Below, in pieces: positions 1 through 36,244 of a stretch of DNA of 36,244 bases. The stretch is from a virus. The notes under the pieces are model-generated. The model ran no database searches. It worked only from the letters and a program-made list of their open reading frames with translations, and was not told the origin of the DNA. How positions within the stretch are numbered: the first letter of the stretch is position 1; the number at the start of each line of letters is the position of its first letter. The DNA lies in the IMG/VR virus record IMGVR_UViG_3300045974_000047, positions 1 to 36,244 of that record; one strand, given 5' to 3'. Both the position numbers and the translations under genes were made by a program.

Positions 1-588
1 TTCGGTAACGCATGCCCACACAGGGAGGCCAATACTCGCCGCTAGGACGTTGACGTACTGGCTGTAGTTCTTAACGCTGGTAACTGGCAAGTCCATAATA
101 GCCAGTTCACCTTCGCGGATAGCCTTAATGGGGTCAGCATCGTCAAGCACAGACGCAGGCAGCAAGACGAGGCGGCGGGTCTCCTTGCATGCCTTGCCAC
201 GGCCTCCGTTCAGGTCGCTACCCCACTCGCGGTTAGGGCAACCTGTGCAGATGGGGTTAACAGGCTCTTCCACCACGCTGTCCGGCACCATATCGTCATC
301 GCTTTCAGCAAGGCTGAAGCAGTTCGGATTCTGGATGTTATTCGCATCATACCTGCCCGCGTAGAACGTGTTGCGATAAGTGGCGGCAAGGACAATAACG
401 TCCAGTCGGTTGTCCTTAACGGGTTGTCCGCCAAAGCTGATCATACCAGACTTCAAGCTAACCTTGCTGATGCTGGGGCGCTCGGTAGCGGCTGCTTCCT
501 TTGCCTGTTGTGCCAGCATAGCCAAGCGGCTTGTGGACACTGCGGGTACTTGGTCCTGCGGGACCTTAACAATTTCTTTTGTAGCCAT
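1..588 (-). CDS. Unrecognised early phage protein with four cysteines, 3' end cut by window edge
   Basis: The frame is open from an ATG at 588 to the window edge, giving 196 residues and no stop, so the gene is partial at its C terminus. The N-terminal 40 residues are Ala/Lys/Gln rich. The body reads like a compact beta-rich domain (VSLKSGMISFGGQPV, then RLDVIVLAATYRNTFYAGRY). Cysteines lie at about 90, 114, 117 and 134; the CTGC pair and the later GKACKETRRL suggest a possible metal site. A weak Shine-Dalgarno (GAAAG) precedes the ATG, 20 bp after the neighbouring 84-aa gene. It is last in the visible leftward operon. Its place with replication genes makes a DNA-metabolism role, such as a ssDNA-binding protein, possible, but no family was recognised. 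Confidence 0.8.
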   Translation of the reverse strand, partial: MATKEIVKVPQDQVPAVSTSRLAMLAQQAKEAAATERPSISKVSLKSGMISFGGQPVKDNRLDVIVLAATYRNTFYAGRYDANNIQNPNCFSLAESDDDMVPDSVVEEPVNPICTGCPNREWGSDLNGGRGKACKETRRLVLLPASVLDDADPIKAIREGELAIMDLPVTSVKNYSQYVNVLAASIGLPVWACVTE

Positions 589-608
589 GATCAATCTTTC
601 GTAGTTAG

Positions 609-863
609 TTAATAGTTCATTGCACGACGTATGTCGCGAATTTTGATATCCAGCAACGGTGTCAAAGTCACCATGCTGGCTTCTGCCTCTGCCAACTCAG
701 CTTTGAGCTTAGCAATGCGCTGGTCCAAGTTCTCACGAACTGTGGGGTTATAGTCAATAGTGCCTTTGGCTATATAGGATGAGCCCACTATACTGCGGGA
801 CATGGTCGGCGGCACCAAGTAGCCAGAGTCCTCGCGTGGACCTTCCATTACGCTTTCTTCCAT
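609..863 (-). CDS. Small hypothetical protein with C-terminal coiled coil (84 aa)
   Basis: This 84-residue protein has an acidic N terminus, a Ser/Pro-rich middle and a helical, heptad-like C-terminal half (about residues 42-66: VRENLDQRIAKLKAELAEAE). The helix suggests coiled-coil oligomerisation. An AAGGAG Shine-Dalgarno sits 9 bp before the ATG. The stop of the upstream 146-aa gene is 1 bp away, so the two are translationally coupled. No family was recognised; function unknown. Confidence 0.75.
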   Translation of the reverse strand: MEESVMEGPREDSGYLVPPTMSRSIVGSSYIAKGTIDYNPTVRENLDQRIAKLKAELAEAEASMVTLTPLLDIKIRDIRRAMNY

Positions 864-864
864 A

Positions 865-1305
865 TCACTTAACTCCTTGTTTAGATAACGTGTAAACGGG
901 AAACTTCCCCACTCCGGGGATGGACTCGCCCGAGGCCCAGCGTTCTTTTATCGCTGCTCTCCCCGGACGTTTTTCGAACAAACTCATATCGTCTTGCGAC
1001 TTAATGAACTGCCAGAAAGCCTGCCAGTCCTGCACCACGGGTTCTTCCTTGGGTGCAGGCATGGTCAAAATAATGGTCTTGCCGCCGGACGCGCTAATGC
1101 CCTGCCGCAAGAACTGCTCAATTAACTTTGCCTGCAATGCGTCCTCTGCGGTTTTTAACGTCTTGGCAATTTTGTCTTGCGCCAAGCGGTCTGTCTTGAC
1201 AGCCCAGAACTCATCGCACAGGAGACCAAGCTCTTGTGCGCTAAGGGTCTCGGACCCAAGTAGGTTCTCAAGCGCGGCTTCACTTGCGCGGGTTGGTTTA
1301 CTCAT
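865..1305 (-). CDS. Hypothetical early phage protein (146 aa)
   Basis: I chose the ATG at 1305 because GGAGGT lies 8 bp upstream. A longer reading to 1350 would add 15 residues that merely overlap the preceding gene. The predicted protein is soluble and mixed alpha/beta: helical over about residues 5-75 (with ALENLLGSETLSAQELGLLCDEFW), then a linker with KTIILTMPAPKEEP. The C terminus has RAAIKERWASGESIPGVGKF and SKQGVK. The fold and family are not recognised. It overlaps the upstream 77-aa gene by 8 bp, which is typical of a compact phage early operon. Confidence 0.78.
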   Translation of the reverse strand: MSKPTRASEAALENLLGSETLSAQELGLLCDEFWAVKTDRLAQDKIAKTLKTAEDALQAKLIEQFLRQGISASGGKTIILTMPAPKEEPVVQDWQAFWQFIKSQDDMSLFEKRPGRAAIKERWASGESIPGVGKFPVYTLSKQGVK

Positions 1306-1531
1306 GACTTTCCACCTCCATAATAAGCCCTTGCAGTACGGGGGTCGCATTCATCTCTGCGTCCAGCACATAGGTATTATGCAGGAACTGCATAAGGTTG
1401 GGGCCAATGGGTTCGTAGTCTGCACCAGCCAAGCGCACGTCGTTAATACGGGGCTTGCTGCGCTTAGTACGTGGTATGTACTCCACGTGGAAATGCACGC
1501 CAGTGGCGTGTTGGATGATTTGTTGTTTCAT
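1298..1531 (-). CDS. Small hypothetical protein (77 aa)
   Basis: This is a 77-residue basic-to-neutral protein starting MKQQIIQHATGVHFHVEYIP, with a basic patch (RTKRSKPRI) near residues 21-29. An AAGGA Shine-Dalgarno precedes the ATG at 1531. The start overlaps the upstream stop as ATGA (1528-1531), and the gene's own 3' end overlaps the next gene by 8 bp. Both overlaps indicate coupled translation. No recognisable domain; function unknown. Confidence 0.72.
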   Translation of the reverse strand: MKQQIIQHATGVHFHVEYIPRTKRSKPRINDVRLAGADYEPIGPNLMQFLHNTYVLDAEMNATPVLQGLIMEVESHE

Positions 1532-1827
1532 TGTACTAGTTCCTTTGTACGCGTCAAACTAAGCGTTTGGCGCTGGGTGCATTGTACCACGGCCCTGTAT
1601 TTCAGAGACTGAATTTGTGTGTCGATGTTGCCCGCCAGCTTGATGTCTGTCCACTCGTCGTAGGGATGGCGCTTCCGCTGTACGGCGGCAATTACGTACC
1701 CGGCGTAGCGCACAGGCCATTCAGAGGCCATCAGAACCCCCAGTAGACGCTTTGCAGCGGCAGGGCCTAGGGCTATGTGGCTTGGTGCCGCTTGCGGGGC
1801 TCCTAGGGCGTTTAAATGCGTCTGCAT
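1528..1827 (-). CDS. Small hypothetical protein (99 aa)
   Basis: This is a 99-residue basic protein. A GGAGG Shine-Dalgarno lies about 6 bp before the ATG at 1827. The N-terminal third is Ala-rich (GPAAAKRLLGVLMASEWPVRYAG), and the C-terminal half has IDTQIQSLKYRAVVQCTQRQT. It overlaps the downstream gene as ATGA and is separated from the upstream gene by 1 bp. No family was recognised. Confidence 0.72.
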   Translation of the reverse strand: MQTHLNALGAPQAAPSHIALGPAAAKRLLGVLMASEWPVRYAGYVIAAVQRKRHPYDEWTDIKLAGNIDTQIQSLKYRAVVQCTQRQTLSLTRTKELVQ

Positions 1828-1828
1828 A

Positions 1829-2092
1829 TTAGCCTCCTCCCACGTGCGGGGTTACTTCACCGTTGGGGTTGCGGGGTACGCTACCTACCCACTCGCTACC
1901 ATCGTGCTGTGCGGGGAAGTAAACATGGTTCGTAGTCCAGACGGTGAAGCAGCACCCCTCCGTGCCACCGTATCCGTTATCGAACTCTTTGTCCATATCT
2001 TCATCATTCATGGTGTTACCTACTACGTCCGCAAAAGTCTCCTCTCGCGCACGTAGGGCATGCAAAAGTTGAGCACGCCAAGTGGTAGTCAT
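1829..2092 (-). CDS. Hypothetical phage protein (87 aa)
   Basis: The start is at 2092, where ATGA overlaps the stop of the DUF932 gene; a start at 2122 would run deeper into that gene. The C-terminal half has an aromatic-rich stretch (TVWTTNHVYFPAQHDGSEWV) followed by VPRNPNGEVTPHVGGG. I have the impression that similar compact motifs occur in small phage proteins, but I cannot assign a function. It is a member of the leftward early operon. Confidence 0.72.
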   Translation of the reverse strand: MTTTWRAQLLHALRAREETFADVVGNTMNDEDMDKEFDNGYGGTEGCCFTVWTTNHVYFPAQHDGSEWVGSVPRNPNGEVTPHVGGG

Positions 2093-2910
2093 GCCAGCAC
2101 CAACTGCTCGGCAGCAGCCCACAGCCCTTGGTTGATACGCTGCGCGGGCACAATGGCCTCCACGGCACGCACGCTGCTCTTACGGCCTGTCCACACGCTC
2201 TTGGTCTCCCAGCCGCCCTGCATCACATTCTCCTGGATGCGGTTAAGTACGGCCCATGCCTCAAAGCCTGCGTCTACTTCACGACGCACCTTAAGCAAGT
2301 CCAGCGCGTTGAATGGCTTAATGCCCTCACCGTAGCGCAGGCCCATAGCAATGTCGGCCAACAAGTAGGTCTGGCTGGTGGTCAGGGTAGCAGCCTTAAA
2401 CGCCTCGATCTGCTTAACCATGCGGGGGAAGTCATCCTCGACGATGCGGGACACTACGTCGATAATCTCGCCAGTGCTGCGCCCCTTGGCGTGGATAACG
2501 CGGTGGCTTGCAATCATCTTACCGGCGGTCATGCTGTTACTACAGACTAGTCTGTAGTACGCGGCTTGCAGACTATAGGCGGCAGTGCCATCGTGCGCGT
2601 TGGACAAGCTTAGCTCCAACGTACCGTCAAGGGCACCACCATACTTGTTCTTACCCGAGTCCAAGCGGCGCAGACGCAAGCTGTGGCGGCAGAAACCCTC
2701 AGTACCCACGCTGCGGGTCTTGTTCTGAGTGGCCTCGAATACACCCCAACCTTCCTCAAACAACTTCTCCAGCGGCTGGATAGTGGGGATGTACTCGTAG
2801 CGCGGGCCACGGGTGGGGCTAGGTTCAACAGCGAACACAGCGGGGCATGCTTGGCGAATGGCGGCAAGGCTGAGGGCCGCACCAGTGCGGAGAATACGAT
2901 TAGCTAGCAT
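2089..2910 (-). CDS. DUF932 family phage/plasmid-like protein
   Basis: The 273-residue protein carries the signature region of the DUF932 family (phage/plasmid-like proteins of TIGR03299 type). This is a LRLRRLD strand, then LELSLSNAHDGTAAYSLQ and YYRLVCSNSMTAG at about residues 99-130. The biochemical role of the family is not established. It is frequent on phages and plasmids near replication or recombination genes, as here. GGAG lies 8 bp upstream of the ATG. The start is directly preceded by an ACTAGAAC (+ strand) motif shared by several leaders in this operon. Its stop overlaps the next start as ATGA. Confidence 0.85.
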   Translation of the reverse strand: MLANRILRTGAALSLAAIRQACPAVFAVEPSPTRGPRYEYIPTIQPLEKLFEEGWGVFEATQNKTRSVGTEGFCRHSLRLRRLDSGKNKYGGALDGTLELSLSNAHDGTAAYSLQAAYYRLVCSNSMTAGKMIASHRVIHAKGRSTGEIIDVVSRIVEDDFPRMVKQIEAFKAATLTTSQTYLLADIAMGLRYGEGIKPFNALDLLKVRREVDAGFEAWAVLNRIQENVMQGGWETKSVWTGRKSSVRAVEAIVPAQRINQGLWAAAEQLVLA

Positions 2911-2995
2911 ACTAGAACTCCAAAAGGTTAAAGGTCAGTGGGGAAATCCCGTAGTAGGCTCGCGTGAGAGAGCCTACTTGGTGATTACCAGACTG

Positions 2996-3309
2996 CTAGT
3001 GCCCAATGTGCACCATCAAACTCGACATAGCCACGGGCAGCATCACGCTACGGTCGGCAATGTTGCCAAACGCCATGACCAGATGCATGGCTTGATCGGG
3101 GTACACTTCTCGCTGCTGATGGCGAGTACCATCATGCCAGCGTCCAGAGCGATGTTCTGGTGCAGATGGCTGACCATGTTGGCTACCAACGTCATGCGGT
3201 CGCCCACGGAGGGGCCGTGATGGCGACGCACTGTCTTGATGATGTCACTCACCTTGAGCATCTGCTCTTGGGCGAAGTCTTGCATCTTCTTGGCTTCGGC
3301 TTGGCTCAT
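2996..3309 (-). pseudogene. Small early protein apparently split by a one-base frameshift
   Basis: The frame from the ATG at 3309 reads naturally (MSQAEAKKMQDFAQEQMLKV through ALDAGMMVLAISSEK) to about 3107. It then decays to an implausible tail ending at 3043. The frame displaced by one base continues sensibly from about 3106: VYPDQAMHLVMAFGNIAD, then VMLPVAMSSLMVHIGH, with a TAG at 2996-2998. Adding one base near GAGAAGTG (3104-3111) would give one protein of about 104 aa. This could be an assembly error, a natural lesion or ribosomal frameshifting; no good slippery heptamer is visible. The N-terminal part is helical with a basic patch (VRRHHGP). Function unknown. Confidence 0.65.
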
Positions 3310-3312
3310 TTG

Positions 3313-3843
3313 TTACCCCAATAGTTTGATTAAGTTGTCCTTGTCTTCAGGAGCCAGTTCGCCTAGGACACGTTCGGCGAATGACTTGCGGATGTTGCGC
3401 TGGTACGCACCCTGCACGGCGTCGGTAATCTGCTTGTTGCGGTTGAGCAATGCGCTGTAGGCAGCGAGGTCAACTTTGGCAATGACCCAGCTATACTCAA
3501 TGGCGTCGTCAGGGGCAATGTCAACGTGAGTATCGATCAACTGCACCCGTGCAATGCTCAGGCGCTGGCCTGCCAGCATGCTCTTAAAGTTGACGCTGTC
3601 CACCTGTAGCTGGGCGGATATGCGGGCATTGCCAGCGGCGTCTCCGTAGTCGTCACTGTACTTCTCAGACTTAATCGCCACGTTGCGGATGCGCGTTGGC
3701 ACCACCACAAAGTCACCCGTGCTGAGCTCAGGCAGGTTGCAGATGTACGTGTAGTTGCTCGCAGTCGCGGCGTCATGCTGGTACTGCACGTGGATGGTGT
3801 ACGCCTTGCTGTCAAGCAGGGCGGCAATGTTCTTCTCGGCCAT
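3313..3843 (-). CDS. Hypothetical early phage protein (176 aa)
   Basis: The 176-residue acidic protein has a beta-rich N-terminal part (AYTIHVQYQHDAATASNYTY, GDFVVVPTRIRNVAIKS) and a helical C-terminal part (QITDAVQGAYQRNIRKSFAE, ending DKDNLIKLLG). GGAG precedes the ATG by 8 bp. It lies 3 bp upstream of the apparently frameshifted gene. It resembles no family I can name with confidence. Confidence 0.75.
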   Translation of the reverse strand: MAEKNIAALLDSKAYTIHVQYQHDAATASNYTYICNLPELSTGDFVVVPTRIRNVAIKSEKYSDDYGDAAGNARISAQLQVDSVNFKSMLAGQRLSIARVQLIDTHVDIAPDDAIEYSWVIAKVDLAAYSALLNRNKQITDAVQGAYQRNIRKSFAERVLGELAPEDKDNLIKLLG

Positions 3844-3844
3844 G

Positions 3845-4036
3845 TTAAATCTCCTCTAAGTCTTCGTTACGCTCAATGTAAATAGCCAAGCTGCGAGCGT
3901 ACATGGCAGCAAGGTCATAGGTGGGGAAGGTCTTGGCGACAACGCGCCCGTTCATAACAGCGTAGTGCATGCCGTTGGGGTAGTCAAACTTGACTACCTT
4001 TACGACACCACTCATTAGATTGAGTAGGGCGCACAT
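3845..4036 (-). CDS. Small hypothetical protein (56-63 aa)
   Basis: This is a short protein whose main part reads MSGVVKVVKFDYPNGMHYAV, followed by NGRVVAKTFPTYDLAAMYAR. The pattern is a beta-hairpin followed by a helix. The start is uncertain: ATG at 4036 gives 63 aa and ATG at 4015 gives 56 aa. Neither has a convincing Shine-Dalgarno, so coupling to the gene ending at 4043 is likely. Function unknown. Confidence 0.6.
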   Translation of the reverse strand: MCALLNLMSGVVKVVKFDYPNGMHYAVMNGRVVAKTFPTYDLAAMYARSLAIYIERNEDLEEI

Positions 4037-4042
4037 GCTGGG

Positions 4043-4489
4043 TTACTCCAAGCACTCGAGGGCGTACACGGGGCGCTCTATGGTCTCCATGCGCTCAATA
4101 ACGCGGTGGCACAGGGCGGGGGCGTCGGGGTCGTCTTGGGTGGTAACCTGCGCTATGATGCTAAGCCAGCTATTCTCCCAGCTTTTGTTGTTGAATATGC
4201 GCTGACCGCTACCCGCGTTGTCGAAGCTATGGTCAAACTCGAAGCCAACTACGATCTCCGCAGCCTCGATGACCTCCAGCATGTGCTTCATGCTTTTAAC
4301 TGGAACTGTGATGCCAACGCTGTACGTGCCAATGTAGATACTGCACTGTGGTTCTGCTTGCTGCAGAGCGCTGAATAGCTTGTTGATGTTGTGCAGCTTG
4401 ACTTTTGCACGAATCTTGGCAGCGCGTGCTGTCATTTCTGCCACATCATTCTTGGACTGCGCCAAGGCCTCTTTAACTGAACTTGCCAT
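4043..4489 (-). CDS. Hypothetical early phage protein (148 aa)
   Basis: The 148-residue protein has a strongly helical N-terminal 45 residues (VKEALAQSKNDVAEMTARAA), then a beta-rich section (CSIYIGTYSVGITVPVKS), a helix and an acidic C terminus. TAGGAG lies 7 bp before the ATG. It is the first gene after a 68-bp gap holding a TATAAT-like -10 (minus strand), so it may start a separate transcript. No family recognised. Confidence 0.75.
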   Translation of the reverse strand: MASSVKEALAQSKNDVAEMTARAAKIRAKVKLHNINKLFSALQQAEPQCSIYIGTYSVGITVPVKSMKHMLEVIEAAEIVVGFEFDHSFDNAGSGQRIFNNKSWENSWLSIIAQVTTQDDPDAPALCHRVIERMETIERPVYALECLE

Positions 4490-4544
4490 GTCTAACTCCT
4501 AAGTTACTAGAACTGGCGATAACCCTGCGCTACCGCCTGTATGC

Positions 4545-4550
4545 ATTATA
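4545..4550 (-). promoter_or_regulatory. Candidate leftward sigma70-like -10 element
   Basis: The minus strand reads CTATAATGCAT, with TTGCAG sixteen bases upstream as a weak -35. It lies in the 68-bp gap before the 148-aa gene, about 55 bp from its start. The same CTATAATGCA string recurs before the 65-aa gene at 5237-5242, which supports a real element. Confidence 0.45.
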
Positions 4551-4557
4551 GGGTGCT

Positions 4558-4791
4558 TTACACTCCCTGCAACAGCCTTTGTAATCCAATTACGCTGTAG
4601 TTGCTCCGCTCCACGCGGCACGCATCCCCGTAGAGGATGCGCACGTAGCATGTGGTAGTGACGTCACGCTGGTCCATGGGCCACACCTCTACTATGAAGT
4701 CTGGGTTAACGAGCAAGATCTCTATCTCGTCAGTATGCTCCCCGTAAGAGTCAGTCTTAATACGGATGGGTTGAATGTCAATTAAAGTCAT
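4558..4791 (-). CDS. Small hypothetical protein (77 aa)
   Basis: This is a 77-residue beta-rich protein starting MTLIDIQPIRIKTDSYGEHT, then EIEILLVNPDFIVEVWPMDQ, with TTTCYVRILYG and SVIGLQRLLQGV. It overlaps the upstream 77-aa gene by 14 bp; its GAGG Shine-Dalgarno lies inside that gene. It is followed by a short gap with a promoter-like -10. Function unknown. Confidence 0.68.
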   Translation of the reverse strand: MTLIDIQPIRIKTDSYGEHTDEIEILLVNPDFIVEVWPMDQRDVTTTCYVRILYGDACRVERSNYSVIGLQRLLQGV

Positions 4792-5011
4792 TTAATATTT
4801 CCTCTTCAATGGTTGCAATGTCGTCACTCGTCGCCTTGCGCTCCAGCCACGGGGCGGGGCGACCGCGCCGGTCGCAAATGGTGTAGTCAAGCTCGGTGTA
4901 TCCGTGGTAGTCAAGGTCACTTGGCGCGTTGTAGGAGAACGAGCCCTTCACCACGCTTACGTGGTGCACATCAACTAGGCAGGGTATGCCTTGGATTTTA
5001 GCGGGCAGCAT
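4778..5011 (-). CDS. Small hypothetical protein (77 aa)
   Basis: This is a 77-residue acidic protein: MLPAKIQGIPCLVDVHHVSV, GSFSYNAPSDLDYHGYTELD, YTICDRRGRPAPWLER and an acidic helical tail. AAGGGG precedes the ATG at 5011. It overlaps the neighbouring genes by 14 bp at each end. The YTICDRRGRPAPWL strand-turn resembles many small phage proteins, but no function can be given. Confidence 0.7.
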   Translation of the reverse strand: MLPAKIQGIPCLVDVHHVSVVKGSFSYNAPSDLDYHGYTELDYTICDRRGRPAPWLERKATSDDIATIEEEILNDFN

Positions 5012-5195
5012 GCTTGTACCCCTTTGGTTGATACTTTATGGCGTGCTCGTTAGCCATATAGTGCTCAACCCGCGCCATAGCGCGGATATACACGGCAGCA
5101 GCCACAGGACTGCCCGCGTTGGTGAAGTAAGTGAAGTGCCACTTGTGGCATTCTATACTCCGCTGACAGGCTGCAAATTCATTCTTAGCAGACAT
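4998..5195 (-). CDS. Small hypothetical protein (65 aa)
   Basis: This is a 65-residue protein (MSAKNEFAACQRSIECHKWH; ARVEHYMANEHAIKYQPKGY) with two Cys and several His residues. Those could bind a metal, but the spacing fits no motif I recognise. AAGGAG lies 6 bp before the ATG. It is the first gene after a 61-bp gap holding a palindromic -10 region, so it probably heads a transcript. Confidence 0.68.
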   Translation of the reverse strand: MSAKNEFAACQRSIECHKWHFTYFTNAGSPVAAAVYIRAMARVEHYMANEHAIKYQPKGYKHAAR

Positions 5196-5236
5196 AATTC
5201 TCCTTAACTAGAACACCAGCGGCTTGCTGGCAGTGC

Positions 5237-5255
5237 ATTATAGCATGCGCTATAA
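5237..5255 (-). promoter_or_regulatory. Candidate leftward promoter with overlapping dyad
   Basis: The minus strand has TATAATGCAC (TATAAT at 5242-5237). The -10 overlaps an inverted repeat at 5238-5255: TTATAGC, a 4-bp centre, GCTATAA. The dyad could be an operator, or simply two divergent -10-like hexamers. No good -35 is visible. It lies 42 bp before the start of the 65-aa gene. Confidence 0.42.
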
Positions 5256-5256
5256 T

Positions 5257-5493
5257 CTATAGCGTAACGCCTGAAAAGTTAGCTATCTCCTCTTCAGGGA
5301 TTCTCCCCCACACAGCGGCTTCTACCAGCCCTACGTTGGCATCTACCTTTAGACCATTAGGCGGGCCACCAATAAAGAACACTAAAGTCTCTTCCTTATC
5401 TTCATGAGCTTCTGCCACAGCAGTAATGTTGGTCAAAGGTATGGTCACCGACTTTGTAGTGTCGGCAATAGTCAGCATGATAAACTTCTTCAC
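5257..5493 (-). CDS. Small hypothetical protein with GTG start (78 aa)
   Basis: This is a 78-residue, beta-rich, acidic protein: MKKFIMLTIADTTKSVTIPL, HEDKEETLVFFIGGPPNGLK, RIPEEEIANFSGVTL. I chose the GTG at 5493 because AGGGGA lies about 6 bp upstream and the start abuts the stop of the primase-helicase. An ATG at 5478 would lack a ribosome site. It may be a small accessory protein of the replication gene; no family recognised. Confidence 0.7.
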   Translation of the reverse strand: MKKFIMLTIADTTKSVTIPLTNITAVAEAHEDKEETLVFFIGGPPNGLKVDANVGLVEAAVWGRIPEEEIANFSGVTL

Positions 5494-5494
5494 A

Positions 5495-7681
5495 TCAATC
5501 CCCTACTTTAAGGTTGTGCGCTCTTAAATGGGCGGCGCACACGGCCACATCCTGCCAGTCTTGTTTAGGAGAGTCAGCTCGGGGCACTATCCACCACTTG
5601 GCTGGCCCCATTTTACCACGTATAGATTTTCCGCTGTTAGCCCGTACAAACCCTTGGTTTCGCATTTCGTTACTAAGCGCCTCGCTTTGGCTCTTTATAG
5701 GTGGCTGGCCTAGATGTTGGTGTGCAAGCTCGTTAGCAGTAAATAGACAACGACCCTCGGTAAGCGGGGGTAGTGTGGTGTCGGGCTCGGACCTTAATTG
5801 GGCTACGAAGCGCTCCAGCGGAGTGCGGGCGGCATCTATAACATCAACCTTAGCGTCGGTGCTTGGAGCCCACGCAGCGGGGTCAAATCCTGTCAAGTCC
5901 CTTGATAGTAGGTAGTCATAGATGGCAGCGGCACCAACGTCACTCTCTAGCCACTTAGCTAAAGGGCTCCAGTATGCTTGGATACCGCGCATGTCTACTT
6001 GATGATTGATGGGTTGCCAATGCACCACGGCAGCGCGACGGTCGTCTTCATCTAGCTTAATGCAGTCGTAGTAGTTGCTGGTGATAGCTAAGTTCAGTAC
6101 GTTTTGTATCTTGTACTCGGGTTGTCCCTTCTCGTTCACGGTCATGGTCTTGTTTGTGACCATACCCTTTATCTTCTGGTTAACTGCGTCCGCTGCTGAC
6201 TGTACGCGCTTCAACTCATCTGCGTGTACGAACTGCTTGGCTGCGTACAGGCTGGTGAAGGGGGTCTTAAGCTCGTCGTTACTAATCTTAACGGAATTCT
6301 TACCGTAGATAGCGTGAATGGGAGTAAGGAATAGGTCCTTGCCCGTGCCGCTGGGGCCGAATATAAGCAGTAGGGTATTGAGCTTGGCACCTGGATACTG
6401 TAAGGGGTATGCCAGCCAATCCAGCATCCAGTCTGCTATGTCTATGCTGGGTGCGTTGTGGCTCAGTAAGTTTAGCCACTGGTCTACAGGCCCAGCCTGC
6501 GGCTCCACTCCCATCTTACTCCATGTGTTAAGAGCTTTGGGAGTTTTGTTGGCGTCGCGTATTATGCGGGGCTGTCCTGGAGCGTAGGTTAAGTAGTCTA
6601 CCTGCGTCCTACGCGGGTCTCTTAGCCACAGCTTAGGTACTGACACATCTTTAGGGTTGCCCTTAGCATCAAGTACAGTGGCTTGATAACTAGCGTACAC
6701 TAACTCGGTAAAGGCGCCGCCTGTCATCAGCGCACCGGACTGGATATCCGCCACTCTGGACAAGGTGCGTACTACACACACCTCCTCGTTCAACGTCATT
6801 AGCATAAGCTCAACTTCGCTTACATCTATGTCTTCTAGGTCTGGGGTAGGGGTGTCTAGAAATTGACGGGCATGCACGTCACCTACAGTGACGGCATAGT
6901 CGTCAAACCCATAGTCCTGACCACTAAGTATGTCGGGGGAGGTGCTCATGCGCAGGAGCTTAGCCGTGCGGCCCGTAATCTCTAACAGCTTGGCGGCCAG
7001 ACGCTTTGCGGCTAGTTCTACTTGTTGGCTGGTGTTTAGGTTGGTGTCGAATATAATGACTGGCTGTAGCTCTAGATGCTTCCAGTCAAGGTCTCGTATC
7101 TCTGGTAGGAGTGCTATACCATGTTTGCGGCTGGTCCAGCCCCACACGCCATTCAACCCTATAGAGTAAGTGCCGAGTCTAGCCCCATTGATTGCTTTGA
7201 TGGCTGACTCGTGGAAGTAGATGCGTGACCCTTTTGGTATGCTGTGCCAGTCTGGTAGGCTGGGGGCGTGGGGCAGGTATGCTGCTGGGGGAGTGTTAGG
7301 TGGACAGAACATCTTACCCCCAAACGTGCGCTCTTCTGTGAGTGCACTAAATGAGTGGACCATGCGGAGGGCAGACGCTACCTGCGGTGTCGTCGTTGGA
7401 GACACTAGCCTTGCACTCCACCAATCTACATCTAACCCCAATGGGCTATGGTGTTGGAACACTATGGCATGCCGCTGGTCTGGGTATAGCGGGGGCTGGC
7501 CCTTGGACTGTGCGAATAATGAGTCAGCTTTGAGTATCTTAAGCCCAAGCTCAGCAGCTAGGGTCACGCCTATGCCACGGTCTTGTAGGTACTTAAGGAC
7601 TTCTGGGGGTGTTGATTTTGCGTGCGGCGCAGCGCCAATTACCTGAGCATAGGTTAGCATGGTATAATTTACATTACTCAT
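5495..7681 (-). CDS. Phage primase-helicase (TOPRIM-like DUF3854 region plus SF3/DUF5906 helicase)
   Basis: The 728-residue enzyme probably primes and unwinds DNA at the phage fork. Residues about 150-260 resemble the DUF3854 TOPRIM-like domain of phage and plasmid primases (IYFHESAIKAINGARLGTYS, IGLNGVWGW, PVIIFDTNLN). The acidic motif is D212-T-N214 rather than the usual DxD. The C-terminal half is an SF3/DUF5906-like ATPase: Walker A GPSGTGK at about 442-448, FVHADELK as Walker B, then LNLAITSNYYDCIKLDEDDR as a sensor region. An ATG at 7681 was chosen over a GTG at 7774 because a terminator hairpin (7721-7754) lies in the longer version. No strong Shine-Dalgarno is seen. It is the first gene of the long leftward operon. 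Confidence 0.85.
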   Translation of the reverse strand: MSNVNYTMLTYAQVIGAAPHAKSTPPEVLKYLQDRGIGVTLAAELGLKILKADSLFAQSKGQPPLYPDQRHAIVFQHHSPLGLDVDWWSARLVSPTTTPQVASALRMVHSFSALTEERTFGGKMFCPPNTPPAAYLPHAPSLPDWHSIPKGSRIYFHESAIKAINGARLGTYSIGLNGVWGWTSRKHGIALLPEIRDLDWKHLELQPVIIFDTNLNTSQQVELAAKRLAAKLLEITGRTAKLLRMSTSPDILSGQDYGFDDYAVTVGDVHARQFLDTPTPDLEDIDVSEVELMLMTLNEEVCVVRTLSRVADIQSGALMTGGAFTELVYASYQATVLDAKGNPKDVSVPKLWLRDPRRTQVDYLTYAPGQPRIIRDANKTPKALNTWSKMGVEPQAGPVDQWLNLLSHNAPSIDIADWMLDWLAYPLQYPGAKLNTLLLIFGPSGTGKDLFLTPIHAIYGKNSVKISNDELKTPFTSLYAAKQFVHADELKRVQSAADAVNQKIKGMVTNKTMTVNEKGQPEYKIQNVLNLAITSNYYDCIKLDEDDRRAAVVHWQPINHQVDMRGIQAYWSPLAKWLESDVGAAAIYDYLLSRDLTGFDPAAWAPSTDAKVDVIDAARTPLERFVAQLRSEPDTTLPPLTEGRCLFTANELAHQHLGQPPIKSQSEALSNEMRNQGFVRANSGKSIRGKMGPAKWWIVPRADSPKQDWQDVAVCAAHLRAHNLKVGD

Positions 7682-7720
7682 CTTGCGATGATGTAGTCCT
7701 AGTAGGAGAGTAGGAGACCT

Positions 7721-7754
7721 AAAAGCCCAGACGTTAGCAGCGTACTGGGCTTTT
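7721..7754. terminator. Bidirectional Rho-independent terminator or attenuator
   Basis: AAAAGCCCAG (7721-7730) and CTGGGCTTTT (7745-7754) are perfect complements. An inner ACG/CGT pair closes a 7-nt loop, with one bulged A. The A- and T-rich ends give U-tracts on both strands. For leftward transcripts it lies 40 bp before the primase-helicase start. It can therefore act as an attenuator of that gene or end transcripts coming from the 156-aa gene. Confidence 0.75.
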
Positions 7755-7792
7755 CTATGCGTGCGGTGCCACACATAAGCGCCCAGTATAGC

Positions 7793-7820
7793 TGGTATTT
7801 ACCTGTCAAGGTAAATACCA
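7793..7820. repeat. 11-bp inverted repeat with 6-bp centre, operator-like
   Basis: The arms TGGTATTTACC (7793-7803) and GGTAAATACCA (7810-7820) are perfect complements around TGTCAA. On the minus strand the centre completes TTGACA, a consensus -35, with TATACT 13 bp downstream. That spacing is short for a sigma70 promoter, so either the promoter is poor or this is only an operator. It lies about 110 bp upstream of the primase-helicase start. Confidence 0.5.
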
Positions 7821-8153
7821 TTTGCCTGAAGCGCAAGCTGATTACAGGGTGTTATATGCGTAGTCAGGTATAAAACATCTAATTACAGCAGGTAGCTACA
7901 CTGTAAGTTGTTGTTTTATATAGGTATTTTATATTCTGTAGTTAGTGTAATTAGTATAGGGGTGTATTGTATGCGTGGTGGGTTTATATACTCACGTATA
8001 TCCCCCATCTATAGCGTATATTATGTATTTATAAAGCAGTAGGCGGGGGGGGGTAGCTACACCCACACACCTACCAAAAAAGCCTTTAAAAACAAGGGGT
8101 TAGGGCGTAACTGGGGGGGTTGTTACGGGCTACGCTAAGGATTAGATTAAAGT

Positions 8154-8333
8154 GTTAGTAAGCTGTAGCGGGGAGCTGTTTAGACGCATGCGTAAATGTA
8201 ATGCGTCAGTGTTGGGGTTAGTAAGCGTCTCTGTACTAGGGGCTAAAAACGCTGACCAAACTCCGCCACATTTAGCCCTGCGCTTAGCGAAGTAAGCACT
8301 AACTTTCCGCTAAGTTAGTTAGTGCTTACTAAC
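8154..8333. repeat. Three copies of GTTAGTAAGC, two direct and one inverted
   Basis: GTTAGTAAGC occurs at 8154-8163 and 8217-8226, and as its complement GCTTACTAAC at 8324-8333. A partial copy (AGTAAGC) sits in the left arm of the dyad at 8291. An exact 10-mer is expected less than once in a window this size, so the cluster is non-random. Iteron-like protein-binding sites are the simplest idea. Confidence 0.5.
8291..8330. repeat. 14-bp perfect inverted repeat
   Basis: The arms AGTAAGCACTAACT (8291-8304) and AGTTAGTGCTTACT (8317-8330) flank a 12-nt spacer. There is no T-tract on either side, so it is not a standard terminator. It sits inside the repeat cluster of the non-coding region. Confidence 0.6.
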
Positions 8334-8525
8334 GTACGAACCCACCGCCCCCAGCCCAAAACTCCAGTGGTTTAGAGCTTAGTGACAAGAGCTGAGCAGC
8401 GAGTAGCGGAGGACGATCTGCCAAGATCTGAACTCAGTTCAGCTCGGTCGTCCACGGCCGACTCCTCGCACGCGCGAGTTACCATTCTCTCAGTAAATGA
8501 TAATTAGATCTGACCAGAGTTCTAG

Positions 8526-8545
8526 TCAACTCTGTACAGAGTTGA
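8526..8545. repeat. 20-bp perfect palindrome
   Basis: TCAACTCTGT and ACAGAGTTGA abut with no spacer, which is typical of a dimer-binding site. A further CAGAGTT lies at 8515-8521, so half-sites repeat. A copy of GTTCTAGT (8519-8526) overlaps its left edge. Confidence 0.5.
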
Positions 8546-8600
8546 AAGGACAAAGAAAAGGGCCAGACGCCGGAGCGACTGACCCTGACCCTGAGGTTGA

Positions 8601-8615
8601 GGGAGGGAGGGAGGG
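8601..8615 (+). other. Canonical G-quadruplex motif
   Basis: Four GGG tracts separated by single A residues (GGGAGGGAGGGAGGG) lie on the plus strand. They share their last two G with the first 28-bp palindrome. Loops of one base are predicted to give a very stable parallel quadruplex. The leftward transcript of the 156-aa gene would carry the C-rich complement. Confidence 0.6.
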
Positions 8616-8669
8616 CACCATACCCCGAGGGGTATGGTGCCAAGTGCATACCCCGAGGGGTATGCACTT
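8614..8669. repeat. Two abutting 28-bp perfect palindromes
   Basis: The first (8614-8641) has arms GGCACCATACCCC and GGGGTATGGTGCC around GA. The second (8642-8669) has arms AAGTGCATACCCC and GGGGTATGCACTT around GA. They touch with no gap and share the core ATACCCCGAGGGGTAT. They begin 5 bp after the stop of the 156-aa gene. As RNA they form two very stable hairpins without a U-tract, so they look more like 3'-end stabilisers or protein sites than classical terminators. Confidence 0.75.
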
Positions 8670-8674
8670 GCTTG

Positions 8675-9145
8675 CTAGGCGGTAACGGCCTGCAAGTTAG
8701 GTTTGTTGCCCTTTGCCCTGTAGGGTACAAAGCTGGTAGCCAAGCCACCAGCTAAGCCAAGCGCCGTAAACTCGGCCGCTATTTGGGCAATAGTAGCTTG
8801 CCCACCGTTTGCCGCTATGGCGTTTGTAACTGCTTGCCACTGTGTAGCGTTTACGTGGCCCTGTGCTGGGGTGTACGGCGTGCCCGTTAGCTGGTAGCTG
8901 GTGCCACCCGTACCTACTGCTTTGGTGCCCTTAAACGTTGCCACATGGTTTGCGGCCTTAAGGGTACCTGTACCCACTACCATGCTATGTACTAGCGGTG
9001 CCTTTACTGTTGGGGTGGCCGCTGGTGCCGTTACAGCGGCCACTAGGGCCGCCATAGGGTTTGCTGGTGCTGCTGGTGCTGCTTGCTTGCTGGTGCCCTT
9101 GCTGTTTGCTTTGGGCGTGGTTGTGGTGTTTGCTGCTTTAGCCAT
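8675..9145 (-). CDS. Ala/Thr-rich small protein with possible C-terminal helix-turn-helix (156 aa)
   Basis: The 156-residue protein has a low-complexity Ala/Thr/Lys/Pro N-terminal half (to about residue 50). A C-terminal domain follows with QWQAVTNAIAANGGQATIAQ, then IAAEFTALGLAGGLATSFVPY. The pattern helix, turn (GGQATIAQIAAEF), helix hints at a winged-helix-like DNA- or RNA-binding fold. This is tentative. AAGG lies about 13 bp before the ATG. It stands alone between the origin-like region and the divergent promoter region, with hairpins on both sides. The isolated position and flanking palindromes suggest a self-regulated control protein, but that is not shown. Confidence 0.7.
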   Translation of the reverse strand: MAKAANTTTTPKANSKGTSKQAAPAAPANPMAALVAAVTAPAATPTVKAPLVHSMVVGTGTLKAANHVATFKGTKAVGTGGTSYQLTGTPYTPAQGHVNATQWQAVTNAIAANGGQATIAQIAAEFTALGLAGGLATSFVPYRAKGNKPNLQAVTA

Positions 9146-9181
9146 GATATGTTACCTTTAAATATTAATGAACTAGAACCG

Positions 9182-9199
9182 TGTAGGGCAATGCCTACA
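9182..9199 (-). promoter_or_regulatory. Small stem-loop in leader of the 156-aa gene
   Basis: TGTAGG (9182-9187) and CCTACA (9194-9199) pair around GCAATG. The core TAGGGCAATGCCTA closely matches the hairpin in the rightward leader at 9653-9672. The pair may be a shared operator or RNA element. Confidence 0.4.
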
Positions 9200-9242
9200 G
9201 GTATTAATGTACCAGCATGCACTAGGGTGCGGCCCCTAATAT

Positions 9243-9263
9243 GCATAGGGGTTTACCCTATGC
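9243..9263. repeat. 8-bp inverted repeat
   Basis: GCATAGGG (9243-9250) and CCCTATGC (9256-9263) flank GTTTA. It lies about 100 bp upstream of the 156-aa gene and is a candidate operator. Confidence 0.45.
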
Positions 9264-9293
9264 TGCGGGAGCAAAGCCACCGACCACCGACAT

Positions 9294-9327
9294 GGCATGA
9301 TCCTTGCTACGAGGCAAGGATCATGCC
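9294..9327. repeat. Perfect 14-bp stem hairpin
   Basis: GGCATGATCCTTGC (9294-9307) and GCAAGGATCATGCC (9314-9327) enclose TACGAG. There is no flanking T-tract. It lies about 150 bp upstream of the 156-aa gene on the minus strand and 270 bp before the promoter candidate on the plus strand. Confidence 0.6.
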
Positions 9328-9572
9328 AGAGCTGAGAGGACTTGGAGCCGAGTGGTACGGTCTGGGTCCCATGCGAGGGTCGGGCTGAGTAGAGAGAACT
9401 AGGTCTGGAGCTCGTGGGGCTAGGGCCTGTGTCCGTCACAACACTGACCCCACAGCCCCAAATTTATCGACTGAGAATTGTAAATAGAGTACTGATATTC
9501 GGTCTTCAAAATTTTGGTCGAACGATTTTTAATCGGACGATTCCCTCCGGGACTCGACAAATTTTTCACCGC

Positions 9573-9602
9573 TTGCGCGTCCAAGCAAAAGAGTGCTATA
9601 GT
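9573..9602 (+). promoter_or_regulatory. Candidate rightward late-operon promoter
   Basis: TTGCGC (9573-9578), an 18-bp spacer and TATAGT (9597-9602), directly preceded by TGC (extended -10), resemble a host sigma70 promoter. Predicted transcription from about 9609 gives a leader of about 95 nt to the first late gene. That leader contains the hairpin at 9653-9672. Confidence 0.5.
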
Positions 9603-9652
9603 ATGGGCGTGCCTAGCACGTGAGGGTGTCCGGCAGTGTCATAGACATCCGG

Positions 9653-9672
9653 CCTAGGGCCAATGCCCTAGG
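9653..9672 (+). promoter_or_regulatory. Leader hairpin of the late operon
   Basis: CCTAGGGC (9653-9660) and GCCCTAGG (9665-9672) are perfect complements around CAAT. The hairpin ends 17 bp before the AAGGAG ribosome site of the first late gene. It shares TAGGGC-AAT-GCC-TA with the leftward leader element at 9182-9199. A short stem like this could be an operator in DNA or a translation/attenuation element in RNA. Confidence 0.5.
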
Positions 9673-9704
9673 TTCTGCCACCTTAATCTCTAAGGAGTAC
9701 GAAC

Positions 9705-9923
9705 ATGAAATGGCCCAAAGGCGCCCCACGGCACGTCTGTGCGCCGGAAGAATTCCGGCGCACCCCCAACTTCACGGGGAGCCACGAACTTGATGCGGTC
9801 ATTCATAAGAATCCGAACCCAGACTTGAAGAAGCGTATGGAGATTTACGGCGGCTACGGAGCCCAAGCCTACGCCGCACGCACGGGCTACAACGGATATA
9901 ACCCGGAGTCCGAGGACGTATGA
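9705..9923 (+). CDS. Small hypothetical protein at head of the late operon (72 aa)
   Basis: This is a 72-residue, basic, Gly/Tyr-rich protein: CAPEEFRRTPNFTGSHELDA, HKNPNPDLKKRMEIYGGYGA, AARTGYNGYNPESEDV. A strong AAGGAG lies 7 bp before the ATG. Its stop overlaps the start of terS as ATGA. Its place just before terS suggests a packaging-linked accessory role, but no family is recognised. Confidence 0.72.
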   Translation: MKWPKGAPRHVCAPEEFRRTPNFTGSHELDAVIHKNPNPDLKKRMEIYGGYGAQAYAARTGYNGYNPESEDV

Positions 9924-10663
9924 GCGGCCCCACAGGGGCCGCCCCCAGCCCAGAGTCAAGTCCAGCACGAGTGCTGGACTGGGACAAAGGCAAAGCCATG
10001 TTTGAGTCAGGCGTGTGTAGTCTGAAGATGATTGCCAAGGAGCTTGGCTGCTCAGATGCCGCCGTTAGCCAACGGGCCACCCGCCACGGCTGGAGCCGGG
10101 ACCCCCTTGGACTTGCCAAGCTGCAAGACGAACGGGCACGGGTCCTCGCAGCGTCGACTCGCGTGGAACGCGATCGAGTAATCGCTATCACCGCCAGCAT
10201 GCAGTCCCAAGTCTTAGTCGGCCACCGCAAGGACATTGCCCGTGCCCGTAAGATTGTGGGTATCTTACTGGACGAACTGGGAGACGTGTCCACCCCATCG
10301 AGCGCCGAGGCATTGGATCATCTAGGTGAGTTGCTAGCCGCTCCCGACGAACGGGGGAACCTTGACAGCCTGAACAAGATTTACCGCCGAGTGATTAGCA
10401 TGCCGGAGCGCATAGCGGGGATAAATGCGCTGTCTACCGCGCTGAAGACTTTGATCATGCTGGAACGCCAAGCGTTCCACATTGAGGGCGCGTTGGTCGA
10501 CCCCGAGGCTACTAAGGCACCAGATGAGGTAGTGAAGGGCTTGGACGCCATCATGGACAAGTTCAACCAAGTGCTAGGCATGCAGGTGCAAGCGCCTGAA
10601 CCCGAGATCATAATCGATGTTTCCAGATCGAATCAAGCACCAGTTACAGACGTCACCATTTGA
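9920..10663 (+). CDS. terS: Terminase small subunit
   Basis: The 247-residue protein should recognise phage DNA and load it on the large terminase. An N-terminal helix-turn-helix is visible at about residues 30-60 (VCSLKMIAKELGCSDAAVSQ, then RATRHGW), the expected DNA-binding part. It is followed by helical, charged segments suited to ring assembly. The position immediately before TerL, with a 47-bp overlap, agrees. Sequence similarity to specific TerS families was not established, so the call rests on the HTH, length and position. Confidence 0.78.
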   Translation: MSGPTGAAPSPESSPARVLDWDKGKAMFESGVCSLKMIAKELGCSDAAVSQRATRHGWSRDPLGLAKLQDERARVLAASTRVERDRVIAITASMQSQVLVGHRKDIARARKIVGILLDELGDVSTPSSAEALDHLGELLAAPDERGNLDSLNKIYRRVISMPERIAGINALSTALKTLIMLERQAFHIEGALVDPEATKAPDEVVKGLDAIMDKFNQVLGMQVQAPEPEIIIDVSRSNQAPVTDVTI

Positions 10664-12221
10664 GGCCGTGGCCTCACTATGGCATGTGCTTGAGTCACAG
10701 GCAGGAGAGCCAGCAAAACGCTGGTTAGCACAGAATGACCGCTACTACCTGCTGGTGCGCATCCTCCACCGGTCCGACGCCATTCACCCTTGGCTGTACG
10801 CCCGTACCCGTGAGGTGGAATCTGCCCCAGATGGGTTTTTAGATCTCTGGGCGCGTGAGCACTACAAGTCCACAATCATTACCTTCGCTGGAATTATTCA
10901 GGAAATTATCTGTAACCCCGAGATTACCATAGGGTTGTTCAGCCATACCAAGCCAACCGCCAAGGCGTTTCTCCGCCAGATTCAGCAAGAGTTCGAGGGG
11001 AATGTAGACCTGAAAACTTTGTTCCCAGAGCTTTTCTATAAGAACCCTACCCGGGAGGCCCCGAGCTGGTCTCTAGACGGTGGACTGACGGTTAGACGCA
11101 CGTCCAACCCCAAGGAAGCATCCATTGAGGCGCACGGCCTAGTGGATGGACAGCCGATTGGGCGGCACTTCCAGCTACTCGTGTATGATGACGTCGTAAC
11201 GAACGAGTCGGTGAGTACCCCCGAGCAGATTAACAAGACTACCGCCGCGTGGGAACTATCCGATAACTTGGGCAGCGCCCAAGGCAACACGCGGAAGTGG
11301 CACGTAGGCACGCGCTACTCGTACGCTGACACCTACGAAGAGATTATTAAGAAGGACGTAGTCAAGGTACGGAAGTACCCTGCCACGGACACTGGAAAGA
11401 TAGACGGTACACCAATTCTCTTCAGTCAGCAAGTGTGGGCCGACAAGGTTAAGGCGCAGGGCGAGGCCACGATTGCGTGCCAGATGTTGCAGGACCCCTT
11501 GTCCGGCCAGCAGCGGATGTTTAATATTGAGGATCTGCGGTACTACGAGGTGCGCCCTGAGACGCTGAACATCTACCTCATGGTGGACCCCGCCCGCAGT
11601 AAGAAAAAGAACAGCGCCAAGACTGGCATGATAGTAGTGGGCATTGACTACTCATCAAACAAGTATATTCTAGATGGGTTCAATCACCAGATGGACTTAC
11701 GCGAGCGGTGGGAGCGCCTTAGCATGCTGTACCACAAGTGGAAGCGTGCGCCCGGTGTACGGAACATCTGGGTGGGGTACGAAGCCTTTGGCGCTCAGGC
11801 TGACATGGACTACTTTGAAGAGCAGATGAAGAAGCCTGACGAGGGCGGTCAGTTCCCCATAGCGGAACTAGAGTGGCCCCGTGACGGTGAAGGCAGCAAG
11901 GTAGACCGCGTACAGCGGCTGAACCCAGACATCCAAGCAGGGAAGATATTGATACCCTACCCCACGGACATGAGCAAGCTCACATCTACCCAGCGGAAGT
12001 TCCAGATGTCAGGGCAGGACTACCGCATCAGCAAACCGATACGCCGCAAGTCTTCAGTAGGTGAGCTCTACGACGTGATAGCAGACCTTAAGCAGCAGAT
12101 TCACTTCTTCCCGTTTGGAGGTCGAGTCGACTTGATTGACGCGCTGTCCCGCGTGTACGACCTTGAGCCGAAGGCCCCCAGCTACAGGGAAAGCGAATAT
12201 TACGAGCCTGAATTCACGTAG
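10617..12221 (+). CDS. terL: Terminase large subunit (packaging ATPase and nuclease)
   Basis: The 534-residue motor pumps DNA into the prohead. The ATPase part shows LDLWAREHYKSTI (about residues 75-87) as the adapted Walker A of this phage family, and QLLVYDD (186-192) as Walker B. The C-terminal nuclease part begins with MVDPARSKKK (D324), followed by a GMIVVGID strand and DGFNHQMD. Its length fits terminases. The ATG at 10617 lies inside terS; a GTG at 10668 just after the terS stop is an alternative start. A 10-bp palindrome overlaps the stop codon. Confidence 0.93.
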   Translation: MFPDRIKHQLQTSPFEAVASLWHVLESQAGEPAKRWLAQNDRYYLLVRILHRSDAIHPWLYARTREVESAPDGFLDLWAREHYKSTIITFAGIIQEIICNPEITIGLFSHTKPTAKAFLRQIQQEFEGNVDLKTLFPELFYKNPTREAPSWSLDGGLTVRRTSNPKEASIEAHGLVDGQPIGRHFQLLVYDDVVTNESVSTPEQINKTTAAWELSDNLGSAQGNTRKWHVGTRYSYADTYEEIIKKDVVKVRKYPATDTGKIDGTPILFSQQVWADKVKAQGEATIACQMLQDPLSGQQRMFNIEDLRYYEVRPETLNIYLMVDPARSKKKNSAKTGMIVVGIDYSSNKYILDGFNHQMDLRERWERLSMLYHKWKRAPGVRNIWVGYEAFGAQADMDYFEEQMKKPDEGGQFPIAELEWPRDGEGSKVDRVQRLNPDIQAGKILIPYPTDMSKLTSTQRKFQMSGQDYRISKPIRRKSSVGELYDVIADLKQQIHFFPFGGRVDLIDALSRVYDLEPKAPSYRESEYYEPEFT

Positions 12222-12230
12222 TGAATTCAG
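12208..12230 (+). repeat. 10-bp inverted repeat over the terL stop codon
   Basis: CTGAATTCAC (12208-12217) and GTGAATTCAG (12221-12230) pair around GTA, and the TAG stop lies within. There is no strong T-tract afterwards (ATACTTTACC), so termination is doubtful. It precedes a promoter candidate and could shield or separate the terL message from the fibre genes. Confidence 0.5.
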
Positions 12231-12247
12231 ATACTTTACCTGAGCCC

Positions 12248-12276
12248 TTGCATATGTGCGGTTAACCGCATATACT
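12248..12276 (+). promoter_or_regulatory. Candidate sigma70 promoter for the fibre module, leaderless
   Basis: TTGCAT (12248-12253), a 17-bp spacer and TATACT (12271-12276) form a good sigma70-like promoter. A GCGGTTAACCGC palindrome (12259-12270) fills the spacer, as an operator would. The ATG of the next gene at 12284 lies 7 bp after the -10, so transcription would begin at or next to that ATG. No Shine-Dalgarno is present. Confidence 0.55.
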
Positions 12277-12283
12277 GCCCCGC

Positions 12284-12685
12284 ATGGTACAAGACAACGC
12301 ATCTACCGCCACGCTAGCTGACCTTAATTCGATCAACACGAAGGTGACGGTGCGTAGTACCTCGTGGCTAGACCTTGCCATGCGTGCTTGGGGTAGTGAG
12401 TTTCATGCTCCTGACCGTGACTCATATAACTTCAGCCAAGGTAGGCACTTCGACAGCACCGACAAGGGCCGCACCGGCATCTACGGCGTTGAGGTCTACG
12501 ACTCCTTCGAGGGTGACAACAACTGGCCGGACGTTGACTACAACCTGATGGTCAGCGACCAAGACAGCACCAACCTGCTGCAATTCAGCAACCAGCAAGG
12601 CGTAGTGCCCACAGCGGTAGACTTCCTCATGGTAACTGATACTCAGTTCCTCATACAAGAAACCGGATTTAGGATTATGCTATGA
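12284..12685 (+). CDS. Hypothetical virion-associated protein, possibly from a leaderless mRNA (133 aa)
   Basis: The 133-residue, acidic, Asp/Asn/Gln-rich protein includes LTVRSTSWLDLAMRAWGSEF-like context around residues 20-45, FSQGRHFDSTDKGRTGIYGV and a predicted beta-rich C terminus (VDFLMVTDTQFLIQETGFRI). It has no ribosome site, while a promoter -10 ends 7 bp before the ATG. It overlaps the 680-aa fibre gene as ATGA. A role in fibre assembly or baseplate attachment is plausible by position only. Confidence 0.65.
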   Translation: MVQDNASTATLADLNSINTKVTVRSTSWLDLAMRAWGSEFHAPDRDSYNFSQGRHFDSTDKGRTGIYGVEVYDSFEGDNNWPDVDYNLMVSDQDSTNLLQFSNQQGVVPTAVDFLMVTDTQFLIQETGFRIML

Positions 12686-14724
12686 GCGACGTTAAAATAT
12701 CCGGCCTCCCACTAGCAGGCCCGCTCACCGGGGCGTGTGTGTTCCCCTTGGTGCAGGTAGGTGTGACCAGTCAAGTCATACTCGACACATTGAAGATATT
12801 TGTCAACAGCGGCGGCACCACTGGGGCTGGGGTGTTCACAACGTTGAGCGCTAGTGTGAATGGACTTATAGGGGCCGCCACTAATGAATTTGGCGGCGGC
12901 ACCTTATATGTGAAGGGCAGCACTGGAGTTGGGATTGTAAGCAAATCCACCTTAGCGGGTTCCGCTGCTGTAGCAGCGTGGAACTCAATAACCACGGGTA
13001 CAGTCAAGCAGATTAGCTTCTACCAAGGATCGGGCACTGAGCTTGGCGACATCTCCACAGATACAAATAGCACCATCTATAATTCTGTCGGTGATTTGAA
13101 ACTAGCCAAGGCGGGGAATATAATAGCCACAGTCTCCTCCACCGGCCTAACCGTGACCGGTATACTGAATGCTACGGGTGCGCTGAATGCAACGGGGCTC
13201 GTAACATTTAACAACAGCGCAATTACGGCTAATTTTGCCAACATTAAAAACACGGGGGGCACGTCTACCGTATTAGTAGACACCAGTACAGGGGTGAACT
13301 ATAGCGCAGGAAACTACGCATCAATCTACGGCGCTGTAACAAATACCAATGTCGGATTTATCACAAACAACATCCTACGTGCCACTATAGACGCCACAGG
13401 CACCCTCGGCTTGGGCGTCGTGCCTAGCACTTGGACAGTAAAAGCGATTGAGGTAGGAAGCGTAGGGAACGCAGTTTGGACTACTGGTACAAACGAGATT
13501 CGAGTATCAACGAACACAAACTACAACGTAGGATACAAGTACACCACTACCGCAGCGGCAGCGATGTACGTCCAATCCGTTGGGGCACATTATTGGAATA
13601 CGGCGGCATCAGGCACAGCAGGTACGGCGATAACTTTCACGCAGGCGATGAGCTTGGATGCTAGTGGCAACCTCAGCACAACAGGATCACATACCGTAGG
13701 TACGAATGTCGGTGTGGCAACATCACGGCAAGGGGTGTACATCAATAACGATGGCTATAGTGTTCCCTCCAACAATGGCGCAACCGCCAATGGCGACAAG
13801 TTTGTGATGTGGAACGCTGGCAGCTTCAAGGCCGCTATTGGTATTGATAGCGGAACCATGTGGCTACAGAGCACTGGTAACTCCACGGCTTTGGGTGGGT
13901 TCAAGTTCTACAACGGTAATGCAGCCTCCCCAGTCTCCGTGCTAGAGATTAGCCCGACAGGCAACCTAGGGTTGGGGATTACGCCTTCGGCTTGGCAAGC
14001 AACAAAGAAAGCGTTTCAATTTGGGTCGGTTGGCACGATTTCGCAAGATTCAGTAAGTTCAGTTGAATTTACATCAAACTCATATACCAACGTTAGCGCA
14101 GTAGATACCTATATATCGTCAAGCGCAACAGCAAAGCCAGTAAAGACTTACCTAAGCAACGGTCAGCTTGGAATCCAATTTTCTCCTGCTGGAACTGCGG
14201 GCACAGCCATCACTTGGACAACATCACTTTACTTGTCCAAAGGCACTGCCCTTACCCTCGAAGGCGGTACAAGCACGGCAGGCACAGGCATAGCATTCCC
14301 CGCCACGCAGCTTGCAAGCGCAGATGCCAACACACTAGACGACTACGAGGAAGGTACGTTCACTCCTGCTCTGACGTTTGGCAGTGGAAGTGTAACGTAC
14401 ACCACCCAGACAGGAACGTATACAAAGGTCGGCAGGTTAGTGACTTGCCAATTGAACATCGTTGTCAATACGATAGCTGCTCCGAGTGGAACTTTGCAGA
14501 TTTCAGCCCTTCCATTCACATCCACTGCAACAGGAAAAGGTGCCGTTCCAATCCTAGGAACTGTGATGGCAGCTACGGCGGCGACTACCCTAGTGGGGCA
14601 GGTCAACCCATCTGCCGCCACATGCTCTGTGTATAGATTCGCAGCAGGTGCCATTGCTAGTCCCGGAGCAGACATAATTGCCTCCTCAACGATATCCGCA
14701 ACCATCACATACGAAACCGCTTAA
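12682..14724 (+). CDS. Tail fibre/receptor-binding protein with two internal repeat modules (680 aa)
   Basis: The protein has an N-terminal attachment motif seen in phage fibres (MSDVKISGLPLAGPLTGACV, then FPLVQVG). A long Gly/Thr/Ser/Asn-rich stem follows, typical of trimeric beta-structures. The C-terminal domain begins at LDDYEEGTFTPALTF, a signature common in fibre tips. Residues about 236-334 and 427-523 are diverged copies of one module (LGLGVVPSTW... and LGLGITPSAW..., each ending in GTAGTAIT plus a strand). It probably binds the host surface. Coupled to the upstream gene by ATGA, and followed by a small gene with AAGGAG. Confidence 0.78.
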   Translation: MSDVKISGLPLAGPLTGACVFPLVQVGVTSQVILDTLKIFVNSGGTTGAGVFTTLSASVNGLIGAATNEFGGGTLYVKGSTGVGIVSKSTLAGSAAVAAWNSITTGTVKQISFYQGSGTELGDISTDTNSTIYNSVGDLKLAKAGNIIATVSSTGLTVTGILNATGALNATGLVTFNNSAITANFANIKNTGGTSTVLVDTSTGVNYSAGNYASIYGAVTNTNVGFITNNILRATIDATGTLGLGVVPSTWTVKAIEVGSVGNAVWTTGTNEIRVSTNTNYNVGYKYTTTAAAAMYVQSVGAHYWNTAASGTAGTAITFTQAMSLDASGNLSTTGSHTVGTNVGVATSRQGVYINNDGYSVPSNNGATANGDKFVMWNAGSFKAAIGIDSGTMWLQSTGNSTALGGFKFYNGNAASPVSVLEISPTGNLGLGITPSAWQATKKAFQFGSVGTISQDSVSSVEFTSNSYTNVSAVDTYISSSATAKPVKTYLSNGQLGIQFSPAGTAGTAITWTTSLYLSKGTALTLEGGTSTAGTGIAFPATQLASADANTLDDYEEGTFTPALTFGSGSVTYTTQTGTYTKVGRLVTCQLNIVVNTIAAPSGTLQISALPFTSTATGKGAVPILGTVMAATAATTLVGQVNPSAATCSVYRFAAGAIASPGADIIASSTISATITYETA

Positions 14725-14736
14725 GGAGAACCCTCA

Positions 14737-14961
14737 ATGGCAACCGCTAAACCTAAATTCACCGAAGTCCGCATTCTCTCCCAAGTCACGCATCTACCTG
14801 CGGCAGATGCCGTAAACGTCCAGTGGACTAACCAAGTGTTGAAGGATGACATCGTGCTGTCTAGCACGTATGAGCGCAAGGCGTACACTAAGGACCAGAA
14901 GGCTGAGTTTCTGGCCGAGGTTGACAACGCCCAAGCATACATCACTGCCTTTGGCTGGTAA
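14737..14961 (+). CDS. Small hypothetical protein between fibre genes (74 aa)
   Basis: This is a 74-residue, charged protein (KPKFTEVRILSQVTHLPAAD, VQWTNQVLKDDIVLSSTYER, YTKDQKAEFLAEVDNAQAYI). An AAGGAG Shine-Dalgarno precedes the ATG. It sits between the two large fibre genes. By position it could be a fibre assembly factor or chaperone, but no family is recognised. Confidence 0.68.
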   Translation: MATAKPKFTEVRILSQVTHLPAADAVNVQWTNQVLKDDIVLSSTYERKAYTKDQKAEFLAEVDNAQAYITAFGW

Positions 14962-14966
14962 GCGCC

Positions 14967-17900
14967 ATGAGGATTAAAGACCTCCCGGAGACCACGACGG
15001 TAGACAACCTAGTTGACTACATGGTGGTGGACCGTGGCCTTACGCCACAGACGTTCCGCATTAAGGTCGGTAATCTGCTGGCTACGCTTACCGGAGGAGT
15101 GATTAACAACACCCCCATAGGCAACTTGGTTCCTAGCACCGGAGCATTCACTACTTTATCTTCCTCTGGGCTTGCTACGCTCGCACACTTGTCTACCTCT
15201 GACGCAACGATCACCGGAGGAAGCATAGATGGGACTCCCATTGGTGCGACAACCCCATCAACTGGCAACTTCACATCTGTCGCCGTTTCGAGTGTCGCAG
15301 TCCCAACGATCAGCAGTGTCAGCATTCTCACGAACAAGACCCTTGCGCTTGGGTCGAACACAGTATCTGGCACTCTGGCACAGTTCAACACCGCAGTAAC
15401 AGACGCAGACTTGACTTCTCTTGCAGGTGTTGAGACACTAACAAACAAAACGCTTACCGCGCCAGTTGTCACGGATTTAGCAGGGACTGCAAGCAACTTA
15501 TCCCTGTCAGCCATCAGCAAGTCCCTGCATTACGGTGCGGTGGTGAAGTCGATCATCTACGACACCAGCAAAGACAGCGATGGCGGCGCATGGCGCAAAC
15601 GCTGCTCTGACAAGTCTTGGTACACCGAATCTCTCGGCTTCACCGGCACATGGGGTGGACAGGCTGCAAGTAACGCACTCGGTTGGGCTGCGGTAGGCTC
15701 GGTAACGGGTGGTGCGTATCAGTCAACGGCAGACGGTAAGTTCTACACGCCAACCTCGGTTAGTACGCAGACTGAAATCTTCCGTGGCAACGTGCGCGAG
15801 TTCCCCGAGCAAGTGTCAATCGTGGCTGAGTCTGCGCGGGTGGTGGTCTATGACCTGACGCAAGTTGGCACGCCGATGTGGATGGTGTTTACTAGAAGCG
15901 CACTAAATTGGCTGCGCTCTGGCGGAGCATCGTCGTTATCATCTGTGGCCGCATCAAATGGGTTGCTGCTTGCGGGTATGGCAGACTCACTTGTAGAAAT
16001 CAATTTCATTTCAGAAACTGGATTCTTTCTTGCTCCAAGTACATACAAGTCAAATGGCCTTATCTCAAGTAGAAACGCTGGCCTTGGGTTTGTGTCGTTT
16101 AGCGCAACTGCCATCGTCAACTCCACAGTCAACGATGTAGCCCTAACTGTCCTAGACACCGCCCCAATCGACCCCGCAACGGGCCTGCCTGTGCCGACTA
16201 TTGCTGTGGCTACGGCTGGTGGCGTGTCGGTGATTAAGGATGATGGGACGGTGGCTAATTACGTCACCGGGGCTTGGAGCCAGATCGCATGGATGAATCA
16301 ATCTACGCTGGCTGGTCGCCGTGGCAGTGCATCTAATAGCAACTACGCAACATTTGAGCTACTGTCTTATCCAGCACTTTCAAGTACACAGATAACAACA
16401 CCAGCTACGCTGTCAACTACATTGACAACTGATGTGACGAACAGATCAGCTACGAACAGCTTGGTTGTGTTTAACGCTGGCGATAAGGGTGCTAGTCTCT
16501 TAAAGCACAACCCCGCCACTCCCGCCAAAGGCATGGTGTCCTACATCACTCAAGCCTACAACACCGGCTGGATGCCCGGCGACATCAGACTTGCAGCTTT
16601 AGCAGACACCACGGCTGAGACGATCACAGCCAGCGGTGAGTTGGTGACGAATGGGGACTTTCCGACTGCGACTACGGGGTGGAGCGCACCGGCAGCGTCT
16701 GCCAATGTTGGCGGCGCAACGTTGTCTATCGTGTCGGCAAAGTTGCGCGTCACGAACGACGCCACTGGAACCAACTTCGGTTGTGCAATGCAGGCGATTA
16801 CAACCGTCGTTGGCAAGACGTATGTGATCTATGGTGAAGTGACAAACGGTACGGCCAATGGCGCTCTTGCAGTCGGCAACGTTGGTAGTGGAAGTGGCAT
16901 CAACAATATCCTCGCAAACAAGCCAACTGGCGCATATACCTTTGTGGCAGCCGCCACAACAACATATGTTGGCTTTGCAGCAACGACTTCAACGGCATCT
17001 GGAACTTTTGATTGCGACAACATCAGCGTCAAACTAGCCGACCCTGACCGCAGCGTGAAAAATACGGGACTCGTCCTCAACGGATCACTCACCAAAACCG
17101 CCGTGGCTTCGGGTGCAGGGCTGGTGGCTTACAGCGGGTTCAGTGCATCGAACTACCTTGAGCAACCATACTCAAGTCAGCTTGATTTTGGTACGGGTGA
17201 TTTTTGCGTGATGGGGTGGTGCTATGTCACAGCGGGAGACCAGCCTCTAGTATTCAGAGCGGTTGACGCATCAGTAACAAACCCAACAAACGGAATAAAT
17301 CTTTGGGCAAGTTCTGGTACGCAAATAAAGTCTTGGATAAATGGCACAGCACTAAATACCGCTGCTGGAGTGACCAATGCATCTGCGTGGAATTTCATTT
17401 GCGTGTTTCGCTCTGGAGCTACAGTTTACATTTATACGAACGGTGTACTCGCAACTAGCGGAGCAAACTCTGGAAGCATCACACTCGCAAATGCGAAGCT
17501 GCAACTAGGTGTAGGTTTTTACACAAATTTCAGTCAGCAAATGGCCCTCTGGCGCATCAGCGCAACCGCCCCCAGCGCAGACCAGATAGCCCACATCTAC
17601 CTCACTGAGTTGCCACTGTTCCAAGCTAATGCCAAATGCACGATTGACGGAACCAGCACCGCAGTCACAGCACTGGCCTATGACGATGTAGCCGACACGC
17701 TGCACGTAGGTACATCATGGGGCCGTACAGCCTTCCGCGATCTGCTACGTGTTGACTCTGAGGCAACGACCACTGGTGCGCTTACAAGCCTCTCTGCGAA
17801 CGAGGGTGCAGTAGTTACGGGTGGTGCATCCTCTGGTCGCTTCTATCAGCCTGCGCTCTTGCTGCGTGACGAGCTACGCCGAAAAGACATATCTAGAAAA

Positions 17901-18134
17901 GCGTTGGGCAAGATACCTGTGCCGTTTGACTACACGGCTACGGCCTCACAGACAGCGTTCATTCTGCCCAAGGGCTACACGGCAAAGACCTTCGCAAAGA
18001 ACGGCACGTTCGTGCGAGAGGGTACAGGCACACCAAACTTTGTGCGTAGTGATGATGGATTCGCAGAAACGCTAACTCTGTCTGCCGGTGCAACGGTAGG
18101 CGATTGGGTGCAGATCATGGCGGTGCGCAAATGA
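14967..18134 (+). CDS. Large tail fibre with CBM-like and LamG-like domains (1055 aa)
   Basis: The N terminus (MRIKDLPETTTVDNLVDYMV) resembles the attachment motif of the 680-aa fibre. Two GTPIG/STG-type repeats follow (NNTPIGNLVPSTGAFTTLSS; DGTPIGATTPSTGNFTSV). A central part (about 178-550) starts with YDTSKDSDGGAWRKRCSDKS. About 554-690 looks like a carbohydrate-binding jelly roll (ELVTNGDFPTATTGW). About 697-884 looks like a laminin-G/concanavalin-like domain (YLEQPYSSQLDFGTGDF; WNFICVFRSGATVYIYTNG). It likely binds host glycans. It is coupled to the following membrane protein by ATGA. The domain calls rest on motif appearance only. Confidence 0.8.
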   Translation: MRIKDLPETTTVDNLVDYMVVDRGLTPQTFRIKVGNLLATLTGGVINNTPIGNLVPSTGAFTTLSSSGLATLAHLSTSDATITGGSIDGTPIGATTPSTGNFTSVAVSSVAVPTISSVSILTNKTLALGSNTVSGTLAQFNTAVTDADLTSLAGVETLTNKTLTAPVVTDLAGTASNLSLSAISKSLHYGAVVKSIIYDTSKDSDGGAWRKRCSDKSWYTESLGFTGTWGGQAASNALGWAAVGSVTGGAYQSTADGKFYTPTSVSTQTEIFRGNVREFPEQVSIVAESARVVVYDLTQVGTPMWMVFTRSALNWLRSGGASSLSSVAASNGLLLAGMADSLVEINFISETGFFLAPSTYKSNGLISSRNAGLGFVSFSATAIVNSTVNDVALTVLDTAPIDPATGLPVPTIAVATAGGVSVIKDDGTVANYVTGAWSQIAWMNQSTLAGRRGSASNSNYATFELLSYPALSSTQITTPATLSTTLTTDVTNRSATNSLVVFNAGDKGASLLKHNPATPAKGMVSYITQAYNTGWMPGDIRLAALADTTAETITASGELVTNGDFPTATTGWSAPAASANVGGATLSIVSAKLRVTNDATGTNFGCAMQAITTVVGKTYVIYGEVTNGTANGALAVGNVGSGSGINNILANKPTGAYTFVAAATTTYVGFAATTSTASGTFDCDNISVKLADPDRSVKNTGLVLNGSLTKTAVASGAGLVAYSGFSASNYLEQPYSSQLDFGTGDFCVMGWCYVTAGDQPLVFRAVDASVTNPTNGINLWASSGTQIKSWINGTALNTAAGVTNASAWNFICVFRSGATVYIYTNGVLATSGANSGSITLANAKLQLGVGFYTNFSQQMALWRISATAPSADQIAHIYLTELPLFQANAKCTIDGTSTAVTALAYDDVADTLHVGTSWGRTAFRDLLRVDSEATTTGALTSLSANEGAVVTGGASSGRFYQPALLLRDELRRKDISRKALGKIPVPFDYTATASQTAFILPKGYTAKTFAKNGTFVREGTGTPNFVRSDDGFAETLTLSAGATVGDWVQIMAVRK

Positions 18135-18304
18135 TCGAATACCACATCTTCTGGATTCTCTACGCCCTAGCCACCTTGGGTGGCTGGCACGGATATAACG
18201 CGCACGACTGCACCGTTCTCGGCGAGGTCACAAAGCAGGAATCAAAGTACATGGGTGCCACCTGCTACGTGCTGGTTGATGGTGAGTGGAAGGTTGCTAA
18301 ATGA
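18131..18304 (+). CDS. Small membrane protein, function unknown (57 aa)
   Basis: The start at 18131 overlaps the fibre stop as ATGA. The N terminus is a hydrophobic segment (EYHIFWILYALATLGGWHGY) that could be a membrane anchor. A short soluble part with two Cys (DCTVLGEV; TCYVLVDG) follows. It lies next to another membrane protein. By position and topology a lysis (spanin or holin-like) role is possible but unproven. Confidence 0.68.
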   Translation: MIEYHIFWILYALATLGGWHGYNAHDCTVLGEVTKQESKYMGATCYVLVDGEWKVAK

Positions 18305-18657
18305 AACGCCTACTCCTAGCCCTGTGTCTGTTCGCAACACAAGCATTCGCAACACCAACGCTTGAGGAAGTAGCCACCTCTGACCGTGTGTTCATTGCTT
18401 GCAAGACTGCTGACCTAGTGACAACCGCAGTAGCTATCAACACCGGAATAGGGGTCGAATCTAACCCCATCGCCGCGTGGTCAATGCACGTAGGTGAAGT
18501 CCTGCACATCGGCGCATTCACACCACTCATCCTAGTCTCAGTAGGAATCTGGTGGCTGATGCAGAGCGACTACATAGACCCACTTGCCAAAGGCGCTATC
18601 AATGTGATGACGTGCGGGGTGGCTGTGAACAATTTGCATGTGTTAGTCCAACCTTAA
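18301..18657 (+). CDS. Membrane protein with signal peptide, lysis or envelope candidate (118 aa)
   Basis: An N-terminal signal sequence (MKRLLLALCLFATQAFA, a good cleavage motif) is followed by two or three hydrophobic segments (ADLVTTAVAINTGIG; LHIGAFTPLILVSVGIWWLM; AINVMTCGVAV). The short charged ends fit a small integral membrane protein. It shows an overlapping start with the upstream gene and a GGAAGG ribosome site. A holin or an accessory envelope protein is possible. No endolysin gene is visible nearby. Confidence 0.7.
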   Translation: MKRLLLALCLFATQAFATPTLEEVATSDRVFIACKTADLVTTAVAINTGIGVESNPIAAWSMHVGEVLHIGAFTPLILVSVGIWWLMQSDYIDPLAKGAINVMTCGVAVNNLHVLVQP

Positions 18658-18666
18658 GGAGAAGTA

Positions 18667-18834
18667 ATGAACCCCGACCAAATATTGACTCTGACGCTCA
18701 CTATCAGTGAGATCAACGCCGTTATTAACGGCCTAGCTCAACTTCCTTTCAATCAGGTAGTTAACCTGATTTCCAAGATTAAAGAGCAGGCGGACCCGCA
18801 AGTGTCCGTGCCCGCGCAAGGAGAATCCGCATGA
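18667..18834 (+). CDS. Small helical protein (55 aa)
   Basis: This 55-residue protein reads MNPDQILTLTLTISEINAVI, then NGLAQLPFNQVVNLISKIKE, and ends with a short Pro/Gln-rich tail. Two amphipathic helices are predicted. AAGGAG precedes the ATG, and the stop overlaps the next start as ATGA. I have the impression that similar small helical proteins recur among phage fibre or lysis genes, but I cannot name a function. Confidence 0.62.
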   Translation: MNPDQILTLTLTISEINAVINGLAQLPFNQVVNLISKIKEQADPQVSVPAQGESA

Positions 18835-19004
18835 ACTTAGATGAAGTCTACAAGACTAAGATTGGTGAGAGTCACGAAGCGGGCTTGCAAGCCGTGTATG
18901 ATCACGCTCTTGCCGACGCGGCGCAAGCCTTTATCGGCACGGTGCAGGTCACTGACCCTCAGCCTACGGTTGAAGTTCTTCCCCCTGTGGACCCCGTGAT
19001 CTAG
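18831..19004 (+). CDS. Small hypothetical protein (57 aa)
   Basis: This 57-residue protein reads MNLDEVYKTKIGESHEAGLQ, then AVYDHALADAAQAFIGTVQV, and ends in an acidic Pro/Val tail. AAGGAG precedes the ATG, which overlaps the previous stop (ATGA). Predicted helical. Function unknown; possibly translationally linked to its 55-aa neighbour. Confidence 0.6.
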   Translation: MNLDEVYKTKIGESHEAGLQAVYDHALADAAQAFIGTVQVTDPQPTVEVLPPVDPVI

Positions 19005-19005
19005 C

Positions 19006-19374
19006 ATGGACTCGTCTGGCAATGACATCCAGACTGTTGACATTTCCTCGTTCGACGAGGAAACTGTCTTCATGGAGCAGATGGCAAAGACCGCTGCTCA
19101 GATACTCTGTGACATGTACCCTGATCATCTGTGGACAGTGGGGTGGATGCCTGGAATGGCTCTGTGTGTAAAGAATATGGCTATTCCTGGGAACTATGGG
19201 TTTACCATAGACTGTCTTAAGGTAGCTACTGCCAGTGAATTTAAGCGCCTAGTGCGTGAGGCTGGTGGAGAGTTGCTGGAACGATGTGGTATGAAGCGTG
19301 GACGTTGGAATGGCGAGTTCGCCACTCACCTTGATGGTAGCGACCCCCGCCACTTTCAGACCGTAGCAGGTTGA
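19006..19374 (+). CDS. Hypothetical protein (122 aa)
   Basis: The 122-residue protein has an acidic N terminus (VDISSFDEETVFMEQMAKTA), a helix, and a compact beta/alpha middle (HLWTVGWMPGMALCVKNMAI, GNYGFTIDCLKVATASEF). It ends LLERCGMKRGRW. A one-base gap separates it from the previous gene, and the ribosome site is weak, so coupling is likely. No recognised domain. Confidence 0.65.
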   Translation: MDSSGNDIQTVDISSFDEETVFMEQMAKTAAQILCDMYPDHLWTVGWMPGMALCVKNMAIPGNYGFTIDCLKVATASEFKRLVREAGGELLERCGMKRGRWNGEFATHLDGSDPRHFQTVAG

Positions 19375-19387
19375 TACAGGTGTACAG

Positions 19388-19393
19388 TATAAT
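19388..19393 (+). promoter_or_regulatory. TATAAT element 5 bp before an ATG
   Basis: TATAAT lies five bases upstream of the ATG at 19399. A -35 is not obvious (TTGATA is only 11 bp away). If active, transcription would start at or one base past the ATG, giving a leaderless mRNA as at 12284. Confidence 0.3.
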
Positions 19394-19398
19394 GGCAC

Positions 19399-19587
19399 AT
19401 GCTTACCCCCGCCCGCGTGGCACTCACACCCTTCTTTGTGCTGGATTACTTCGGCCTATTCCCGCTGGGGCTTTACATCGGCGCGGTGTGGTGCGCGTAC
19501 TTGACTTGGAGGCTGTATGGGCCTACTAGACAAGCTACAAGGCGTGATGCGCGAGTCCCAAGCGGACACCACAGAGCAGTATCGTAA
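19399..19587 (+). CDS. Possible small membrane protein (62 aa)
   Basis: The N-terminal 40 residues are hydrophobic and aromatic (ARVALTPFFVLDYFGLFPLG, then LYIGAVWCAYLTW), consistent with one or two membrane segments. The C-terminal 23 residues are basic and overlap the next gene in another frame, so the tail may be non-functional. There is no clear ribosome site; a TATAAT is 5 bp upstream. Reality is moderate. Confidence 0.45.
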   Translation: MLTPARVALTPFFVLDYFGLFPLGLYIGAVWCAYLTWRLYGPTRQATRRDARVPSGHHRAVS

Positions 19588-19786
19588 ATACGTTGAATCC
19601 AACGTAGACCCAGAAGCCTTTAAGGCCGAGGCCAAAGCCAGCGAACCAAAGCCCTCCACTGAGTTCTTTAAGAAGGACTCAGCGCGGGAAGCCAAGCGTA
19701 AAGCTGGACCACCCAAGAGCATGACAGGACCCCGTGTAGGCACCACTAGCGAGTGGAACGGGGAATGGCGCAAACCCCCCCACTAA
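19517..19786 (+). CDS. Basic helical protein with C-terminal GTTSEW motif (89 aa)
   Basis: The 89-residue, charged, helical protein (MGLLDKLQGVMRESQADTTE, YRKYVESNVDPEAFKAEAKA) ends in RVGTTSEWNGEWRKPPH. GGAGG lies 5 bp before the ATG. The GTTSEWxGxW motif is repeated in the next gene product, so the two may bind the same partner. Both lie just before the portal gene, suggesting a portal or packaging-related role, though no family is recognised. Confidence 0.68.
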   Translation: MGLLDKLQGVMRESQADTTEQYRKYVESNVDPEAFKAEAKASEPKPSTEFFKKDSAREAKRKAGPPKSMTGPRVGTTSEWNGEWRKPPH

Positions 19787-19800
19787 CTAGGAGAACTCCG

Positions 19801-20313
19801 ATGGCCGAGAACCCCGATAGCGCGTACCGCAAACTACCCAGCCCCAAAGAAAACGTCGGCAAGAACACCTTGCGTGATGTTAAGACCTTGGACAAATTCA
19901 CTAGCAGTAGTGCCAAGGGCGCGGCGCGTGGTGCTTTGAACGAGGCTACCGAGCGCGCAGCATCTCGGTTAGTTGGTCGGGCCGGGGCCGCTGGCATGGC
20001 GCTTGACGCTGGCTGGGAAGCAGGCCGCGCCATTGACAAGGCTACGGGCATTGGTAAGAAAATGGTGAATGCCGTGATGGGCGAGCCCAAGTATGAAGGC
20101 GAGCGCGTCACACTGAGCAAGCGTGACCCCGCACCGGACTACGGTAACGAAGGCCGCCGCACCAAGACCGAGGCTGCGCCTAGCCGCAGGGCTGGCACTA
20201 CTAGCGAATGGGGCGGCGCTTGGAAAGATAGCGGCGGAGTACGTGAAGGTAAGAATGACAATATCAGCGACGATACCCGTGCCAAGGCCCGCCGCTACAC
20301 TGACGACAACTAA
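19801..20313 (+). CDS. Hypothetical protein with C-terminal GTTSEW motif (170 aa)
   Basis: I chose the ATG at 19801 (after a GGAG site) over an upstream ATG at 19753 that would overlap the preceding gene. The 170-residue, Ala/Lys/Arg-rich protein has a helical middle (SSSAKGAARGALNEATERAA, GRAGAAGMALDAGWEAGRAI). The motif GTTSEWGGAWK lies near residue 140, followed by a charged, probably disordered tail. It may be a virion-internal or portal-associated protein; function unknown. Confidence 0.68.
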   Translation: MAENPDSAYRKLPSPKENVGKNTLRDVKTLDKFTSSSAKGAARGALNEATERAASRLVGRAGAAGMALDAGWEAGRAIDKATGIGKKMVNAVMGEPKYEGERVTLSKRDPAPDYGNEGRRTKTEAAPSRRAGTTSEWGGAWKDSGGVREGKNDNISDDTRAKARRYTDDN

Positions 20314-20324
20314 GGATTCTACTC

Positions 20325-22508
20325 ATGTTCACGCCGGAAAATAGGGCCGTAGCTCCTAGCGCGCAGGACGCCAGTGCAGACGCACCTAAGTCTTTAGGGG
20401 GCGTGAACTGGTTAAACCGCGCAAACGCAGCGTATCGCAGTAGCACTACCTACATGGATACTAACTTCCGTAAACAGTGGGAGGATAGCCTACGTGCATT
20501 CCACAGCCAGCACCCCAGCGACAGCAAGTACAACGCCCCCGCTTACGAAAAGCGATCTAGACTCTATCGTCCAAAGACTCGCACAATCATACGTAAGAAC
20601 GAGGCTGCTACCGCAGCAGCATTCTTCTCTAACATGGATACAGTCAGCATTGGAGCTGAAGACCAAGCCAATAAGCAACAGCTAGTCAACGCCGAGTTGA
20701 TGAAGGCACTGATGCAGTACCGCCTAAGCAAGTCTATTCCTTGGTTCCAGACGGTGCTGGGTGGTATTCAGGACGCTCAAGTGTCCGGAGTGGTGTGCGC
20801 CCACATCTATTGGGAGTACGAGGAGGCCGAGGATAGCGAAGATGAGTCTAAGGAAGTAGAGTCGGACACTGAAGACGACCCTATGAACCCGCCGCAGGGT
20901 GCACTGCCCACGGGCGCGTTTACTATGGATAGCCTTACGGCCAATCAAGTGCCACCGCCACAGGGCGCAACCGCCCCGGCGCAGGGGGTAGCCGCACCAC
21001 AGGCCAAAAAACGCCCTACGCCCCGTATTGATAAGCCGTGTGTTGACCTAGTGCCCGTAGAAAACATACGCATTGACCCAGCCGCCAAGTGGACCGACCC
21101 CATACACAGCAGCCCATACGTTATTCACCTCATACCCATGTACGTGATGGACGTTAAGGCTAAGATGGAGACTGGTGAGTGGCGCGAGTTAGATGACGGA
21201 GTAATCAGCCGGGCTACCGGAGTGGCTGACAGCACCCGTGCTGCGCGGCAAAAAGACAGAGACGAACCTACACAGTCCAATGCCCCTAAGGAGCTTAGCG
21301 ACTACGAAGTGGTGTGGGTACACCGTAACATTCACCGCTTTAAGGGTAAAGAGTATGAGTTCTATACACTCAGTGACGTTGCCCTACTATGTGAGCCACA
21401 ACCCCTCAAGGCTGTTGTTCTCCACGGCAAGCGACCCTACGAAATGGGCTACTGCATCCTGGAAGCCCACCGTGTCATGCCAAGTGGTGTCTACCAGCTT
21501 AGTAAGGGGCTACAGGACGAAGCCAATGAAGTCACAAACCAAAGGCTGGATAATGTCAAGTTCTCTCTCAACAAGAAGTGGTTTGCCAAGCGTGGTCGTG
21601 ATGTTGACGTTGCCGGACTGATACGCAACGTTCCAGGCGGCGTGGTCATGATGGATGACCCTGAGAAGGACGTGCGCGAAATTAGTTGGCCGGACGTTAC
21701 TCAGTCTGCCTATGAGGAACAGAACCGCATCAACCTAGACTTTGACGAGCTTGTGGGTAACTTCAACCCCGCTGGCCTCATGGCACAGGGTGCTCACCAG
21801 AATAGTCCAGCCCGTAACATGTCTATGCTGAACCAAGCTAGCGGTACGATGGTTGAGTACTTGATTCGCACCTATGTAGAGACGTTCATTCAGCCTGTGC
21901 TGCGTCAGCTTGTGCTGTTGGAACAACATTACGAGACTGATGAGGTGATACTCGCACTGGCAAGTAAGCAAGCGCCTAGCTTCCAACGCTACGGCATGGA
22001 CGCTGTGACCGACGAATTACTGAAGCAAGAGCTTACACTGACCGTGAACGTGGGCATGGGCGCTACTGACCCAAGCAGCAAACTCCAGAAGTTCCTCACG
22101 GCTATGAATAGCTTTAGCCAGATGGCTAAAGCACCTCCACCGGGCGTGAATTTGCAGGAAGTTGGTAAGGAAATTTTCGGGCACCTTGGCTACAGCGATG
22201 GCTCACGCTTCTTTACCAATGATAATCCACAAGTGCTGGCGATGCAGCAACAGTTGCAGAAACTTCAGCAAGAATTGCAGAAGGCACAGATGCAGTTGCG
22301 GGACAAGCAAGCGCAGCACATGGCGGGAATAGCCAAAACGCAGATGACTAATACTACTAAAGAGAATATCGCTAAACTGCAAGAAGAGAATGAGAACCAG
22401 CGGAGTCGACTTACTCACATCCATAGCTTAATGTCTTCTGGCCTCGACCACCACGCTAAAGCTAGCCTACTAGGACTCCAGCAAAATGCACCAAAGCCCA
22501 CAAAGTGA
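20325..22508 (+). CDS. Portal protein, P22-like size
   Basis: The 727-residue protein forms the dodecameric ring at the packaging vertex and receives the head-to-tail adaptors. Typical features include NFRKQWEDSLRAFHSQHPSD near the N terminus and the PKTRTIIRKNEAATAAAFFS segment. VDLVPVENIRIDPAAKW and VSGVVCAHIYWEYEE are also visible. It matches P22 gp1 in length (725 aa). An acidic, Pro/Gln-rich insert lies at about 165-235, and a Gln/Lys-rich coiled coil (QQLQKLQQELQKAQMQLRDK) near 640-660 may reach the capsid interior. It is followed by overlapping small, scaffold and coat genes, matching the usual head order. Confidence 0.88.
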   Translation: MFTPENRAVAPSAQDASADAPKSLGGVNWLNRANAAYRSSTTYMDTNFRKQWEDSLRAFHSQHPSDSKYNAPAYEKRSRLYRPKTRTIIRKNEAATAAAFFSNMDTVSIGAEDQANKQQLVNAELMKALMQYRLSKSIPWFQTVLGGIQDAQVSGVVCAHIYWEYEEAEDSEDESKEVESDTEDDPMNPPQGALPTGAFTMDSLTANQVPPPQGATAPAQGVAAPQAKKRPTPRIDKPCVDLVPVENIRIDPAAKWTDPIHSSPYVIHLIPMYVMDVKAKMETGEWRELDDGVISRATGVADSTRAARQKDRDEPTQSNAPKELSDYEVVWVHRNIHRFKGKEYEFYTLSDVALLCEPQPLKAVVLHGKRPYEMGYCILEAHRVMPSGVYQLSKGLQDEANEVTNQRLDNVKFSLNKKWFAKRGRDVDVAGLIRNVPGGVVMMDDPEKDVREISWPDVTQSAYEEQNRINLDFDELVGNFNPAGLMAQGAHQNSPARNMSMLNQASGTMVEYLIRTYVETFIQPVLRQLVLLEQHYETDEVILALASKQAPSFQRYGMDAVTDELLKQELTLTVNVGMGATDPSSKLQKFLTAMNSFSQMAKAPPPGVNLQEVGKEIFGHLGYSDGSRFFTNDNPQVLAMQQQLQKLQQELQKAQMQLRDKQAQHMAGIAKTQMTNTTKENIAKLQEENENQRSRLTHIHSLMSSGLDHHAKASLLGLQQNAPKPTK

Positions 22509-22800
22509 CCAAGACCAAATTGACGCGCTAATGCACAGCGCGGCGCTTGGACAACAGGTAGAAAGTTTTTTGCGTTCCGACGTTGGTAAATACTTGCAAG
22601 CAAGGGCGAGCAGGGTATATAATGCCGCCGTGGAAGACTTTAAAAGAGTAGACGCAAGCGATACAGAGGCGGTTCGCAAGATTCAGGCAGACATGTGGAA
22701 AGCGGAAGCGTTTATCGGTTGGCTGAGCCAAGGCGTTCAAGAGGGCCTTACCTCTTTAGGTATTTTACAAGGAATTGAAGATGACCCGGAAACTTCTTAA
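22486..22800 (+). CDS. Small helical protein between portal and scaffold (104 aa)
   Basis: The 104-residue, helical, acidic protein (MHSAALGQQVESFLRSDVGK, QARASRVYNAAVEDFKRVDA, RKIQADMWKAEAFIGWLSQG) overlaps the portal 3' end by 23 bp and the scaffold start by 20 bp. An AGGA site lies upstream of the ATG. By position it may be a scaffold or assembly accessory; no family is recognised. Confidence 0.72.
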   Translation: MHQSPQSDQDQIDALMHSAALGQQVESFLRSDVGKYLQARASRVYNAAVEDFKRVDASDTEAVRKIQADMWKAEAFIGWLSQGVQEGLTSLGILQGIEDDPETS

Positions 22801-23821
22801 TCGTTACTACCGTCCTGCTGAGGATGGTGGAGACCTTGGAGGCGAAGGTCACGCCCCCTCTGGAGGAGACGCTATCGGTACGGGCAATGACGCACGTATC
22901 GCACTGCTGAACAGCATTGGAGACAGCGCAGACGAGATTCGTGCTGAAGACTTTGCTGACATTAACGATGATGGAAGTACTTCCGAGTTCAAAATTCAAC
23001 GTGCTGATGGTGAGCAGGAGGACCTGACACCAGAACCAGAGACTCTTCCTACGGAAGAGCCGGAACCAGACGCCACGGCGCAGATGATCACCCGTAAGAT
23101 TAACGGGAAAATGGTCACTAAGTCTCTGGAAGAGTGGCTGGTTTCTGCCTCTAAGGTGGAAGCGGCTGACGAATACCTGCAAGACGCGGCCCGCACCCGC
23201 AAAGAATCAATGCAGGAGCCTGCGACCCCTGCACCCCAACCTGAGCCACGACGCCCTGATCCACAGGTAGTTGCGGCACAGCAACGCGCTGAGCGTGTTA
23301 AGCTGGCCCGAGCTATACAAATGGGCACTGAGGATGAAGCAGTCGCTGCACTGGAACAGTTGCAGAACATGGCACGTACTCCTACCCTAACGGTGGAGGA
23401 TGTGGGTCGTGTAACCGATGAGCGTCTGAAGTTTAACACTGCGATCACTAATTTCAACAAGGAGTTTGCTGACCTCGTATCTAACCCTGAACTGCACCGC
23501 ATGGTACTGCAAGCAGACGCTGAACTCATCCGCAACGGTGATAAGCGCCCCTACGCAGAACGATATACGGAAGTAGGTAAGGCGGTGCGTGGCTGGCGTG
23601 ATGACTTGATCAAGTCTGTGGCACCCGCCCCTACGGCTGAGCAACCTGCCCCCGCTAGTCTGGATCAACGACGCGCTGCGAAAGCTGCCGCGCCCAAGAC
23701 ACCTACTGCTGCGAGCAAAATTGCACAGACGCCAGTGGATGATGACCAGGATGAAGATGTGGGGTCTGTTATCGCAAGTATGGCTAAAGCACGCGGAGGT
23801 CCACAGTGGGCTCGCGGTTGA
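22781..23821 (+). CDS. Scaffold-like capsid assembly protein (346 aa)
   Basis: The ATG at 22781 has AAGGA 8 bp upstream, so the slightly longer TTG start is less likely. The 346-residue protein is acidic and Glu/Pro-rich at the N terminus. A long helical, charged middle follows (QQRAERVKLARAIQMGTEDE, FNTAITNFNKEFADLVSNPE). The C terminus is short and basic (SMAKARGGPQWARG), which could contact coat. Composition, length and position directly before the coat gene support a scaffolding role, as in P22-like heads. There is no protease active site to see. Confidence 0.78.
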   Translation: MTRKLLNRYYRPAEDGGDLGGEGHAPSGGDAIGTGNDARIALLNSIGDSADEIRAEDFADINDDGSTSEFKIQRADGEQEDLTPEPETLPTEEPEPDATAQMITRKINGKMVTKSLEEWLVSASKVEAADEYLQDAARTRKESMQEPATPAPQPEPRRPDPQVVAAQQRAERVKLARAIQMGTEDEAVAALEQLQNMARTPTLTVEDVGRVTDERLKFNTAITNFNKEFADLVSNPELHRMVLQADAELIRNGDKRPYAERYTEVGKAVRGWRDDLIKSVAPAPTAEQPAPASLDQRRAAKAAAPKTPTAASKIAQTPVDDDQDEDVGSVIASMAKARGGPQWARG

Positions 23822-23846
23822 TTCATTTTCATTAAAGGAGCCAATC

Positions 23847-24836
23847 ATGGCAGGACAAGTTTGGGCAGTTAACTCACTCGGTGGCTTTATGTATAGCCGC
23901 CAGTTGAGCAATGTGCTTCGCATGGCGGTGCAGCCGCTGGTGAAGTTTCGTCAGTTCGCTGACGTTCGTGACGCAAGCCAACAAGGCAAGAAGAAAGGTG
24001 ATATCTTCACCTGGGACGTGTTCTCTGATGTGGCAACCGCAGGCGGTGTGCTGACAGAAACCAACACGATGCCTGAAACCAACTTCACCATCACTCAGGG
24101 CACCCTGACCGTGACGGAAGCTGGCAATAGCGTCCCCTACTCTGGTAAGCTGGACAACCTGTCCAAGTTCCCAGTGCAAGAACTGATTCAGAAGGTTCTG
24201 AAGAACGACGCGGTCAAGACCTTTGACCGCTTGGCTTGGGCACAGTTCAACACTACGCCCCTGCGGGTTATCCCCACTGCTGGTACTGATACCGCAGCTC
24301 TCACGCTGACCACCAACGGCACCGTCACAGGCACCAACAACATCGCGTACAATAACGCGCATGCCAAGGCGCTGACTGATTTGATGAAAGAGCGTAATAT
24401 CCCCGCCTACTTGGGTGATGACTACTACACTCTAGCATGGCCTACCACTCTGCGCACCTTCAAGAACAACTTGGAAACTATCCATCAGTATAGCGATACT
24501 GGCTTCAAGCTGATCATGAACGGTGAAATCGGTCGCTACGAAAACAACCGTTACGTTGAGCAGACCAATATTGCCAAGGGCAACGGCACTACGGGTATCG
24601 CTACCGCTGTGGGTGGTGACATGGCTGCATGGACTAATGCTAAGTCGGACTGGATGTTCACATTCGGTAATGACACTGTGGCAGAAGCCGTAGCAGTCCC
24701 TGAGGAAATGCGCGGTAAGATTCCTACTGACTTCGGTCGTAGCAAGGGCGTCGCGTGGTACTACCTCGGCGGCTTCGGTATTGTTCACACTCTCGCTGCC
24801 AATGCTCGCATTGTCAAGTGGGATTCTCAAGCGTAA
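23847..24836 (+). CDS. Major capsid protein, N4 gp56-like in appearance
   Basis: The ATG at 23847 (AAAGGAG upstream) gives 329 residues, a usual coat length. The N-terminal arm is AVNSLGGFMYSRQLSNVLRM, followed by AVQPLVKFRQFADVRDASQQ. The central LKNDAVKTFDRLAWAQF, HAKALTDLMKERNIPAYLGD and LIMNGEIGRYENNRYVEQT look like the N4 gp56 coat family of HK97-fold proteins. It sits directly after the scaffold. A mosaic of N4-like coat with P22-like portal and adaptors is unusual but plausible. The family call is by eye. Confidence 0.8.
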   Translation: MAGQVWAVNSLGGFMYSRQLSNVLRMAVQPLVKFRQFADVRDASQQGKKKGDIFTWDVFSDVATAGGVLTETNTMPETNFTITQGTLTVTEAGNSVPYSGKLDNLSKFPVQELIQKVLKNDAVKTFDRLAWAQFNTTPLRVIPTAGTDTAALTLTTNGTVTGTNNIAYNNAHAKALTDLMKERNIPAYLGDDYYTLAWPTTLRTFKNNLETIHQYSDTGFKLIMNGEIGRYENNRYVEQTNIAKGNGTTGIATAVGGDMAAWTNAKSDWMFTFGNDTVAEAVAVPEEMRGKIPTDFGRSKGVAWYYLGGFGIVHTLAANARIVKWDSQA

Positions 24837-24848
24837 GGAGCGCAAATC

Positions 24849-25250
24849 ATGGCACAGAAGCAACAAGCATACGACCACCCCATGTATCTGGCAGTATTGC
24901 CAGTGGCTACGGGTCAGGTCAACGGCAATGCCGGTACATCCACCAAGTTCGCTGCGTTCTTGGATATGAAGATCAAGTCTATCGCGCTCCGTGCGACGAC
25001 CGCTGGTACTTCGGCCGACGTTGTGAACATCGTCCAGGTATCTGGTACGACCACAACCACCACCGCCTATGGCACTATCGGCTCCGGCGCGGCTACCTCG
25101 GGCGTCAGCTTGACTCCCGCTACCGCCGCTTCGCAAGTCTCGGTGTCTCAAGGCGACTTGTGGTACGTGCAGAAGGGTACAGATGCTACAGCCACCTACG
25201 TCGGTATGGTGGAAGCAGTCATCAACCCCTCTGCTAACCCCACCATCTAA
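24849..25250 (+). CDS. Beta-rich, probable capsid decoration or structural protein (133 aa)
   Basis: This 133-residue, Thr/Ala/Val-rich protein with almost no charge (VSGTTTTTTAYGTIGSGAAT, SQVSVSQGDLWYVQKGTDAT) looks like a compact beta-sandwich. AAGGAG lies upstream. Its place just after coat fits a head decoration protein or a minor head protein. No family is recognised with confidence. Confidence 0.7.
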   Translation: MAQKQQAYDHPMYLAVLPVATGQVNGNAGTSTKFAAFLDMKIKSIALRATTAGTSADVVNIVQVSGTTTTTTAYGTIGSGAATSGVSLTPATAASQVSVSQGDLWYVQKGTDATATYVGMVEAVINPSANPTI

Positions 25251-25263
25251 GGAGTAGAGCAAA

Positions 25264-25527
25264 ATGGCAAAAGTACCTTCCACTGACATCAAAGGGATGT
25301 CAAGCCACAAGGGAGCCGACACCGAGATGGTTGGCTTCCTTACCACGGGCTACTTGGACAAGCGTGACACCCCTGTTGGTGAAAACGCGCAGTTCAACTG
25401 CATGCCTCCAGGCATGGATATCACGAACCAGATCATGACTGAGCAGCACCCCATGCCTATGAAGACTTTGGTTGGCACTAGCTATCCAGGCGATGGCTGG
25501 GGCGGTAGCCGTGATATTCCCGAGTAA
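25264..25527 (+). CDS. Small Met/Pro/Gly-rich protein with MPPGMDI motif (87 aa)
   Basis: This 87-residue protein has MAKVPSTDIKGMSSHKGADT, GYLDKRDTPVGENAQF and then FNCMPPGMDITNQ at about residues 44-56. The last motif is repeated almost exactly in the next gene, so the two are likely to be diverged paralogues or partners. TAAGGAG precedes the ATG. Virion function unknown. A terminator follows 22 bp after the stop. Confidence 0.7.
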   Translation: MAKVPSTDIKGMSSHKGADTEMVGFLTTGYLDKRDTPVGENAQFNCMPPGMDITNQIMTEQHPMPMKTLVGTSYPGDGWGGSRDIPE

Positions 25528-25548
25528 TCACTGCGCGTGGTAAACTAG

Positions 25549-25579
25549 GCGGGCGCTCCAGTGGGGTGCCCGCTTTCTT
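25549..25579 (+). terminator. Rho-independent terminator after the coat block
   Basis: GCGGGCGCTCC (25549-25559) pairs with GGGGTGCCCGC (25563-25573), with two G-U pairs and an AGT loop, giving an 11-bp stem. TTTCTT (25574-25579) follows. It stands between two genes that share a motif. It would reduce transcription into the second structural block relative to coat. Confidence 0.85.
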
Positions 25580-25592
25580 ATGGAGAATCAAA

Positions 25593-25949
25593 ATGCTACA
25601 AGAAAAGTTTGAGATTACCGTGCCTAACCGGAAGGAAGAGGGCGGCGCATGGGTTAGTTTTGAGTCTGCACGTGAGACTCAGGGCATTGACACCACATGC
25701 TTCAATGACATGCCCCCCGGCATGGATATCAGTGCTCAGCACGGCACTCAGCAACCAAGCATGCCATTCAGTCTGGCCGGAGTTACGGACGTATCGTGCG
25801 AAGACGCTAGCGCCAAGGCATTGACCGAAGGGTTTAGTACTAAGAAGATGAAAGGGTGTGACGATCAGTACACTGGCGAACACGTAGACCACTTCTACGG
25901 TGACGCTGGTGGCTTTGCTGAGCGTAACAACTATCTAGATCGCCTGTGA
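25593..25949 (+). CDS. Small protein with MPPGMDI motif, paralogue of upstream neighbour (118 aa)
   Basis: I chose the ATG at 25593 because GGAG lies 7 bp upstream and an earlier ATG would sit inside the terminator. The 118-residue protein carries CFNDMPPGMDISAQ at about residues 36-49, matching CMPPGMDITNQ of the 87-aa protein. It also has SFESARETQGIDTTCFN and an acidic, Gly-rich C terminus. The following methyltransferase starts at an overlapping GTGA. Function unknown, probably virion-associated. Confidence 0.7.
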   Translation: MLQEKFEITVPNRKEEGGAWVSFESARETQGIDTTCFNDMPPGMDISAQHGTQQPSMPFSLAGVTDVSCEDASAKALTEGFSTKKMKGCDDQYTGEHVDHFYGDAGGFAERNNYLDRL

Positions 25950-26461
25950 CTAAGCCTGAATCCGTCGTTGGAGAAAACGTCATCGAGGCAATGCTCCAGA
26001 CGTTGAAGACTACGCCTGCGGAGGGCTGCATCGTAGAAGTAGGCGTGTATAGGGGCGGCACTCTGTGGCATCTGGTTCACAATGCTGAGGGGCGCCCCGT
26101 TTATGGATACGACACGTTTGGTGGCATGCCGTTCCAAGACGAAGGCGACAGCCACAGGGTAGGCGACTTTGCCGACACGTCACTAGCGGCGGTGCAGGCC
26201 GCAGTGCCAGACGCAATTCTGATTAGCGGAACGTTCCCACGTTCGCTGATAGAAATGCCATCAATTGCGTTCGCGCACGTTGATTGCGACCAGTATCAGT
26301 CCATTAAAGACTGTATCAACGTGCTTGGCCCTAAGATGCTGGCAGGCGGCGTAATGTGGTTTGACGACTATGGATGCCTACCCAGTGCTAACCGCGCAGT
26401 GGATGAGGCGTTTGGTAAGGGCAGGCTAATAATGAGCTCCAAGGCTTTTGTGAGGTTCTAA
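25946..26461 (+). CDS. TylF/macrocin O-methyltransferase-like class I SAM methyltransferase (171 aa)
   Basis: The 171-residue enzyme has VEVGVYRGGT (30-39) as the SAM-binding loop. YGYDTFGGMP (53-62), FAHVDCDQYQSIKDCI (109-124) and VMWFDDYG (136-143) follow. These fit the TylF family of sugar O-methyltransferases that need metal and act on glycans. The GTG start overlaps the upstream stop. Its position in the structural operon suggests it modifies a glycan on a virion protein or the host surface. The real substrate is unknown. Confidence 0.85.
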   Translation: MTKPESVVGENVIEAMLQTLKTTPAEGCIVEVGVYRGGTLWHLVHNAEGRPVYGYDTFGGMPFQDEGDSHRVGDFADTSLAAVQAAVPDAILISGTFPRSLIEMPSIAFAHVDCDQYQSIKDCINVLGPKMLAGGVMWFDDYGCLPSANRAVDEAFGKGRLIMSSKAFVRF

Positions 26462-27009
26462 TGACGGACCCCCTAAGCGCCTACATACACCGTAACTTCC
26501 TTGTAGACAGCACGGGCGCACAGTCCGAGAACGTCAACAAAGTAGCTAGCTATGTATGGGATTCTGTAGGGCTACAGTGGATCAAAGCTACTAGCTCAGG
26601 CGGCGGGGGCGGCGGGGCTGTAAGTATTGCAGATGGCAGTGACGTTGCTGAGGGTGTAACTACAGATGCCGCCGTGTTTGGCGATGCTGCGGGCACTTTA
26701 AGTGCGAAATTACGCGGCATCAATGCTCTGCTCAAGGGAGTAGGCACGGCTAGCGCTCCGGCTACGGCTAGCATCACCAGTGCAGACAGCGTAGCCGTAG
26801 CCGCTAACGCCAGCCGTAAGAAACTAGTCATTACGAACATAGGTACTGCGAACGTTTACTTTGGCGATGGCACCACCGCAGCCCTAAACAGTGGTATAGT
26901 GCTTACGCCTAATGGAACGTGGGTTATGGATAACTATACCTTCAGCACAGCGGCTATCCATGCTATCTGTGCCTCAACTTCTACATTGGCAATTCAGGAG
27001 TATCAATAA
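26461..27009 (+). CDS. Virion-type beta-rich protein with Gly hinge (182 aa)
   Basis: The 182-residue protein has a small N-terminal domain (SAYIHRNFLVDSTGAQSENV, ATSSGGGGGGAVSIADG) with a poly-Gly hinge at about residues 47-52. An alpha/beta-rich C terminus follows (NASRKKLVITNIGTANVYFG; NSGIVLTPNGTWVMDNYTFS). The C-terminal part resembles small beta-sandwich heads of phage structural proteins. The start shares a base with the upstream stop. Probably a capsid decoration or spike protein; no exact family named. Confidence 0.72.
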   Translation: MTDPLSAYIHRNFLVDSTGAQSENVNKVASYVWDSVGLQWIKATSSGGGGGGAVSIADGSDVAEGVTTDAAVFGDAAGTLSAKLRGINALLKGVGTASAPATASITSADSVAVAANASRKKLVITNIGTANVYFGDGTTAALNSGIVLTPNGTWVMDNYTFSTAAIHAICASTSTLAIQEYQ

Positions 27010-27488
27010 TGGCAGCAGGTCAAACACACGTCAGTGCCAAGTTTGTGAGCAACATGTCGCTCACAGGGCTTGCCAGTCTCTGGGCTACCAACACCGTAAA
27101 GATGGGCATTATAACCAACGTACTTACCCCTACAGTGGCAGATAGTGACCCCCGCTGGGGTGCAGGCGGTACGCAGAACTATGCCACTAACGAGGTGACC
27201 GCTGGGGGCAATTATGCAGCCGGGGGTGTGACGCTTACCACCCCTACGTCTACACTATCTGGTGCGGTGACCAGCCTAAACGCCACTTCACCCATCACAA
27301 TTGCCGCGAATGCTGCTAACCCCACAGGGGCGTACTGGGCGGTCTTCTACGACAGCACTGACGCTGGCAAGCATGTATTCGGCTACATGGATTTGGGAGG
27401 TCCTGTGTCATTAGTTGCAGGTCTGCAGATCAACATCAATGGTGTGAGCAGCGGTACGCAGCCGCTGTTCCAAGGTACGGCGACTTAA
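27009..27488 (+). CDS. Probable virion structural protein (159 aa)
   Basis: The 159-residue, Thr/Ala/Gly-rich protein (VSNMSLTGLASLWATNTVKM, GGTQNYATNEVTAGGNYAAG, TPTGAYWAVFYDSTDAGKHV-like) has the low-charge composition of phage decoration or minor structural proteins. It overlaps the upstream stop by one base. I recognise only the general look, not a family. Confidence 0.72.
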   Translation: MAAGQTHVSAKFVSNMSLTGLASLWATNTVKMGIITNVLTPTVADSDPRWGAGGTQNYATNEVTAGGNYAAGGVTLTTPTSTLSGAVTSLNATSPITIAANAANPTGAYWAVFYDSTDAGKHVFGYMDLGGPVSLVAGLQININGVSSGTQPLFQGTAT

Positions 27489-27893
27489 ATGTCCGGCACT
27501 GGCACTGCATTGCTGGACTTTGGGGCGTTCCCTGGAGGGAGCGATGCCAGCATTGCAGTCACAGGACAGACCGGTATTCTTGCTGGGTCTCTAGTAGAAG
27601 CTTGGGTATTTCCCGCGCTAACCGCAGATCACACAGCAGACGAGCATTTGGTTGAAACGATTAGTATAGTTGCTGGCAATGTGATTGCAGGTGTTGGATT
27701 CACTATTTACGCGATTAACACCAATCACATAACAGAGCCAGTGGACTACCCTCCAAATGCAAACACGATTGTGTCTAGTACAGCAGGTACGGCAATCGCA
27801 ATGAAGAACGCACAACCTGGAGCAAGAGCTTACGGCGGCGGTAATGGAACACGCCTTTACGGCAAGTGGAATTGTGGTTGGGTTTGGAACTAA
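27489..27893 (+). CDS. Probable virion structural protein (134 aa)
   Basis: The 134-residue protein starts immediately after the upstream stop. It includes MSGTGTALLDFGAFPGGSDA, DEHLVETISIVAGNVIAGVG and a Gly-rich C terminus (ARAYGGGNGTRLYGKWNCGW). It is neutral and beta-rich. By composition and position it is a structural protein of the second late block; no family named. Confidence 0.7.
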   Translation: MSGTGTALLDFGAFPGGSDASIAVTGQTGILAGSLVEAWVFPALTADHTADEHLVETISIVAGNVIAGVGFTIYAINTNHITEPVDYPPNANTIVSSTAGTAIAMKNAQPGARAYGGGNGTRLYGKWNCGWVWN

Positions 27894-27904
27894 AGGAATA
27901 AATT

Positions 27905-28564
27905 ATGGCAATCCAAGTACAGGGTAATGGCGGCGTAGTCGCAGAAGTGGATGGCACAACGTATCGTGCAGTTCGCGCTACTCTACGCCCTACAGAGTAC
28001 GGAGCCTATGGACACTATCGGGCAACGATGGTTGTTCCTTTGGTCGTCACACAGGCACTGAACGGTACGCTGTTTTCCTTCCGTTGGGGTGATGCATCAC
28101 GCCTATGCATGGTGCAGGACATTCGCCTACAGGTTATTCAGACTGCCGCAGCTACTGCAACAATCATGCCTAGCTTTTCCGTGTTTACTGCACGCTCTTG
28201 GACTGTTTCTGACTCTGCCGGAACTGCTGCTGTTCTTACTGGTAACAGTTTCAAGAAGCGCACAAGTATGGGAACCACGCTTCTGACGGATATGCGGGCT
28301 TCTGCTTTGGCCGCTGGACTCACTGCGGGTACTCGCACCTTGGACGGTCAGCCATTGATGGTATTGCCTACGCAATCCACGATTACAACTCCGAACGCTT
28401 CCTTGTACTCGTGCGATCTTGACTTTGACCAAGGATCGGCACATCCATTGATCTTCGCTCAGAATGAAGGCTTCATTGTGCAAGGACCATCCGTTGTGTT
28501 TGGTGCCGCTGGTACGGCAAATTTGGTCGTTGACGTTGCATGGGCTGAATTAGCGGCTTTCTGA
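27905..28564 (+). CDS. Probable virion structural protein (219 aa)
   Basis: AAAGGA precedes the ATG. The 219-residue, beta-rich protein (VDGTTYRAVRATLRPTEYGA, RWGDASRLCMVQDIRLQVIQ, RTLDGQPLMVLPTQSTITTP, HPLIFAQNEGFIVQGPSVVF) looks like a jelly-roll-like structural domain. It lies between the methyltransferase block and the tandem-repeat protein. Its virion function is not known. Confidence 0.75.
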   Translation: MAIQVQGNGGVVAEVDGTTYRAVRATLRPTEYGAYGHYRATMVVPLVVTQALNGTLFSFRWGDASRLCMVQDIRLQVIQTAAATATIMPSFSVFTARSWTVSDSAGTAAVLTGNSFKKRTSMGTTLLTDMRASALAAGLTAGTRTLDGQPLMVLPTQSTITTPNASLYSCDLDFDQGSAHPLIFAQNEGFIVQGPSVVFGAAGTANLVVDVAWAELAAF

Positions 28565-28565
28565 T

Positions 28566-29402
28566 ATGTCACTACTCCTCGCCCTAGTAGGTGGCGGCGG
28601 GGGGCTAGTCACCGTAAGTGCCAGTCCAGGCTCATTCACTTGGTCGGGCACCACAGCTAATATCCCTCTACAGGTCACGGCTACTGTAGGCGCATGGACT
28701 TGGGCAGGTACTACCGCCACCATACCCACGCAGATTACCGCAGGCATTGGCGCGTGGGGCTGGGCAGGTACTACAAGCAGCATCCCCGCACTGGTAAGCG
28801 CCTCAGTAGGAGCTTACGCATGGGTAGGCACAACGGCGCAGGTGCCGTTGCAAGTCCAAGCTACAGTGGGCACGTACTCATGGACAGGCAGCACAGCCAG
28901 CGTACCTACTCTAGTCAATAGCGCGCCCGCCAGCTACACATGGTCAGGCATCACAGCGCAGGTGCCTATTCAGGTTACTCAGACCCCTGCGGCCTACACA
29001 TGGGCTGGTACGACTGCCAGCTTTGGCGGCGGGGTGATCACCGTCAACTCTACTCCTGGTCTGTATAGCTGGGATGGTCTATCGTCATCTACGCTGACGC
29101 AGGCTATCAACCAGACAGTAGCTAGCTATACGTGGGCGGGTACGACAGCAGGCATTACGCAGAACATAGCGGCTAGCGCAGGCGCGTATACGTGGGTGGG
29201 CACTACTGCAACCATCACGCAAGTAGTAAATCATGTCTTAGGAGCATTCACGTGGGCGGGCACCCCCGCTACAGTGACAGTACCTGGAGGGGCTATACAA
29301 GCCACGGCTGGAGCGTATAATTGGGCGGGGCGCGCAGCTACATTCGGCAGTAGTAGCGTCAAAGGAAACACAGTCCGTGCCGGTATCTGGAACATAATAT
29401 GA
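28566..29402 (+). CDS. Protein of twelve 20-residue W-G-T repeats (278 aa)
   Basis: From about residue 18 to 265 the protein consists of twelve units of about 20 residues, each with the pattern GxYTWxGTTAxxxxQ. Examples are SASVGAYAWVGTTAQVPLQV and AASAGAYTWVGTTATITQVV. The aromatic and Gly positions are fixed and the rest varies. It likely forms an extended beta-array, as in surface-exposed fibres. The ATG follows the upstream stop after one base and has no Shine-Dalgarno, so translation is coupled. A binding or spacer function on the virion is inferred. Confidence 0.8.
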   Translation: MSLLLALVGGGGGLVTVSASPGSFTWSGTTANIPLQVTATVGAWTWAGTTATIPTQITAGIGAWGWAGTTSSIPALVSASVGAYAWVGTTAQVPLQVQATVGTYSWTGSTASVPTLVNSAPASYTWSGITAQVPIQVTQTPAAYTWAGTTASFGGGVITVNSTPGLYSWDGLSSSTLTQAINQTVASYTWAGTTAGITQNIAASAGAYTWVGTTATITQVVNHVLGAFTWAGTPATVTVPGGAIQATAGAYNWAGRAATFGSSSVKGNTVRAGIWNII

Positions 29403-29653
29403 ATCTGAACCCTGAGACTAAGGTCAAGGAGACCCTGCATATCACCAGACACTGGCACAGTCCAGAGATACGAGTGGCAGTACATAGGGAGGGTATTGAG
29501 ATTGAGATGTCCTTAGAGGACTTCTGCCTAGCCCTTGCAGCCGAGGTGGGCAACCCCCGGTTCATGTTTACCAGTGACACACTGAAGAATAAGCTGATGG
29601 TTAGCGTAGACATCGTGCTTAATAAAGTCAAAGAAGCAAGTGCTTTCGTATGA
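29399..29653 (+). CDS. Small hypothetical protein (84 aa)
   Basis: This 84-residue protein has ETLHITRHWHSPEIRVAVHR, EGIEIEMSLEDFCLALAAEV and a helical C terminus (DTLKNKLMVSVDIVLNKVKE). It overlaps the repeat protein as ATGA and the next gene as well. It is charged and soluble, unlike its beta-rich neighbours, so it may be an assembly helper. Function unknown. Confidence 0.7.
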   Translation: MNLNPETKVKETLHITRHWHSPEIRVAVHREGIEIEMSLEDFCLALAAEVGNPRFMFTSDTLKNKLMVSVDIVLNKVKEASAFV

Positions 29654-29961
29654 CGCAGTTCTTCAAACCTCCAGTACTGGACCCTATACAGACACGGGGC
29701 CTTAAGGACGCTAGCGGTGACAAGGTAGCCGATAGCTGGAAGGGTTGGTTCAGTAACCTATACGCCACGATACAGAGCTTAGTAACCATGTCTACTAATG
29801 GACAGGGATACACAGTAGCTACCCTGCCCACGGTAGGGACAGTAGGGCGTAGAGCTTACGTTACTGACGCTCTTGCCCCCGTATTTTTAGCTAACGCGGT
29901 GGGTGGCGGGGCTATAATTACTCCCGTATTCGACAACGGTACTCATTGGATTGTAGGTTAA
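29650..29961 (+). CDS. Virion-type protein with TLPTVGTVGRRAYVTDA motif (103 aa)
   Basis: The protein has an N-terminal helical section, then YTVATLPTVGTVGRRAYVTD, and GGAIITPVFDNGTHW near the end. This C-terminal pattern is common in small phage structural proteins and fibre tails. It suggests a virion-attached function. Coupled to the previous gene (ATGA-type overlap). No catalytic motif. Confidence 0.74.
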   Translation: MTQFFKPPVLDPIQTRGLKDASGDKVADSWKGWFSNLYATIQSLVTMSTNGQGYTVATLPTVGTVGRRAYVTDALAPVFLANAVGGGAIITPVFDNGTHWIVG

Positions 29962-29974
29962 CTTAGGAGAAATC

Positions 29975-30337
29975 ATGGCAAAACTGAACTTTAAACAACC
30001 CTATGGCGTGGTCTACGGACACGACATTATCCGCTACACGCAGGAAGGCAAGAACTTCGACCCGCGTGGCGAAGAGATCGTACCAGCCAAAGTGGCACCC
30101 CCTAAAGTTCAGAAGCCAGATATTACCGCAACCCCCACGGCTTTAGACAACGCTAAGTCGTTTCTTATTCAGATTCTCAAAGAGAACCCGCTCAGCAAGT
30201 CAGCCATCTACAAGGAAGCCGAGAATAACAACTACAATTGGAATGATGTGCGTGACGCTGCCATTGCCTTAGACATTGCTAAGTTCACACAGAAGAATTT
30301 AGAAATGTGGCGTCTCCCAGAGGGGGCCACAGCATGA
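29975..30337 (+). CDS. Protein with C-terminal winged-helix-like domain (120 aa)
   Basis: The 120-residue protein has a beta-rich N terminus (FKQPYGVVYGHDIIRYTQEG), then a linker rich in Pro/Val/Lys. The helical C-terminal part (NAKSFLIQILKENPLSKSAI, YKEAENNNYNWNDVRDAAIA) looks like a winged-helix module. GGAG precedes the ATG. DNA binding is possible but not proven. Its stop overlaps the following fusion gene as ATGA. Confidence 0.65.
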   Translation: MAKLNFKQPYGVVYGHDIIRYTQEGKNFDPRGEEIVPAKVAPPKVQKPDITATPTALDNAKSFLIQILKENPLSKSAIYKEAENNNYNWNDVRDAAIALDIAKFTQKNLEMWRLPEGATA

Positions 30338-31881
30338 CTTGGGACATCAGCGCACCTTATAAAGCGGAGAGTAAGAAGATTGTCTGGCATGTAGCCAAGT
30401 ACCTTCGAGGTCGTGGTCTAGACATTGGCGCGGGGGACTTCCGTGTGTTGCCCCACGTAATCACAGTGGACAACATGCACCACGCGATGTTCGGATTTAC
30501 TAATAAGCCGGACATAATGTCGGAAGCGCATGATCTTGCTATCTTTGGTGATCAGAGCATGGACTTTGTGTATAGCAGCCACACGCTAGAGCACGTTGAA
30601 GATTACAAGGGCTGCTTGAAAGAATGGTGGCGCTTGGTCAAGGTGGGCGGCTACCTAGTGCTGTACCTACCCCACAAAGACTTCTATCCTAACATCGGAG
30701 AAAATGGGGCAAACCCAGACCACAAACATGACTTTCTACCTGATGATATTATTGGGGCTATGCCTTCTGGTTGGGACTTACTAGAGTGTGATGAGCGCAA
30801 CCAAGACGATGAGTACAGCTTCCTGCTTGTATTTAAGCGCCTACAAGGCAATAAACGCCACCGCAGCCACCAAGCCCCCAAGCCAGCAAAACGGGCCGTT
30901 GTGGTGCGGTATGGCGCGTTTGGCGACCTCTTGCAAAGCAGCAGTGTGTGGGCGGGGCTTAAAAAGCAAGGCTACCACGTAACGGTGATGTCAAGTCTAC
31001 CTGGAGCGCAGGTAATTGAGGCGGACCCCAACATCGATGAGACTATTCTCTTTGATAAAGACCAAGTACCTAACGCCAATCTAGTAGACTTTTGGCGCTA
31101 CCAGAGAGGGCAGTATGACAAGTTTGTCAACCTCAGCGAAACCGTTGAAGGCACCTTCCTCGCCATGCCTGGACGAGCCAATCACACTTGGGCTCCCCTT
31201 GTACGGCACAAGCGAATGGACGAAAACTATGTGGCCTTCCAACACGAGCTCGCAGGCGTACCTCACGAACCTGCAATCAAATTCTACGCCACGCAAGCCG
31301 AGAAAGATTGGGCTATTAAGACTCGCAAGTCTTATGGTAGCGGTCCTGTCGTTGTTTGGAGCCTTGCTGGCAGTGCAGTACACAAGACATGGTCTGGTCT
31401 TGATGCTATGCTCGCTAGCTTACTTCTGCACTATGTTGACAGCACTATCGTACTGGTTGGAGGACCAGAGTGCGTCATACTAGAAGCTGGATGGGAGAAT
31501 GAGCCACGGGTGGTGAAGACTAGTGGGGTGTGGTCTATTCGTCAGTCACTTAGCTTCTTAGAGCAGGCTGACTTAATAGTAGGCCCTGAGACCGGGGTGT
31601 TGAACGCGGCAGCTAATATGGAGGTACCGAAAATTGTCTTCCTCTCCCACTCTACACATGAAAACCTTACCCGAGATTGGATCAATGTGTTTCCACTATC
31701 TAGCGTGGGCACTACTTGTCCGGGCCGTGGTGCTGACGAGGCCCCGGCTTGTCACCAGCTTCACTATAGCTTTGAGTTCTGCAAAAGAGACGACCATACC
31801 GGAACCGCTCAGTGTCAAGCTGATATCTCAGAAGGGCTGGTTTGGGAAACAATTGAAAGGGCACTGAATCATGGCAACTAG
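30334..31881 (+). CDS. Fusion of SAM methyltransferase and family-9 glycosyltransferase (515 aa)
   Basis: The start at 30334 (ATGA overlap) replaces an earlier out-of-place ATG at 30307. Residues 1-170 are a class I methyltransferase: LDIGAGD (29-35), TVDNMHH, SSHTLEHVEDYKGCLKEWW (81-99), VGGYLVLYLPH. A Lys/His-rich linker (170-187) joins it to a GT9 (heptosyltransferase-like) domain: VVRYGAFGDLLQ (190-201), SLAGSAVHKTWSG (343-355), LVGGPE (374-379) and VGPETGVLNAAA (416-427). These are the nucleotide-sugar and acceptor motifs of the ADP-heptose class. It probably modifies a glycan or lipopolysaccharide-like acceptor. The substrate is not known. Confidence 0.85.
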   Translation: MTWDISAPYKAESKKIVWHVAKYLRGRGLDIGAGDFRVLPHVITVDNMHHAMFGFTNKPDIMSEAHDLAIFGDQSMDFVYSSHTLEHVEDYKGCLKEWWRLVKVGGYLVLYLPHKDFYPNIGENGANPDHKHDFLPDDIIGAMPSGWDLLECDERNQDDEYSFLLVFKRLQGNKRHRSHQAPKPAKRAVVVRYGAFGDLLQSSSVWAGLKKQGYHVTVMSSLPGAQVIEADPNIDETILFDKDQVPNANLVDFWRYQRGQYDKFVNLSETVEGTFLAMPGRANHTWAPLVRHKRMDENYVAFQHELAGVPHEPAIKFYATQAEKDWAIKTRKSYGSGPVVVWSLAGSAVHKTWSGLDAMLASLLLHYVDSTIVLVGGPECVILEAGWENEPRVVKTSGVWSIRQSLSFLEQADLIVGPETGVLNAAANMEVPKIVFLSHSTHENLTRDWINVFPLSSVGTTCPGRGADEAPACHQLHYSFEFCKRDDHTGTAQCQADISEGLVWETIERALNHGN

Positions 31882-32821
31882 CGGCACGTATTCCTTCTCA
31901 GTAACGCGCGATCAAATCGTGCGTAAAGCCCTACTAGACATCAAGAAGATTGACGGCATTGACCCCATCGACCCCACGGTGATGTCGGACTGTGTCTTCA
32001 ACCTTAACCTACTAGTCAAGCAGTGGCAGGGCAAGGCAGACTTTGCGCCGGGGCTTAAGGTGTGGACCCGTAAAACGGGGCACTTGTTCCTCCACAGCAC
32101 CACGGGCGAGTACGCACTGAGTACGACCTACGCTGGCTGGGCGTACAGCCCCGTACAGACTGCCACAACCGCCGCGCTAGCGGCTACAGCTACAGCAGTA
32201 GCGGTGTCTAGCATTGCAGGTATGACCGTTGGGGACCACATTGGGGTGCAACTTGATACAGGAGACCTATTCTGGACCACAATCGCGTCGTTCGGTACGC
32301 TGACGGTGAATTCGAGCGCCGGTCTACCGAGCTCTTCAGCCAGTGGAAGCGTGGTATTCACGTATACGTCCACACCGCAAGCCCCGCTCATAGTAGAGAC
32401 TGCCACCCTGCGCGACATCAACTACGCAGATACCCCGCTGAACATCATGCAGCGGCGAGACTACGACTTCCTGCCAAATAAGGTCAGCCCCACCAACTAT
32501 GGCGACCCCACTGCTATTCTGTATGAAGCTAACTTGGGGTACGGCACCTTGTATACCGACATTGCTGGTAGCAATGACACGTCTAAGCACATCGTGTTAA
32601 CGTTCATGGAAGCTATACAGGACATCATAAATAATACGGATACTCCATACTATCCGCAAGAATGGTTCCGCCCCCTGTGCTGGGGTCTGGCTAAGGAGTG
32701 TGCCCCTATGTTTAATGCTAAGTGGACCCCAGAAATGGAGGCTAATTACAACGATGCTCTTGGGATTGCCAAGCATAAAGACCCTGAGATAGAGACTCGT
32801 TACTTTCAATCTGGAGAATAA
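31871..32821 (+). CDS. P22 gp4-like head-to-tail adaptor with inserted beta domain (316 aa)
   Basis: The 316-residue protein starts with DQIVRKALLDIKKIDGIDPI and the helix CVFNLNLLVKQWQGKADFAP. It ends with FMEAIQDIINNTDTPYYPQE and a helix, as in tail-accessory gp4-like proteins that sit under the portal. It is about twice the length of P22 gp4. An insert (about residues 95-175: AATATAVAVSSIAGMTVGDH, FGTLTVNSSAGL) looks like an added beta domain. It overlaps the fusion gene by 11 bp and is followed directly by the gp10-like gene, as in P22. Confidence 0.75.
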   Translation: MATSGTYSFSVTRDQIVRKALLDIKKIDGIDPIDPTVMSDCVFNLNLLVKQWQGKADFAPGLKVWTRKTGHLFLHSTTGEYALSTTYAGWAYSPVQTATTAALAATATAVAVSSIAGMTVGDHIGVQLDTGDLFWTTIASFGTLTVNSSAGLPSSSASGSVVFTYTSTPQAPLIVETATLRDINYADTPLNIMQRRDYDFLPNKVSPTNYGDPTAILYEANLGYGTLYTDIAGSNDTSKHIVLTFMEAIQDIINNTDTPYYPQEWFRPLCWGLAKECAPMFNAKWTPEMEANYNDALGIAKHKDPEIETRYFQSGE

Positions 32822-32824
32822 GAA

Positions 32825-34291
32825 ATGGCCTTACAGCCCATCAACCTATTCGGCATGGGCTTAAAGGCCGACAGCGCAGTACTCGCTAGTGAATCTAGAC
32901 TTAACTGCTACTACGACAGTCGACAGACCGACGCTGGCAATACGATAGCTGTACGGGGTACTCCCGGTAGCTACAATATCCCCATATCGCCGGACTACAT
33001 TCCTAACGGAATTCACGTCGTAAATGGAGTTCTATACTTCACTGCCACCGGGGGGCTGTACTCTTGTGATCTTTCGGGGGCGGTGACGTATTTAGCACCC
33101 GGAAACTTTGGATTCCCATACACCGTATTTGCTGATAACTATGTGCAGCTAATGCTAGGCCCCGGTCCCGCAGGGCAGTACTACATCTATACGATTGCAA
33201 CTGGCGTACTAGCCCAGATTGTAGATGTTAACTTCCCTGCTAGCGTACAGAGTATTGACTTTATTAGTGGTAGATTTGTAGCCGTAAAGCGCAACACGCG
33301 GGAGGCCTACTGTAGCGCCGCCCTAGACGGTATGACGTGGACGTATATAGGACTACCCCTGTTCTTTACAAAAGAACAGGCTAGCGACGCACTATTCGCG
33401 GTTAGTGCCCACAACGGAATTCTTACACTATTCGGTAACGATAATTTAGAGTTTTGGCAGGATGCTGGACTGCAACCCGTACCGTTCCAATACATTACAG
33501 GCTCAGCACAGGCTTACGGCACCAAGTCGCTATACAGCATAGCCCAAGTTAACGACGCTACCTACTTCCTTGGACATGGGAACCAAGGTGGATATGCCGT
33601 GTATAGCATCAAGGGGTATACGGTAAAGAAAGAGTCAACCTCCGACATTGATGATATACTAGCCCTATGGGTTAAGAATGGAGCTAGCTTCCGGTACACC
33701 CACGGGGTTGCCTTTAATAATCACGGTCATGACTTTTACATGCTTAATGATGTGGGTAGTGGCACTCTAACGCTGGATACCACCACTGGCTTATGGAGTA
33801 CGATGCTCACAGGAAATACGAGCAATAGTCAGGTAAATGCTACCAGTGTAGGTCACTATGCCACTAAGGCTGTTCTGTTTGAGGGTGTAAACGTATTCAT
33901 GGGGTCTCTGTTCAGTGGCAATACTACACTATACGCCTTCGACCAAGAAGTTAACACAGACGCCGGGGTGTCTATTCAGCGTCAAGTTACCACCAAGCAC
34001 ATTCGCAATGGTGGTAATGAGTTCTCTATTACTGAGCTTGTTCTTCTTATGGACATAGGTGAGGTGCCCCTAACGCAGGACTACCACATCACTTTAGAGG
34101 TTAGTAAGGACGGTGGGCGCACATTTGGCAGTCCACGCCCACGCACGTTGGGTCTCACAGGTCAGTACAAAGACCCACAGGTGAAGTGGCAGCGGCTTGG
34201 TAGTGCTAAAGACTTCGTTCTACGGTTCACTATGACCGACAATGTTCCATTCGTAATTGCGAGCGCTGAGATTGAAACCTCGGTGAATTAG
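32825..34291 (+). CDS. P22 gp10-like packaged DNA stabilisation protein
   Basis: The 488-residue protein has MALQPINLFGMGLKADSAVL, SRLNCYYDSRQTDAGNTIAV and repeated VNGVLYFTATGGLYSCD-type strands. These form a beta-propeller-like tail adaptor as in P22 gp10. The YGTKSLYSIAQVNDATYFLG and TKHIRNGGNEFSITELVLLM regions are typical. It plugs the portal/gp4 channel and holds packaged DNA. GGAG precedes the ATG. Length and position agree with the P22 model (gp4, then gp10). Confidence 0.85.
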   Translation: MALQPINLFGMGLKADSAVLASESRLNCYYDSRQTDAGNTIAVRGTPGSYNIPISPDYIPNGIHVVNGVLYFTATGGLYSCDLSGAVTYLAPGNFGFPYTVFADNYVQLMLGPGPAGQYYIYTIATGVLAQIVDVNFPASVQSIDFISGRFVAVKRNTREAYCSAALDGMTWTYIGLPLFFTKEQASDALFAVSAHNGILTLFGNDNLEFWQDAGLQPVPFQYITGSAQAYGTKSLYSIAQVNDATYFLGHGNQGGYAVYSIKGYTVKKESTSDIDDILALWVKNGASFRYTHGVAFNNHGHDFYMLNDVGSGTLTLDTTTGLWSTMLTGNTSNSQVNATSVGHYATKAVLFEGVNVFMGSLFSGNTTLYAFDQEVNTDAGVSIQRQVTTKHIRNGGNEFSITELVLLMDIGEVPLTQDYHITLEVSKDGGRTFGSPRPRTLGLTGQYKDPQVKWQRLGSAKDFVLRFTMTDNVPFVIASAEIETSVN

Positions 34292-34295
34292 ACCT

Positions 34296-36244
34296 ATGGC
34301 TGAGCTTCTACCCGTTACAACTGATCCGGCATCGGCTAGTCTGATGTCGTCGGCTATAAAGGGCACTACGGGAGACGCATCTCAGGCCCAGTGGGCTAAC
34401 TGGCTAATGAATGGAGCCAATACTAACGATCTTTTAGGCACTGCTGTCCTGGGAAACTCTTCTCAATTAGGTATAAGCCCCGAGGCCGCTAAGGCTATTA
34501 GTCTAGGCATCCAAGCCTACAATAGCTCTGGCAATATAACAGATGGAATCACTAACTATGTAGCGGGGCAAGCACTAAGCCAGCTACCAATGAACAATGA
34601 GTTTAAAAAGTTAGCGTCTGTAGCTCTGACTGGGTTTAATCCTATATCAGCCGCGATGGCGTTTGCCCCGGAGATTGGACAAGCCTTTGGTAACGCGTTG
34701 GGGTTTGGAGCTAACAGCAGTGTGTCGCGACACACATCTCCCGATGGTGCCACTACCGAAGTAAACGATAACGGCAGACAGTACGTTATTGATAATACGA
34801 CAGGTACGCAGTACCCATCGATGAATGCTCTACGATTCAAACAAAACACAGATACCGTAGTTAAGGAAGGTTACCCAGACAATGTAGCGCAGATGATTGT
34901 AGCCGCCAACATGGGGATACTGCCTCAAAACTATACCGACCAGATAAACGCACAGATAACAAAGTTAGGTAACCCCGGCGTATTCCCTACTGGGGGGCAG
35001 ACCGGAGCCGACCTACGCTGGCTATACTCTATAACTACGCCGGGTGCCGCCACCCCAGAGGCTAAGCAATACAAGAATGACCTAGATTCACTACTACAGT
35101 ACGACCTGTATGACCCTGCTAACTCTAAGTTTGTGTCTGAAAAGCTGAAGAAAGACTACGGATTTATACCCACTGACTACCAAACTAAGTTTGCTGACAA
35201 GTACAAGGCAGATCAAGCCGCCTATGGTCAGCAGTTTGCGGGGGGCAATCAGCAGATATCAGACATCATAGCCAAGTACACGGCGCCTAACGCGCCAGCG
35301 CCAGCTCTAGGGTCATTGGACGCGCTAGTGATGGGCCAGTATTTACGGGCACCCCCCGCTACGCTTGATAAACTTGGCGCTCTATACAATAAGGCAAATC
35401 CCACCACTGCCATTGGTAAGACAGAAGCCGAAAATGTAGCCTCCCTAGTGGCTACACTAGGCAGTCAAGCCGAAAAAGCTAAAGAACTACAAACCTATAA
35501 AGACACGGGTGCTGTTGATACCACACCTGCATGGGAGAAGGGCTTAACCGCACAGCAGATAGCAAAGTACGGCCCCGCACTACAGACAAAAACTCAGCAA
35601 GACTACCTTGCTGAAGTACGAAAAAGCCAACCGTATATTGACGATAGAACAGCACGGCTAAAGTTCTTGCTGTCTAATGATCCAATGAACGGTGCTGCGG
35701 GGTTTCTAAAAGAAACCGCCGCTATGGGAGATACTAAGTATGCTCTTACATCGGATCAACAAAAGCTAGTAGCCGACGCCAAAGCCGCGTACACAGCGGC
35801 GCATCCCCCAGCCGTACCAGCGCCGCCCGCTAAGCCCCAAACTGCGAAGGAGATGGGATACACGGACACTGCGGCGCAGCTAGCCGCCCAAGCTGCTAGA
35901 GAGAAGGAGTTTGCGGATAAAGAAGCTGCACGGGTAGCTGCGTACAGCGCCAGCCCGGAGGGGCTAGCCGCCGCCACTAACAAAGCGGCGTTTGACGCTC
36001 AACAGGCGGCAATGCTAGCTCAACAGTCTGGGTCTACGCCCACGCCTGCGGTGGCAGCGGCCCCCACTAACGTTCCAGGTACGTTCACTGGTCCGGGAGG
36101 CACCTATGTTCCAGACCCCGCCGCCGTTGCTAAGGGGCAAGCGGTAGTAGCCGCTAGAGATAAAGAAAGTGCGGATAGAGAAGCTGCACGGATAGCTGCC
36201 TATAACGCCAGCCCGGAGGGCTTAGCCGCCGCAGCCTACTACGC
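34296..36244 (+). CDS. Large internal virion or injection-type protein, 5' part (649+ aa, cut)
   Basis: The frame opens at an ATG at 34296 and stays open to the window edge (649 codons and 2 bases). It starts MAELLPVTTDPASASLMSSA. The N-terminal part is soluble and helical. From about residue 535 it has an 86-residue-period repeat (EAARVAAYSASPEGLAAAT and EAARIAAYNASPEGLAAAA), which is Ala-rich. In P22-like phages injection proteins follow gp10, so it may be an ejected protein. No transglycosylase motif is visible yet, and the C terminus is missing. Confidence 0.7.
   Translation, partial: MAELLPVTTDPASASLMSSAIKGTTGDASQAQWANWLMNGANTNDLLGTAVLGNSSQLGISPEAAKAISLGIQAYNSSGNITDGITNYVAGQALSQLPMNNEFKKLASVALTGFNPISAAMAFAPEIGQAFGNALGFGANSSVSRHTSPDGATTEVNDNGRQYVIDNTTGTQYPSMNALRFKQNTDTVVKEGYPDNVAQMIVAANMGILPQNYTDQINAQITKLGNPGVFPTGGQTGADLRWLYSITTPGAATPEAKQYKNDLDSLLQYDLYDPANSKFVSEKLKKDYGFIPTDYQTKFADKYKADQAAYGQQFAGGNQQISDIIAKYTAPNAPAPALGSLDALVMGQYLRAPPATLDKLGALYNKANPTTAIGKTEAENVASLVATLGSQAEKAKELQTYKDTGAVDTTPAWEKGLTAQQIAKYGPALQTKTQQDYLAEVRKSQPYIDDRTARLKFLLSNDPMNGAAGFLKETAAMGDTKYALTSDQQKLVADAKAAYTAAHPPAVPAPPAKPQTAKEMGYTDTAAQLAAQAAREKEFADKEAARVAAYSASPEGLAAATNKAAFDAQQAAMLAQQSGSTPTPAVAAAPTNVPGTFTGPGGTYVPDPAAVAKGQAVVAARDKESADREAARIAAYNASPEGLAAAAYY

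Follow-up and report, generated by a model that had tools for sequence, protein, structure and literature searches.

A methyltransferase-GT9-type glycosyltransferase fusion conserved among the head genes of a mostly uncultured phage lineage

What is the role of a gene which joins a methyltransferase (MT) to a glycosyltransferase (GT) resembling bacterial heptosyltransferases, and which is located among the head genes of a phage? This question is raised by a viral DNA record (IMG/VR IMGVR_UViG_3300045974_000047; 36,244 bases, analysed as a whole and hereafter referred to as the window), which is probably a fragment, with its last gene running off the end. An initial annotation had described a 515-aa fusion of both domains within a head/tail operon, just before gp4 and gp10-like genes. 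The gene order of the window, i.e. terminase small and large subunits, portal, major head protein, small genes, the fusion gene, the gp4-position gene and Hc3 (Table 1), agrees with that setting: terminase genes and matches to portal (1.5e-26) and capsid (1.3e-16) proteins lie upstream and Hc3/gp10 (2.6e-54) downstream. Of the two named neighbours, the gp10/Hc3 gene was recognized by sequence, whereas the name gp4 for gene 31871-32821 reflects its position only, as its sequence matches just an unnamed PHROG and a structure search gave no solved-structure match. RNA-family and tRNA searches of the window yielded no matches.

Table 1 Features of the window discussed in the text (coordinates in the 36,244-base window)
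Feature	Coordinates	Strand	Basis
Major capsid protein	23847..24836	+	phrog_1357 major head protein 1.3e-16
Thr-rich beta protein encoded next to the capsid gene (3' side), candidate acceptor	24849..25250	+	composition, conserved stretch, model
TylF-like O-methyltransferase gene, capsid-to-gp4 segment	25946..26461	+	PF05711 50.1 bits vs cut-off 23
Variable repeat protein, possible surface protein	28566..29402	+	about 8 repeats of the GAYxWxGTTA type (e.g. GAYTWAGTTA); 18% Thr, 9% Ser
Conserved small gene directly 5' of the fusion	29975..30337	+	synteny; ATGA overlap with the fusion gene
MT-GT9 fusion gene	30334..31881	+	single open frame, 515 aa; 80 related viral loci; AF2 pLDDT 93.1
Class I SAM methyltransferase domain, residues 1-175	30334..30858	+	Methyltransf_11 4.2e-10; conservation; Foldseek to class I MTases
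GT9-fold glycosyltransferase domain, residues 183-512 (G194, G197, D198, K351, E419-T-G, N424)	30880..31869	+	Foldseek 3tov, 1psw, 4rap; conservation
Four-cysteine cluster C462, C473(H474), C483, C494, putative metal finger	31717..31815	+	conservation; TibC likeness
gp4-position (head-completion) gene	31871..32821	+	phrog_12985, function unknown; position is that of the head completion adaptor of Vibrio phages
Head closure protein Hc3 (P22 gp10-like)	32825..34291	+	phrog_578 2.6e-54; 7eeq/9vyg needle-head/stabilization proteins

The fusion gene is translated without stops over its entire length. An alternative earlier start (GTG 30307) is present in the same frame; ATG 30334 is taken as the start because M1 and W3 reach 90% conservation or more in the alignment of relatives, because a GAGGGGG stretch precedes it by about 10 bases, and because it shares bases with the stop of the preceding gene (ATGA). 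At the other end, the next gene begins (31871) before the fusion gene has ended. The small gene directly upstream also has a homologue in cultured relatives that lack the fusion. An AlphaFold2 model, for which 34 fused sequences served as input, reached a pLDDT of 93.1 and a pTM of 0.88 and resolved the protein into an MT domain (residues 1-175) and a GT domain (residues 183-512). The two-domain organization proposed earlier was thus confirmed by the single frame, the Pfam hit of the MT half and the Foldseek matches of both folds, and all of the motifs quoted for it are present: LDIGAGD (residues 29-35), HTLEHVEDY (83-91), VVRYGAFGDLLQ (190-201) and VGPETGVLNAAA (416-427).

A scan of viral contigs with the fusion protein revealed 80 viral loci encoding relatives, which excludes chance, and the MT-GT arrangement is common to no fewer than 70 non-identical proteins of viruses or prophages. 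A frame-choice artefact was ruled out, since every fused relative has an unbroken single frame. The fusion is real and widely conserved. The full protein had no relative, even at E 1, among 50,697 phage records, and neither had a divergent siphovirus-type GT described below. In a viral structure library, the best matches to the model were RfaF-like proteins and MTases of uncultured phages, each standing alone, and none of the 50 matches listed spans the whole query as one such fusion.

The N-terminal half exceeds the cut-off of Pfam Methyltransf_11 (PF08241; 40.6 bits vs 21.2, 4.2e-10, residues 61-110), and in the Foldseek search its part of the model matched class I methyltransferases. Across 50 sequences, identity is 97% or higher at D30, G32, G34, D46, D77, S82, H83, E86 and H87, with the glycine-rich SAM motif I and the acidic motif II (D30, G32, G34, D46) being retained. 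By Pfam score, fold and motifs, this half belongs to the class I SAM methyltransferases.

For the C-terminal half, Foldseek retrieved 3tov (6.7e-14), 1psw (1.5e-12) and 4rap (7.9e-8), as well as 6dfe and 2h1h, with WaaF (1.5e-12), WaaC and TibC (about 1e-7) among these GT9-type matches. According to the model, the GT half has the GT-B fold of the WaaC/WaaF type and its best solved relatives are GT9 enzymes. The window protein remains below the cut-off of Pfam GT_9 (PF01075; 14.7 bits vs 22, E 0.02), among the 34 fused relatives 29 gave a Glyco_transf_9 match with E up to 0.1 (best 2.5e-10), and one relative (L072) passes the cut-off of PF01075 with 25.2 bits. D198, K351 and E419 are present in all 90 GT sequences and G194 and G197 in 89 of them, with identities among the GT halves of relatives going down to 34%; in sequence alignments D198 falls on the GD motif of 3tov and E419 on the N-D-S-G motif of WaaF. 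Both folds were thus matched, and the catalytic residues are conserved in the homologues. The designation "GT9 heptosyltransferase-like" holds for the fold, whereas the cut-offs for LPS heptosyltransferases were not reached and the donor motif differs, being E-T-G...N in the fusion family in place of the usual D-S/T-G...H. Against the equivalogs of LPS heptosyltransferases I, II and III (TIGR02193, TIGR02195, TIGR02201) the window GT gained at best 14 bits vs 185.3, and by these curated cut-offs, with its score far below every one of them, it was rejected as an LPS heptosyltransferase. By profile, assignment to BAHT was likewise rejected, as the TIGR04414 cut-off was not reached (one of 43 members matches, at E 0.057). 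Cysteines 462, 473, 483 and 494 all occur in 90 of the 90 GT sequences, and in divergent GT members they are arranged as CxPCHxxH...C...C. WaaF also has such a cysteine cluster, so that it may be a general GT9 feature.

To follow the gene across phages, the capsid protein was used as an independent anchor. All 34 loci with both capsid and gp4-position genes carry both domains (29 fused and 5 split). In two capsid-anchored loci (L118 and L138), the 8-10 kb of sequence beyond the capsid gene contain neither a gp4-position neighbour nor the fusion, and the three cultured relatives examined (HelliStehle and two Vibrio phages) have no fusion between the capsid and head closure genes. The fusion is nearly a fixed gene of one mostly uncultured podovirus-like lineage. 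In bacterial genomes, a pattern scan gave 16 loci (2 with the GT only). The full-length fusion was found in 9 of 398 sampled Pseudomonadota genomes, in all nine cases beside the capsid-region genes of this lineage, and no cellular locus other than such prophages contained it in this sample; each of 7 host genomes has exactly one copy. Fusion-bearing prophages reside in culturable Paraburkholderia, Aromatoleum and Pseudothauera. A diverged fusion occurs in another setting in four prophage-like loci (L091, L092, L093 and L095): in L092, a distant siphovirus-type module, it is placed between a different capsid protein (2.1e-114) and an Hc1/tail terminator gene, and in L091 and L095 a tape measure gene follows downstream.

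Not all relatives are fused. In one subclade, the MT and GT are separate genes with another gene between them, and in L049 the insert includes a pectate-lyase-like protein. In a quick tree, the ten rows of the split clade are placed, with starred support, inside a mostly fused set, which disfavours split genes as the ancestral state and makes a later split by gene insertion likelier in that clade. Other arrangements include two different GT9 genes flanking a single MT gene in tandem (GT, MT, GT; L074:2034-4608), which suggests a two-sugar glycan, and an additional MT and GT in L088. GT-only relatives are found in L072, L075-L080 and L096, and therefore the GT can work without the MT half.

The segment between the capsid and gp4-position genes is variable among relatives. 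Its 72 non-redundant proteins include nine of the TylF, three of the GT2 and one of the FkbM family, five HNH endonucleases, and one each of the lectin-like, pectate-lyase-like, cellulase and BclA_C families. FkbM/TylF methyltransferases and GT2 enzymes are inserted at L149:3538-4338, L165:3891-5239, L019:2312-3430, L026:3961-4986 and L164:5179-6189. HNH homing endonucleases are common in this segment, and in an Aromatoleum prophage (L089:7091-9097) a stretch of about 1 kb interrupts the major capsid gene and may be an intron or a homing element. The slot occupied by the fusion in relatives holds, in L138 (11691-12838), an aspartyl/asparaginyl beta-hydroxylase and a GNAT acetyltransferase, with an ATP-grasp (GARS-like) protein later; this is possibly another kind of protein-modifying set.

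In the window, the segment contains a second methylase (25946-26461), a gene separate from the fusion, of the family of TylF, NovP, CalS11 and MycF sugar O-methyltransferases, its solved relatives being NovP, CalS11 and mycinamicin III 3''-O-methyltransferase. The protein encoded directly after the capsid gene is 15% Thr (family mean 15.6% vs 4-10% in other families scanned), its family has a conserved SGTxTTT stretch (with T67 and T69), and its predicted structure is all-beta (pLDDT 86.9). A structure search with this model gave no confident fold match, and so it cannot be named a decoration protein; a cupin assignment was dropped (E 0.053, below the cut-off). The family was not detected in several loci carrying the fusion, and we infer no more from these data than a candidate acceptor. 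Repeat genes similar to 28566..29402 are present in L098 and L151. Two neighbouring small proteins (25264-25527 and 25566-25949) have a common MPPGMDI motif, are conserved across the lineage and may be paralogues. A 1055-aa protein (14967-18134) with a concanavalin-like (Laminin_G_3) domain is encoded between the terminase and portal genes, where a fibre-like gene would not usually be expected.

Further indications came from cellular relatives. The best cellular matches to the fusion (398 Pseudomonadota genomes) fall on the MT half, and in 5 of the 6 cellular regions inspected the single-domain MT relative lies a few genes from two heptosyltransferase-like genes. With curated profiles, waaF was above the cut-off in L204 and L205, and waaC was above it in L205 and just below it in L204, where a TylF gene and a glycosyltransferase are also beside the MT relative. 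The best single cellular MT match (L203) is surrounded by unrelated genes. As a group, the MT relatives, with their waaF/waaC neighbourhoods, point to a glycan substrate.

Set against known systems, the fusion is GT9-type by fold and would be most like TibC if its acceptor is a protein. With the GT9 heptosyltransferases WaaC, WaaF and 3tov of Veillonella (PF01075) it has in common the GT-B fold, the catalytic Asp of the GD motif, a conserved Lys and the C-lobe (D/E)-(S/T)-G; unlike them, it is fused to an MT and has E-T-G...N and, unlike LPS heptosyltransferases, it falls far below the equivalog cut-offs and is encoded in phage structural operons. TibC and Aah (BAHT) are ADP-heptose-using enzymes, and TibC is a protein heptosyltransferase; they resemble the phage GT in the GT-B fold, and TibC also in four cysteines of the C-lobe with a CxxC...C...C pattern, which are invariant here and in TibC form an iron finger (Cys339, 342, 358 and 370; PMC4358343). 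They differ from it in that the window protein has an expanded Cys spacing, does not match TIGR04414 and, in the model, starts with a methyltransferase instead of an N-terminal beta-barrel. A stand-alone RfaF-like protein of an uncultured phage (BFVD A0A6J7WHE7, 296 aa) has the viral GT9-like fold (1.0e-14) without the MT half. We know of no MT fusion among the virion glycosyltransferases of mycobacteriophages. These enzymes, of another virus group with other hosts, resemble the fusion in the proposed outcome, a glycosylated virion, and are reported to glycosylate virion proteins (Freeman et al. 2023, as cited in PMC10955285).

How might the fusion act? Most likely, it both attaches a sugar and methylates it. 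An ADP-heptose-type donor is usual for GT9 enzymes. In the scheme that we infer (donor, order of steps, sugar O-methylation and virion target alike), the GT9-fold half would transfer a sugar from a host nucleotide-sugar donor to an acceptor, with D198 as the catalytic base and K351 and E419 at the donor phosphates and sugar; the MT half would then O-methylate the transferred sugar with SAM, and the fusion would ensure that sugar transfer and methyl capping go together. The acceptor would most likely be a virion surface protein of the same operon (the Thr-rich 24849 protein, the variable beta-repeat or fibre proteins), and in some relatives the extra TylF, FkbM and GT2 enzymes may extend or cap the glycan. 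A gene kept in this place among capsid and head-completion genes should be expressed late, along with those for the virion, whereas genes for lysogenic conversion are as a rule active in the prophage. Three observations make a virion protein a more likely acceptor than LPS: two virus types keep the gene firmly within their late structural genes, bacterial copies occur only in such prophages in the sample examined, and variable Thr/Ser-rich and carbohydrate-related proteins surround it. We give an even chance to a late-expressed glycosyltransferase and sugar methylase decorating virion proteins. Gene context favours virion decoration and the MT relatives favour a glycan substrate, with LPS left open.

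LPS could be the target since GT9 enzymes and the cellular MT relatives are otherwise linked to it, and it is kept as the main rival target chiefly because those relatives, found in waaF/waaC operons, point to a glycan substrate. The methylated sugar would then be added to the host LPS core (or to a lipid-linked glycan) late in infection, with the benefit that released progeny avoid binding to debris or that superinfecting phages are excluded. This is rather unlikely: the location within the late structural block of two virus types, and not in a lysogeny or early region, the 14 bits obtained against a cut-off of 185 and active-site motifs differing from those of WaaC/WaaF argue against it, even though WaaC/WaaF have this GT9 fold, several of the closer MT relatives in cells are located in waaF-waaC operons with TylF, carbamoyltransferase and GT2 genes, and the cultured relative HelliStehle depends on O-antigen as its receptor (PMC11990801). 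There is a smaller chance that the halves are simply joined or neighbouring enzymes whose substrates differ, the MT acting on protein, tRNA or a small molecule and the GT on another target, as the existence of GT-only relatives and of one well-supported subclade with split genes and a gene between them might suggest; however, the split clade keeps both genes in the same segment and nests inside fused clades, L074 holds GT, MT and GT in tandem, and the wider island is rich in sugar enzymes.

A catalytically dead protein with a structural or assembly role is very improbable. The fixed position among head genes and the altered GT motif (E for D, N for H) would suit such a role, but the residues of both catalytic sites show little or no variation even between deeply diverged sequences, and the gene is missing from cultured relatives with a homologous capsid protein. 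Phage GT-B enzymes which glucosylate DNA are known (the T4 glucosyltransferases), and the fusion might in the same manner glycosylate modified phage DNA; given its capsid-linked position, a closest fold of GT9 type and no Pfam base-hydroxymethylating enzyme among the window proteins scanned (a part of the genes), this is the least probable of the explanations considered.

Returning to virion decoration, a broader form of it, which we advance tentatively and with the balance against it, is that the near-core fusion provides a lineage-wide methylated-sugar coat of the virion, with an LPS-core-type ancestry re-aimed at phage proteins in a TibC-like manner. The waaF/waaC neighbourhood of the cellular MT relatives suggests the origin of such enzymes. 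The GT9-type fold and phage virion glycosylation are known. Neither the joining of MT and GT9 domains nor the near-core position of such a gene in a group of phages was found described in the open literature (most subscription journals lying outside it), nor any paper there treating heptosyltransferase/GT9, methyltransferase and phage together. Few phage systems are known in which the virion is glycosylated. Because the fusion occupies one and the same position in no fewer than 34 environmental loci, and also occurs in prophages whose hosts can be cultured, the question of capsid glycosylation and methylation becomes testable.
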